Source of the DNA: Chitinophaga pinensis
Lineage (GTDB): Bacteria > Bacteroidota > Bacteroidia > Chitinophagales > UBA10324
Direction of reading: 5' to 3'
Assembly: GCA_945903305.1 (NCBI GenBank)
Contig: CAMDOA010000003.1
Coordinates: forward strand, 66,325-116,186
DNA: 49,862 nt
A program made the position numbers and the translations under genes. This document shows positions 1-49,862 of the stretch, in pieces; the stretch's first letter is position 1, and each line of letters opens with the position of its first letter. The notes under the pieces were generated by a model that did no database searches, was not told where the DNA came from, and was given only the letters and a program-made list of their open reading frames with translations.

Positions 1-2253
1 TGCAACCAACTGATCAAAATCATCGCAACCAATTTCGATGTTGATGGGCTTGCCAACCGGCGGGCCGTTTGCTTCTTTGTCAACTGTTATTTGTACACCG
101 GGAATTCCTTTTACAACTGCTCGAATGTTATCTAACACTTCACCGGTTGAGGCGCCATCGCGTTTTGAAATTTCAACAAACGCTACTGTTACTTTTCCTT
201 TATTGGATGCCACACTTTTATCGCCGCTACTTGGGTCAGTAGCGCCAACAGCCACATTTGATATAACCGATTCAACTATCGGGTTGTGTTCGCCAATGAC
301 TGAGTACACTTTTTTCTCTACGATTCTTGTAATGGAATCTGTTACTGCCTGATGTGTACCAACGGGCATGTTTATATACACATAAGCAAAGTGTGGTTCT
401 CCTGCCGGGAAAGTTTCGACCGGTACATTGCGAAGTATCAAAGCATAGACTGATATGAATAATAAAATAACTGTGCCCACTAAAAGCAAAGCTGGTCGTA
501 TTCCAATTAAGCACCATGTAATTACCCGCTTATAAAAATCCTGAACACGCGGCCATGTTTTGCCCATGAAATTTCCGGTTACTTTATGCAGCACGAAACG
601 ATTGAGTAAAACCAATAACCATAAAAACACTCCGAAATTTCCGACACCAATATTTCCGCTTACATAAAACAACAGGGAAAATGAGAGAAGAATTATGGTT
701 GTTAAACGAAGTCCTTTATTTTTTTTCCGTTTTACTTCGGGGTCATTTTCATCTTCATGCGGCTTCATAAAATCAACTGCAAAAACAGGGTTGATGATGT
801 AGGCAATAACTAACGATGCCAGCAATGTTATAATGAGTGTGATTGGCAAGAAGAACATGAATTTACCAATGATGCCGGGCCAGAATGCTAGTGGTAAAAA
901 AGGTGAAAGCGTGGTTAGTGTTCCGGTGAGTACGGGAACAAATACTTCGCCAGTTGCAATTTTTGCCGCTTGCTTGATGGGCACTTTTCCATTGGCGAAA
1001 ATGCGGTGTGTGTTTTCAATAACTACAATGGCATCATCCACAACTATTCCAAGTGCAAGCAGGAAACTGAATAGCACAATCATGTTTAAGGAGAAACCTA
1101 TTCCGGGTAAAATCAAAAACGCGAGGAATACAGAGAGCGGAACAGAGAGTGCCACGAAAAATGCATTGGTTACTCCCATGAAAAACATGAGCACAATTAA
1201 CACCAGTAGAAATCCGATGATGATAGTATTGATTAAATCGTGCAGTGTTGTACGGGTGGCCTCACTTTGATCGCCGGTGATGGTGATTTTTAATCCAGAT
1301 GGAAAGGAGCTTTTTTGCAGTTCATCAACTATCACGCGCACTTTATCGGATGCATCAATCAGGTTTTCGCCGCTTCGTTTTATTACATTGAGTGTGATTA
1401 CATTTTTGTGTTCCAATCGCGCGTAACTTTCTTTTTCAGCAAAAGCATCTTTTACTTCAGCAATGTCTTTCAAATACAAAGTGGCGCCCGACATGCTTCG
1501 CAAAACAATGTTTTGAATCTGATTCACATTTTTGAATTCGCCCGATACACTGAGTGAGCGCTTCATTCCATCCATTGAAATATTTCCGCCGGAGATGGTC
1601 ATGTTTTCAAATGCAATGGCGCGGTCAATATCGTCGAGAGTTAAATCGGCGGCCTGCATTTTAAACATATCTACATTCACCTGTATTTCACGATTCAATG
1701 CGCCAACAATATCAACCCGTGTTATTTCTTTCATGCCTTCCACACGATCTTTTATTTCATCGGCATATTTTTTTAATTTATTCAAATCATAATTGCCTGA
1801 AATATTCAAATACATAATTGGCATTTCAGAAAAATCGACTTCCTGAACAGTAGGTGCATTTTTTAAATCGGATGGTAAATCAGATTTAGATTTGTCCACT
1901 TCATCTTTTACTTTTTGCTTGGCAACCGCTACATCTACATTGGTATTAAATTCAATAACGATGTTGCTGAAATCCTGAATGGAATTGCTGGTCATTTTTT
2001 TTACACCACTGATGCTCTTGATGCGCTTCTCCATTTGCTTGGTAACCAGATTTTCCATGTCTGCTGGTGATGCTCCCGGGTAAATAGTACTTACATAAAT
2101 AGTAGGTATAACAATATCCGGAAATTGTTCCTTCGGAATATTAATGTATGAAAATATTCCGGCGAGCGTAATGATAATGGTGAGCACATAAATACTTGTG
2201 CGGTTATCAATGGCCCATGAACTGGCGAAAAATTCTTTGTTCGTGTCTTTCAT
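1..2253 (-). CDS. RND efflux transporter permease subunit (C-terminus beyond the window)
   Basis: The inner-membrane pump of a tripartite efflux system, using the proton gradient to export drugs or other small molecules. The reading frame is open from an ATG at 2253 to the window edge: 751 codons of a family usually near 1000-1050 residues, so the C-terminal part is missing. Seen: an N-terminal transmembrane helix (about 19-37), a porter-like periplasmic region (about 40-335), a block of membrane helices from about 340, and the paired aspartates D406/D407 in LGIVVDDAIVVIEN, which match the proton-relay pair of AcrB. A second periplasmic region begins near 640. It is last in the tetR-tolC-adaptor-RND operon, 94 bases after the adaptor gene. 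HAE-1/AcrB type is more likely than the metal (CzcA) type, but substrate cannot be read from sequence. Confidence 0.93.
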   Translation of the reverse strand, partial: MKDTNKEFFASSWAIDNRTSIYVLTIIITLAGIFSYINIPKEQFPDIVIPTIYVSTIYPGASPADMENLVTKQMEKRIKSISGVKKMTSNSIQDFSNIVIEFNTNVDVAVAKQKVKDEVDKSKSDLPSDLKNAPTVQEVDFSEMPIMYLNISGNYDLNKLKKYADEIKDRVEGMKEITRVDIVGALNREIQVNVDMFKMQAADLTLDDIDRAIAFENMTISGGNISMDGMKRSLSVSGEFKNVNQIQNIVLRSMSGATLYLKDIAEVKDAFAEKESYARLEHKNVITLNVIKRSGENLIDASDKVRVIVDELQKSSFPSGLKITITGDQSEATRTTLHDLINTIIIGFLLVLIVLMFFMGVTNAFFVALSVPLSVFLAFLILPGIGFSLNMIVLFSFLLALGIVVDDAIVVIENTHRIFANGKVPIKQAAKIATGEVFVPVLTGTLTTLSPFLPLAFWPGIIGKFMFFLPITLIITLLASLVIAYIINPVFAVDFMKPHEDENDPEVKRKKNKGLRLTTIILLSFSLLFYVSGNIGVGNFGVFLWLLVLLNRFVLHKVTGNFMGKTWPRVQDFYKRVITWCLIGIRPALLLVGTVILLFISVYALILRNVPVETFPAGEPHFAYVYINMPVGTHQAVTDSITRIVEKKVYSVIGEHNPIVESVISNVAVGATDPSSGDKSVASNKGKVTVAFVEISKRDGASTGEVLDNIRAVVKGIPGVQITVDKEANGPPVGKPINIEIGCDDFDQLVA

Positions 2254-2260
2254 ATTTATA

Positions 2261-2298
2261 GCTTTTAGCTTTTAGCGATTAGCTTTTAGCGGTTAGCG
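2261..2298. repeat. Degenerate heptamer tandem array, unit GCTTTTA
   Basis: Five consecutive 7-nt units start at 2261, 2268, 2275, 2282 and 2289, followed by GCG. Three are exactly GCTTTTA and two vary at the middle positions (GCGATTA, GCGGTTA). The array fills the gap between the adaptor gene and the RND gene, starting 7 bases before the RND start codon in transcription terms. It is one of several 7-nt-period arrays at gene boundaries in this window. Confidence 0.8.
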
Positions 2299-2347
2299 TG
2301 TTTTGTTTTATAATTTATTTCTGAAATTTTTAAACTTAGTAACCTTC

Positions 2348-3466
2348 TCAATTAATTTTTAACAACTCACCATCTTCCACATCCTGATAGCTTGTTGTGA
2401 TGAGTGAATCACCTTCTTTTAATCCTTCCAGAATTTCTATTTGTCCTTTATACTCTCTTCCGGTTCTTACTATTTGTTTATGTGCTACTGTTTTTCCCTT
2501 TTCATTTTTAACTGATAGAAAAACATAATTTCCATTCTCTGAATTCTGAACCACATTTAATGGAATGACAATGGAACTCACTGATTGATAATCGACGATA
2601 TTTAAATGTGCAATCATGTTGGGATGATAATTCGGTTCCGATGAAATGGAAACCTGAACATTAAAAGTTCGGTTCATATTATTAATTACACGGCTAACGA
2701 AAGATACTTTTGCATCCAATGTTTTATTCATGTCGGGAAATTCTATGATCACATCATTTCCTTCCATAATTTTTCCGGCATAACTCTCAGCTATGTCCGC
2801 TTTCACTTTCAACGAATTCATATTTACCACACGCACAGCCGGAAAACCTGGTGCTGCAATTTGACCGAGTTTCAAACTCACTTCATCCACCGTTCCATTA
2901 ATAGGTGATTTAATTTTATACATATCCAACTGCTCATTCATGGTTTGCATTTTCTTTTCCATGGCCTCTTTATTATTTTTTGCAGAGAGGTATTGCACTT
3001 CGCTGCCAATTTTTTGATCCCAAAGATTTTTCTGCTTGTTGTATAAATCAGTTGCAAACGCCAATTGATTTTTCAGTTCTTCGATTCCCTGCTTCATTAC
3101 TGCATTATCGAGTTCAGCTAAAATTTGTCCTGCCTTCACCGCATCGCCTTCATTAACATAAATAGATTTTACTGTGCCACCCATTTGCGGACTCACGGCT
3201 ACATTTTCTTCGGCATCTAATTTTCCTTGCACCTGCACATAACTTTTAAATGGCATGGCGGCAACAGGAGATACTTCCACATCCAGCATTTTTATTTTGG
3301 TAGTCGTGTCAGTTGCAGCAATTTCCGTTTCCAATTTTTTTATTTTATCAGAAAGTGTTGCCAGTTCTGTTTTTAAATTTTCTAATTCAACTTTTTTGTC
3401 GGGAGCTGAACTTCCGCAGGCAAATAATAAAATGGAAAGTGTAGTGAGTATTAAAATGTTCTTCAT
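2348..3466 (-). CDS. Efflux RND transporter periplasmic adaptor (HlyD/AcrA type) lipoprotein
   Basis: The membrane-fusion protein that bridges the RND pump and the TolC-like outer-membrane channel. Its 372 residues begin with a lipoprotein signal; the lipobox LLFAC places the lipidated cysteine at residue 17. A short coiled coil follows (about 25-50). Next come the biotinyl-lipoyl-like half-motif around GGTVKSIYVNEGDAVKAGQ (about 92-112), an alpha-hairpin (about 115-185), the second lipoyl half with GTVDEVSLKLGQ, then beta-barrel and membrane-proximal domains. Length and order are normal for the family. It lies 44 bases downstream of tolC in the same operon. Confidence 0.93.
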   Translation of the reverse strand: MKNILILTTLSILLFACGSSAPDKKVELENLKTELATLSDKIKKLETEIAATDTTTKIKMLDVEVSPVAAMPFKSYVQVQGKLDAEENVAVSPQMGGTVKSIYVNEGDAVKAGQILAELDNAVMKQGIEELKNQLAFATDLYNKQKNLWDQKIGSEVQYLSAKNNKEAMEKKMQTMNEQLDMYKIKSPINGTVDEVSLKLGQIAAPGFPAVRVVNMNSLKVKADIAESYAGKIMEGNDVIIEFPDMNKTLDAKVSFVSRVINNMNRTFNVQVSISSEPNYHPNMIAHLNIVDYQSVSSIVIPLNVVQNSENGNYVFLSVKNEKGKTVAHKQIVRTGREYKGQIEILEGLKEGDSLITTSYQDVEDGELLKIN

Positions 3467-3510
3467 AAGAAATGAAAGTTTATCGGGGTTGAAATTTTTT
3501 TTTGAATGAA

Positions 3511-4854
3511 TTATTTTATTTGTCCGGTTGCATTTAAAAAATCGGTTTGCGCAATCATGGCATCGTACAATGCGCTCAGATAATTTGTTTGCGATTCTTT
3601 TAAAGCGGTTTGTGCATTAAGCAAATCGGTATTGGAATTTTGACCTTGTTCGTATTTTGATTTTGTGGCGTTGTAAACTTTTTCGGCGAGTTTCATATTG
3701 TCTTCCTGAGATTGCAGCGATTGGGTGGCATTTTGCAATTGTGTTTTTGCATTCATGTATTGCAAAGTCAAACCGTTGTATAAGTTCAATCGGTCATTTG
3801 TATTTTTTTCGAGATTCAGTTTTCCCTGCTGAATTCTCCGCGCTTTTTGCAATCCATCAAATATGGGAACTGAAACTTTTAACCCGACCAACCCGGTGGG
3901 ATACCATTTTTGATTGGAACCGAATAAATCAAACTTGTTTGATTGCGCCTGATAACTGTAAGAACCAAAAGCATAAATGCTTGGGAAATAGGAAACTTTG
4001 TGGCGGCGAATATCCAATTGATAAAGAATTGCTGCATTGTTTAACAATTGCATTTCAATTCTGTCTTGAGCATTAAAACTTGCGGATAACACCGATTCAA
4101 AATTCATAGGTTGGAGCGAATCAGTTAATGTGAGTTTTGAATTCACATCCATTCCCATTTGATACATTAATAAATACTTGCTGAGATTAACAAGCTTCGT
4201 GATTTTCTCTTGTTCGGTTTTCAAATTAGTGAGTAGAATATTGATTCTGTCTAAATCCAATTGTTCAATAAAACCATTGTCGAATAACTGCTTACTATCG
4301 CTCGCTAGTTTTGCAATACGATCAACATTTGAGTTCAGTAATTCCATCCGCTTATCAGCAATCAGCGAATTGTAATATGCTTTTGTAACAGTTGTGATGG
4401 TTTCAATTTTTGTCCGCTGCGTATTTTTTGTGTTGAATTCCTTCAATGCTTTGGTCGCTTGGATAGCAACAAAATATTGTCCATCAGCAATCAATTGCCC
4501 AACTTCCAAACCACCATTGGCGCTGTACTGAGTTCCGAATTTTACAGGAATGTAAGTTCCGGCAGGCGCACCGAAAACTTCGCCCGGTAAAAGACTGGTT
4601 GGAATTTCAATGAAATCATTTATGCCACCACTCGCACTTATTTGCGGCAACGACATTCCTAAAATTTCCTGAACTTTTCTTTTTGAAATTTCTTCATCAA
4701 TCTGCGCATTCAAGTAGGCTGATTGATGTGCAAGTGCATAATCAATACACTGTTGCAAACTGAATTTAAATTCTTCTCCTGACAATTGCGCTTTCAGATT
4801 AAAGGTAAAAGTGAGCAGAAGGAGAGAAAATAAAACGGGTTTGAATGGCTTCAT
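3511..4854 (-). CDS. TolC family outer-membrane efflux protein
   Basis: The outer-membrane channel of the tripartite pump. It has 447 residues with an N-terminal signal peptide (about 1-22, ending near LKAQ) and two outer-membrane-efflux-protein repeats, each rich in long helices. The second repeat contains the usual PxIYAFGSYSYQ and GLKVSVPIFDGLQKARR patches. Its start codon overlaps the stop of the tetR-type gene by four bases (ATGA at 4851-4854), which indicates translational coupling. It is followed by the adaptor gene, so it belongs to this pump. Confidence 0.93.
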   Translation of the reverse strand: MKPFKPVLFSLLLLTFTFNLKAQLSGEEFKFSLQQCIDYALAHQSAYLNAQIDEEISKRKVQEILGMSLPQISASGGINDFIEIPTSLLPGEVFGAPAGTYIPVKFGTQYSANGGLEVGQLIADGQYFVAIQATKALKEFNTKNTQRTKIETITTVTKAYYNSLIADKRMELLNSNVDRIAKLASDSKQLFDNGFIEQLDLDRINILLTNLKTEQEKITKLVNLSKYLLMYQMGMDVNSKLTLTDSLQPMNFESVLSASFNAQDRIEMQLLNNAAILYQLDIRRHKVSYFPSIYAFGSYSYQAQSNKFDLFGSNQKWYPTGLVGLKVSVPIFDGLQKARRIQQGKLNLEKNTNDRLNLYNGLTLQYMNAKTQLQNATQSLQSQEDNMKLAEKVYNATKSKYEQGQNSNTDLLNAQTALKESQTNYLSALYDAMIAQTDFLNATGQIK

Positions 4855-5471
4855 ACTTTTTGTTTTTTCTTATTGAGTTTCGATAAATATTTATGAATGA
4901 GTTGCTGACCTTTAATTGTGGTAATTCCGAACATGTATAATTTCATTGATTGCTCATGCACCAGTTGCATATTAAATTTATTGGCTGGAAATATTTCAGG
5001 ATTAAAAACACATTCAATCTGTTCCATTCGCAACAGTGATACAATTTGAACTTTCAAGTCAGGGTGAAATAATTTTTCTTTTATTCCGCGCTTCAGATTG
5101 TCTTCAATGCTTTTTCTTAAAAAATTTTCTTTGTGGTGAGTGAAATGAACCCAGGCATTGGGGTAATATTTTTGCAAATCATGGAAGGAAGTTGGATTGC
5201 GTTGAGAAAAATAAACATTGAGGAATTCCAGAATCAAAATCATTTCCTCAACGGCATTCTCCGCTTTTTTTCTGAACTCGGTACAATTTTGTTCCGTCAG
5301 TTTTACTTGAGCAATTACGATGGTTTCCACTAAATCATCCTTATCGGTAAAGTGCTGGTACAAAGTTTTTTTAGAGATTGACAGATGCTTTGATACATCA
5401 TCCATGGTTACACTGCGGATACCCTGCCTTGTAAATAACTCAGTTGCTTTTTCTAAAATGTGAACCTTCAT
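4851..5471 (-). CDS. TetR/AcrR family transcriptional regulator
   Basis: A 206-residue one-component repressor, first gene of the efflux operon. The N-terminal helix-turn-helix spans about residues 8-48, with recognition-helix residues in SISKKTLYQHF and the usual following KDDLV. The rest is a helical ligand-binding and dimerisation domain with no recognisable ligand signature. Its position ahead of tolC, with overlapping stop and start, suggests the repressor is made with the pump and controls it. A promoter with a nearby dyad at 5482-5518 fits autoregulation; that is inference. Confidence 0.92.
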   Translation of the reverse strand: MKVHILEKATELFTRQGIRSVTMDDVSKHLSISKKTLYQHFTDKDDLVETIVIAQVKLTEQNCTEFRKKAENAVEEMILILEFLNVYFSQRNPTSFHDLQKYYPNAWVHFTHHKENFLRKSIEDNLKRGIKEKLFHPDLKVQIVSLLRMEQIECVFNPEIFPANKFNMQLVHEQSMKLYMFGITTIKGQQLIHKYLSKLNKKKQKV

Positions 5472-5481
5472 AAACTGGGCG

Positions 5482-5518
5482 CAATACTAAGGAAACATTT
5501 TTCATTTCCAAAGTTTCC
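5482..5518 (-). promoter_or_regulatory. Promoter of the tetR-tolC efflux operon with overlapping dyad
   Basis: Read on the minus strand: TTTG (5509-5512), exactly 19 bases, then TAGTATTG (5482-5489), one base from the Bacteroidota -7 consensus TAnnTTTG. The tetR start codon lies about 11 bases downstream of the -7 box. The arms GGAAAC (5491-5496) and GTTTCC (5513-5518) form a dyad across the spacer, with an extra TTTCC half-site at 5505-5509. This is a plausible TetR operator that would block the polymerase. Confidence 0.55.
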
Positions 5519-5572
5519 ATGAAATATATTTATTCAACCGGTATAAAAAGCAGATAAAGGCATGACTATATC

Positions 5573-6385
5573 TTACAACTTACCAAGTAACCTTTCCACA
5601 ATCACCAATATTCCAATAACCAGAATTACATATCCGGCAATCACTTTTAATTTATCAGAATGAATTTTTTTTGCAATACGCCAACTGATAATCATTCCAA
5701 TTCCTGAAAGGAAAGTATAAATCAATAAAAAATTCCAACTGTAAACTTCGTGTGAAGTATCAGCCGAAAAAGAAACAAGAGAGTTGAATGTGATTAACCA
5801 AAGTGAGGTGCCGACTGCAACCTTCATATCCAAACTGAAATAAATTACCAATACCGGAACAATTAAAAATCCACCACCAATACCTAGTAACCCGATTAAT
5901 ATTCCGACAACAATACCTGCAATAATTGCCGGTAAAATATTTTTTGAATGAATAACTAATGAATCAGTTTTTTTTGTTCGAATCATATTTCTTGCAATCA
6001 CGATTAACAGAATTGCAAACAATAACATCAGGTATGAATCTTTATTAATACTAATTAAAGAAAAGAAATTTATAGAAGCAGGAAGCAGCGGAACTAAAAA
6101 TTTTCGTGTTATTAATGCCGAAATCACTGATGGAATTCCTAAATAAAAAACCGGTTTCCATGCAACTTGTCGTTGTTTTAAATTAAAAATTGCACCGAAC
6201 AATGAAGTAATGCCAACCACAAAAAGAGAATCAGGAATTGCCTGCGATGGAGAAATACCCATGCAGTAAACTAATACCGGAACCGTGATAGATGATCCGC
6301 CACTGCCCAATAACCCCAAACTTATTCCAATGATTAAGGCAAGTAGTAATCCTATAATATGTAAAAGCGTATCGAATGGGAACAC
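5573..6385 (-). CDS. Sulfite exporter TauE/SafE (TSUP) family membrane protein
   Basis: A 270-residue integral membrane protein with about eight predicted helices. It shows the internal duplication typical of TSUP proteins: GLLGSGGSSITVPVLVY near residue 24 and GLLGIGGGFLIVPVLVIYF near 165. Family members move organosulfur compounds, sulfite or sulfate-related anions, but many are uncharacterised and the substrate is unknown. The start is GTG at 6385; no in-frame ATG nearby keeps the first helix intact. The gene stands alone, 101 bases upstream of the tetR start and in the same orientation. Confidence 0.88.
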   Translation of the reverse strand: MFPFDTLLHIIGLLLALIIGISLGLLGSGGSSITVPVLVYCMGISPSQAIPDSLFVVGITSLFGAIFNLKQRQVAWKPVFYLGIPSVISALITRKFLVPLLPASINFFSLISINKDSYLMLLFAILLIVIARNMIRTKKTDSLVIHSKNILPAIIAGIVVGILIGLLGIGGGFLIVPVLVIYFSLDMKVAVGTSLWLITFNSLVSFSADTSHEVYSWNFLLIYTFLSGIGMIISWRIAKKIHSDKLKVIAGYVILVIGILVIVERLLGKL

Positions 6386-6402
6386 AAATCAAAGATTGAT
6401 GG

Positions 6403-6410
6403 CGAAAGTA
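6403..6410 (-). promoter_or_regulatory. Candidate -7 element upstream of the TauE/SafE gene
   Basis: The minus strand reads TACTTTCG, one base from TAnnTTTG, about 18 bases before the GTG start. A TTTTG lies further upstream but at a spacing (16) shorter than the usual 19-20, so this is tentative. Confidence 0.3.
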
Positions 6411-6520
6411 ATAGTTCGCGCTTAATCAAAAGGATATCAGTTGCGTGTTTGCAAGCTTGAAATGAAATGAAATAACTAATCTTATAAAATTAAATAAGAA
6501 TTGCACTCGATTTTTTTATA

Positions 6521-6555
6521 TAAAAAAAGGGCGGCGAAAAAAATTTCACCGCCCT
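6521..6555 (-). terminator. Rho-independent terminator after the tRNA genes
   Basis: On the minus strand a 12-pair stem (one C/A mismatch) forms between 6544-6555 and 6528-6539, with a GGGCGG core and a four-base A/T loop. Seven T residues (6522-6528) follow. It begins 8 bases past the 3' end of tRNA-Pro, closing the tRNA-Ser/tRNA-Pro transcription unit. Confidence 0.8.
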
Positions 6556-6562
6556 CATTGTG

Positions 6563-6636
6563 TCGGGGTACCTGGACTCGAACCAGGGACCCCCTGCTCC
6601 CAAAGCAGGTACGCTAGCCAACTGCGCTACACCCCG
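6563..6636 (-). tRNA. tRNA-Pro (anticodon TGG)
   Basis: The 74-nt minus-strand sequence folds as a cloverleaf. The acceptor CGGGGTG/TACCCCG has one G-T pair. The D arm contains AGTTGG, the anticodon stem is CCTGC/GCAGG around loop TTTGGGA (anticodon TGG, Pro), and the T arm is CCTGG-TTCGAGT-CCAGG. The discriminator is A and CCA is not encoded. It is second in the unit after tRNA-Ser. Confidence 0.95.
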
Positions 6637-6653
6637 AACTTAATATTATCACT

Positions 6654-6685
6654 AACAAATGAACTAATCAACTAATGAACAAAAC
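6654..6685. repeat. Degenerate octamer tandem array between the two tRNA genes
   Basis: Four 8-nt units start at 6654, 6662, 6670 and 6678, with core AACTAATG (or AACTAATC, AACAAATG). In another register the unit reads TAATGAAC, which also occurs, inverted, at 14129-14160. The array fills most of the 54-base spacer between tRNA-Ser and tRNA-Pro, so it would be transcribed in the tRNA precursor. Confidence 0.7.
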
Positions 6686-6690
6686 TGGTG

Positions 6691-6781
6691 CGGAGAGGGA
6701 GGGATTCGAACCCTCGATACAAGTTTAAGCTCGTATAACGGTTTAGCAAACCGGCCCTTTCGGCCACTCAGGCACCTCTCC
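6691..6781 (-). tRNA. tRNA-Ser (anticodon GCT)
   Basis: A 91-nt type II tRNA on the minus strand. Acceptor GGAGAGG/CCTCTCC; D arm with GAGTGG; anticodon loop TTGCTAA gives GCT (serine AGC/AGU). A long variable arm (about TATACGAGC...TTGTA) is typical of tRNA-Ser. T arm GAGGG-TTCGAAT-CCCTC; discriminator G as usual for serine. CCA is not encoded. It is first in the tRNA unit. Confidence 0.95.
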
Positions 6782-6792
6782 TGTTAGGCGGG

Positions 6793-6822
6793 CAAATGTA
6801 TAAAATACTTTCAACCCTCAAA
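6793..6822 (-). promoter_or_regulatory. Promoter of the tRNA-Ser/tRNA-Pro unit
   Basis: The minus strand carries TTTG (6819-6822), 18 bases, then a perfect TACATTTG (6793-6800). Transcription would start about 5 bases before the tRNA-Ser 5' end. The -33 box lies in the loop of the dnaA terminator hairpin, so the two signals are interleaved. Confidence 0.6.
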
Positions 6823-6834
6823 GAGAAGTTGAAA
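6801..6834 (-). terminator. Probable terminator of dnaA
   Basis: On the minus strand, TTTCAAC (6828-6834 on the complement) pairs with GTTGAAA (6809-6815), with an inner CTC/GAG pairing. The sequence then continues GTATTTTA. The stem starts 5 bases after the dnaA stop. The T tail is short, so strength is uncertain. Confidence 0.5.
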
Positions 6835-6838
6835 ATAA

Positions 6839-8272
6839 TCAGGTAATACTTAACTGAATTTTCTTTTCAATCTCCTGAACCGACTCTTTAAACTCTTTGT
6901 CAGTATCCATCATGTCTTTTACTGCCTGGCAACTATGAATGACAGTGCTGTGGTCGCGACCACCAAAATGACGACCGATAACTTTCAATGAATTTTTTGT
7001 GTAACTCTTTGCTAAGTACATACTTAATTGACGCGCCTGAACGATGGCACGCTTTCGTGTTTTCTCTTTCAATTTTTCAGGTTGAACACTAAAGAATTCG
7101 CAAACTGCTTTTTGTATAAATTCAATAGAAACCTCGCGTGAAATTGTTTTCACAAAATTCTTGATGATTTTTTTTGCCAGATCTAAATCAATCTCCTTTT
7201 TATTGAGTGAAGATTGGGCTAACAACGAGACGAGCGCTCCTTCAAGGTCTCGCACACTTGTACTAATATTATAAGCAAGAAATTCAACAACTTCGCGGGG
7301 CAATTCAATACCATCAGCATACATTTTTTTCTCAAGAATGGCAATTCGGGTTTCAAAATCAGGAACCTGAATATCGGCACTCAACCCCCAACGGAAACGA
7401 CTCAGCAATCTTTCTTCCATTCCTTCCAAATCGCGTGGAGCTCTGTCGGAGGTAAGAATTAATTGTTTACCACTTTGATGAAGATGATTAAAAATATGAA
7501 AGAAAATATCCTGCGTGCGATCTTTGTTAGCGAAGAACTGAATATCATCTGCTATCAATACATCAATCAATTGATAGAAGTGAATAAAATCATTCACACT
7601 ATTATTTTTCAACGCATCAATAAATTGATTGGTAAATTTTTCGGCAGGAACAAACAATACTGTTTTATTCGGATACAAATTTTTAATCTGATTTCCGATG
7701 GCTTGTGCCAGGTGAGTTTTTCCTAAACCAACTCCACCATATATAACCAATGGATTAAAAGAAGTAGCACCGGGTTTTTGTGCAACTGCATAACCAGCAC
7801 TTCGCGCTAAACGATTACTATCACCTTCAACATAAGTATCAAAAGTGTAAGCAGCATTTAATTGCGAATCAATATTCACTTTGCGCAATCCAGGAATGAT
7901 GAATGGATTTTTTATTTGATGACCCATCACCATGGAGGCGGGCATCTCTTGTGTTTTCACTGCATTGGTAGTTGCAGTCGGAATGTTAACTGTAAATGGT
8001 CCGTTCTTTTGTGAAGAATTATCTACCACAACCTGATACTCTAAACGAGCTTCGTTTGAAAGTTCACGCTTCAGTGCCTTGCGCAAAATGCTTACATAAT
8101 GTTCTTCGAGCCACTCGTAAAAAAATTGACTCGGTACCTGAATGGTTAAAACATCGCCTTGAAGTTTAACCGCCTTAATGGGTTCAAACCAAGTTTTAAA
8201 ACTTTGCGGGTTTACATTGTCTTGTATGATTTTCAGGCACTCATTCCAAACGGATTCTGCTGACTTCGACAT
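6839..8272 (-). CDS. dnaA: Chromosomal replication initiator protein DnaA
   Basis: AAA+ initiator that binds DnaA boxes and opens the origin. Its 477 residues show all four domains: the N-terminal helical interaction domain (about 1-85, with VNPQSFKTWFEPI), a linker (about 86-130), and AAA+ with Walker A GGVGLGKTH (179-187) and Walker B DVLIADDI (237-244). An arginine-rich sensor region (LLSRFRWGL) and the C-terminal DNA-binding domain with GGRDHSTVIHS (about 437-447) follow. Length is normal. The start is ATG at 8272. It is monocistronic by appearance: its own candidate promoter upstream and a hairpin just after the stop. No cluster of TTATCCACA-like boxes is visible beside it, so the origin may lie elsewhere. 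Confidence 0.98.
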   Translation of the reverse strand: MSKSAESVWNECLKIIQDNVNPQSFKTWFEPIKAVKLQGDVLTIQVPSQFFYEWLEEHYVSILRKALKRELSNEARLEYQVVVDNSSQKNGPFTVNIPTATTNAVKTQEMPASMVMGHQIKNPFIIPGLRKVNIDSQLNAAYTFDTYVEGDSNRLARSAGYAVAQKPGATSFNPLVIYGGVGLGKTHLAQAIGNQIKNLYPNKTVLFVPAEKFTNQFIDALKNNSVNDFIHFYQLIDVLIADDIQFFANKDRTQDIFFHIFNHLHQSGKQLILTSDRAPRDLEGMEERLLSRFRWGLSADIQVPDFETRIAILEKKMYADGIELPREVVEFLAYNISTSVRDLEGALVSLLAQSSLNKKEIDLDLAKKIIKNFVKTISREVSIEFIQKAVCEFFSVQPEKLKEKTRKRAIVQARQLSMYLAKSYTKNSLKVIGRHFGGRDHSTVIHSCQAVKDMMDTDKEFKESVQEIEKKIQLSIT

Positions 8273-8317
8273 AGTGATTGTATAGTTTTTTTTATTTGTT
8301 GTGATTCAATTCGACGA

Positions 8318-8348
8318 TGAATGTATGTATGTGCGCACAAAACTGCAA
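8318..8348 (-). promoter_or_regulatory. Candidate dnaA promoter with a 10-bp palindrome in the spacer
   Basis: The minus strand shows TTG (8346-8348), a 20-base spacer and TACATTCA (8318-8325), two bases off TAnnTTTG. The spacer contains the perfect palindrome TGTGCGCACA (8330-8339), a possible protein-binding site. The -7 match is imperfect. Confidence 0.35.
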
Positions 8349-8358
8349 GAAAATATTT

Positions 8359-8378
8359 TTAAAAAAAATTTTTTTTAA
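8359..8378. other. Perfect 20-bp A/T palindrome upstream of dnaA
   Basis: TT, eight A, eight T, AA form an uninterrupted palindrome covering the stop codon of the metallophosphatase gene, about 10 bases upstream of the dnaA -33 region. Such A-tracts bend DNA and can act as an UP-like element; it could also end the upstream transcript. Function is inferred only. Confidence 0.4.
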
Positions 8379-9304
8379 CTTGCAGAATTGGAAATAATTA
8401 CTTGTTGTGAAAATGCTTGTTTATCAATGCTTTTATTTTTAAAAAAGAAATCAATTTTTCCTAAAACTAATCCTGCCCATCCAACCTGGTTTACTAGCAC
8501 TTGTTTGTTATCAATGTTTTGGTAACTTAAGGGCGAATCAAGAAAAGTATGCGTATGCCCTCCTATAATTAAATCTATGTTTTTAGTAGATTGGGCTAAA
8601 ACTTCATCACTGATTTTTTTATCGTTGTACTTGGCTCCTAAATGCGATAAACAAATGACCATGTTGCAATGGTAGTCATTCTTCAACTGTGCAGCAATAT
8701 TATTTGCAATGGAAACCGGTTCCAGGTATTTTGTTTCACCAAATAATTTCTCAGGCACCAATCCTTTCAGTTCAATTCCGATTCCAAACACACCGATTTT
8801 TAATTTTCCTTTTTTAAAAATTTTATACGGAATTGTTTTTCCCTGCAGCGCTGTATTGGTGAAATCATAATTCGCCACTATCAAAGGGAATGTGGCATTG
8901 GGTAATTGACTGGCGAGACCTTCCAGTCCATTATCAAAATCATGATTACCTATTGCGCTTGCGTCGTACTGCATCTGGCTCATCAGTTTCATTTCCAGTT
9001 CGCCATGAAAATAATTGAAGTACGGTGTGCCCTGAAAAATATCTCCGGCATCTAATAATAAAACATGATCTGCAGCACTGCGTAATTTTTGTATCAATGA
9101 TGCTCTTGCAGCACCACCACCCAATCCCTGAAATTTTCCTCCATCCATCGGAAATGGATCAATGCGCGAATGCCAATCGTTGGTGTGAAGTATTGTTAGT
9201 TTTTGAGTATCGTATCCTGCAAGTGTGTTTACAGGAAAAGAATTTGCACCGAGTAATAAAGCACCGGCTCCTAATTGTTTTAAAAATTTCCTGCGTTCAC
9301 TCAT
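8375..9304 (-). CDS. Bifunctional-nucleotidase-type metallophosphatase, catalytic domain protein
   Basis: Calcineurin-like catalytic half of a UshA-type 5'-nucleotidase/2',3'-cyclic phosphodiesterase. Metal-ligand motifs are in order: TNDWHSR (D/H), LLDAGDIFQG, GNHDFDNG, LSHLG and GGHTHTF. The N-terminus SERRKFLKQLGAGALLLGA looks like a twin-arginine signal, so export is probably through Tat. The chosen start is the ATG at 9304, which overlaps the upstream stop in ATGAGTGA; an in-frame TTG lies two codons upstream at 9310. The protein ends after the catalytic domain (about 309 residues). The substrate-specificity domain is the separate preceding gene, so the two products probably work together. 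Confidence 0.9.
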   Translation of the reverse strand: MSERRKFLKQLGAGALLLGANSFPVNTLAGYDTQKLTILHTNDWHSRIDPFPMDGGKFQGLGGGAARASLIQKLRSAADHVLLLDAGDIFQGTPYFNYFHGELEMKLMSQMQYDASAIGNHDFDNGLEGLASQLPNATFPLIVANYDFTNTALQGKTIPYKIFKKGKLKIGVFGIGIELKGLVPEKLFGETKYLEPVSIANNIAAQLKNDYHCNMVICLSHLGAKYNDKKISDEVLAQSTKNIDLIIGGHTHTFLDSPLSYQNIDNKQVLVNQVGWAGLVLGKIDFFFKNKSIDKQAFSQQVIISNSAS

Positions 9305-10040
9305 TGACAACTCTGTGTTCTAATTTTTCAGAAATAGTTTTTCCTTCTGCTGTTAAAGATAGAATGTAATTGATTAATAGATTCCGAAACAGAATCGGAC
9401 TCATCATTTTTTTTTCGGCATTCAGAAAGGTGCAATCATCCCCACCATTGGCTATGTAATCGCTGCATACAAAATGATAAGTTGCCAGCGTGTCTAATTT
9501 TTTTCCATTGATGTAAATCTGTTCGGCTGTTCCTTTATAAATCATGTACTGCATTCCGGCAACGGGCCATCCGCCATTTGCTGCTGCTTTACTTATTAAT
9601 TTTTGAACAATTTTTCCGTTCACTTCCATTAATGCAATTGCATTATCGAATGGCATGAGTTCAAATATTTTTCCCATTGTGATTTCTCCTGAGGGTAAAG
9701 ATGGAATTCTGATACCTCCGTTGTTGACAATGCTGAAATCAATTTCTGCATTCAATTCCCTTCTTGCCTGAAACAGTAAAGCATCGGCAACAAAATTTCC
9801 GAGTGTGCCTTCGGGTTGCGCTTTTACTAAAACCGAATCAGATTTTCCGATAACGACATTCATTTCTGAATTTAAACTGTCACGATAAGGCGAAAGATAT
9901 TTCCAGATAACCGAGTCAATCGGGTAATCGGCTTTAAGATTAAATTTTGTAGCTGAATAATCAGTAATTTGGTAAGGTTTACATGCTGAGAATAAAAAGA
10001 AAAAAATAGTAATTGACAAAACACAGGTATTGAATTTCAT
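9297..10040 (-). CDS. 5'-nucleotidase C-terminal (substrate-specificity) domain lipoprotein
   Basis: The 247-residue product corresponds to the C-terminal domain of UshA-type nucleotidases, which normally follows the catalytic domain in one chain. Seen: lipoprotein signal with lipobox LFSAC (cysteine about 20), then the family patches GTLGNFVADALLFQAR, VNNGGIRIPSLPSGEIT and FELMPFDNAIALMEV. Near the C-terminus, YHFVCSDYIANGGDDCT is the usual adenine-binding region. It is first of the two-gene unit and overlaps the catalytic gene by 8 bases. A standalone specificity domain has no known catalysis alone; pairing with the next product is inferred. Confidence 0.87.
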   Translation of the reverse strand: MKFNTCVLSITIFFFLFSACKPYQITDYSATKFNLKADYPIDSVIWKYLSPYRDSLNSEMNVVIGKSDSVLVKAQPEGTLGNFVADALLFQARRELNAEIDFSIVNNGGIRIPSLPSGEITMGKIFELMPFDNAIALMEVNGKIVQKLISKAAANGGWPVAGMQYMIYKGTAEQIYINGKKLDTLATYHFVCSDYIANGGDDCTFLNAEKKMMSPILFRNLLINYILSLTAEGKTISEKLEHRVVNE

Positions 10041-10101
10041 GTTTTCAAAAATGCCATTTTTTATTGAATGTTATTTTTAAAATTTATAAAAGAGTTAATT
10101 C

Positions 10102-10119
10102 AATTTTCATTTGAAAATT
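10102..10119. other. Palindrome upstream of the nucleotidase genes
   Basis: AATTTTCA and TGAAAATT flank a TT centre, an 18-nt dyad 62 bases upstream of the lipoprotein start. The 181-base gap 10041-10221 is otherwise AT-rich with no clear promoter boxes. An operator is possible, but at this base composition chance is not excluded. Confidence 0.3.
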
Positions 10120-10221
10120 ATTTGTACAGTCAATTTCTTTTATTGAGAATGAAAAAAATTATTTATCTGGCTAATTATTGATATTATAAAGCAAATGAAA
10201 TTAATTTTAAAAGATAGAATT

Positions 10222-10920
10222 TTAAAATTTTATTACCGAAGCAATACTAAAAGCTGCAGCTGCTGCTATTGCCCCAATAAGTGTAGTGCGCAAAGCTCCG
10301 GCAATTGGAGATTGCCCTGTTGCTTTGCTTTTAAAATATCCGAAAATAAATAGGGCAATGATTGTTATGATGGAGGAATAAATTAATCCCTCGTAAGGGT
10401 GGTTAGTAAAAAAATAAGCAGTAAGCGGAATGAATCCACCGACAATGTAGGAAATAGAAATATTTGCAGCACTCTTTCTGGCCCGCTTATCATCTGGTTC
10501 ATCTAAGCCCAATTCATACTTCATCATAAAGTCAACCCACTTGTCTTTATCCAATGCTAATTCATCTGCCACTTTTGTTCGGGTAGCTTCACTGATTCCG
10601 TAAGCAGCGAGCACTTCATGAATTTCTTCTTTCTCTTTGTGTGGTACTCTTTCCACCTCTGAATATTCGCGCTTCAATTCCGATTTATAATGGTCCTTTT
10701 CCGTTTTCGCTGAAAGGTAACCGCCCAATCCCATGGCAATGCTTCCGGCAACAATTTCAGCAACTCCTGCTGTAATAATTATTGAATTATTATCAACCAC
10801 TCCGCTCAATCCTGCTGCCAGTGCGAATGGAACAGTTAATCCATCAGCCATGCCAATAACAATATCGCGCACCATTGCCGGACTCTTAAAATGTTCTTCG
10901 TTGTGTGGATGATCGTGCAT
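10222..10920 (-). CDS. VIT1/CCC1 family iron/manganese transporter
   Basis: A 232-residue membrane protein of the vacuolar-iron-transporter family, which moves Fe2+ or Mn2+ out of the cytosol. Seen: a histidine-rich N-terminus (MHDHPHNEEH), the family opening RDIVIGMADGLTVPFALAAGLSG, the GSIAMGLGGYLSAKTE segment ending helix 2, and a charged cytosolic metal-binding region (about 70-135) rich in Glu/Asp. Three C-terminal helices follow. Length is normal. Its ATG is only three bases from the terminal repeat of the adjacent four-helix-bundle element, so its translation-initiation region is repeat-derived. It may be read from the accC operon. Confidence 0.92.
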   Translation of the reverse strand: MHDHPHNEEHFKSPAMVRDIVIGMADGLTVPFALAAGLSGVVDNNSIIITAGVAEIVAGSIAMGLGGYLSAKTEKDHYKSELKREYSEVERVPHKEKEEIHEVLAAYGISEATRTKVADELALDKDKWVDFMMKYELGLDEPDDKRARKSAANISISYIVGGFIPLTAYFFTNHPYEGLIYSSIITIIALFIFGYFKSKATGQSPIAGALRTTLIGAIAAAAAFSIASVIKF

Positions 10921-10923
10921 TAG

Positions 10924-10969
10924 TCAGTATGCAGTTTAAAGTAGGCAGTATGCAGTTTGTAATTCGCAG
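10924..10969. repeat. Left inverted terminal array of the four-helix-bundle element (unit CAGTAGG/CAGTATG)
   Basis: Units with 7-nt period start at 10925, 10932, 10939, 10946, 10953 and 10960, mostly CAGTnnn. Bases 10924-10954 match the reverse complement of 11440-11470 at 29 of 31 positions. The array starts three bases from the VIT1 start codon. Confidence 0.85.
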
Positions 10970-10984
10970 AATTTTCTTTCATAA

Positions 10985-11380
10985 TTATTTTTTCTTCTGA
11001 TAATTTTTTTGAAATGAGTTTTGAAATTTAGCAGAATTATTCATCATGTATCCAATTAGTTTTCCAACTTCTTCCGACTTTTTTATTAATTCGTTATAAG
11101 TAATTTTAGAAATGTATTTGCACGCCATAGAAAAATCTAACCAGACTTGTGTTTCAGTATGTTCCATGTCAGCATCTGATAATTTGCTGATGAAATGTGC
11201 TTCGAATAATCTTTTTCTGTAAGCTTCAGCTATACAAGCGCATGTTGAACGGGAAGACATTCGCACTTGGTCTATCAAAGAATATTTTTCTTCTGATGGA
11301 AACCCTTTTGAGAGATTGAATATTTCCATCGAAAGGAGAAACCCTTTTTGATAAGCAATCAAATCACGAAAAGTATTCAT
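10985..11380 (-). CDS. Four-helix-bundle protein, 23S rRNA-intervening-sequence (S23/IVP) family
   Basis: 131 residues, matching the small four-helix-bundle family first found inside 23S rRNA intervening sequences and related in fold to the Avd accessory proteins of diversity-generating retroelements. Family hallmarks: FRDLIAYQKGF at the start, FPSEEKYSLIDQVRMSSRS, the IAEAYRKR segment, FISKLSDADMEHTETQVWLD and the C-terminal helix EEVGKLIGYM, then a lysine-rich tail. The biochemical role is unknown; basic helices suggest nucleic-acid binding. It sits between inverted heptamer arrays and apart from any rRNA gene or reverse transcriptase. It has the same orientation as accC upstream and VIT1 downstream. 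Confidence 0.9.
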   Translation of the reverse strand: MNTFRDLIAYQKGFLLSMEIFNLSKGFPSEEKYSLIDQVRMSSRSTCACIAEAYRKRLFEAHFISKLSDADMEHTETQVWLDFSMACKYISKITYNELIKKSEEVGKLIGYMMNNSAKFQNSFQKNYQKKK

Positions 11381-11439
11381 TAAGAAAAATAAAAAATTTG
11401 AATGAAAAAAACTGCTGACGGAATTAAATGCTGCAAAAA

Positions 11440-11470
11440 TGCATACTGCCTACTGTAAACTGCCTACTGA
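11440..11470. repeat. Right inverted terminal array of the four-helix-bundle element (unit TGCCTAC)
   Basis: Heptamer units start at 11440, 11447, 11454 and 11461; TGCCTAC occurs twice, with variants TGCATAC and TGTAAAC. It is the reverse complement of the left array with two mismatches in 31, and ends one base from the accC stop codon. The same unit recurs at 14169-14203. Confidence 0.85.
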
Positions 11471-11471
11471 T

Positions 11472-12809
11472 TTATTTCAATTGAAAAGTATTCATAAAGG
11501 CAGTAGTAAAATTCCCTTCGCGGAAATCTTTGTTCTTCATCAATTGCTGATGAAAAGGGATGGTGGTTTTTATTCCTTCAATTACATATTCGCTTAATGC
11601 GCGCTCCATAGTTTCAATGGCCTCTAATCGGGTTTGAGCTACCGTAATAATTTTTGAAATCATAGAATCATAATAAGGTGGAATAGTATATCCCGCATAA
11701 ATGTGTGAATCGATACGGACGCCATGACCTCCGGGAGTATTCAGGTTAGTGATTCTTCCGGGACATGGACGAAAATCATTGTAAGGGTCTTCGGCATTTA
11801 TGCGGCACTCGAGCGCGTGCATTGCAGGATAATAATTTTTACCGGAAATAGGTTCGCCGTTCGCAATTTTGATTTGCTCCTTTATTAAATCGTAGTTGAT
11901 TACTTCTTCGGTAACCGTATGTTCCACCTGAATTCGAGTATTCATTTCCATGAAATAAAAATTCCGGTACTTGTCAACCAAAAATTCAATAGTACCTACA
12001 CCTTCGTAACTGATTGCATTGCAAGCTTTGATTGCTGCATCACCCATTTTTGTTCGCAATTCCTCAGTCATGAATGGTGATGGAGATTCTTCAAATAATT
12101 TTTGATGCCTGCGTTGAATGGAACAATCGCGCTCTGATAAGTGACAGGCTTTTCCATATTGGTCACCTGCAACTTGTATTTCAATGTGCCGTGGTTCTTC
12201 AATATATTTTTCCATGTACACACCATCGTTGCCGAATGAAGCACGGGCTTCAGTTCTTGCTTGCTCCCAACCAATTTCCAAATCTTCCTCCTTCCACACC
12301 AAACGCATTCCTTTTCCACCTCCACCTGCAGTTGCTTTCAATATAACAGGATAACCAATTTTCTTCGCAATTTTTTTTGCCTCTTTTAAATCTGTCAATA
12401 AACCATCGCTGCCCGGAATAACGGGTACTCCTGCTTTTTTCATGGTATCCTTTGCGCTGATTTTATCGCCCATTCGGGCAATCATACTTGCAGTAGGGCC
12501 AATAAATTTCACTCCGTATTCATTACATATTTCTGCGAACTTTTCATTCTCAGCTAAAAATCCATAACCCGGATGAATAGCATCTGCACCTGTAATTTCA
12601 ACGGCACTCATGATGCGCGCCATGTTCAAATAACTTTCAGAACTTTTTGGCGGACCAATGCAAACAGCTTCATCCGCAAATTTTACATGCAGACTTTCGC
12701 GATCAGCAGTGGAGTATAAAGCAACCGTGCGAATGTTCATCTCCTTGCAGGTGCGGATTATGCGCAATGCAATTTCTCCACGATTCGCTATAAGAATTTT
12801 CTTAAACAT
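11472..12809 (-). CDS. accC: Acetyl-CoA carboxylase, biotin carboxylase subunit
   Basis: Carboxylates the biotin on AccB using ATP and bicarbonate, the first half-reaction of malonyl-CoA synthesis. Its 445 residues have normal length and order: N-terminal domain ([16 protein letters not shown], 4-19), then ATP-grasp with the glycine-rich lid [15 protein letters not shown] (156-170). [15 protein letters not shown] (about 287-301) carries the metal-binding Glu/Asn and catalytic Arg region, and the C-terminal domain follows. It comes directly after accB in the same orientation, separated by a hairpin-forming array. The stop codon is immediately next to the four-helix element. Confidence 0.97.
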
Positions 12810-12840
12810 GAATTTCTGATTTGATGATTGAAGAGAAATT

Positions 12841-12910
12841 ATAAATGATAAAGTATAAATCAGTCACAAAAAAATTTATGCTTTATCATTTATGCTTTAA
12901 ACTTTACATT
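12841..12910. repeat. Heptamer arrays forming a 20-bp inverted repeat between accB and accC
   Basis: 12841-12860 (unit ATAAATG/ATAAAGT, 7-nt period) and 12874-12893 (units TTATGCT/TTATCAT) are reverse complements at 19 of 20 positions, with a 13-nt loop. The heptamer period continues through 12910 and covers the accB stop codon at 12904-12906. In the transcript it would be a long AU hairpin between accB and accC. The AAATGAT-type unit also occurs at 31776-31810. Confidence 0.8.
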
Positions 12911-13398
12911 GGTTCGATAACGAAGAGCGGCTGGTCATATTCAACCGGCTTTGCATTCTCTACTAATATTTTTACAATGCGACCGGTGTGTTCTGATTCT
13001 ATTTCGTTAAACAGTTTCATGGCTTCGATGATGCAAAGCACTGAACCAATTTTTATTTCGTCTCCAACATTTACGCAGGCAGGTTTATCAGGACCTGATG
13101 AGCGATAGAATGTTCCTATCATCGGAGATTTTATAGTTACCAGATTTGCCTCGGCAGTTGCAGTTGCTTTTGCTTCAGCATCTGCAGCAACTTGTTGCGG
13201 AGAAGAAGTTGTTGGAATGGCAACCGGTTGTGAAGTTTGAACAGGCATTGACTGTTGGGGCATTACTGTATAGGTTGATGGAATACCCGGTTCGTGTGTG
13301 CGTATGGTTAATTTAATATCCTTCTTCTCTATCGTGACTTCGGCAAGGTTTAATTTATTTACCTGCTTGATGAGTTCCTGTATGTCTTTAATGTCCAT
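12904..13398 (-). CDS. accB: Acetyl-CoA carboxylase, biotin carboxyl carrier protein
   Basis: Carries the biotin that shuttles CO2 between AccC and the carboxyltransferase. It has 164 residues: an N-terminal helical region (IQELIKQVNKLNLAEVTIE), a Pro/Ala/Thr/Gln-rich flexible linker (about 35-85), and the biotinyl domain with SPMIGTFYRS and the modification motif EAMKLFNEIE, with K128 as the biotinylated lysine. It is followed by accC. The stop codon lies in a tandem array that may set the ratio of AccB to AccC; that is inference. Confidence 0.96.
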   Translation of the reverse strand: MDIKDIQELIKQVNKLNLAEVTIEKKDIKLTIRTHEPGIPSTYTVMPQQSMPVQTSQPVAIPTTSSPQQVAADAEAKATATAEANLVTIKSPMIGTFYRSSGPDKPACVNVGDEIKIGSVLCIIEAMKLFNEIESEHTGRIVKILVENAKPVEYDQPLFVIEPM

Positions 13399-13511
13399 GA
13401 TGGAAATTTTTTTCGGATTTGATGAACGAAATATAGAAAGTGTTTTATAAAAAAGTAATGTTTTTTTATTGAGTGAAAATTTTTGGAATGAAATTTATTT
13501 CTGAAAATAAA

Positions 13512-14093
13512 TTAACCCCGGAAATTTCCGGTAGTTACCCGCTCCACATAAGCCTTCTTCACGGTATCAACTTTTACTTTAGTTCCTGATTCAACAAACA
13601 ATGGAACCTGAATAATTGCCCCTGTTTCCAAAGTTGCATTCTTCATTGGCATGTTGGCAGTATCTCCTTTCAATCCGGGCTCAGAATAGGTTACATCTAA
13701 AAAAACGAATAACGGTAAATCGCAACCAAGAATTCGGTCGTTATCTGCTTGAAAAATAATTTCAACTTCCTGACCTTCTTTTAAAAATTCATATCCATCA
13801 ATCATTTCTTCGGCAAGTGTAACCTGCTCAAAAGTATTGGTGTCCATGAAATTATATCCGGTTAAATCTTTATACAAGAACTGATGCTTTCTTCTTTCTA
13901 TACTTACCAGTGTTAACGATTCTCCGCTGTTGAAAGTATTGTCAACCACCTTACCACTTGTTAAACTTTTCAGTTTGGTGCGAACAAATGCTCCTCCTTT
14001 TCCGGGTTTCACATGCTGAAAGTCAACAATGGTCCACAGGTCTTTATTCAGTTCAATTGTTAATCCTTTCTTTATGTCGGTTGTGTTTGCCAT
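13512..14093 (-). CDS. efp: Elongation factor P
   Basis: Binds between the P and E sites of the ribosome to relieve stalling at consecutive prolines. It has 193 residues, slightly longer than the usual 185-190. The N-terminal KOW-like domain has the loop KPGKGGAF, with K32 at the position of the functional lysine. Two OB domains follow, ending with the family tail TVKKAYVERV. It sits between fabH and accB as in many Bacteroidota. No modification gene (epmA/earP) is seen nearby. Confidence 0.95.
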   Translation of the reverse strand: MANTTDIKKGLTIELNKDLWTIVDFQHVKPGKGGAFVRTKLKSLTSGKVVDNTFNSGESLTLVSIERRKHQFLYKDLTGYNFMDTNTFEQVTLAEEMIDGYEFLKEGQEVEIIFQADNDRILGCDLPLFVFLDVTYSEPGLKGDTANMPMKNATLETGAIIQVPLFVESGTKVKVDTVKKAYVERVTTGNFRG

Positions 14094-14098
14094 TTTAT

Positions 14099-14203
14099 TG
14101 ATTTCAGATTTATGATTTCAGATTAATTGTTCATTGGTGTATTGGTTCATTAGTATTCATAGTAGCAAACTGCCTACTGAATACTGCCTACTGCTTACTG
14201 TCA
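14099..14203. repeat. Composite tandem array between fabH and efp with three different unit families
   Basis: Three blocks follow each other. 14099-14126 is two copies of a 14-mer, TGATTTCAGATTTA, with one mismatch. 14129-14160 is four octamers of the GTTCATTG/GTTCATTA type, the reverse complement of the TAATGAAC unit at 6654-6685. 14169-14203 is five heptamers ACTGnnn (ACTGCCT twice), the same family as the four-helix element ends. The last block covers the fabH stop codon (14188-14190) and its final codons. Confidence 0.8.
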
Positions 14204-15189
14204 TAAGCCCACTTCATATAAACTGCTCCCCATGTAAATCCGCCGCCGAAAGCAGCGAGTACAATGTTATCGCCTTTGTGCATTTTCTTTTCCCACTCCC
14301 ACATGCAAAGTGGAATAGTTCCGTTGGTGGTGTTTCCATAACGGTCAATGTTTATCATCACTTTCGCATCATCCAATCCCATTCTTTTTGCAGTGGCATC
14401 AATAATTCTTTTATTCGCCTGATGCGGAATAAGCCATGCAACATCATCGCTGTGTAAGTTGTTGCGCTTCATTATTTCTTCAGCAGCATCAGCCATTTTA
14501 GTTACTGCGAATTTGAAAACCGCCTGACCTTCCTGATACACATAATGTAGTTTCTTCTCAACTGTTTCAGCACTCGCAGGCATTGCACTTCCTCCGGCCT
14601 TCTGATGTAAGTGAACACGACCAGCTCCGTCAGATCCAAGCACTGCATCTATTATTCCTAGTCCATCATTGTTTTTTTCCAATAAAACTGCTCCTGCGCC
14701 ATCACCAAAAATCACACAAGTTTGTCGATCGCTGTAATCAATTATGGAAGACATTTTATCGCCACCAACTACTATTACTTTTTTTGCAGAGCCAGCCTCA
14801 ATAAACTGGGAAGCTGTTCTCAAAGCATAAATAAATCCGGAACATGCTGCATTTATATCGAAGCCAAATGAGTTTTTCAGTCCGCATTTATCAGCGATAA
14901 TATTAGCTGTTGCAGGAAACTGCATATCAGGTGTGGTGGTTGCACAAATTATTAAATCAATTTCAAGCGGATTGGTATTTGTTTTTTTTAATAATCCAAG
15001 TACCGCTTCTTTTCCCATATCAGAAGTGCCAAGTCCGATTCCTTTTAATATTCTTCTTTCCTTAACACCTGTGCGAGAGGTAATCCACTCATCAGTGGTG
15101 TCAACCATTTTTTCCAGTTCAGCATTTGTTAATACATATTCGGGAACATATCCGTGAATTCCTGTAATGGCTGCTCTGGTTTTTTGCAT
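14188..15189 (-). CDS. fabH: 3-oxoacyl-[ACP] synthase III (KAS III)
   Basis: Condenses acetyl-CoA (or a branched starter) with malonyl-ACP to begin fatty-acid synthesis. Its 333 residues have normal length. The catalytic triad is visible: C116 in [10 protein letters not shown]256 in LIPHQANKR and N286 in [17 protein letters not shown] is the thiolase-fold glycine motif. The last four residues (DSKQ) and the stop codon come from the adjoining tandem array, whereas the family usually ends at about MKWAY; this suggests the array replaced the original terminus. It sits 15 bases downstream of plsX. Confidence 0.96.
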
Positions 15190-15204
15190 CAGTCGAAGGA
15201 TTCT

Positions 15205-16167
15205 TTAATCCTGAAGGATTTGATTGTTCATGAATGCCTCCTTGAATTTATTGATGAGATTACTTTCCACCACTTCACGGGTGAGTGCAATCATGCTTTT
15301 AAATGCCATGTCATTCGAAATACCATGGGCAACAATTACAGGCGCATTAGCACCTAAAATTGCAGACCCACCATAGTTTTCATAATTGAACGAATCAAAA
15401 TAATCGTCGCGTATTTTTCTTGCTTTTATTAAATCATAAAACGATTCCCCCATTTTCAAAATAATATTTCCGGTGAAACCATCAGTTACCATCACATCAG
15501 CTTTATCCAGAAATAAATCTCTTCCTTCTACATTGCCAATAAAATTTATTTTATCGTTTTCTTTTAATAATGTAAAGGTTTCCTGAGCCAGTTTATTTCC
15601 TTTCCCTTCTTCTTCACCAATATTCATTAATGCCACACGCGGATTCTCAACATGATAAACATATTTCTGATAAAGTGCGCCTAATATGGCAAACTGATTT
15701 AACATTTCAGGTTTACAATCAGCATTAGCACCTACATCCAACAACAAACCAGTTTTGCCATTTTCGTGCGGAACTAAAGTTGAAAGTGCCGGCCGAATAA
15801 CTCCGGGAATTGTTTTTACTGTGTACATGGCACCAACCAGCATAGCTCCGGTATTTCCGGCGCTGGCAAATGCATCAATCTTTCCTTCATTTAAATATTG
15901 AAACCCAACCGAAACACTGCTATTCGGCTTTGAAGCAAGTGCGCGTGTTGGCGACTCACTCATTTCAATAATTTCTGTAGTATGAATTATAGAAATGCAT
16001 CCATCAAATCCGCCCACCGTTTCAATCATTGGGCGCATAATATTTTCATCACCAAAAAGAACTAACTCATACTTGCCCGAATTGTTTTCCTGGCAAAAGA
16101 GTTTAGCTCCTTTAATGCATTCCAACGGGGCAAAATCGCCTCCCATTGCATCTATTCCTAGTCGCAT
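15205..16167 (-). CDS. plsX: Phosphate acyltransferase PlsX
   Basis: Converts acyl-ACP to acyl-phosphate for phospholipid synthesis. It has 320 residues with the family start RLGIDAMGGDFAPLECIKGA, the central SAGNTGAMLVG motif, DVGANADCKPEML and VTDGFTGNIILKMGE. Length is normal. It stands between rpmF and fabH, the standard arrangement linking lipid supply to ribosome-protein expression. Its start is ATG at 16167. Confidence 0.96.
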   Translation of the reverse strand: MRLGIDAMGGDFAPLECIKGAKLFCQENNSGKYELVLFGDENIMRPMIETVGGFDGCISIIHTTEIIEMSESPTRALASKPNSSVSVGFQYLNEGKIDAFASAGNTGAMLVGAMYTVKTIPGVIRPALSTLVPHENGKTGLLLDVGANADCKPEMLNQFAILGALYQKYVYHVENPRVALMNIGEEEGKGNKLAQETFTLLKENDKINFIGNVEGRDLFLDKADVMVTDGFTGNIILKMGESFYDLIKARKIRDDYFDSFNYENYGGSAILGANAPVIVAHGISNDMAFKSMIALTREVVESNLINKFKEAFMNNQILQD

Positions 16168-16198
16168 GGTGTGTTAGACGGAGATGCTTTGGTTAGAA

Positions 16199-16390
16199 TT
16201 ATGATGCAGCTGATTTATCGAGAATGACATTGCCTTTATAAAAAAGCTTGTCTTCGTTCCAGTGCGCACGATGACGAAGGTGCGGCATACCGGTAGTCTG
16301 GTCAATTGACACAGTAGGTTCTACTGCTTTATCGTGTCCTCTTCTTTTGTCGCGTCGGGTACGGGAATGTCGTCGTTTTGGATTTGGCAT
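16199..16390 (-). CDS. rpmF: 50S ribosomal protein L32, cysteine-free form
   Basis: 63 residues with the L32 opening PNPKRRHSRTRRDKRR and the later patch HLRHRAHW. The zinc-ribbon CxxC pairs of many L32 proteins are absent; there is no cysteine at all, as in other Bacteroidota L32 proteins, so it should not need zinc. It lies 2 bases after the DUF177 gene and ahead of plsX, a widely conserved order. Confidence 0.96.
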   Translation of the reverse strand: MPNPKRRHSRTRRDKRRGHDKAVEPTVSIDQTTGMPHLRHRAHWNEDKLFYKGNVILDKSAAS

Positions 16391-16392
16391 GT

Positions 16393-16929
16393 TTACTTGT
16401 TTTTAATTTTTTTTAATGAATCCCATCTCGGGTCGGGTTTGTGGTCCGACTCGGGACTTAAGTTGCTTAATAATTTTAAAGTTTCTTTATTACACTTTCC
16501 TTTTGTCGGAACACTTTCACAGGTTATTCTTCCCAATGGTACACTCAAAATGATGAATTCATAAATGAGCTGACCCACATTGAAAACAGCTTCTGAATGC
16601 TTGATGTAAACGACATCGGCATAGCTATCATCATTAATTTCTTCACGATGTTCATCAAATTTCACAACAAGCGGATAATCGGCATCAATGGGAAAATCAA
16701 TTTCATCGGCACATCGGTCGCATGCAACATGAATGGTTCCGGAAACCTGAAAAGTGAGAAGAAAAAAAGAATTCTTCTTGTCAAAATCCAGATCAACGCT
16801 CACTTTGGAGCGGCTTACCGGTGAGTGTTCAAAGAGCTCAAAAAAAGTACTATCAATGTCGTAGTGAAACCTGTGCTTTCCCGGCTTTAATCCAACAAAT
16901 GCAATATCAAACTCACGAAACGGGTTCAC
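16393..16929 (-). CDS. DUF177 (YceD-like) protein, first gene of the rpmF-plsX-fabH operon
   Basis: 178 residues of the DUF177/YceD family, almost always encoded just before rpmF and implicated elsewhere in 23S rRNA or 50S maturation. It contains the paired-cysteine segment VACDRCADEIDFPI in the middle and a second CESVPTKGKC near the C-terminus, which could bind a metal. The start is GTG at 16929, the only start codon placed to keep the family N-terminus FREFDIAFVGLKPG. It begins the operon; a good -7 box lies upstream. Confidence 0.9.
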   Translation of the reverse strand: MNPFREFDIAFVGLKPGKHRFHYDIDSTFFELFEHSPVSRSKVSVDLDFDKKNSFFLLTFQVSGTIHVACDRCADEIDFPIDADYPLVVKFDEHREEINDDSYADVVYIKHSEAVFNVGQLIYEFIILSVPLGRITCESVPTKGKCNKETLKLLSNLSPESDHKPDPRWDSLKKIKNK

Positions 16930-16952
16930 AGGCAGGTTTTTCTAAGGGGGTA

Positions 16953-16983
16953 CAAATGTAAAGAAATGAATGAAATATAAAAG
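16953..16983 (-). promoter_or_regulatory. Promoter of the DUF177-rpmF-plsX-fabH-efp-accB-accC operon
   Basis: The minus strand has a perfect TACATTTG at 16953-16960, 23 bases upstream of the GTG start, with CTTT (16980-16983) 19 bases before it as a weak -33 element. The remainder of the 279-base gap (to 17208) is AT-rich with no further signal that I can support. Confidence 0.5.
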
Positions 16984-17208
16984 CGAAACTTAAAAGGCAG
17001 GAAAAGCTGGTAAAACATACGAAATAAACCCCTTTGACCTTTAAGATTAAAGCTTGATTACATAAAAAAAATATCGCTTAAAAATTAGCCATACTCAAAT
17101 ACTCATTAGAAACAGGCTATTTTCCGTTTGCTTTTCGCAGAGTTGTAATATTGAAATTTATAAAAAACTGGTCTGTTGTTCCATATTCAATTTCTCAACA
17201 AATAAAAT

Positions 17209-18243
17209 TCACCTTGGCACTTCCACACTTTGCACCACCTGATTAATCACATCTTCTATTTCTACACCTTCCATTTCCTTTTCGGGGGAGAGAATGATGC
17301 GGTGATTTAATACCGGTGCTGTAACAAAACGAATATCATCAGGTGTTACGAATTCGCGGCCACTCATGGCTGCCATTGCTTTTGCCGCTTTCATAACCGC
17401 GAGTGATGCACGCGGTGACGCACCGAGAAACAAATCACCATGGTTGCGTGTGGCCACAATTATTTGTGCTATGTAATTGATAAGTTCATCTTTTATATAA
17501 ACCTGTTCCACCAGTTTACGATACTTCATAACTTCCGCTGCATTCATCACCGTTTTAACTTCGGTGGATTGGCGAATGGTGAAATCTTCTTTGAAGCGCT
17601 GCAGTATCATCACCTCCTGCTCCACATTGGGATAAGTGATTTTTGCACGGAATAAAAAACGATCGAGTTGCGCTTCGGGCAATCGGTATGTGCCTTCCTG
17701 CTCAATAGGATTTTGGGTGGCAAGCACCATAAAGGGCGCATCCATCTGATAAGTTTTTCCATCAACAGTAATCTGCAATTCTTCCATCACTTCAAACAAA
17801 GCAGATTGAGTTTTAGCCGGCGCACGATTTATTTCGTCAATCAAAACCACATTGCTGAAAACTGGGCCGCGATGAAACCCAAACTCCGCAGTCTTTGCAT
17901 TAAATACTGTAGTGCCTGTAACATCAGAAGGCATAAGGTCGGGAGTAAATTGTATGCGCGAAAAATTTACACTCAAAGTTTTAGCAATGAGTTTTGCAGT
18001 GAGTGTTTTTGCAATGCCGGGCACACCTTCAATGAGCACATGACCGCCGGAGAGCAATCCGTTTAATAAAAGTGTGACCAGGTTATCCTGCCCTACTATT
18101 ATTTTACTGATCTCCCGACGGATGTTTAACACTTCGGTGCTGAGATTCTGCAACTCGGTTTGCAATTGCGTGGGTGGTGGAGCACTCTCGGTATTTGCGC
18201 TCTCGTTTGTATTATCAATTGTGTTTTCAGTGTTTTCTTCCAT
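17209..18243 (-). CDS. MoxR family AAA+ ATPase
   Basis: A 344-residue MoxR-type ATPase, a chaperone-like AAA+ protein often paired with VWA or DUF58 proteins. After a low-complexity Asn/Glu/Thr N-terminus come Walker A GVPGIAKT (73-80), Walker B VVLIDEINRAP (about 131-141), the FMVLATQNPIEQEGTYRLPEAQLDRF segment carrying sensor 1 and the arginine finger (given here only as a landmark), and a C-terminal lid domain with SPRASLAVMKAAKA. It is the last gene of the SpoIIM cluster; no DUF58 gene follows it within the window. Confidence 0.94.
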   Translation of the reverse strand: MEENTENTIDNTNESANTESAPPPTQLQTELQNLSTEVLNIRREISKIIVGQDNLVTLLLNGLLSGGHVLIEGVPGIAKTLTAKLIAKTLSVNFSRIQFTPDLMPSDVTGTTVFNAKTAEFGFHRGPVFSNVVLIDEINRAPAKTQSALFEVMEELQITVDGKTYQMDAPFMVLATQNPIEQEGTYRLPEAQLDRFLFRAKITYPNVEQEVMILQRFKEDFTIRQSTEVKTVMNAAEVMKYRKLVEQVYIKDELINYIAQIIVATRNHGDLFLGASPRASLAVMKAAKAMAAMSGREFVTPDDIRFVTAPVLNHRIILSPEKEMEGVEIEDVINQVVQSVEVPR

Positions 18244-18249
18244 GCTTAT

Positions 18250-19521
18250 TTATTTACAGTTTCTGTAAAAGTGATCAATGCTTTTGTGAAATTCAATCAG
18301 TTCGTCGGCATTGATGTGCGTGCGCGATGAAATGCGTTTGTAAGAAGTGAAAATATGTTTCACATCCTGAAAATTTACTTCTGATTTTACAGCGAGACGA
18401 TTCAACTCTTCAGCTGTATTATTTTTTAAAGTGATTTTGTATTTGTTTCGGATGAACAAATAAAACAATTTCATTTTTTGCTTGGCGAGTGCGAGGTGGT
18501 CGTTTTGTAAAAAATATAATCTGCTTACAGTTTGTACAAACTCCAATGAAGTATTTAAGTTGGGTTCAATAACCGGAATTGTTTTTTGTACACGCTTGGC
18601 TCTGAAAAAAATGAACAACAAAACGGCGAAGAGTAAAATGTACCATGCCCATCGCAGCGAACGATTGCCGAGAATAAATTTCAACGGGCTTTCGCCGGCA
18701 TATTGTTTTGAGCGATCATCCTGATAAGGTAGCTTGCTTGCTTCGTCCCAAATTATAGTTGCGGGATGAAAATTTGAAAACACATTTTGCAGGTATTGAA
18801 ATCCTTGTTCGTGATTGAGATTGAAATTGGTGAATGCAATTGGATTGCTGTGCAGATAAAAATATCCCTTGCCGTATTTCACCCGAATGAAATTGACATA
18901 ATCAGTATTGATGGTGCCAAGCGCGGCAACAGAATCAAGTGATTGTTCACGACCTTTTTCGAAAAAATAATTCCAATCTCCAAACACAAACTTCCAGTTA
19001 AAAATATAATTCACTTTAAAACCGTTGTCGCTTTGAAATGCAGAATGTAGCAGTGAAAATGAAACTATGGAATCACTGAACTGATAGGGTTGGTAATAAT
19101 TCGAATATTCATCTTCAGTTGAATCAGAAATTTTTCCATACAGCAAATCATAATAAATATTGTACGGAACATAAGCGGCAGAAATGAATGCAATGTTGCC
19201 ATCACTCACAAAATGCATGACTGCATCTTGCGCCGAACTATCCAAATACAACCAACCGCCGGCAATAAAATAAAGTGCATCGTTTTGGTTTTTGAGCGCA
19301 TCCAAATTTTCGCGCAGTGGTTTATTGATATCTACAAAGCGCGAACCAGCGTATTCTGATTTTAATAAATTGTAAAGCAACTGCAATCCATACGGCTGGT
19401 CGCTGGTGCGCTCATATGAAACTGACCAGTCATATTTTTCTTTTGTCGGAGATAACAAATAAACAACCACGAATAACAAGAATGCAATTCCAACAAAAAT
19501 CAACCAACCCTGTTTTTTCAT
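18250..19521 (-). CDS. DUF4350 domain membrane protein
   Basis: 423 residues. A first transmembrane helix (about 6-24) is followed by a soluble DUF4350 domain, a GATase-like fold with SVSYERTSDQPYGLQLLYNLL and later YFIAGGWLYL. A second helix (about 285-305) precedes a C-terminal helical cytoplasmic region. Function is unknown, but the gene is a constant member of MoxR/DUF4129/SpoIIM clusters. It lies between the MoxR gene (6-base gap) and the DUF4129-like gene (overlap of 4 bases, ATGA). Confidence 0.85.
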   Translation of the reverse strand: MKKQGWLIFVGIAFLLFVVVYLLSPTKEKYDWSVSYERTSDQPYGLQLLYNLLKSEYAGSRFVDINKPLRENLDALKNQNDALYFIAGGWLYLDSSAQDAVMHFVSDGNIAFISAAYVPYNIYYDLLYGKISDSTEDEYSNYYQPYQFSDSIVSFSLLHSAFQSDNGFKVNYIFNWKFVFGDWNYFFEKGREQSLDSVAALGTINTDYVNFIRVKYGKGYFYLHSNPIAFTNFNLNHEQGFQYLQNVFSNFHPATIIWDEASKLPYQDDRSKQYAGESPLKFILGNRSLRWAWYILLFAVLLFIFFRAKRVQKTIPVIEPNLNTSLEFVQTVSRLYFLQNDHLALAKQKMKLFYLFIRNKYKITLKNNTAEELNRLAVKSEVNFQDVKHIFTSYKRISSRTHINADELIEFHKSIDHFYRNCK

Positions 19522-20255
19522 GTTGGCTGCTTGATTTGGTGAAGAATGGATTTGAATTCATTCTGATAATCACCGAATGCATTTTTGTTTAGTGTGTATT
19601 CGCCATACCAAACCTGATCGAATGCAAGAGTGAGCTTTGCAAATGATTCATAATATTTTTTCGCACTGCATTCAATTAAGTATTCACCGTTAGTTTTTTC
19701 TTTTCGCCAAACAACTTGTTTTTGCAGAGCGAGTTGTTGAATGAGCAACAAATAATATAACCTAAATGCGAGGCGAAAATCTTTTTCATTAATTGCTTTT
19801 GAAAGATGCGGAGCAATATCACTCTCCGGTAAATTTTCTTCCAGTCGCGCGATGAGTAAATTCTTATCGTTTACTTTCTTGTTGAATATCCAGTTTGATT
19901 TCCGCAGCAATAAAACAATAACCAAAATCAAAACACCAATAACCAATGATATTAAAATGGTGCGCGTCACATTGGTATCTATATCAAAACCCCAATTGGA
20001 TGAATTATTTTTTTTCTTATCAAATGTATCTTTTTTTTCTTCCTTCTTTTCCTTCTCTCCTTCCTTTACATATTGATAAATGTCTTGTTGTTTTTCCCAA
20101 TCCTCTTTCTTTAAGTAAGAAGATTTTAATGTAGAAGTATCATACTTGGCTTGTTCAGGATTTCCGGCATGAGCTGAATCAACATAAAATGCAGTCAAAC
20201 AGAAACTACAAATAACAGATAACAATAATCCAATAACTTTTCCTTTATCGCGCAT
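19518..20255 (-). CDS. DUF4129-like membrane protein of the MoxR cluster
   Basis: About 245 residues: a signal peptide (to about 30, ending SAHA), a charged Lys/Glu-rich periplasmic region, one transmembrane helix (about 97-120) and a C-terminal cytoplasmic domain. The pattern LAFRLYYLLLIQQLALQKQVVW followed by ANKNAFG-like LNKNAFGDY fits the DUF4129 region found beside DUF4350 genes; the assignment rests on position and this pattern. I chose ATG at 20255, which gives a clean signal peptide and an 11-base overlap with the SpoIIM gene; a TTG five codons upstream (20270) is the alternative. Confidence 0.75.
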   Translation of the reverse strand: MRDKGKVIGLLLSVICSFCLTAFYVDSAHAGNPEQAKYDTSTLKSSYLKKEDWEKQQDIYQYVKEGEKEKKEEKKDTFDKKKNNSSNWGFDIDTNVTRTILISLVIGVLILVIVLLLRKSNWIFNKKVNDKNLLIARLEENLPESDIAPHLSKAINEKDFRLAFRLYYLLLIQQLALQKQVVWRKEKTNGEYLIECSAKKYYESFAKLTLAFDQVWYGEYTLNKNAFGDYQNEFKSILHQIKQPT

Positions 20256-22122
20256 ACTTTCCTTCTTCAAATTGTTTTACCTGCGATAAAAGTTGTGAGC
20301 CTTCATTTACTTCACGCAATGAAAAATATTGTAATCCTGCTCCAAGAACCAACAGCGGAATTAATAAATACAATCCGAGATAAATTAAAAACACCATTGA
20401 TAAAGTTAAAATGGTTGCAACAGTTTCGGGTTCGAACGGAAGATTCCAACTCATGACTTCAAAGTACAACCACAACAACGGTGAACCTGTGATGAGGAAA
20501 AACAGGAAGGTAATTAACCCAGTCATTAAATAAGTTTCAATCATTCGCACCCAACCACCGCTTCGCAGGTATTGAAATGAAAGAATTATTCCATCCATCC
20601 AGTTAACGGAATTTACATTGACAATGAAAATTAAATTCAAAGCAAACGGTATTAAAAACATAGCGAGATATGAAAACGGAAACCCTGATACCTGCATAAT
20701 GAAAAACAAACTGAACAACAAAAAAATAAGTACTCCGCTGTTTAAACTTCTGATACTGAAAAAGTGAATTGGTTTCCGGTTTTCGTTTTTTAAAAAAATT
20801 CGAATCAGAAAAAACTGCGCGCTGAAAACGGAAAGTGCTGCAACAGAAGTCGTACAAAAAATACTTGCCGAACCATTGTCGGACCTGAACAATCCAAATA
20901 CATTTTGAATTACTCTGAAAGAATCGAAAATACTTTGCGCATAATAAAATCCTTTTTCATAATAGTTTTTTGAGAAATAAAAAATAATGGTGGTAACTGA
21001 TGCTGAAAAAATAAGTCCATACTTCCAGTGCTTTTTCAGAAATGTATTATACATGGTAAAAGATTCGGCAAACACTTCACTTGATTTTTTTATCCGATGA
21101 AAATCAATTATCCGTTTTTCGGTAGCAGGCAAACGAAACTCAATGAGTTTTGCACTTCGTCCGCTTCTGCTTTTAACAAATGGAAATACAATGAAGTAGC
21201 CAATGATAAACGCGAAACAAAACAGTATAAAAAATATACGGACTGCATCAGGTAAATCTGTATATCGGGTTAAAAAACTTTCGATGAATGCGGCAAGAAT
21301 AATTACCGGAGTAATTCCCAGCATTACATTCAAACCCCTTCGTGCTGAAAGTTGAAATGCCTGAAAACGGGTGAATGTTCCGGGGAAAAGCAATCCTTTG
21401 CCAAGTGAAACTCCGGCAGCTCCTGCAATTATTATGGCGGGAATTTCCAATGAGCCGTGCATCCAGATGGTCAACAATGATTCTCGCAACACTCCGGGAT
21501 GATCGTCATTCATTTGCAAAAAGAAATATTGGAAAGTGCCAACCATTATTCCGTTGTATAACAGAAAACCAACAGTGCCAATGGAAGCAAACAATCCTAA
21601 TAAGAAAGTAAAGAATGCAACCCGAAGATTGTTTAAGGTAATTCCAAGAAACATATCCATCTGTTGACTGGATTTGTAAACCGCCATCGGATCGCCATTG
21701 TCAATATTTGTTTTGGTCATTTCAACATAACCATCACCCAAAATAAATTTGGGAAACTGCAGGTCGTAACCAGAACTCAATACACCGATTCCCATTGCGA
21801 GAAAAAATACAATCAGCGAAACATAAAACTCTTTTCGTGCTTCGTAAATCACCAATGGTAATTCTTCCAGCCAGAAATTAAAAAATGCTTTCCAGCCTGA
21901 GAAACGATTTCGATAAATGTTTCTGAAAATTTTTTGCGCGAGATTATTTAAGTAAACTTTTACTGAGCGGTTCGGATAAAAAGTTCGGGCATACGATAAA
22001 TCATCTGTCACCTGAATAAATAATTCGCTGAGTTTATCAGGGTCGCGGCGCTCCTGTTTGAGAATGGTCTCAAACTCATCCCACTTTTTTTTGTTTTGCT
22101 CAATGAATGAAGTTTCGCGCAT
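20245..22122 (-). CDS. SpoIIM-family membrane protein fused to a second multi-helix domain
   Basis: 625 residues, about twice the length of a plain SpoIIM/DUF95 protein (about 320). Residues 1-330 carry the SpoIIM pattern: a cytoplasmic helical N-terminus (WDEFETILKQ, DDLSYARTFYPN), then helices with LYNGIMVGTF, WMHGSLEIPAIIIAGAAG and a final helix near 295-315. Residues about 365-610 form a second block of six to seven helices without motifs that I recognise, ending in a charged tail. There is no sporulation context; in Bacteroidota this family travels with MoxR clusters and is of unknown membrane function. First gene of the cluster. The usual RDD-family neighbour is absent here. Confidence 0.85.
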   Translation of the reverse strand: MRETSFIEQNKKKWDEFETILKQERRDPDKLSELFIQVTDDLSYARTFYPNRSVKVYLNNLAQKIFRNIYRNRFSGWKAFFNFWLEELPLVIYEARKEFYVSLIVFFLAMGIGVLSSGYDLQFPKFILGDGYVEMTKTNIDNGDPMAVYKSSQQMDMFLGITLNNLRVAFFTFLLGLFASIGTVGFLLYNGIMVGTFQYFFLQMNDDHPGVLRESLLTIWMHGSLEIPAIIIAGAAGVSLGKGLLFPGTFTRFQAFQLSARRGLNVMLGITPVIILAAFIESFLTRYTDLPDAVRIFFILFCFAFIIGYFIVFPFVKSRSGRSAKLIEFRLPATEKRIIDFHRIKKSSEVFAESFTMYNTFLKKHWKYGLIFSASVTTIIFYFSKNYYEKGFYYAQSIFDSFRVIQNVFGLFRSDNGSASIFCTTSVAALSVFSAQFFLIRIFLKNENRKPIHFFSIRSLNSGVLIFLLFSLFFIMQVSGFPFSYLAMFLIPFALNLIFIVNVNSVNWMDGIILSFQYLRSGGWVRMIETYLMTGLITFLFFLITGSPLLWLYFEVMSWNLPFEPETVATILTLSMVFLIYLGLYLLIPLLVLGAGLQYFSLREVNEGSQLLSQVKQFEEGKYAR

Positions 22123-22137
22123 GTAATAGTTCGCGAA

Positions 22138-22145
22138 CGAAAATA
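22138..22145 (-). promoter_or_regulatory. Candidate -7 element for the SpoIIM/MoxR cluster
   Basis: The minus strand reads TATTTTCG, 15 bases upstream of the start codon, so the mRNA leader would be only about 8-10 bases. It adjoins the palindrome TTCGCGAA (22130-22137). No good -33 box. The same octamer lies upstream of rfbA and of the MBOAT gene. Confidence 0.35.
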
Positions 22146-22281
22146 GTCAGGTTACTGATTAATAAAATTTTCGGAACTGAAAAGATTCATGCAAAAATGG
22201 GGTATAAATTATTCGAAACATTTAAATCGGATAATAAGAACGGAAGCCGAAGGTTGTTTTTAAAATTAGAATCAATACAAT

Positions 22282-22337
22282 TTAACTATTTGACATTTGA
22301 GATAGCAATTAGTATAACGATTTGTCGAAATAGTTAA
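22282..22337. other. Long-loop inverted repeat between the LptA-like and SpoIIM genes
   Basis: TTAACTATTT (22282-22291) pairs with AAATAGTTAA (22328-22337), and GACA/TGTC extends the stem past one bulged base. The loop is about 30 bases. It starts 20 bases after the stop of the LptA-like gene on the minus strand but lacks a T tract, so it is at best an attenuator, processing site or binding site. The rest of the 235-base gap holds nothing I can identify. Confidence 0.4.
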
Positions 22338-22357
22338 CAAAAAGTTATAGTGAAAAA

Positions 22358-23863
22358 TTAATTCTCCCTTAACTCCCACCTGTTTTTCGGACGCACATTT
22401 TCCAACCAGATAAAATCTTTCAGTTTTAATTCATCTTTCGGTGCCTGATTAATGGGGTACATGGTGCCATCGGGTTTCGATAAAAATTTTATGCGACTCA
22501 CTTTATTTGAGTCGGTGTAAATAATCATGCTGCTGCAAATAATTTTATTTACTCCAATGAAAGCGGTGCTATCATCCTGTGCATAATAAATACTTTGGCC
22601 ACTTCCCTCAATGAGCATGTGATGCAGTTTGCCCTCTACAAAAAAACCCGTAATATTTTTTCCTTTTGCCTGATTAAAAAAATCACTTTCCACTTCACTT
22701 ATCATGAATGATGATTTTATCAATTCAAATTTACTGACTTCATCATTACTCATTTGAATACGAACGGTATCAGCAGTCATTTGATTATCTTCCATCCATA
22801 ACACCGGATTCTGGTACAACCGGAACATAGAGTCAACATCAGAATAATACAGTGAATCGCAAAGGGCCTGCATATCACTCTTGAAAATTTTTACTTTGTG
22901 GTAAGCCGAAAAACTTCGCGCTTCTGTAACTGAATCCTGCATGGAATGCAGTGTGTCGGCAGTCATGTATAAAGTATCATCTCCAACTTCTGATATGAAA
23001 AGTGTGTGGCCAACGGCGAGAATATTATTTGCTTCATTATTGTACCACGCACGATCGGCCAGAATGGTTAAATGTTCTGAAGTATCAGTCCAGTTAATAT
23101 TTCCAGCTGATTTTCCTTTGCTGCTTTTTTTATCATACCATATCGAATCAGCGCTTAACACATTTGGAAGATTTAGCATTACTGCCTTTGTAGTGAATTG
23201 CGCCACATCATTATTGGTATCATAAAATCCCCCTTCGCAAAAAATAGCAGAGCTATCTGCATTAATGTTTGTAGGACCAAGAAAATACGCTGTACGGTTT
23301 TCGGAATTAAAGCGTAGCGTATCAGCAGTCAGATTGTATTGTGGTGACACCACCTTTACATCTTTTTTAAAATAAACATCATCAGAATTTGCATAATAAT
23401 ACCCGATCGCACTGGTAAGTATGGTGCTGTCAGTGGTTAGAATTCCACCCGTTTTATAATTTGCAATTTTTGAATTCAAATCATAATCAAGCGCCGAAGT
23501 TTTCATGACCATTTTCGAATCAGTCATTTTTACATTGCCGGTGAGAATGGCTTTACGATTTTTACCATCATAATATAAATGGTCAGAATGAATGACAACA
23601 GTATCTTGCCTGATAATCACATTTCCGTTTGCTGTTAAACTATTTTCTTCTTCATTCAGAATTGCTATGTCACAAAAAAGAAAAACTTCATCTTGCTGCA
23701 ATTTTACATTTCCGGTTAAGGTTTTTATTTGCACCGCTGCTGAATCTTTGAACTCAAATTCATCGGCGCCTAAAATTTTTATTTGTGTGCCCTGAGAAAA
23801 TAAAAGGATTGGATGAATGAGTAAATAAAAAAACAGAAATAAAATTATCGAATGCTTATACAA
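22358..23863 (-). CDS. OstA/LptA-like periplasmic LPS-transport protein
   Basis: 501 residues with an N-terminal signal peptide (about 1-24). The mature part is built of repeating beta-strand units of the LptA/OstA jelly-roll type: QIKTLTGNVKLQQDEV, LTANGNVIIRQDTVVIHSDHL, AILTGNVKMTDSKMV and so on. It is far longer than E. coli LptA (about 185), as is usual for the Bacteroidota OstA-like protein. It probably forms or extends the periplasmic bridge to LptD. The start is TTG at 23863, the only choice that keeps the signal peptide. It is third in an operon after the amidase and MCE genes and lies near divergent lptD. Confidence 0.85.
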   Translation of the reverse strand: MYKHSIILFLFFYLLIHPILLFSQGTQIKILGADEFEFKDSAAVQIKTLTGNVKLQQDEVFLFCDIAILNEEENSLTANGNVIIRQDTVVIHSDHLYYDGKNRKAILTGNVKMTDSKMVMKTSALDYDLNSKIANYKTGGILTTDSTILTSAIGYYYANSDDVYFKKDVKVVSPQYNLTADTLRFNSENRTAYFLGPTNINADSSAIFCEGGFYDTNNDVAQFTTKAVMLNLPNVLSADSIWYDKKSSKGKSAGNINWTDTSEHLTILADRAWYNNEANNILAVGHTLFISEVGDDTLYMTADTLHSMQDSVTEARSFSAYHKVKIFKSDMQALCDSLYYSDVDSMFRLYQNPVLWMEDNQMTADTVRIQMSNDEVSKFELIKSSFMISEVESDFFNQAKGKNITGFFVEGKLHHMLIEGSGQSIYYAQDDSTAFIGVNKIICSSMIIYTDSNKVSRIKFLSKPDGTMYPINQAPKDELKLKDFIWLENVRPKNRWELREN

Positions 23864-23874
23864 AATTTTTTCAC

Positions 23875-24870
23875 TTATTTCTTGGGTTCGGTGGTTGCAG
23901 CATTTTTATTTTTATTCCGATTGCCGAATACTGAAAAATGAACATAGGCATCCGGATTTTCCTTCAAATCTGTGAGCAATAAATCAAGCGCCCGTGTTGA
24001 TTGTTCGAGATTATTATACAATTTATCGTCATTCATCAGTAAGCCCATTGAGCCCTCTCCTCTTTTTATTTTATCCAGAATATCGGCTGTGCTTTCCAAC
24101 ACATTTTGCGCATTGGCAATTACTTGTTTCAGATTTGATTTTGCAAGCGTATCGGTAATGGTATTGAGATTGGATAACACAGCTGTAAAATTTTCTTCAT
24201 TGTTTTTCAGCATTAGTGAAATGCTTTCAATGTTGGCAAAAATCCGGTCGATTCGTGTAGTGTTCTGCACCAGCAATCCCTCTACATTTTCGGCAGATTT
24301 ATTTATGTGATTGAGTGTGGATGTAATACTGCTCACACTTTGTTTTATATCCCTGGTTGTTTCTTCATTAAAAATGGTTCTGATAATAGTGAGTACCGAA
24401 TCAATGGATGAAAGAAGGTTTTCCGCTTTTTCTTTTACCGGCAATAATTCTGCCTGTACACTTTTCGATAAACTTTCTTGCAGTGCTGATACAAGGGTAT
24501 CGCCATTTGCATAGAATACATTGGTATCGGATAATTCCAGATTTATTGCCTTCGTTCCTAATAAATCAGAAGAGATAATTCGTGCCACTGAACCTTTTGG
24601 CAATTTAAAATCTTCATCAACTGTAAATTCAACGATTATTTCGCCGTGCTTTCCTTTTTCTAAAACTAGTTTTGTTACACGACCAACATTCAATCCTTTA
24701 ATCTTTACAAAGTTTGATGTACCGAGTCCATCCACTTCATCATATCGGGCATAAAATGTATCGGTGCTGCTGAACACATCAGTGCCTTTCAAAAAATTAT
24801 AACCGATTATGAATAACACAATGGCAACGGTTGCCAGTACTCCTATTTTTAATTCGTTAGATATTTTCAA
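23875..24870 (-). CDS. MCE/MlaD family lipid-transport protein
   Basis: About 331 residues. A short cytoplasmic start (KISNELKIG) leads into one transmembrane anchor (about 9-27), then one MCE domain (about 38-115) with YDEVDGLGTSNFVKIKGLNVGRV. A long helical C-terminal region follows (about 120-300) with heptad-like SINxTLN patterns that would form a coiled tube or oligomer. Such proteins ferry phospholipids between membranes; the usual ATPase (MlaF) and permease (MlaE) genes are not in the window. I chose TTG at 24870, because relatives begin with M/L-KISNE; an in-frame GTG at 24915 would add 15 residues with no family match. Confidence 0.88.
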   Translation of the reverse strand: MKISNELKIGVLATVAIVLFIIGYNFLKGTDVFSSTDTFYARYDEVDGLGTSNFVKIKGLNVGRVTKLVLEKGKHGEIIVEFTVDEDFKLPKGSVARIISSDLLGTKAINLELSDTNVFYANGDTLVSALQESLSKSVQAELLPVKEKAENLLSSIDSVLTIIRTIFNEETTRDIKQSVSSITSTLNHINKSAENVEGLLVQNTTRIDRIFANIESISLMLKNNEENFTAVLSNLNTITDTLAKSNLKQVIANAQNVLESTADILDKIKRGEGSMGLLMNDDKLYNNLEQSTRALDLLLTDLKENPDAYVHFSVFGNRNKNKNAATTEPKK

Positions 24871-24931
24871 AACCCGTTGTGTATTTGTTTTGCCAAAAAT
24901 AAACTTTCTGTGCACCCATCACAGCGCAAAA

Positions 24932-26137
24932 TTATTTCAAAGTTTCTAATGGAACTCTTTTCCCGTTTTTATAAGCAACTAAAAAAGCATCTTTAAAACC
25001 TTTTGTCTTCATGGCTTTCATTCGCGATTCGGCTTCGGTTCGTTTTGTATAATTTCCAACTACATAACGGTTCAACCCCTTGGCACTTTTATCGTTTACC
25101 ATGTCTTTAATTGAAGAATATTTCGGGTCAGTTTTACTGATTGTTTTATCTGATGCTGCAATCTGAACTTTATAAATAATAGTGTTTGGCGAAATTGTTT
25201 TATTGCTAATAGGTTCGGTTTTTTTTATTGCAACAGTATCAATGGTGCTTTCAATTTTTGCAGGAATCACTTCGGGTTTTGTTGGTTCAATAGGTGGATT
25301 ATCATCAACTCCATCCATGTTTTTATCTATTGAAATACTTCCGGTTTTTGTTCCTTCAATAGTTTCCTTATAATCTTTTACAGCATCAAAAATCGAATTC
25401 ACTATTTCGGCCTGACCTTCTTCCGAAGCAAGTAATTTTTCTTCAGTGCGATTTGTTAAAAATCCTGTTTCAATTAATACTGCCGGCATGGTGGTTTTCC
25501 ATAAAACCAAAAACCCAGATTGTTTCACTCCTCTGCTTGTTCTGCCATCTTTTTCAAATTCATCCTCCACTCGTGATGCAAGCGCAATGCTTTGATCAAT
25601 ATATGCACCCTGATTGAGCGAGAATATAATGTATGACTCCGGCGCATTCGGATCAAATCCGTTGTAGTTATCCGCATAATTATCTTCCAGCAATATGGAT
25701 GAGTTTTCGCGCTTAGCCACTTCGAGATTCGCATCGGATTTATGCAACCCCATTACCCAGGTTTCGGTTCCGTATGCGCTGGTGTTTTTATTCGCATTGC
25801 AATGAATGGAAATAAAAAGATCAGCATTGTTTTTATTGGCAATGTTTGCGCGGTCATACAACTCAATAAATACATCGGACTTTCGGGTATAAACAACTTT
25901 AACCCCGGGAATATTTTTTTCAATCAATGCGCCGAGCTTCAGGGAGATTTCGAGTGTAATATTTTTTTCGCGGTCAGTGGCGCCAAGGCAACCTGTGTCG
26001 TGCCCTCCATGCCCGGCATCAATCACAATTGTTTTTAATGAAAATGGACTTTTCCTCTTGTGTGCAACCAATGGAGTGTTTGTTGCATCAAAGAGGAGAG
26101 TAAAAAGGAATATGGCTATAAAACTTAATCGCTTCAC
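24932..26137 (-). CDS. N-acetylmuramoyl-L-alanine amidase with C-terminal SPOR-like domain
   Basis: Zinc amidase that cleaves the stem peptide from peptidoglycan during cell separation. It has 401 residues: signal or anchor helix (about 4-20), then Amidase_3 with zinc and catalytic motifs IDAGHGGHD (H43), REKNITLEISL (Glu), SIHCNAN (His) and VLIETGFLTN (Glu). A Pro/Lys/Thr linker (about 255-310) and a SPOR-like domain (IYKVQIAAS to about 395), which binds denuded glycan at the septum, follow. The start is GTG at 26137. It is first of the amidase-MCE-OstA transcription unit and divergent from lptD. Confidence 0.92.
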   Translation of the reverse strand: MKRLSFIAIFLFTLLFDATNTPLVAHKRKSPFSLKTIVIDAGHGGHDTGCLGATDREKNITLEISLKLGALIEKNIPGVKVVYTRKSDVFIELYDRANIANKNNADLFISIHCNANKNTSAYGTETWVMGLHKSDANLEVAKRENSSILLEDNYADNYNGFDPNAPESYIIFSLNQGAYIDQSIALASRVEDEFEKDGRTSRGVKQSGFLVLWKTTMPAVLIETGFLTNRTEEKLLASEEGQAEIVNSIFDAVKDYKETIEGTKTGSISIDKNMDGVDDNPPIEPTKPEVIPAKIESTIDTVAIKKTEPISNKTISPNTIIYKVQIAASDKTISKTDPKYSSIKDMVNDKSAKGLNRYVVGNYTKRTEAESRMKAMKTKGFKDAFLVAYKNGKRVPLETLK

Positions 26138-26144
26138 AATTATC

Positions 26145-26152
26145 TATTTTTG
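26145..26152 (+). promoter_or_regulatory. Candidate promoter (-7 box) of lptD
   Basis: TATTTTTG matches TAnnTTTG perfectly, 60 bases before the lptD start, but lies only 8 bases from the divergent amidase start. A -33 element is not evident. A 10-codon reading frame (MNAKVSGFVS, 26184-26216) ends overlapping the lptD TTG start and could couple translation. Confidence 0.4.
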
Positions 26153-26212
26153 TTTCCGTTTAATCGACAGTAATCTTTTTTTAATGAACGCTAAAGTATC
26201 CGGTTTCGTCTC

Positions 26213-28819
26213 TTGAGTATTCTGAAAACACATACAGTTTTCCTGTTGATGGTGTTGATATGCATTGGAAATTATTTTTCAACTGATGCCGAAATGTTTC
26301 CTGACGGAAACATTATTCCTCACATTAAAACAGATACACTTCCGGTTTTTTCAGCAACAGATTCTCCTGTTGTAAAAATTGATTCTTCTACCTACCAAAT
26401 AAAACTTTCGAATGATTCAATGGATGCGCCGGTCAGTTACAATGCCGATGACAGTATTGTTACAGACATAAAAAACCGGAAAATTTATTTGTACAATAAT
26501 TCGGTGGTGAAGTACAATGAGATTACGATGCATGCATACTTCATTATTTTAGATTGGAAGGAAAATACTATCAGTGCATTCGGATTATTTGATAGTGCCA
26601 CCAATAAAACAACCGGACTTCCATTGTTTAATGAAGGTGATAAAGAATACGAAGCCGATAAAATCACTTTTAATTTTAAAACCAAGCGTGGCAAAGTATT
26701 AAATGTATTCACGCAGGAAGATGAGGGTTTTATTCACAGTGATGTGGTGAAACGAAACCCAGATAACAGCTATTATGCAAGTGATAACAAGTACACCACC
26801 TGCAGTTACAAAGACCATCCGGATTTTTACATCAGTGCTACTAAAATGAAAGTGGTGCCTGATAAAGTTATTGTATCGGGTCCGGCACACCTGGTTATTG
26901 AAGATGTACCTACTCCGTTGTTTGTTCCATTCGCCATTTTTCCATTGCATAAAAACAGAGCCTCCGGAATTTTGCTTCCTGAAATCGGGCGAAGACAGGA
27001 TTTAGGGTTCGGATTGATTAATGGCGGATATTATTTTGCATTGGGCAATAATTTTGATTTGCAATTGCGTGGCGATATTTATTCACGCGGAAGCTGGAAA
27101 TTAAGCGCATTAACTAATTACAGTAAAAGATATAAATACAACGGAAGTTTTGGATTGAGTTACAGCCGCACCAGAAATTACCTGCTTGAATTTAATGAAG
27201 TTGAAAAACAAAATGATTTTTTAATTAACTGGTCGTACAGCCAGGATTCGCGGGCCAATCCGAAGCGCCGATTCAGCGCATCGGTAAATGCAGGTAGCAG
27301 CGGTTACAATAAAAATTATTCGTATGGTGCTAATGATTACCTGAGCAATACCTTTAAATCATCGGTTTCATATTCAAGAACTATTAATAGTAAAATGAGT
27401 TACTCGGTTAATCTGGCTCACGATCAGAATATTAATACGCATGTGGTGGCACTCAAATTGCCGGTCTTCAATTTTAATGTGCAGCGAATAAATCCTTTTC
27501 AGAAAAAAATAAGTATCGGCTTGCCCAGGTGGTACGAAAAAATCGGATTCTCTTACAATTTGAATGCAAGCAATGAAGTGCGACAGTATGATTCCTTATT
27601 GTTTCAATCAACCACGCTCGAAAAATTCAGCAATGGTTTGGAACATTCCATTCCAATTTCTACTTCATTTAATTTTCTGAAGTACATCAATGTATCTCCG
27701 AATATTTCATTCGGACAGGTGATGTATCGACAGAGCATTCGTAAATCATGGAACGCAGACAGCAATTGGGTAGAAACCGATACGGTAAAAGGATTTGCAA
27801 CAGGATATGATTACACCTCTTCCATTGGTTTGAGTACACGCATTTATGGAATAAAAAATTTCAAGCGAGGAAAACTGAAGGCTATCCGGCATGTATTGAG
27901 TCCTGCTTTATCAATGCAGTATCATCCTGATTTTGGTGAAGCGCAATATGGAACATACAAACCGGTGCAGGTTGATTCGACAGGTAGAACACAGTTGTAC
28001 AGCATTTTTGAACGAAGCCCTTATGGCGGACCATCGAATGGAAAATTCGGAGGAATAAATTTCGGATTAGGGAATCAGTTAGAGTTAAAGGTTTTTTCGA
28101 AAAAAGATACCGTGAATAATGTGAAGAAAATAAAACTGCTTGAAACTTTATCCATCGGAAGCAGTTACAATCTCGCGGTTGATACTTTTCAATTAGCCAC
28201 TTTTAATCTGAACGCAAGCACCACGCTTTTCGATAAAATTAATCTTCGATACAGTTCTGTATTTGACCCATATACATTGAATGAGAATGGCAGAAGAATC
28301 AATTCATTTCTGCTTCACACGCAAAATAAGTTAGCGAAGCTGCAATCAACTTCTATCAGCGCCGGCGCTACTTTTAAAAGCAAAACAAAACGACCAATCA
28401 AAAATCATAATTCAGATGATGAAAGTGCCGCTGAATATGAAATGATAAATAATAATCCGATGGCGTATGCCGACTTTAATATTCCGTGGAATTTTTCGGT
28501 GAATTATATTTTATCCCTACGAAAAAATATTGTGAATGCGCAGGACACTATTATATACACTCAAACACTGAATTTGAATTTCGATTTTAACCTCACCGAA
28601 AAATGGAAAATAAGCGGACAATCAGGTTATGATTTTAAACGAAAAGATTTCAGTTACACTACGCTTGAAATTATGCGCGATCTGCATTGCTGGCAAATGA
28701 CCATCAGCTGGATTCCGTTTGGAACTCGACAAGGATATTTTTTAAATCTTCGGGTTAAATCAACCGTGCTTCAAGATTTGAAATTGGTGAAACGCAGTTC
28801 TGGTTGGGGGAGTTATTAG
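26213..28819 (+). CDS. lptD: LPS-assembly outer-membrane protein LptD
   Basis: The outer-membrane beta-barrel that inserts LPS at the cell surface. It has 868 residues: signal peptide (about 1-27), an N-terminal OstA jelly-roll domain (about 65-215, with NDSMDAPVSYNADDSIVTD and KYTTCSYKDHPDFYI), then a large barrel of alternating aromatic strands ending near NLRVKSTVLQDL. It lacks the long C-terminal-F terminus of proteobacterial barrels, as many Bacteroidota do. The start is TTG at 26213, chosen because later ATG codons would cut the signal peptide. It stands alone on the plus strand; LptA-like and LptB are encoded nearby. Confidence 0.88.
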   Translation: MSILKTHTVFLLMVLICIGNYFSTDAEMFPDGNIIPHIKTDTLPVFSATDSPVVKIDSSTYQIKLSNDSMDAPVSYNADDSIVTDIKNRKIYLYNNSVVKYNEITMHAYFIILDWKENTISAFGLFDSATNKTTGLPLFNEGDKEYEADKITFNFKTKRGKVLNVFTQEDEGFIHSDVVKRNPDNSYYASDNKYTTCSYKDHPDFYISATKMKVVPDKVIVSGPAHLVIEDVPTPLFVPFAIFPLHKNRASGILLPEIGRRQDLGFGLINGGYYFALGNNFDLQLRGDIYSRGSWKLSALTNYSKRYKYNGSFGLSYSRTRNYLLEFNEVEKQNDFLINWSYSQDSRANPKRRFSASVNAGSSGYNKNYSYGANDYLSNTFKSSVSYSRTINSKMSYSVNLAHDQNINTHVVALKLPVFNFNVQRINPFQKKISIGLPRWYEKIGFSYNLNASNEVRQYDSLLFQSTTLEKFSNGLEHSIPISTSFNFLKYINVSPNISFGQVMYRQSIRKSWNADSNWVETDTVKGFATGYDYTSSIGLSTRIYGIKNFKRGKLKAIRHVLSPALSMQYHPDFGEAQYGTYKPVQVDSTGRTQLYSIFERSPYGGPSNGKFGGINFGLGNQLELKVFSKKDTVNNVKKIKLLETLSIGSSYNLAVDTFQLATFNLNASTTLFDKINLRYSSVFDPYTLNENGRRINSFLLHTQNKLAKLQSTSISAGATFKSKTKRPIKNHNSDDESAAEYEMINNNPMAYADFNIPWNFSVNYILSLRKNIVNAQDTIIYTQTLNLNFDFNLTEKWKISGQSGYDFKRKDFSYTTLEIMRDLHCWQMTISWIPFGTRQGYFLNLRVKSTVLQDLKLVKRSSGWGSY

Positions 28820-28848
28820 CTATTTTAATAAGCTATTTCCGAATTTTA

Positions 28849-28879
28849 TTTCCATAACTAATCAAACTTTCTATTTTCG
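28849..28879 (+). promoter_or_regulatory. Candidate promoter of the rfbA-epimerase-recJ-lptB unit
   Basis: TTTC (28849-28852), 19 bases, then TATTTTCG (28872-28879), each one base off the TTTG and TAnnTTTG consensus. The -7 box is 43 bases before the rfbA start codon. Confidence 0.45.
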
Positions 28880-28921
28880 CTCTCAAAGATAATTAGCAAT
28901 TTTTTCACTATTGATTAATTC

Positions 28922-29782
28922 ATGAAAGGAATCATACTCGCCGGCGGAAGCGGCACACGACTATACCCGATTACTTATGCCATCAGTAAACAAATGATGC
29001 CGATATATGACAAGCCGATGATTTATTATCCGATGTCGGTTTTACTCTTAGCGGGAATAAATGAAGTACTTATAATTTCCACTCCGCACGATTTGCCGGG
29101 CTTCGAACATTTGTTTGGCGATGGAAGTCAGTTCGGATGCAAGTTCACTTATGCAGTGCAGGAAAAACCAAATGGACTGGCGCAGGCATTTGTGATTGGC
29201 GAAAAATTTATTGGCAACGATAGTGTTGCGTTAGTTCTTGGCGATAATATTTTTTATGGTTCAGCACTCGGGTCATTACTGCAGGATCATACTACAATTA
29301 ATGGCGGAGTAATTTTCGCGTATCATGTTTCAGACCCTGAGCGATACGGTGTGGTGGAATTTGATAATGACATGAAAGTGCTTTCCATTGAAGAAAAACC
29401 AAAAGAACCCAAATCAAATTTCGCTGTGCCCGGATTGTATTTTTACGATAACTCAGTGGTGGAAATTGCAAAGAATATAAAACCCGGAATTCGCGGCGAA
29501 TACGAAATTACTGATGTAAATAAAGAATACTTAAAGCGCGGAAAATTGCAAGTAGCAGTACTTGATCGTGGAACTGCGTGGTTAGATACAGGTACATTTG
29601 ATTCATTAATGCAGGCATCGCAATTTGTTCAGGTAATTGAAAACCGACAAGGATTAAAAGTTGGATGCATTGAAGAGATAGCATGGCGGAAAAAATTCAT
29701 TGATGATAATCAGCTTCGGAAACTGGCTGAACCATTATTGAAAAGCGGATACGGAAAATATCTCATGGATATTCTGGAGTAA
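28922..29782 (+). CDS. rfbA: Glucose-1-phosphate thymidylyltransferase
   Basis: Makes dTDP-glucose from glucose-1-phosphate and dTTP, the entry to dTDP-rhamnose and other deoxysugars. It has 286 residues of normal length, with nucleotidyltransferase motif [16 protein letters not shown] (3-18), [16 protein letters not shown] carrying the sugar-phosphate-binding lysine, [10 protein letters not shown] and the later [11 protein letters not shown]. It is followed by two epimerase genes; the rfbB, rfbC and rfbD partners are not within the window. Confidence 0.96.
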
Positions 29783-29795
29783 AAAAATTTAGCTG

Positions 29796-30725
29796 ATGAA
29801 TAAAATATTGATTACCGGCGGCGCGGGATTTATTCCGAGCTGTCTGGCTGAGCGTTTGGTGAAGGATGCAAATAATTTTGTGGTCATTTTCGATAACCTC
29901 ATAACCGGTTCAAAAGAAAAACTACCGTCTAATAAATTTAAAAACTGGCGCTTTATAAAAGGCGATGTAAATAATTACAATGATGTTTCATCAGTGATGT
30001 TATCGCATTCGTTCGATTATGTTTTTCATTATGCCGCCTTGGTGGGTGTTCAACGCACACTTTCAAATCCGGTAATGGTGCTGGATGATATTCAGGGAAT
30101 AAAAAATGTATTAGACCTTAGTAAAAACACTGGTGTTAAACGGGTTTTCTTTTCTTCCTCTTCAGAAGTTTATGGAGAGCCGGTTGAGTTTCCGCAGAAC
30201 GAAGATACCACTCCGCTCAATTCTAAATTGCCTTATGCCATTGTGAAAAATGTGGGTGAAGCTTTTCTGAAATCATACAAAAAGGAATATGGTTTGGATT
30301 TCACCATCTTCCGTTTCTTCAATACTTATGGTCCGAAACAGAGTACTGATTTTGTGATGTCGAAATTCATTCGTGCTGCATTAAAGAATAAAGAAATTAC
30401 CGCCTACGGTGATGGAAAACAGACACGCACATTTTGTTACATTGACGATAACATAGAAACAACTTACAATGCGCTCACAAAAAATATGTTTCTGAATGAT
30501 GTGGTTAATGTGGGCAACGATAAAGAAACCACCATCATTGATTTAGCAAAAATGATTATCAAACTCACCAAGTCTAAATCAAAAATTGTTCATCTGCCTC
30601 CACTGAAAGAAGGCGATATGACACGGCGCAAACCCGATATTGCCAAGATGAAAGAATTACTTGGCCGGCCACTTTTACCTATTGAAGCAGGTATTAAGAA
30701 AGTTATTGCATCCGGTAATTTCTGA
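29796..30725 (+). CDS. NAD-dependent nucleotide-sugar epimerase/dehydratase (extended SDR) with an atypical Rossmann loop
   Basis: 309 residues of the extended short-chain dehydrogenase family acting on nucleotide sugars. The active-site YAIVK (Y147, K151) and the serine patch FFSSSSEVYG are intact. The cofactor loop reads GGAGFIP (8-14), so the last glycine of the GxxGxxG motif is a proline, where almost all relatives have GFIG. Later motifs RFFNTYGP and NVGNDKETTI are normal. It lies 13 bases after rfbA and 19 before galE. Sugar specificity cannot be told. Confidence 0.87.
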   Translation: MNKILITGGAGFIPSCLAERLVKDANNFVVIFDNLITGSKEKLPSNKFKNWRFIKGDVNNYNDVSSVMLSHSFDYVFHYAALVGVQRTLSNPVMVLDDIQGIKNVLDLSKNTGVKRVFFSSSSEVYGEPVEFPQNEDTTPLNSKLPYAIVKNVGEAFLKSYKKEYGLDFTIFRFFNTYGPKQSTDFVMSKFIRAALKNKEITAYGDGKQTRTFCYIDDNIETTYNALTKNMFLNDVVNVGNDKETTIIDLAKMIIKLTKSKSKIVHLPPLKEGDMTRRKPDIAKMKELLGRPLLPIEAGIKKVIASGNF

Positions 30726-30744
30726 TTCTTAAAATTATATAAGA

Positions 30745-31791
30745 ATGGAAAAAATTTTAGTAACCGGCGGTTGCGGATACATAGGCAGTCACACCATTGT
30801 TGATTTGGTTCAGAAAGGATTTGAGGTAATTTCTATTGATAATTTTTCCCGTTCCGATAAAAAAGTGTTGGAAGGTGTGCGCAAAATCACAGGGAAAGAA
30901 ATCGTGAATTATGAAATTGATTTATGCGATTTAAACGCAACGAAAAAAGTTTTTGAACAAAACCCCGGCATTAACGGAATCATTCATTTCGCCGCTTTCA
31001 AATCAGTAGGCGAATCTGTGGAACAACCGATTTTGTATTTCAGAAACAATCTGGATTCACTTATCAATATTTTAGAATGTGCGCTGCAATACCATGTTCC
31101 GAATTTTATTTTCTCATCATCGTGTTCCGTTTATGGCGATATAAAAAATTTACCGGTGAATGAAGAAACCCCATTACCCGAAGCGGCTTCTCCATACGGA
31201 ACAACCAAGCAAATTGGTGAGCAACTGATAAAAGAAACCGCCATGCGTTGTAACACTCGTTTTATTATGCTTCGTTATTTTAATCCGGTTGGTGCGCATC
31301 CGTCAATTGAAATTGGCGAGTTACCTATAGGAAATCCATCTAATTTATTTCCATCTGTTTTTTACACTGCGCTTGGGAAAATGAATGAATTGATTGTTCA
31401 TGGAAATGATTATGAAACTCCTGATGGTTCCTGCATCCGCGATTATATTCATGTAATGGATATTGCCGAAGCGCATGCGCTATCACTTTTGTACCTGATG
31501 AATAATAAAATTTCAGAGGAAGAAAAGCAGATGAAGAATTGGAATGTGGAGGTAATGAATTTAGGAACCGGAAAAGGACATTCAGTATTGGAAGTGATAA
31601 ATGCTTTTGAAAAATTATCGGGTGAAAAATTGAATTGTAAAATCGGTGTCAAAAGACCTGGTGATGTGGCTGCAATTTATTCGGATAATAAAAAAGCGAT
31701 TCAAAAATTAGGATGGAATAACTTAAAGGATTTAGACGAAATGATTTTAAGCGCATGGCAGTGGACAAAAAAGTTAAATGATAAATTATAA
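30745..31791 (+). CDS. galE: UDP-glucose 4-epimerase
   Basis: Interconverts UDP-glucose and UDP-galactose. It has 348 residues; Rossmann loop GGCGYIGSH (8-16), SSSCSVYGD with the catalytic serine, YGTTK with Y151/K155, RYFNPVGAHPS and CIRDYIHVMDIAEAH are all as in GalE. The final residues NDKL and the stop codon are written by a heptamer array (31776-31810) that continues to the recJ start. An N-acetyl-sugar epimerase is a less likely alternative. Confidence 0.94.
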   Translation: MEKILVTGGCGYIGSHTIVDLVQKGFEVISIDNFSRSDKKVLEGVRKITGKEIVNYEIDLCDLNATKKVFEQNPGINGIIHFAAFKSVGESVEQPILYFRNNLDSLINILECALQYHVPNFIFSSSCSVYGDIKNLPVNEETPLPEAASPYGTTKQIGEQLIKETAMRCNTRFIMLRYFNPVGAHPSIEIGELPIGNPSNLFPSVFYTALGKMNELIVHGNDYETPDGSCIRDYIHVMDIAEAHALSLLYLMNNKISEEEKQMKNWNVEVMNLGTGKGHSVLEVINAFEKLSGEKLNCKIGVKRPGDVAAIYSDNKKAIQKLGWNNLKDLDEMILSAWQWTKKLNDKL

Positions 31792-31810
31792 ATGATAAAA
31801 CATAAATGAA
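31776..31810. repeat. Heptamer tandem array spanning the galE stop and the recJ start
   Basis: Units start at 31776, 31783, 31790, 31797 and 31804, with AAATGAT twice and variants AAATTAT, AAAACAT and AAATGAA. It covers the last four galE codons, the galE stop (31789-31791) and the recJ ATG (31806-31808). The unit is shared with the accB-accC array at 12841. Confidence 0.75.
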
Positions 31811-33512
31811 GAAGCGCTGGGTCGTAAAAGATTTTAATAAAGAAATTGCGGAACATCTTCAAAGTGTTTTGAAAGTTCATCCGGTGCTTTGTCAATTGCT
31901 TTCACAGAGAAGTATATCAACTTACGATGAAGCAAAAGATTTTTTTCGCCCGAAGTGGGAACATCTTCATGATCCGTTTCTGATGAAGGACATGGACAAG
32001 GCCACTGACCGTATTCAGGAGGCTATGCAACAGAAAGAAAAAATTTTAGTGTATGGCGATTATGATGTGGATGGAACAACTTCAGTTGCATTGGTCTATT
32101 CATTTCTCCGTCGCTATTATTTAAATATGGATTTTTATTTACCCGACAGATACAAAGAGGGTTATGGAATTTCTTTTCAGGGAATTGATTGGGCAAAGGA
32201 AAATGGGTTCTCTTTAATAATTGCATTGGATTGTGGTATAAAAGCAATGGATAAAATTGATTATGCAACTGAAAAAGGAATTGATTTTATTATCTGCGAT
32301 CACCACTTACCAGGTGATGAAATTCCGAAAGCAATTGCAGTACTTGATCCGAAAAGAGTGGATTGTAGTTATCCATTTAAAGAACTTAGTGGATGTGGAA
32401 TAGGATTCAAACTCATGCATGCATATATTCTTAAGCACGACATTAGTGAAAATGATTTAACAAAATTTTTAGATTTAGTGGTTATCAGTATTGCCGCTGA
32501 TATTGTTCCTGTAACAGGAGAAAATCGTGTGCTTGCCTTTTTAGGATTGAAACAATTAAATCATCATCCGAGTGAAGGAGTCAAAGCGTTGATAAAAGCA
32601 GCTGGAATGAAACGAGAGCTAAGTATTTCTGATATCGTATTCTCCCTCGGACCTCGAATAAATGCTGCCGGAAGAATGGACGATGCGCGCCATGCAGTGA
32701 AGCTGCTTATTTCAGAACACTCAGAACAAGCAGATAATAATGCCGATACATTAAATGTAAAAAACAAGGAGCGCAAGGAAGTAGATGTAAATATTACTGC
32801 TGAAGCTTTGAGTCTGTTAGTGAATGATATTGACCAACAGAAAAAAAAATCAACCGTGCTTTATCAATCGCACTGGCACAAGGGTGTTATTGGAATTGTT
32901 GCTTCACGAATGCTCGATCATTATTATCGGCCAACAATTATTTTGACTGAGAGCAATGGTGTGGCATCGGGTTCAGCTCGTTCAGTGGCAGGATTTGATA
33001 TTCATGAAGCAATAAAAAGTTGCAGCGATTTACTGGAACAATTCGGTGGTCACATGTTCGCTGCAGGATTGACTTTGAAGAAAGAAAATGTTCCGGCTTT
33101 TATCTCTCGGTTTGAAGAAGTGGTTTCAAGCACCATTGAAGATCAAATGCTCATTCCGCAAATAAATATTGATGCGGAACTTTCACCGAAAGATATCAAT
33201 AATAAATTTTACGATATACTGAAACAGTTTTCGCCGTTCGGTCCGCATAATATGAAACCGGTGTTCGTTACCCGCGGAATGACTGATACTGGTCACAGCA
33301 GAATTGTTGGAAATGGCCATTTAAAATTATCGCTGATGATGGAGGGAACTCCATTTCAATTGAAAGGAATAGTTTTTAACGGAGAAGAATTTTGGAATTT
33401 AGTGAAGAGCAGGCAACCAATAGATTTGTGTTATTCATTAGAAGAAAATGAATGGAACAACACCAAATCATTGGAGGTTAATGTGAGAGATATAAAAGTA
33501 AATGGAATTTAA
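31806..33512 (+). CDS. recJ: Single-stranded-DNA-specific exonuclease RecJ
   Basis: 5'-3' exonuclease for recombination and mismatch repair. It has 568 residues, normal length. The DHH phosphoesterase motifs are complete: VYGDYDVDGTTS (D85, D87, D89), LDCGI, and the DHH triad (165-167) in FIICDHHLPGDE. The DHHA1 domain ends with EQFGGHMFAAGLTL, and the OB-fold C-terminus follows. It lies between galE and lptB in the same orientation, 3 bases before lptB. Its start codon is inside the repeat array. Confidence 0.96.
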   Translation: MKKRWVVKDFNKEIAEHLQSVLKVHPVLCQLLSQRSISTYDEAKDFFRPKWEHLHDPFLMKDMDKATDRIQEAMQQKEKILVYGDYDVDGTTSVALVYSFLRRYYLNMDFYLPDRYKEGYGISFQGIDWAKENGFSLIIALDCGIKAMDKIDYATEKGIDFIICDHHLPGDEIPKAIAVLDPKRVDCSYPFKELSGCGIGFKLMHAYILKHDISENDLTKFLDLVVISIAADIVPVTGENRVLAFLGLKQLNHHPSEGVKALIKAAGMKRELSISDIVFSLGPRINAAGRMDDARHAVKLLISEHSEQADNNADTLNVKNKERKEVDVNITAEALSLLVNDIDQQKKKSTVLYQSHWHKGVIGIVASRMLDHYYRPTIILTESNGVASGSARSVAGFDIHEAIKSCSDLLEQFGGHMFAAGLTLKKENVPAFISRFEEVVSSTIEDQMLIPQINIDAELSPKDINNKFYDILKQFSPFGPHNMKPVFVTRGMTDTGHSRIVGNGHLKLSLMMEGTPFQLKGIVFNGEEFWNLVKSRQPIDLCYSLEENEWNNTKSLEVNVRDIKVNGI

Positions 33513-33515
33513 ATT

Positions 33516-34259
33516 ATGTCATTACTCCGCACCGAAAATTTAGAAAAAGCATATCGCCGCCGCAAAGTCGTTGACAAAGTTTCTGTGCAGGTTCAACAGG
33601 GAGAAATTGTTGGATTGCTCGGGCCGAATGGCGCCGGTAAAACCACTACTTTTTATATGACCGTTGGTTTAATTAAAGCTGATGAAGGACATATTTTTTT
33701 AGACGATTTAGATATTACGCTGGAGCCAATGTACAAACGCGCACAACTTGGTATTGGTTACTTGCCGCAGGAAGCAAGTATCTTTCGGAAGTTGACTGTG
33801 GAAGATAATATTATGGCTGTGCTCGAAATAATGGATTTGAAAAATGACGAGCGCGAAAATAAACTCAACAGTTTGTTAGCAGAGTTTGGATTGAATCATA
33901 TTCGCAAAAGCCGAGGTGATTTATTAAGCGGGGGAGAAAGAAGAAGAACAGAAATTGCACGCGCACTAGCCACCGATCCGAAATTTATTTTATTAGATGA
34001 ACCATTTGCAGGGATTGATCCGATTGCAGTAGAAGATATTCAGCGGATTGTTGCACGATTGAAATTTAAGAACATCGGCATCTTAATTACAGATCATAAT
34101 GTGCAGGAAACTTTAAGCATTACCGACCGTGCTTATTTATTATTCGAAGGAAAAATATTAATGAGCGGAACTGCTGAAGAACTTGCAGAAAACGAGCAGG
34201 TACGCAAAGTTTACCTAGGACAAAATTTTGAATTGAAAAGAAAGGTGATTGAGTTTTAA
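33516..34259 (+). CDS. lptB: LPS export ABC transporter ATP-binding protein LptB
   Basis: ATPase that powers LPS extraction from the inner membrane with LptFG. It has 247 residues: Walker A GPNGAGKT (36-43), Q-loop [16 protein letters not shown], signature LSGGERRR (about 138), Walker [13 protein letters not shown] and switch histidine ITDHNV. The LptB-specific DHNVQETL and final KVYLG segment are present. It follows recJ by 3 bases and precedes the GH3 gene. Confidence 0.96.
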
Positions 34260-34303
34260 ACTATTTTTTTAAAATTATTCAAAACATCATACTATTTATT
34301 GGT

Positions 34304-35869
34304 TTGAATTTCTATTTTGGCAAACCAAACGAACCCTACTTGTACTACCTCAGTCCCATAGTCACTTGGTTTATCCGTCAGCGGTTCGATAATATCCATT
34401 ATTTTATGGAACACCCATTTGAAGCACAAGAATTGGTTTTTCAGAATCTGATTGCTGAAGCTTCGGGCACCGAGTGGGGAAAAAATTATAAGTACGACAG
34501 CATAAATAATTTCGATGATTTCAGAAACCGCATTCCTGTTCAGGATTATGATACCCTGAAACCATGGATAGCGCGGATGATGAAGGGTGAGCAAAATATT
34601 TTATGGCCATCAGAAATTCGCTGGTTCGCAAAATCATCAGGCACAACTTCAGATAAAAGCAAATTCATACCGGTTAGTCAGGAGGCAATGGAAGAATGCC
34701 ACTACAAAGGCGGACTCGATTTACTCAGTGCATATTGCATGCTCAATGAAGACACCAAAATTTTCAGTGGCAAAGGTTTAATTATTGGTGGAAGCCATCA
34801 GATAAATAATCTGAATTCACTTTCGAGTTATGGCGATTTGAGTGCCGTGTTGTTACAGAATATGTCGTTCATCGGGCAGTTGTATCGCACGCCGCAATTA
34901 TCTATTGCATTGATGGATGAATGGGAAAATAAAATTGAAGCATTAGCGCAATCAACTTTAAAAGAAGATGTAACCAACATTGCCGGAGTTCCAACCTGGA
35001 CCATGATTTTAATTAAGCGGTTGTTTGAACTCACTGGAAAAAATAATCTGCGCGATGTGTGGCCTAATCTGGAATTATACATTCACGGCGGTGTAAGTTT
35101 TACTCCGTATCGAGAACAATTCAAATCACTGATTAAAGGTGATGGTATGAATTTTTATGAATCGTACAATGCATCAGAAGGATTTTTTGCTTTTCAGTTT
35201 GGCAAGCGCGATGAAGATTTAGTGCTGCACCTGAACAACGGAATTTTTTATGAATTCATTCCGATGAATGAACTTGGAAAAGAATTTCCGAAAACTATAT
35301 TGATTGATGAAGTGAAGCCCGATGAAAATTATGCACTCGTAATTTCCACCAACTCTGGCTTATGGCGATACATGGTTGGCGATACCATAAAGTTTACTTC
35401 CATAAAACCGTTCAGAATAAAAGTTACCGGCAGAGTAAAACAATTCATCAATGCTTTTGGCGAAGAAGTGATTGCCGATAATACTGATAACGCGATTGCT
35501 CAAGCATGTGCAACTACCGGAGCAGTAGTTAGTGATTACACTGTTGCTCCTGTGTATTTGACTTATGATAACTGTGGTTGTCATGAGTGGTTAATTGAGT
35601 TTGAAAAGGAACCTGCCGACTTAAAAATATTTACTGAACACTTGGATAGTAACCTTCGCGCACTGAATTCTGATTACGATGCAAAACGATATAAAGACAT
35701 TGCATTGAAGGAACCAACAGTACACAGTTTACCAAAAAACACTTTTTATAACTGGCTGAAGAAAAAAGGAAAACTCGGCGGGCAACACAAAGTGCCACGA
35801 CTGAGTAATGACCGGATGTATGTGGATGATATTATGAGTTTGATTAAGGGTACATTGATTGACAATTGA
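34304..35869 (+). CDS. GH3-family acyl-adenylate-forming protein
   Basis: 521 residues of the GH3 superfamily, named after plant auxin-amino-acid synthetases, which adenylate a carboxylic acid and join it to an amine. Seen: the N-terminal FxNLIAEASGTEWGKNY, the ATP-binding patch RWFAKSSGTTSDKSKFIPVS (given as a landmark, about residues 107-126), ESYNASEGFFA, YALVISTNSGLWRYMVGDTIKF and VTGRVKQFINAFGEEV. Bacterial members are common in Bacteroidota but their substrates are unknown. The start is TTG at 34304; no in-frame ATG keeps the conserved N-terminus. It lies 44 bases after lptB. Confidence 0.88.
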   Translation: MNFYFGKPNEPYLYYLSPIVTWFIRQRFDNIHYFMEHPFEAQELVFQNLIAEASGTEWGKNYKYDSINNFDDFRNRIPVQDYDTLKPWIARMMKGEQNILWPSEIRWFAKSSGTTSDKSKFIPVSQEAMEECHYKGGLDLLSAYCMLNEDTKIFSGKGLIIGGSHQINNLNSLSSYGDLSAVLLQNMSFIGQLYRTPQLSIALMDEWENKIEALAQSTLKEDVTNIAGVPTWTMILIKRLFELTGKNNLRDVWPNLELYIHGGVSFTPYREQFKSLIKGDGMNFYESYNASEGFFAFQFGKRDEDLVLHLNNGIFYEFIPMNELGKEFPKTILIDEVKPDENYALVISTNSGLWRYMVGDTIKFTSIKPFRIKVTGRVKQFINAFGEEVIADNTDNAIAQACATTGAVVSDYTVAPVYLTYDNCGCHEWLIEFEKEPADLKIFTEHLDSNLRALNSDYDAKRYKDIALKEPTVHSLPKNTFYNWLKKKGKLGGQHKVPRLSNDRMYVDDIMSLIKGTLIDN

Positions 35870-35938
35870 TACCTGACCTATAAAAAAAGTCAAAGTCTGT
35901 TCAATCAACTAAATCAAAAACACACTCGAAAAAAAGTA

Positions 35939-35955
35939 CTTTGTTTATAACAAAG
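35939..35955. other. Palindrome CTTTGTT-TAT-AACAAAG in the gap before the glycan cluster
   Basis: Perfect 7-bp arms with a 3-bp centre, 70 bases after the GH3 stop and 134 before the MBOAT start. There is no T tract, so it is not a classic terminator. It could be an operator; no regulator is encoded nearby. The rest of the 219-base gap has only the array and -7 box listed separately. Confidence 0.35.
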
Positions 35956-36016
35956 CCGGTATTTATTTTATTAAAAAATATTTCTTTCTAAGTAAATGAA
36001 ATAGGCAGCAAAGGAA

Positions 36017-36072
36017 TCGAAATTCGAAAAACGAAAAACTATTTTCGCCCCCGCAAAAACAAAAGCGCAAAA
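36017..36072. repeat. Degenerate heptamer array upstream of the MBOAT gene (units TCGAAAA and CGCAAAA)
   Basis: In 7-nt register from 36017, CGAAA recurs at 36018, 36025 and 36032, and CGCAAAA at 36052 and 36066. The register is kept through eight units, though the middle two are divergent. It overlaps the candidate -7 box. This is the weakest of the arrays. Confidence 0.45.
36040..36047 (+). promoter_or_regulatory. Candidate -7 element of the surface-glycan cluster
   Basis: TATTTTCG, one base off TAnnTTTG, 41 bases before the MBOAT start. The same octamer is upstream of rfbA at 28872, at a similar distance from the start codon. No -33 box is recognisable. Confidence 0.35.
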
Positions 36073-36088
36073 GCTGTAACCATCGGGT

Positions 36089-37528
36089 ATGCTGTTTAAC
36101 TCATTCGTCTTTCTTATTTTTTTTCCGGTTGTTTCGTTTTTATACTTCCTGCTGCCAAAAAATTACCGGTGGAGCATGCTTCTTGCAGCCAGTTGCGTGT
36201 TTTACATGTTTTTTATCCCGTCGTACATTCTCATTTTATTTTTCACCATCATCATTGATTATTTCGCCGGCATCTGGATTGAAAACGCAAAAGGTAAAAA
36301 CCGGAAACTGTATTTAATTATCAGCATTATAGCCAACATTGGCGTGCTGGCGGTTTTTAAATACTACAATTTTTTTGTTGGAAACATTGAAGGGTTGGCT
36401 GCCGTGATGGGCTGGTATCCTGATATTCCATTGCTGACTATGGTGCTGCCAATCGGGTTAAGTTTTCACACTTTTCAGGCTATGAGTTACACCATTGAAG
36501 TGTACAGGGGTAATCAGAAATCGGAAAAAAATATTTTACTCTACGCGCTGTATGTGATGTTTTATCCGCAATTGGTTGCTGGCCCTATTGAGCGGCCGCA
36601 AAATTTATTGCATCAGTTCCGGGAAGAACACCTGTTTGATTACACCCGAATTGTTGCAGGGTTAAAACTGATGTTGTGGGGCTTGTTTAAAAAAGTGGTA
36701 ATAGCCGACCGATGTGGTGCTTATGTGAGCAATGTATTTGATAACCCTTACCAGCACGAAGGCCAAACCATTACATTTTGGGTGGCGCTTTTCTTTTTTG
36801 CGTGGCAATTGTATTGCGATTTTTCAGGTTACAGCGATATGGCCATTGGCGCTGCCCAGGTTATGGGAATAAAATTAATGACCAATTTTAAGCGGCCATA
36901 TTTGTCAAAATCTATTGGAGAAATATGGCAACGGTGGCACATATCACTCACCTCGTGGTTTATGGATTATGTATTTCGGCCACTCGGAGGTTATCGAAAA
37001 GGAAGAGACAGGGGAGCTGTCAATTTACTGATCGTTTATTTTCTATCGGGTTTGTGGCATGGCGCAGCGTGGACTTTTGTTATTTGTTTTTTCATTTTCG
37101 GAGCGCAATTGGTTTTCAGATTATACTTTAAAAAACAAATCAATTGGCTGTTTGATTTATTAGGTTCAAAACGGAATAAGCGTTGGAACAACATTTTGCA
37201 CACGGCAGTTGCTTTCATTATGATATGCATTCCGTTTGCATTTTTCCGTGCGCATAATTTGCCCGATGCGCTGTTCATAATGAAATCCTTATTCAGTTTT
37301 GGCACCGGTGCATTATCCATCGGAAATTCGAGTACTTTTATTTATGCCATTATCGGGATTGTGATACTTTACACAGTTGAAATTTATCAGGAATATTATA
37401 GCAAGAGCGATGCATTGCCCGAACCAAAATCAACACCGCTGAAATTTGTTTTTTACAGTTCCATTATCATTTACATTTTACTAACCGGAGTTTTCGATGC
37501 CAGCCAGTTTATATACTTCCAATTCTAA
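36089..37528 (+). CDS. MBOAT family membrane-bound O-acyltransferase
   Basis: 479 residues with about eleven membrane helices. Family features: KYYNFF, LPIGLSFHTFQAMSYTIEVYRG, FYPQLVAGPIERP, the YCDFSGYSDMAIG segment, WQRWHISL (H284) and the catalytic GLWHGAAW (H324). It belongs to the AlgI/DltB group, which moves acetyl or other acyl groups from the cytoplasm to extracytoplasmic glycans with help of an SGNH-type partner. That partner is probably the next gene, which overlaps by 32 bases. It is first of the glycan cluster. The acyl donor and target glycan are unknown. Confidence 0.93.
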   Translation: MLFNSFVFLIFFPVVSFLYFLLPKNYRWSMLLAASCVFYMFFIPSYILILFFTIIIDYFAGIWIENAKGKNRKLYLIISIIANIGVLAVFKYYNFFVGNIEGLAAVMGWYPDIPLLTMVLPIGLSFHTFQAMSYTIEVYRGNQKSEKNILLYALYVMFYPQLVAGPIERPQNLLHQFREEHLFDYTRIVAGLKLMLWGLFKKVVIADRCGAYVSNVFDNPYQHEGQTITFWVALFFFAWQLYCDFSGYSDMAIGAAQVMGIKLMTNFKRPYLSKSIGEIWQRWHISLTSWFMDYVFRPLGGYRKGRDRGAVNLLIVYFLSGLWHGAAWTFVICFFIFGAQLVFRLYFKKQINWLFDLLGSKRNKRWNNILHTAVAFIMICIPFAFFRAHNLPDALFIMKSLFSFGTGALSIGNSSTFIYAIIGIVILYTVEIYQEYYSKSDALPEPKSTPLKFVFYSSIIIYILLTGVFDASQFIYFQF

Positions 37529-38543
37529 ACCTGCTAAGGGCGGCTCTCGCCTCCAGCTAATCAAATTTCTTAAGCGAAGTTTGATTCTTCTGGCAATGAT
37601 AGTAGCGCTTGATCAGGCCACCGGTCTGGTGATGCACCAATTATATTTCAATGCAAAATCAGGAAAAGAATATGAAATCAATTATGCATTTACTAAAGTA
37701 GCTGACGATATCATTATTATCGGTTCATCAAAAGCACGGCGAAATTATAATACGCCATTGCTTGCCGACTCAATGAAAATGTCGTGTTACAATGCCGGAC
37801 AGGATGGCCAATCGTTACTATTCAGTTATGCAATGACTCAAATGATATTATCGCATCACAAACCGAAATTAATTGTGGTGGAAATGTTTCCGGAAGAATT
37901 ATATTACAATGAAGTGCATTACGACCGGCTGAATGTACTGCTCCCTTACTATGCTGATTATCCGCAGGTACGCGAAGTGGCCAACTGGCGAGGAATCAGA
38001 AATACAGATACAGCATCGGCCTTTTATAAACTGTTTCCATACAACATTGAAAAAATAAAATTGCTTTCACAAGCGTATCGTTACAATTCCATGTGGTTCG
38101 ATTTATTAAAAGGAATTTTTATTAAACAGCAAATCGAAAGCGGCTTTTTTCCTCTTCACAATACACTTACCGAAAAAGAAAAACAACAGTACATAAATAA
38201 ATTTGAAGTGATGAAACGAGGGGAAAGAAACCGGTTTATTGATCCACTAAAATTGAAATCGCTAATCAGGATAATTAATCTTTGTAAAGAAAACAAGCTG
38301 GATGTTTGTATGGTGATGTCGCCGGTATTAAAACGATATAATCAGGATCCTGTTTATATTTTAGTCAATTCGCTTTCTAAAGAAATGGCGGTTCCTTTAC
38401 TTGATTTCACCGGCGATAACCGGTTTAACGATATAAAATATTTTGCCGATAATCACCTGAATTTAACAGGCGCCACTTACTTCACTTCTGTGCTTTCATC
38501 TTATTTGAAAAATGAATTATCCAATAAAATGAAAGCAAAGTAA
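37497..38543 (+). CDS. SGNH-hydrolase-like partner of the MBOAT protein
   Basis: 348 residues: an N-terminal membrane anchor (about 28-48), then an SGNH-like domain. Block I is IIIGSSKARRNY with S77 as probable nucleophile; a CYNAGQDGQS patch fits block II. DNHLN (D318, H320) near the C-terminus matches the catalytic block V. Proteins of this type (AlgJ/AlgX-like role) complete O-acylation outside the membrane. The ATG at 37497 overlaps the MBOAT gene by 32 bases; it gives a 20-residue basic N-terminus and no better start is available. Confidence 0.82.
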   Translation: MPASLYTSNSKPAKGGSRLQLIKFLKRSLILLAMIVALDQATGLVMHQLYFNAKSGKEYEINYAFTKVADDIIIIGSSKARRNYNTPLLADSMKMSCYNAGQDGQSLLFSYAMTQMILSHHKPKLIVVEMFPEELYYNEVHYDRLNVLLPYYADYPQVREVANWRGIRNTDTASAFYKLFPYNIEKIKLLSQAYRYNSMWFDLLKGIFIKQQIESGFFPLHNTLTEKEKQQYINKFEVMKRGERNRFIDPLKLKSLIRIINLCKENKLDVCMVMSPVLKRYNQDPVYILVNSLSKEMAVPLLDFTGDNRFNDIKYFADNHLNLTGATYFTSVLSSYLKNELSNKMKAK

Positions 38544-38546
38544 CAA

Positions 38547-39914
38547 GTGAAAAACAAATTAAAAAATATTTTTTTCAGGCAGGTTAAAGGTGTCGATAAC
38601 CAGGAGTTATTAAAGGGCGGTGCACTGGCCTTTATAATAAAATTATGTGGCATGGCCTGCAATTATGTATTTATTTTTTTATTAGCGAGAATGTATGGTG
38701 CTACGGGAAGCGGTATCTATTCTATTTTTCAAACTGTATTTCAGTTTTTTTCCAGCTTCGGAAAACTGGGTTACGATATATTAATGGTGCGGGAAGTTGC
38801 GCGCTATAATGCTTTGGCTCAATGGAATTCAATAAAAGATTTATACTTTAAAGTTATTCGCATAAATATTATCGCCTCCATTATTTTTTCAGTTGCTCTC
38901 TACTTCAGTGCCGATTGGATTGCTGCCGTTATTTTTTTAAAACCCGGTTTAACTCAATATTTTCAAATAAGCGCGCTCGGCATTCTGCCCTTTGTACTTC
39001 ACGCACTTCATTCTAATTGTTTCCGGGGAATGAAAAACATAATGGTCTATTCATTTTTCCAGCATGTATTATCTCTGCTCATCATTGTATTGCTCTTGTG
39101 TTTGTCATACTTTATAATTCACGATCGAAAAGTTCCGGTTTCAATATTTGTTATTGCCATTTCCATTTCTTCATTTATATCAGCCTGGTTCTGGATTAAA
39201 AAATCACCGGTATTCCAATCAGGCACCGGCGAAAAAATTATTTTCAGTGAGAAATCAGCCATCGCTTTCAGTTTATTTTTAACTTCTTTTTTACAAGTAG
39301 TGAGAGGTTGGACTGATACAATTTTTATTGCCCGATATGGCACCGAAGCCGATGTCGGAATTTATAAAGTTGCATTTCGTATTGCCACCATAACTTCGCT
39401 AACTCTTACCGCTTTTCTAATTACAGTGGCCCCAAAAATTTCCGAGTTGCATGCAAAAGGCGAAATGAAAAGACTTGCGATGGTTGTACAAAACACCACT
39501 AAATTAATTTTCTGGACCTCAGCACCGGCTTTGCTGCTTTTTATATTAATGCCCGGTTTTTTTATGAATATTTTCGGCGATGAGTTTTTATCAGGATCTC
39601 AAGTGCTGATCATTTTAACCATCGGTCAGTTTATAAGTGCTGCCACAGGGCCTGTTGGAAATTTATTAATGATGACCGGCAAACAAGATTTAAACCGCAA
39701 TATTATTATCGGTACAACCCTGTTCACGGTTATAATTAATTCAATGGTCATTCCAATTTATGGAATAACCGGCGCAGCATTAGTAAATGTTGCCGGCATT
39801 TTTTTAAGTAATGTCATTCCATTTATACTGATAAAACATTACTATGGCTTTTATACATTTGATGCCAAACATGTTTTCTTTATTCGAAGAAAAGGTTTTT
39901 TAAAACAACCCTGA
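38547..39914 (+). CDS. Oligosaccharide flippase (Wzx/polysaccharide-export type)
   Basis: 455 residues with about twelve to fourteen membrane helices of the MOP flippase superfamily. Family patches: the N-terminal LLKGGALAFIIKLCGMACNY, the FRGMKNI loop, WTDTIFIARYGTEADVGIYKVAFRI and TGPVGNLLMMTGKQ. It would turn lipid-linked oligosaccharide repeat units to the periplasm. The start is GTG at 38547, three bases after the upstream stop. Its stop overlaps the next start as TGATG. Together with the polymerase-like gene at 42012 it suggests Wzx/Wzy-type assembly. Confidence 0.9.
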   Translation: MKNKLKNIFFRQVKGVDNQELLKGGALAFIIKLCGMACNYVFIFLLARMYGATGSGIYSIFQTVFQFFSSFGKLGYDILMVREVARYNALAQWNSIKDLYFKVIRINIIASIIFSVALYFSADWIAAVIFLKPGLTQYFQISALGILPFVLHALHSNCFRGMKNIMVYSFFQHVLSLLIIVLLLCLSYFIIHDRKVPVSIFVIAISISSFISAWFWIKKSPVFQSGTGEKIIFSEKSAIAFSLFLTSFLQVVRGWTDTIFIARYGTEADVGIYKVAFRIATITSLTLTAFLITVAPKISELHAKGEMKRLAMVVQNTTKLIFWTSAPALLLFILMPGFFMNIFGDEFLSGSQVLIILTIGQFISAATGPVGNLLMMTGKQDLNRNIIIGTTLFTVIINSMVIPIYGITGAALVNVAGIFLSNVIPFILIKHYYGFYTFDAKHVFFIRRKGFLKQP

Positions 39915-40816
39915 TGGCCGCTAAAGAATCATTGATACTTCCTAATTTTATTTGCATAGGCGCTCAAAAAACAGGAACTACCACATTGTACCATATTTTA
40001 AAAAATCATCCTGAAATTACGGTGAGCAAACCTCGTAAAGAAACCAAGTTTTTTTACCGCGATGAAGAATATCAATTCGGGTTGCCCTTTTATTCAAAAT
40101 ATTTCTCCTATTCGAAACCCCGGAAAGCAATCGGCGAATTTGACCCTGATTATTTATATTTTCCATATGTGGCCGAACGGATTTATAAAACCCTTGGAAA
40201 TAAAATAAAATTCATTGTCATTCTCCGAAACCCGGTCGACCGTGCATATTCCCATTATTTAATGAGTGTAAAAAAGGGTTTCGAAAAACTTTCTTTTCAC
40301 GAAGCTTTACTGAACGAATCAACACGGATTGCCAGCGGCCTTCGCGAAGAAAAAAACAACTTCAGTTACTTAAACCGCGGATTGTACGATGAACAGTTAA
40401 ACCGGTATTTTAAATATTTCCCGAAAGAAAATTTTTTGTTCATTAATTATGAAGAAGAATTTAATAAAGATTTAACCGGTACATTAAAAAAAATATACGA
40501 GTTTTTAGATATCAACTATGCGGAGTTGAACACCAACATTAAAGAAAATATTGCCACTAATGTCAAATCAGAAAAACTGAGGGATCTCATGCGCCGGAAT
40601 AAATTTTTAAAAGAAATGGCATCCCTTATTATTTCCAATAAAGAAATCCGCAAATCAATAAAACTAAAAATCAGCGGTTGGAACAGCACCACTTCTAAGA
40701 AAAAAACACTCGATCACAATTTCAGACAAGAATTAATTGACAATTATTTTTTAAAAAGCATTAACAACCTGAAATCAATCGTGAATATTGATTTAACATC
40801 CTGGATAAAAAATTAA
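39914..40816 (+). CDS. Sulfotransferase domain protein (first copy)
   Basis: 300 residues of the PAPS-dependent sulfotransferase family. The 5'-phosphosulfate-binding loop GAQKTGTTTLYHIL (16-29) and the 3'-phosphate-binding segment ILRNPVDRAYSHYLMS (about 101-116) are both intact, followed by the YLNRGLYDEQLNRYFKYFP pattern of sulfotransferases acting on carbohydrates. It is probably cytosolic and would sulfate a sugar of the glycan made here. It overlaps the flippase stop by one base. A second paralogue is at 43354. The source of PAPS is not encoded nearby. Confidence 0.9.
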   Translation: MAAKESLILPNFICIGAQKTGTTTLYHILKNHPEITVSKPRKETKFFYRDEEYQFGLPFYSKYFSYSKPRKAIGEFDPDYLYFPYVAERIYKTLGNKIKFIVILRNPVDRAYSHYLMSVKKGFEKLSFHEALLNESTRIASGLREEKNNFSYLNRGLYDEQLNRYFKYFPKENFLFINYEEEFNKDLTGTLKKIYEFLDINYAELNTNIKENIATNVKSEKLRDLMRRNKFLKEMASLIISNKEIRKSIKLKISGWNSTTSKKKTLDHNFRQELIDNYFLKSINNLKSIVNIDLTSWIKN

Positions 40817-40883
40817 TTACGGCTCTTCTTTCGTTCAACCGTTTAAATAACCCTGTTCAAATAATTTATCGAAAGCATTCAGT

Positions 40884-41936
40884 ATGTCATTAATCAGTAT
40901 TGTATTAGTTAATTACAACACACCCGACGATACGATTGAATGTATTGACTCTCTGCTCTCAAATATTGATCTCGATTATTTTATTACTGTAATAGATAAT
41001 AGCAATAACGACGATTCACTCAATAAAATTACGAACTGGATAAGCGGAAAATATAAACCCCAATTCACTATTCCTGAGTTAATTGCCGGCAATATATCGG
41101 GTAAAAACCCGGAGTCATTCCAAGTGTACCATTCTGAAAATCCACATGCCTTTGATGACAAAATTACCTATCAACAAAAACCACCGAAACTAACTTTCAT
41201 AAAAAACAAATTAAATGTTGGTTTTGCCAATGCAAATAATATCGGCATCACTTATTCCGGGCTATTTAATCCCACTTATTACTGGTTGCTAAACAACGAC
41301 ACTGTTATAAACAAAAGCACACTACCCGCACTCATTCACCATTACAATCAACTTATTCAACAGGGAAGTAAAGTCGGACTAATCGGCAGTAAAATTTTAT
41401 TCTATAAAAATCCGGAAATCATACAATCAGTAGGCAACCGTTTTAATTATTTAACTACCAAAAATTATCCGGTTGGTTTATATAAAAAAGATTCTCCGGA
41501 ATTTATTGTGAATGTTAAAGTTGATTATCCCTACGGCGCATCTCTATTTATGCATAGTAATTATATATCAGATGTTGGATTAATGTGTACCGACTATTTT
41601 TTATACTTTGAAGAATTAGACTGGGTTATTCGAGGAAAAAAAGCTGGATACAAAATTTCTGTTTGTTTGAATTCATCTGTTTTTCATAAGCAAGGAATAG
41701 CTACCGGAAAAAGTATAACGCAAAAAAAATTGCCTGCTTTTATTGCCTGTTTAATGTATTCGAATTTATTAAAATTTTATTTGAAATTTTATCCCTGGTT
41801 ATATCCGGTAGCGCTTTTAAAACTATTTACAAAAATGGTTATCAATTTATTTAAACTGAATTATAAAGAAGCCCTTTTAATTCTGAAAATAATGTTCGGG
41901 TTCCGCAATTGCACCTTTTATAAAAACACCGACTAA
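40884..41936 (+). CDS. Glycosyltransferase family 2
   Basis: 350 residues with a GT-A fold: ISIVLVNYNTPDDTIECIDSLL (landmark, 4-25), VGFANANNIGI, WLLNNDTVIN (the acidic nucleotide-sugar/metal site), PYGASLFMHSNYISDVGLM and EELDWVIRGKKAGYKI with the catalytic-base region. It resembles rhamnosyl-type GT2 enzymes. An insert of about 45 residues (60-105) lies between the first strands and the VGFA motif, longer than usual. C-terminal hydrophobic helices (about 295-340) suggest membrane association. It lies 67 bases after the sulfotransferase gene. Confidence 0.88.
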   Translation: MSLISIVLVNYNTPDDTIECIDSLLSNIDLDYFITVIDNSNNDDSLNKITNWISGKYKPQFTIPELIAGNISGKNPESFQVYHSENPHAFDDKITYQQKPPKLTFIKNKLNVGFANANNIGITYSGLFNPTYYWLLNNDTVINKSTLPALIHHYNQLIQQGSKVGLIGSKILFYKNPEIIQSVGNRFNYLTTKNYPVGLYKKDSPEFIVNVKVDYPYGASLFMHSNYISDVGLMCTDYFLYFEELDWVIRGKKAGYKISVCLNSSVFHKQGIATGKSITQKKLPAFIACLMYSNLLKFYLKFYPWLYPVALLKLFTKMVINLFKLNYKEALLILKIMFGFRNCTFYKNTD

Positions 41937-42011
41937 AAATAAGTAAGCAACTCTTTCAGCAATGCTTATCTATTTTTACACCCAATCAGAAAATATAATC
42001 TGTTCTGTCCA

Positions 42012-43334
42012 TTGCGCACTCAGTCAATAGAAAATAATATTCCTTTACCGAAATGGAAACAAAATGAAACTTTAAAAAAAGTATTATTGGGATTATTATT
42101 TATTGGTGCATTTGGCACGCTGGGCCGAACTCCATTATATTTTATACTGAAATTTTATGACCCCTTGATCTATCTCATCTCATTTACTTTCATGGGATTT
42201 TATTTTATCGACAAATCAGTTAAACAATTAAAATGGAACGGGTTTGAACGATTAATGATTTGCATTTTATTTGGCATGCCGTTATACTCCGCGGTTGTAT
42301 CTAACTATTACTGGAACCAGCCCATGCTGTTCGGATTAATGACCCAGCAGTTATGGTTCTATTCCTCCGTTGCATTTATTCTTTTTTATTTACTGAAAAC
42401 CCAACTAATCAGTTTATACCAGCTTCGAGATATTATGCTATCCATTTCGTGGATTCAGCTGCCACTTTATTTATTGCTGGCCTTAATACTTGATCCGCAT
42501 AATTATTATTTGACTACAAGTTTTGCTTATTGCTCAGCGGCAAAAGGATGTGGTTGGATGTTCGACATCACCTTTCTAAGCTTTGCCTATTTCTACTATT
42601 TGATTCTTTTTTTTAAAACCACGAAATGGAAATATTTAATTCCGGTACTGATTTTCTTAACTTACATAGTAATTGAGTATCAGAAAAGAGCCATGAACAT
42701 TGCCATAATCGGCACTTCCGGAATTTACTTCTTCTTTCAGGTGCCCTTTAAGAAAAAAATATTTTATGTGATTATTCTTTCCTTTGTTTTCAGCCTGTTG
42801 CTTGGATTAATATACCTGATACAACCTGAATTCTTTAACCGATTCAGCAATATGTATAAAAGCTTGATTGAAGTATTTCAAGGTGAAGAAAGTAACGACA
42901 TGTCGGCGAACAGTCGAATCACACAAATAATTTATTTAGGGCTGTATTATGCTAAACACCCATCGTCTATATTTTTTGGAAACGGAAAATGGAGCGATAA
43001 CTGGGAGCAAAATCCGCTTTGGCTTTATGGTCGGTTTTATCCGTCTGATTTAGGAATTCTCGGTGCCTTTTTTATTTACGGTATTTTCGGAATCTTGCTC
43101 GTGCAATTCGAATACCTGCAAACGATCCTATGGATGCGCAAAGTAAAATCATGTGCGGCCGATCCGTTTTTTATGACTTTAAAATATTATCTGTTGTTTT
43201 ATTATATACGAAGCATTCCAAGCGGCGGCAGTTATTTTTATCCGGGCGCAGGCATTACGGCAGTTATTGTTACAATCATCTATTTTTTTTATTACAGGGA
43301 AAATAAAGCAAAAATTGATTATCCAATTCAATAA
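42012..43334 (+). CDS. Multi-helix membrane protein, probable O-antigen polymerase/ligase-like
   Basis: 440 residues with about ten to eleven predicted helices and a large extracytoplasmic loop near 285-335 (NSRITQIIYLGLYYAKHPSS-type segment, followed by FFGNGKWSDN). This layout, the GNGKW loop and its place in a glycan cluster with a flippase point to a Wzy- or WaaL-like protein, but sequence motifs of that family are weak everywhere. The start is TTG at 42012; no in-frame ATG precedes the first helix. Confidence in the membrane nature is high, in the function moderate. Confidence 0.65.
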   Translation: MRTQSIENNIPLPKWKQNETLKKVLLGLLFIGAFGTLGRTPLYFILKFYDPLIYLISFTFMGFYFIDKSVKQLKWNGFERLMICILFGMPLYSAVVSNYYWNQPMLFGLMTQQLWFYSSVAFILFYLLKTQLISLYQLRDIMLSISWIQLPLYLLLALILDPHNYYLTTSFAYCSAAKGCGWMFDITFLSFAYFYYLILFFKTTKWKYLIPVLIFLTYIVIEYQKRAMNIAIIGTSGIYFFFQVPFKKKIFYVIILSFVFSLLLGLIYLIQPEFFNRFSNMYKSLIEVFQGEESNDMSANSRITQIIYLGLYYAKHPSSIFFGNGKWSDNWEQNPLWLYGRFYPSDLGILGAFFIYGIFGILLVQFEYLQTILWMRKVKSCAADPFFMTLKYYLLFYYIRSIPSGGSYFYPGAGITAVIVTIIYFFYYRENKAKIDYPIQ

Positions 43335-43353
43335 TCCGGTTTGAAAAATTCTA

Positions 43354-44241
43354 ATGAGCAATAACAGTATACAATCAGCCCCCAATTTTTTTATTGTTGG
43401 TGCGCCAAAAGCAGGAACCACTTCGCTTTATCATTACCTGGATGAACATCCCGAAGTATTTATGTCGCCGTTGAAGGAAACCAATTATTTTTCTTATGAA
43501 GCCACTATAAAACAAAAACTTTATTACAAAGAAAAAGGAATCAGCAACTGGAATGATTATCAGATTTTATTTGAAAACAGTTCCGATAAAAAAGCAATTG
43601 GCGAAGCCAGTGTTTCCTATCTTTTTTACCCAGAGGTTCCGCAATTAATAAAATCAAAATTTCCGGAAGCAAAAATTATAATAATGCTGCGCAATCCCGT
43701 TGATCGCGCGTTTTCACATTATCAGATGGATTATAAATTGGGCTATGTAAATGATTCATTAGAGAAAATCATTTTCAATAAAAACAGAAATGCTGTCGAA
43801 AATTTATTTTATCAGCAATTTATTTTATTAGGTAAGTATTTCGAGCAGGTAAAGAGATACTGCGACACTTTTGGTGCTGAAAATGTGCTGGTCATTTTCT
43901 TCGATGATTTTAAAAATGATACTGTTAGGGAAATAAACCGCCTCTGTCGTTTTCTGGGAATTGATGAGTCAGTAAAATTGAATTTGGATAAAACCCACAA
44001 CCCATTTGCCACTCCCCGAAATTTTTTTTTCCGGTTTATTTATCGTTTCAAATCATTTCGTTTATTGATTAAAAACAGTTTGCCGCAAAAATTGCTGGCC
44101 GGAATTCAACAAATTATTTTAACAAACAAAAAAACTCCGCCGGCTGGGAAAACCATCAGTTATTTACGCGAATTATATAAGCCGGATATAATTCAGCTTG
44201 AAAAATTACTGAACCGAAATTTAAGCACCTGGTATGAATAA
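43354..44241 (+). CDS. Sulfotransferase domain protein (second copy)
   Basis: 295 residues, a divergent paralogue of the product at 39914. The PAPS-binding loop GAPKAGTTSLYHYL (16-29) and MLRNPVDRAFSHYQMD are complete, with the usual FFDDF and FLGI elements further on. The C-terminus (KPDIIQLEKLLNRNLSTWYE, landmark) is typical of bacterial carbohydrate sulfotransferases. Two copies with different middle regions suggest two acceptor positions or sugars. It overlaps the next gene by 8 bases (ATGAATAA). Confidence 0.9.
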   Translation: MSNNSIQSAPNFFIVGAPKAGTTSLYHYLDEHPEVFMSPLKETNYFSYEATIKQKLYYKEKGISNWNDYQILFENSSDKKAIGEASVSYLFYPEVPQLIKSKFPEAKIIIMLRNPVDRAFSHYQMDYKLGYVNDSLEKIIFNKNRNAVENLFYQQFILLGKYFEQVKRYCDTFGAENVLVIFFDDFKNDTVREINRLCRFLGIDESVKLNLDKTHNPFATPRNFFFRFIYRFKSFRLLIKNSLPQKLLAGIQQIILTNKKTPPAGKTISYLRELYKPDIIQLEKLLNRNLSTWYE

Positions 44242-45409
44242 TTCGGAATGTAAAGTTGCATTTGTTGAACCCATTGGAGGTCATCGCGGTAATGAGTTTT
44301 ATGACTTTGGCTTATGCAAAGCAGTGAATGATGCCGGAGTGGAAATCACATTTTATACCTGCGACGAAACACATTTGGATGAAAAATTTCAATTTGCCTT
44401 TCCAACAGTAAAAACTTTTTATCGGGTGTTTGGAAATGATTGGAAAATTATTCGTGGAATCCGGTTTGTAAACGCCATCAGAAAATCAGTACGCGATGCG
44501 AAAGCAAAAAAATACAATGTGCTGCACGCTAACATTTACCATTTTTCCCGATTGGAATTATTGATACTTCAGTTGTTCAAACGAAATGGATTTAAGATAG
44601 TGGCCACCGTTCACGATGTAGAAGATTTTCAGAAATACGGAACAGAAATAAATTCCAATAAGTATTTAAAATTTGAAAAACTGATTGACCGCATTATTGT
44701 TCATTCTGATTATGCAAAAGAATCATTGGAAAAATATTTCAAACAATTTCCTGCAAGTCATATTCATAAAGTGCCACACGGCGATTCTGATTTTTTGTAT
44801 GCTGCCAATTGCTCAATGAATGAAGCAAGGGAAAAATTAAACCTTCCCGCCAACAAGCAACTCATTCTTTTTTTCGGGCAAATAAAAAAAGTGAAAGGAT
44901 TAGATGTGTTGCTGAAAGCTTTTGCATTGTTACGAAAACAAAATCCGAATGTGCAATTGGTAGTTGCTGGCCCCACTTATAAAGTTGAAGAAGATGATTT
45001 CCTCAATATTATTCGCGAAAACAAAATGCAAGCTGATTGCATTTTGCGGTTGGAATACATTGCTAACGAACTGATACCTTATTATTTCCAGGCATGTGAT
45101 ATTGTTGCCCTCCCTTATCGAAAAATTTATTCGAGTGGTGTGCTCATTCGTTCACTGGATTATGGTGCTGCAATAGTTGCCAGTGACTTGGATGTTTTCA
45201 AAGACATAATAACGAATGGCGAAAACGGAATTTTATTTCAATCTGAAAATGCCGAAGACCTTGCTGATAAAATGGCGAAACTTTTAGCGGATAAATCATT
45301 GCAGGAAAAATTGAGAGCCGCCGCACAAAAAACGGCTGCTGAACGATTCTCGTGGAAATTGATTGGCGAAAAAGTAAAAGCGATTTATAGTTTAGCGCTC
45401 CATGAGTAA
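44234..45409 (+). CDS. Glycosyltransferase family 4
   Basis: 391 residues with a GT-B fold. The N-terminal domain opens VEPIGGHRGNEFYDFGL; the C-terminal domain has LILFFGQIKKVKGLDVLLKAF and the donor-binding region ALPYRKIYSSGVLIRSLDYGAAIVASD with following E residues in NGENGILF. No signal peptide. It overlaps the preceding sulfotransferase and the following epimerase genes by 8 bases each, so translation is coupled. The donor sugar is unknown. Confidence 0.9.
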   Translation: MNNSECKVAFVEPIGGHRGNEFYDFGLCKAVNDAGVEITFYTCDETHLDEKFQFAFPTVKTFYRVFGNDWKIIRGIRFVNAIRKSVRDAKAKKYNVLHANIYHFSRLELLILQLFKRNGFKIVATVHDVEDFQKYGTEINSNKYLKFEKLIDRIIVHSDYAKESLEKYFKQFPASHIHKVPHGDSDFLYAANCSMNEAREKLNLPANKQLILFFGQIKKVKGLDVLLKAFALLRKQNPNVQLVVAGPTYKVEEDDFLNIIRENKMQADCILRLEYIANELIPYYFQACDIVALPYRKIYSSGVLIRSLDYGAAIVASDLDVFKDIITNGENGILFQSENAEDLADKMAKLLADKSLQEKLRAAAQKTAAERFSWKLIGEKVKAIYSLALHE

Positions 45410-46388
45410 CGCGCATATTTTAATTACAGGCACAGCGGGCATGGTAGGTTCGCACCTTCTCGAATATTATTCGGGTAAAGTGAAAAAAGAATTTTTAATT
45501 GGCACCTATTTTAATCCAACCATAAATCTTAACGACATTGTTGATTTATGTGTGCCCATTCAACTCGATGTTCGAAATGCTTCCGCTATTGAAAAAATCA
45601 TTCACGAATTTAAACCCGGAAAAATTTTTCATCTTGCCGCACAAAGTTATCCTACAGTGAGTTGGCTTCGTCCGGTTGAAACCATGGATATTAACTCCTC
45701 CGGAACCATTAATTTATTTGAAGCAATAATCTCAGCGCGAAAATTAGATGCTGCCTATGATCCGGTAGTAATTGTCGCCTGCAGCAGCGCCGAATATGGT
45801 GCATCACTCACACCCGAAAATATTCCGATAAAAGAAAATGCTGCGTTGCTTCCGTTGCATCCTTATGGAGTCAGCAAGGTTGCACAAGACTTGCTCACCT
45901 ATCAATATTTTAAAGGGCACAACATCAAAGGAATTCGTGCACGGATATTTAACACCACCGGTTCGCGCAAAACAAACGATGCCGTGAGCGATTTTGTGCA
46001 GCGTGCATTAGATGTTATAAATGGTAAAACCGAAAAACTCAGAGTTGGCAACCTCACCTCACTTCGTGCTATTACCGATGTACGCGATTTAGTTAGTGCT
46101 CTTGTGTTGCTATCTGAAAAAGGAACTGCAGGAGAAGCATATAATATCAGTGGCGAAAAAGTTTATTCGATGAAAGAAGTTATTGATGTGATTGAAAAAG
46201 TTTGCAACAGAAAATTTGTTTTAGAAACTGAATCTTCACTTATGCGCCCCACCGATGAACCCATAATTTATGGCGACTCAAGTAAACTCAAAACCGAAAC
46301 CGGCTGGCAACAGAAATATTCATTACACGAAACAATAATGGATATGCTAAAATATTTAGAGAAGAAATCTGATGCTCTATTAAAGTAA
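45402..46388 (+). CDS. GDP-mannose 4,6-dehydratase/GDP-6-deoxysugar reductase-like SDR protein
   Basis: 328 residues of the extended SDR family. The cofactor loop is GTAGMVGSH, HLAAQSYPTVSW is the family's substrate patch, the SSAEYG serine region is present and YGVSK gives Y155/K159. RARIFNTTGSRKTNDAVSDF and LRAITDVRDLV resemble GDP-mannose dehydratase and GDP-6-deoxy-lyxo-hexulose reductase (Rmd) proteins. It probably makes a deoxysugar nucleotide for the glycan of this cluster. Last gene of the cluster, with 8 bases overlapping the GT4 gene. Confidence 0.85.
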   Translation: MSNAHILITGTAGMVGSHLLEYYSGKVKKEFLIGTYFNPTINLNDIVDLCVPIQLDVRNASAIEKIIHEFKPGKIFHLAAQSYPTVSWLRPVETMDINSSGTINLFEAIISARKLDAAYDPVVIVACSSAEYGASLTPENIPIKENAALLPLHPYGVSKVAQDLLTYQYFKGHNIKGIRARIFNTTGSRKTNDAVSDFVQRALDVINGKTEKLRVGNLTSLRAITDVRDLVSALVLLSEKGTAGEAYNISGEKVYSMKEVIDVIEKVCNRKFVLETESSLMRPTDEPIIYGDSSKLKTETGWQQKYSLHETIMDMLKYLEKKSDALLK

Positions 46389-46430
46389 TTACAAATACTT
46401 TTTCTCGCTTCCTTTTTCACCTTTCCCTTC

Positions 46431-46438
46431 TACATTCG
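46431..46438 (+). promoter_or_regulatory. Candidate -7 element of the M13 peptidase gene
   Basis: TACATTCG, one base off TAnnTTTG, 18 bases before the ATG, within a pyrimidine-rich 67-base gap. It has the same C-for-T change as the boxes at 6403, 22138, 28872 and 36040. No clear -33 box. Confidence 0.3.
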
Positions 46439-46455
46439 TACCCTCAAACCAAATC

Positions 46456-48510
46456 ATGAACAAGTTTTCATCCTCACTCCTCCTCATTACCATTTTATCG
46501 GTTATTTATTTTTCTTCCTGCAACAACACTACACAACCAACTGAACAAGTTCCTGACTTAATTGCAAGCTATCGTGATACTACGGTAAAGCCGGGCGATG
46601 ATTTTTACAGATACGCGGTTGGTAATTGGGTGAAGAACAATCCCATTCCTGCATCGGAAAACAGTTGGGGAATATGGAGTTTAGTAAATGAAGAATCGTT
46701 TAAACGAATCAGATTAATTAATGAAGAAGCCGCTTCGCAAAAAGATGCTGCCAAAGGAAGCAACGCACAAAAAATCGGCGACTTCTGGTTCACCGGAATG
46801 GATTCAACAAGCATTGAACAACAAGGCCTTTCGAAAATTCAACCGGAACTGGATTTGATTTCGGCAATAAAAGACAAGCAAACTTTATTAGATGAACTGG
46901 CGCACCTGCAAATGATTGGCGCCGGCGCATTAATTCAGGCAGATATTTATCAGGATGAAATGAACAGCAACAAAGAAGTGCTGCATTTTTCACAAGGCGG
47001 AATCGGATTACCTAACCGCGATTATTATTTTGATATGGGCGAGCGCTTTGTGAAAATTCGTGCTGAATATCTGATACATGTTTCAAAAATGTTGCAATTG
47101 TTGGGTGAAGATTCAGCAACAGCAGCAAAGCAGGCAGCTGCCATGATGAAACTGGAAACCGCACTGGCTAAAGCATCAAGAAAATTAGAAGACCTGCGCG
47201 ACCCGTATGCAAACTATAATAAAATGAGTGTGGATGCATTTACTAAAATAACTCCGTCGCTCAATTGGAAAATGATGCTGGAAAAAATGAATATCAAGAA
47301 CATTGACTCAGTAATTGTTGGGCAGCCTGAATATTACAAACAAGTGGAAGTAAGTTTAAAATCAGTATCCATTGCCGACTGGCAAACTTACCTCCGATAC
47401 AATTTAATTTCTGCTTTCGCTCCTTACATCAGCAGTAAATTTGACAATCAGAATTTTTATTTCTACCGCACAGTTTTAAATGGAGTAAAAGAAAAAAGAC
47501 CAAGATGGAAGCGAGTATTGAATGCCGAGGAAGGATTGTTGGGTGAAGCTCTCGGTCAATTATATGTTCAGAAATATTTTTCAGAAAAAACAAAGAAGCG
47601 ATATGAAAAATTAGTGGATGATATTTTTACTGTTTACCGCGAACGCATTCAAGGCTTATCATGGATGAGTGATTCGACCAAGCAAAAAGCAATTCATAAG
47701 TTAAGCACAGTTGTTAAAAAAGTAGGCTATCCTGAAAAATGGAAAGATTATTCGTCAATGCAAATTGGCCGCAGTTCGTATGTAGAAAATATTATTGCCG
47801 GAAACATCTGGAACTACAATGATGCGGTTGAGAAATTATACAAACCTGTTGATCGCACGCGATGGGAAATGACTCCGCAAACATGGAATGCTTATTACAA
47901 TCCATCGAACAACGAAATTGTTTTGCCTGCTGCTATTTTTATTATTCCGGGAATTGAAGATTCATTGGTTGATGATGCAATTGTTTATGGTTACGGTGGT
48001 GCAAGTACTATTGGTCACGAAATAACTCATGGCTTTGATGATCAGGGAAGAGAGTTTGACGAAAAAGGTAATTTACGAAACTGGTGGACCAAGGAAGACG
48101 GTGATGAGTTTAACAAGCGTGCGCAAATGCTGGTAAAACAATTCAGCAGTTATACTGTGCTTGACAGCATTCATATAAATGGCGAAGCAACTCTTGGCGA
48201 AAACATTGCCGACTTGGGTGGTGTGGTTTTAGGTTACGAAGCTTTTAAGAAAACCGAACAATACAAAAAAGGTGAATTGATAAGTGGCATGACTCCAAGT
48301 CAAAGATATTTTCTTGGCTATGCTTTAAGCTGGATGGGACATGCCCGCGAAGAATATCTCGCTCAACAAATTAAAACTGATGTTCATTCGCCAAACTTTA
48401 TTCGCATCAATGGTCCGTTCAGCGATGTAGATGCTTTTTACGAAGCATTCAATGTAAAAGAAGGCGATAAAATGTACTTGCCTGATAGTTTGCGAGTGAA
48501 AATCTGGTAA
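46456..48510 (+). CDS. M13 family zinc metallopeptidase (neprilysin/PepO-like) lipoprotein
   Basis: 684 residues with a lipoprotein signal; lipobox YFSSC puts the lipidated cysteine at about residue 22. The N-terminal M13 domain begins DDFYRYAVGNWVKNNPIP. The catalytic domain has NAYYNPSNNEIVLPAAI, the zinc motif HEITH (521-525) and the third zinc ligand E582 in GENIADLGG, and ends at the family C-terminus KIW. It cleaves oligopeptides, probably at the outer membrane or periplasm. It stands alone, with its own weak promoter and a hairpin terminator downstream. Confidence 0.95.
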   Translation: MNKFSSSLLLITILSVIYFSSCNNTTQPTEQVPDLIASYRDTTVKPGDDFYRYAVGNWVKNNPIPASENSWGIWSLVNEESFKRIRLINEEAASQKDAAKGSNAQKIGDFWFTGMDSTSIEQQGLSKIQPELDLISAIKDKQTLLDELAHLQMIGAGALIQADIYQDEMNSNKEVLHFSQGGIGLPNRDYYFDMGERFVKIRAEYLIHVSKMLQLLGEDSATAAKQAAAMMKLETALAKASRKLEDLRDPYANYNKMSVDAFTKITPSLNWKMMLEKMNIKNIDSVIVGQPEYYKQVEVSLKSVSIADWQTYLRYNLISAFAPYISSKFDNQNFYFYRTVLNGVKEKRPRWKRVLNAEEGLLGEALGQLYVQKYFSEKTKKRYEKLVDDIFTVYRERIQGLSWMSDSTKQKAIHKLSTVVKKVGYPEKWKDYSSMQIGRSSYVENIIAGNIWNYNDAVEKLYKPVDRTRWEMTPQTWNAYYNPSNNEIVLPAAIFIIPGIEDSLVDDAIVYGYGGASTIGHEITHGFDDQGREFDEKGNLRNWWTKEDGDEFNKRAQMLVKQFSSYTVLDSIHINGEATLGENIADLGGVVLGYEAFKKTEQYKKGELISGMTPSQRYFLGYALSWMGHAREEYLAQQIKTDVHSPNFIRINGPFSDVDAFYEAFNVKEGDKMYLPDSLRVKIW

Positions 48511-48572
48511 GTTTTTATGTTATAGTTAATTGATGATAAGTTATTAGTAATACCGTTTGCACTGAAAATTTT

Positions 48573-48604
48573 AAAAGCCGTTTTGATTTCCGGAGCGGCT
48601 TTTT
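48573..48604. terminator. Bidirectional hairpin terminator between convergent genes
   Basis: AAAAGCCG (48573-48580) pairs with CGGCTTTT (48596-48603), loop 15 bases, with T runs on the right for the plus strand and A runs on the left for the minus strand. It lies between the M13 peptidase stop (48510) and the ABC permease stop (48699), so it can serve both. Confidence 0.7.
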
Positions 48605-48698
48605 AGTTTTCGCATCTTAGAAAAAGATTTCTGAAAGTGTTCTATGCAAAAAATAAAATTAAAATGAATTCAGAAATATTGAATTCAAAATATTCAAA

Positions 48699-49820
48699 TT
48701 ATCCTTCGCGTTTTCTGTAACGCAAAGTTGCAAGCACACCAAGTACTATTCCGCCGGCACTGATTGAAATAAGCTGAGGGAGAATATCTTTAAGCGATGA
48801 ACCTTTCAATACAATCATCCGCATTACCTCAACAAAGTAAGCGATGGGATTAAATTTCGTAATGTTTTGCGCCCACTGCGGCATTCCTTCAATAGGTGTA
48901 AACAATCCGCTCATTAATATAAATATGACCATGAAGAACCAGGCGAGAAACATGGCTTGCTGTTGTGTATCCACCATGGTAGAAATCAGTAACCCGAAAC
49001 CGAGTAGCGTGATGAGGTAAACAGTTGCGAATAAATAAATAACAGGAATGGATCCGAGAATATGTATACTGAAAACCCAGCGTGCCACCAATAATCCTAT
49101 TGTAAGCTGCACTAACCCAATAATTAAAAACGGAACTTGCTTGCCAATGATGAAGTGCGCTTTTTTTATGGGTGTAACATTTATCTGTTCAATGGTTCCT
49201 ATCTCTTTTTCGCGCACAATGTTTTGTGCACTCATAAACATGCCGACCATTGTGAGCAACATCACAATCAAGCCCGGCACCATAAAAGTTTTATAATTCA
49301 TGTACGGATTGTACCAGAATGAATAAGGAGTATTTAAAATTTTCTGCTGATCAAATTGTTGCTGATTAACCCACTGCATATTAATCTGCTGATTGAAATT
49401 CTGTATGATGCTGAGCGCATAAGTATTAATGACTCCTGCAGCAGCACCATCAATTGCATTGATATTAAGTAATAATTTTGTATGCTGCTCTTTTAATAAA
49501 TCATGTTCGAATCCTTTTGGAATCATCAAAACACATCTGTCTTTTCCCTGCATGATGTCTTCATCAGCATGTTTCTCATCAAATGAAAAATCGGACAGTT
49601 CGAAATAATTACTCGCTTTAAATTTTCCAATCAGTTGTCGCGATGCCTGACTTTGATCCTGATCAATCACATGCATATTCAGGTGACGGATTTCAAATGT
49701 TGCTGCATTGGAAAGTATGAGCAACTGTATCAGTGGCATCATAATAATCTGCGGCAACATGGCGCGGTTGCGGAATATTTGCAGAAATTCTTTTCTTATT
49801 ATGACGAGAATGGTTCGCAC
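48699..49820 (-). CDS. ABC-2 type transporter permease (YhhJ/YbhR-like)
   Basis: 373 residues: an N-terminal amphipathic stretch RKEFLQIFRNRAMLPQ and one helix (about 22-40), a large extracytoplasmic domain (about 45-175), then five C-terminal helices including VPGLIVMLLTMVGMF, REKEIGTIEQINVTPI (coupling-helix region) and MSGLFTPIEGMPQW. This is the export-type ABC-2 permease usually encoded with an ATPase, an HlyD-like adaptor and a second permease; those would lie beyond the right edge. The start is GTG at 49820. The last 42 bases of the window contain no identifiable gene. Confidence 0.9.
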   Translation of the reverse strand: MRTILVIIRKEFLQIFRNRAMLPQIIMMPLIQLLILSNAATFEIRHLNMHVIDQDQSQASRQLIGKFKASNYFELSDFSFDEKHADEDIMQGKDRCVLMIPKGFEHDLLKEQHTKLLLNINAIDGAAAGVINTYALSIIQNFNQQINMQWVNQQQFDQQKILNTPYSFWYNPYMNYKTFMVPGLIVMLLTMVGMFMSAQNIVREKEIGTIEQINVTPIKKAHFIIGKQVPFLIIGLVQLTIGLLVARWVFSIHILGSIPVIYLFATVYLITLLGFGLLISTMVDTQQQAMFLAWFFMVIFILMSGLFTPIEGMPQWAQNITKFNPIAYFVEVMRMIVLKGSSLKDILPQLISISAGGIVLGVLATLRYRKREG

Positions 49821-49862
49821 TTAGATATTATTTAACAAATTAAAAACTGAACCGCAGAGGCG

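Follow-up and report, generated by a model that had tools for sequence, protein, structure and literature searches.

Introduction

What is a gene of the 23S rRNA intervening-sequence protein family doing between two protein-coding genes, closed in by a pair of inverted repeats? The question is raised by a 547-bp unit that fills the gap between accC and a VIT1-family gene of Chitinophaga pinensis. The unit belongs to a 49,862-nucleotide stretch of DNA (contig CAMDOA010000003.1 of assembly GCA_945903305.1, positions 66,325 to 116,186), here called the window. PF05635, the family of the encoded protein, is large and of unknown function, and takes its name from copies within 23S rRNA genes.

PF05635 proteins have already been described in rRNA insertions, including those of the 16S and 23S rRNA of CPR bacteria, and their resemblance to Avd is likewise in the literature. 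In Coxiella, the intervening sequence (IVS) at helix 45 of the 23S rRNA has a 28-bp terminal stem that is cut by RNase III and an open reading frame in its loop. Tandem GACAGAT heptamers adjoin the start of its S23p gene, and their number varies between strains. We describe the anatomy of the window unit, its relatives within and beyond the phylum, and the readings that may account for it.

Anatomy of the Window Element

The unit consists of two inverted arms around one PF05635 gene, all on the minus strand. Read in the direction of transcription, accC (11472..12809; an open reading frame with orthologues in 12 of 16 genomes of the family) is followed by the 5′ arm (11440..11470), the PF05635 gene (10985..11380, 131 aa), the 3′ arm (10924..10954), and the VIT1-family gene (10222..10920; PF01988, 246.8 bits). 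The 5′ arm is an array of heptamers of the type NNCAGTN, with the units TCAGTAG, GCAGTTT, ACAGTAG, and GCAGTAT followed by GCA, and the 3′ arm is the inverted array. The arms are 31 nt long with two mismatches, as the preliminary description had it, and they lengthen to 40 nt with five mismatches (88%) at 10919–10958 and 11436–11475. Its account of the tight fit is likewise confirmed: a single base (11471) lies between the accC stop codon (11472–11474) and the 5′ arm, and three bases (10921–10923) separate the 3′ arm from the VIT1 start codon (10918–10920).

The predicted fold of the element is a stem closed by the arms (z = −4.84). An Rfam scan of the window returned two tRNAs only and no RNA family for the hairpin. 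A chance inverted repeat was rejected, as the arms are the sole inverted 31-mer pair with at most two mismatches within 1.3 kb when the whole window is scanned, and control flanks, given below, rarely match.

The PF05635 protein is the only one that the element encodes. With hmmscan it scores 92.2 bits against PF05635 (23S_rRNA_IVP; cut-off 33.8) and 77.7 bits against TIGR02436, “four helix bundle protein” (cut-off 24). Foldseek matches its AlphaFold model (pLDDT 93.5) to 2RLD and 2GSC, both of the S23/IVP family, with a weaker match to the Avd structure 4DWL. The window protein thus shares the pentamer-forming four-helix-bundle fold of Avd from the diversity-generating retroelement of Bordetella phage, while it falls below the cut-off of the Avd equivalog NF033474 (26.8 bits, cut-off 80) and just below that of bAvd, PF22296 (39.9 bits, cut-off 40). 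Diversity-generating retroelements have a reverse transcriptase, whereas the genus of the window element (genomes G000, which holds the window, to G005) has no match to RVT_1 (PF00078). A reverse-transcriptase partner was rejected on this ground, and such an enzyme is not the obvious engine of spread.

Inverted Heptamer Arms Among Relatives

The window genome contains three PF05635 genes, each within inverted period-7 arrays, and the three elements use three different words: NNCAGTN, TTCAAAG, and AAAATCT/AAAATGA. The idea that the 31-nt terminus could serve as a fixed signature for searching genomes therefore fails, because the heptamer word is specific to each element. What recurs is the architecture.

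To score it, the best inverted match between the 180-nt flanks upstream and downstream of a gene was taken, and a score of at least 16 was counted. Among 105 PF05635 genes of the order, 57% reach this score, compared with 9% for the same flanks in direct orientation, 1% for flanks paired across loci, and 3% for the flanks of other genes. Identity between the flanks of these 105 genes peaks at lags of 7, 14, and 21. Within the arms, whose median length is 31 nt, a period of 7 fits best in 50 of the 69 elements and one of 8 in another 13. An independent hold-out of 31 loci (30 phylum-wide draws and locus L138) gave 42% for PF05635 loci and 4% for other genes.

The expectation that PF05635 genes of the clade would be flanked by inverted arrays thus holds for most of them, and about a third of those in the order set have no arms detectable by the flank test; these genes may have lost their arms, may have gapped ones, or may never have been armed. 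One candidate explanation, that genes with weak or absent arms are rRNA copies, was rejected: Rfam detects rRNA at the Azospirillum locus L325 only and at none of 17 Bacteroidota loci.

Most plasmid-borne relatives tested show a similar architecture. Across 17 cyanobacterial loci and L325, the inverted flank score is at least 14 in 14 of the 18. These arrays are mostly G-rich, with unit lengths of 7–9, and a PF05635 copy of Gemmatirosa is similar to them. On four of the cyanobacterial plasmids (L313, L314, L315, and L319), a tyrosine-type recombinase gene follows the PF05635 gene within approximately 50–75 nt, in the same direction.

A Relative Within 23S rRNA

The copy on plasmid AZO_p2 of Azospirillum lipoferum 4B (L325) lies in rRNA sense within a 23S rRNA gene (Rfam RF02541). 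Its arms, TCAGAGGACGGATGACAGAGGACGGAGGACAGA, are built of the heptamers GACAGAG/GACGGAT, and its predicted fold has a closed stem (z = −9.4). In a comparison with a second Azospirillum, the element stands in place of a helix tip of the 23S rRNA, a helix that we take to be helix 45. The inverted heptamer-array rule is common to most relatives tested, in several phyla, and includes the rRNA copy.

The window unit and the 23S IVS with an S23p/PF05635 open reading frame (Coxiella, Leptospira, and Azospirillum) are alike in several respects. In each, a protein of this family is placed in the loop of a stem formed by complementary termini. The window unit, at 547 bp, is similar in size to the 428–444 nt of the Coxiella IVS, and it shares its sense orientation with the Azospirillum copy. 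Heptamer arms are common to the window unit and to two 23S-resident copies, one analyzed here (L325) and one from the literature (Coxiella), though the window word differs from GACAGAT and from GACAGAG/GACGGAT. The 23S IVS sits in rRNA and is processed by RNase III with no ligation, whereas the window unit, known here from its sequence, sits between accC and VIT1; it is accordingly a variant of the IVS-type element and not a strict member. The proposal that the unit is an intergenic relative of 23S intervening sequences is borne out by these two 23S copies, and the most fitting reading of the unit is an IVS-type element carried in the message of an operon.

Orientation, Polarity, and Protein Lineage

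Where armed elements lie between co-directional neighbors, the PF05635 gene is sense to the operon in 60 of 61 cases (p = 5e-17), and the hold-out set agrees in all 12 of its armed tandem cases. The outer edge of the arm is a median of 4.5 nt from the neighboring open reading frame, a distance that is approximate, as the open reading frames were called mechanically. Lying in operon sense and flush with their neighbors, the elements have little room for a promoter. The arms also have a fixed polarity. Read inward, they have G in excess of C in 65 of 69 elements and in 15 of 16 of the hold-out; for 60-nt stretches upstream of other genes the figure is only 28 of 115.

Both arms of an element share its heptamer word, which varies among elements and follows the lineage of the protein at non-syntenic loci. 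For pairs of elements without common neighbors, arms are shared by 2.7% when protein identity is below 25%, by 25% at 50–60%, and by 60% at 60–75%. The element between ffh and rpsP in congener G004 encodes a protein 67–68% identical to that of the window element and has the same heptamer type, and an element at another locus of a Chitinophagales MAG combines a 63% identical protein with related units. In our best explanation, whole units are the steps by which arrays change, and the arrays and the protein diverge together.

Whether the two arms are kept alike through RNA pairing was judged from their mismatches, of which 73 are compatible with G-U pairing and 79 are A-C. This lack of asymmetry gives no sign of selection on RNA pairing, and the idea is unsupported.

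Filled, Empty, and Gene-Less Sites

The accC–VIT1 junction contains the element in G000, G002, and G005. Congeners G003 and G004 lack it there, in keeping with the suggestion that related strains might have an empty junction. The site between ffh and rpsP has no insert in G001 and G003. In G000, G002, and G005 it holds a hairpin of TTAGC-type heptamers without a gene, and in G004 a PF05635 element whose heptamer is other than the TTAGC type. The G004 copy (L047:1520-1570) has an apparent frameshift near the start of its gene with its arms intact, and is probably decaying. Another element lies exactly between a stop and a start codon, where G001 has a bare TGA-GTG junction.

The accB–accC gap has a complete PF05635 element with ATTTGATG-type arms in G002 and only remnants of ATTTGATG-type arrays in three congeners. 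In the window genome, a comparison of five congeners reveals a hairpin of another type in this gap (12840..12900), gene-less and made of ATAAAGC/ATAAATG heptamers. A further long hairpin, GGAACGCAGATT... / ...AATCTGCGTTCC, occupies the gap between acyl-CoA synthetase and 3-hydroxyacyl-CoA dehydrogenase genes in G002 (L211), at the site of the TTCAAAG-type PF05635 element of G000. In filled and empty pairs the old spacer has been replaced and not simply split, and a target duplication therefore cannot be read.

Arrays also stand alone. A solo NNCAGTN array (14163..14204) is located at the fabH stop codon with no PF05635 gene near it; it is present in G004 and G005 and not in G003. The fabH–efp gap as a whole (14103–14204) contains three adjoining period-7 arrays (NNCAGTN, AATGAAC/CAAT-type, and TGAAATC-type), all gene-less, the first of which starts inside the last codons of fabH. 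Between two efflux-type genes, a solo TTAGCNN array (2249..2306) directly abuts the start codon of a gene on the minus strand. The same word brackets a PF05635 gene between cas6 and cas4 on a Pseudanabaena plasmid (L328).

Period-7 arrays were counted with one fixed detector across sampled genomes. There are 19 in 449 kb of G000, including the window element and the accB–accC hairpin, 16 in 200 kb of G060 (14 PF05635 genes), and none in 200 kb of G011 (7 PF05635 genes). None is found in approximately 940 kb from six genomes without a PF05635 match, and counts at other periods are near background. Within the sampled genomes, gene-less arrays and hairpins thus occur only where PF05635 genes exist. 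The preliminary description would have been refuted by genes of the clade without such ends and by arrays unrelated to the presence of the gene; this check turns out mostly in its favor, although arrays and hairpins exist without the gene as well.

Counts of the NNCAGTN pattern are 19, 48, 23, and 43 for the four congeners that have the cognate protein, and the two that lack it have no match, a result that counts as one evolutionary contrast and not six because both cognate-less congeners are on one side of a tree split of 97%. A second heptamer type, AAAGTTN, has only 15 matches in seven genomes, too few to serve as a replicate of the link between arrays and cognate protein. The distant genome G025 has 18 NNCAGTN matches, and at C498:1142-1235 it carries a long perfect array of alternating AGGCAGT/AAGCAGT units.

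Proposed Mechanism and Alternatives

The window unit is probably an IVS-type element placed between protein genes of an operon, co-transcribed with them, folded into a stem, and excised by RNase III, with co-transcription, stem formation, and excision being the steps we infer. With little room for its own promoter, the element would be transcribed within the accC–VIT1 message. The arms would then fold back into a stem of 31–40 bp with the gene in its loop. RNase III may cut this stem and so part the accC RNA from the VIT1 RNA. The flanking messages would be left whole, and the insertion could be tolerated. The protein, presumably pentameric like Avd, may bind the RNA of the element or the repeat arms and aid persistence or spread; a role in RNA binding is suggested by its Avd-like pentameric relatives. 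That the element is processed out of the accC transcript at the RNA level, as proposed at the outset, is plausible given the sense orientation, the stem-closing fold, and the RNase III precedent. On this reading, the hairpins and arrays that lack a gene would be products of decay or non-autonomous versions of the element, although they could also be acceptor sites.

A mobile element that acts at the DNA level, of the MITE or REP kind, is the strongest competitor, if an unlikely one. The arms would be DNA hairpins or terminal inverted repeats that either the PF05635 protein or an enzyme acting in trans recognizes, with the gene-less hairpins as non-autonomous copies. REP and MITE elements are likewise small hairpins between genes, some with a gene and some without. 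Solo arrays and hairpins that lack the gene but use the same heptamer types fit this account, as do the restriction of window-type arrays to congeners with the cognate protein and the absence of an RNA-wobble asymmetry in the arms. However, unless it relied on host transcription, a DNA transposon would not be expected to show such a near-uniform sense orientation. The window element also differs in having no transposase and in iterated termini that vary from element to element, and with the old spacer replaced a target duplication cannot be read.

A much less probable account is that the arms are ordinary operon hairpins that stabilize transcripts or resemble terminators, with PF05635 a host gene that came to lie there by chance. 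Arms that are flush between genes and form hairpins would suit such a role, as would the gene-less hairpins at similar sites. This account is at odds with arm types that track protein lineage across unrelated loci, with flanks of other genes that lack inverted matches, with junctions filled or empty between close species, with the same anatomy inside a 23S rRNA gene, and with the lack of arrays in the sampled genomes that have no PF05635 gene. That chance or simple polymerase slippage made the arrays is hardly credible, for although several bacteria have an excess of heptameric repeats, with slippage put forward as the cause (PMC4692102), inverted pairing is specific to PF05635 genes, the polarity is fixed, and the arms match the protein lineage.

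Heptamer Repeats in Other Phyla

The IVS-type reading bears on repeats that have been described separately. Two papers report intergenic heptamer repeats of TAACTGA in Beggiatoaceae, Cyanobacteria, and Bacteroidetes (PMC4679880), and of GGGAATC and GGGGA(C/T)T in Xanthomonas and Nostoc (PMC4692102). In Xanthomonas they often form inverted pairs, at 70–75 per genome (PMC4692102). As described there, these are 7-nt tandem units beside genes, like the window arrays; in contrast to those repeats, each Bacteroidota element analyzed here has its own word. A link to PF05635 does not appear in the passages of PMC4679880 and PMC4692102 that were consulted. Our literature search, which lay mostly outside subscription journals, found no paper that joins PF05635, rRNA insertions, the likeness to Avd, and heptamer repeats.

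Most PF05635 copies examined lie between operon genes, within a repeat architecture that is also present in the rRNA copy. This may connect three loose ends, namely the PF05635 family, the stems that close rRNA intervening sequences, and the orphan heptameric repeats of several phyla. We tentatively put forward a wider possibility, which the odds do not favor: that PF05635 elements are a widespread, RNA-embedded selfish class for which the rRNA IVS is one niche, and that each protein, specific for its own heptamer, drives the formation or spread of arrays in trans. The family might then be the source of unexplained intergenic heptamers in Bacteroidota and perhaps in Cyanobacteria, Xanthomonas, and Beggiatoaceae.
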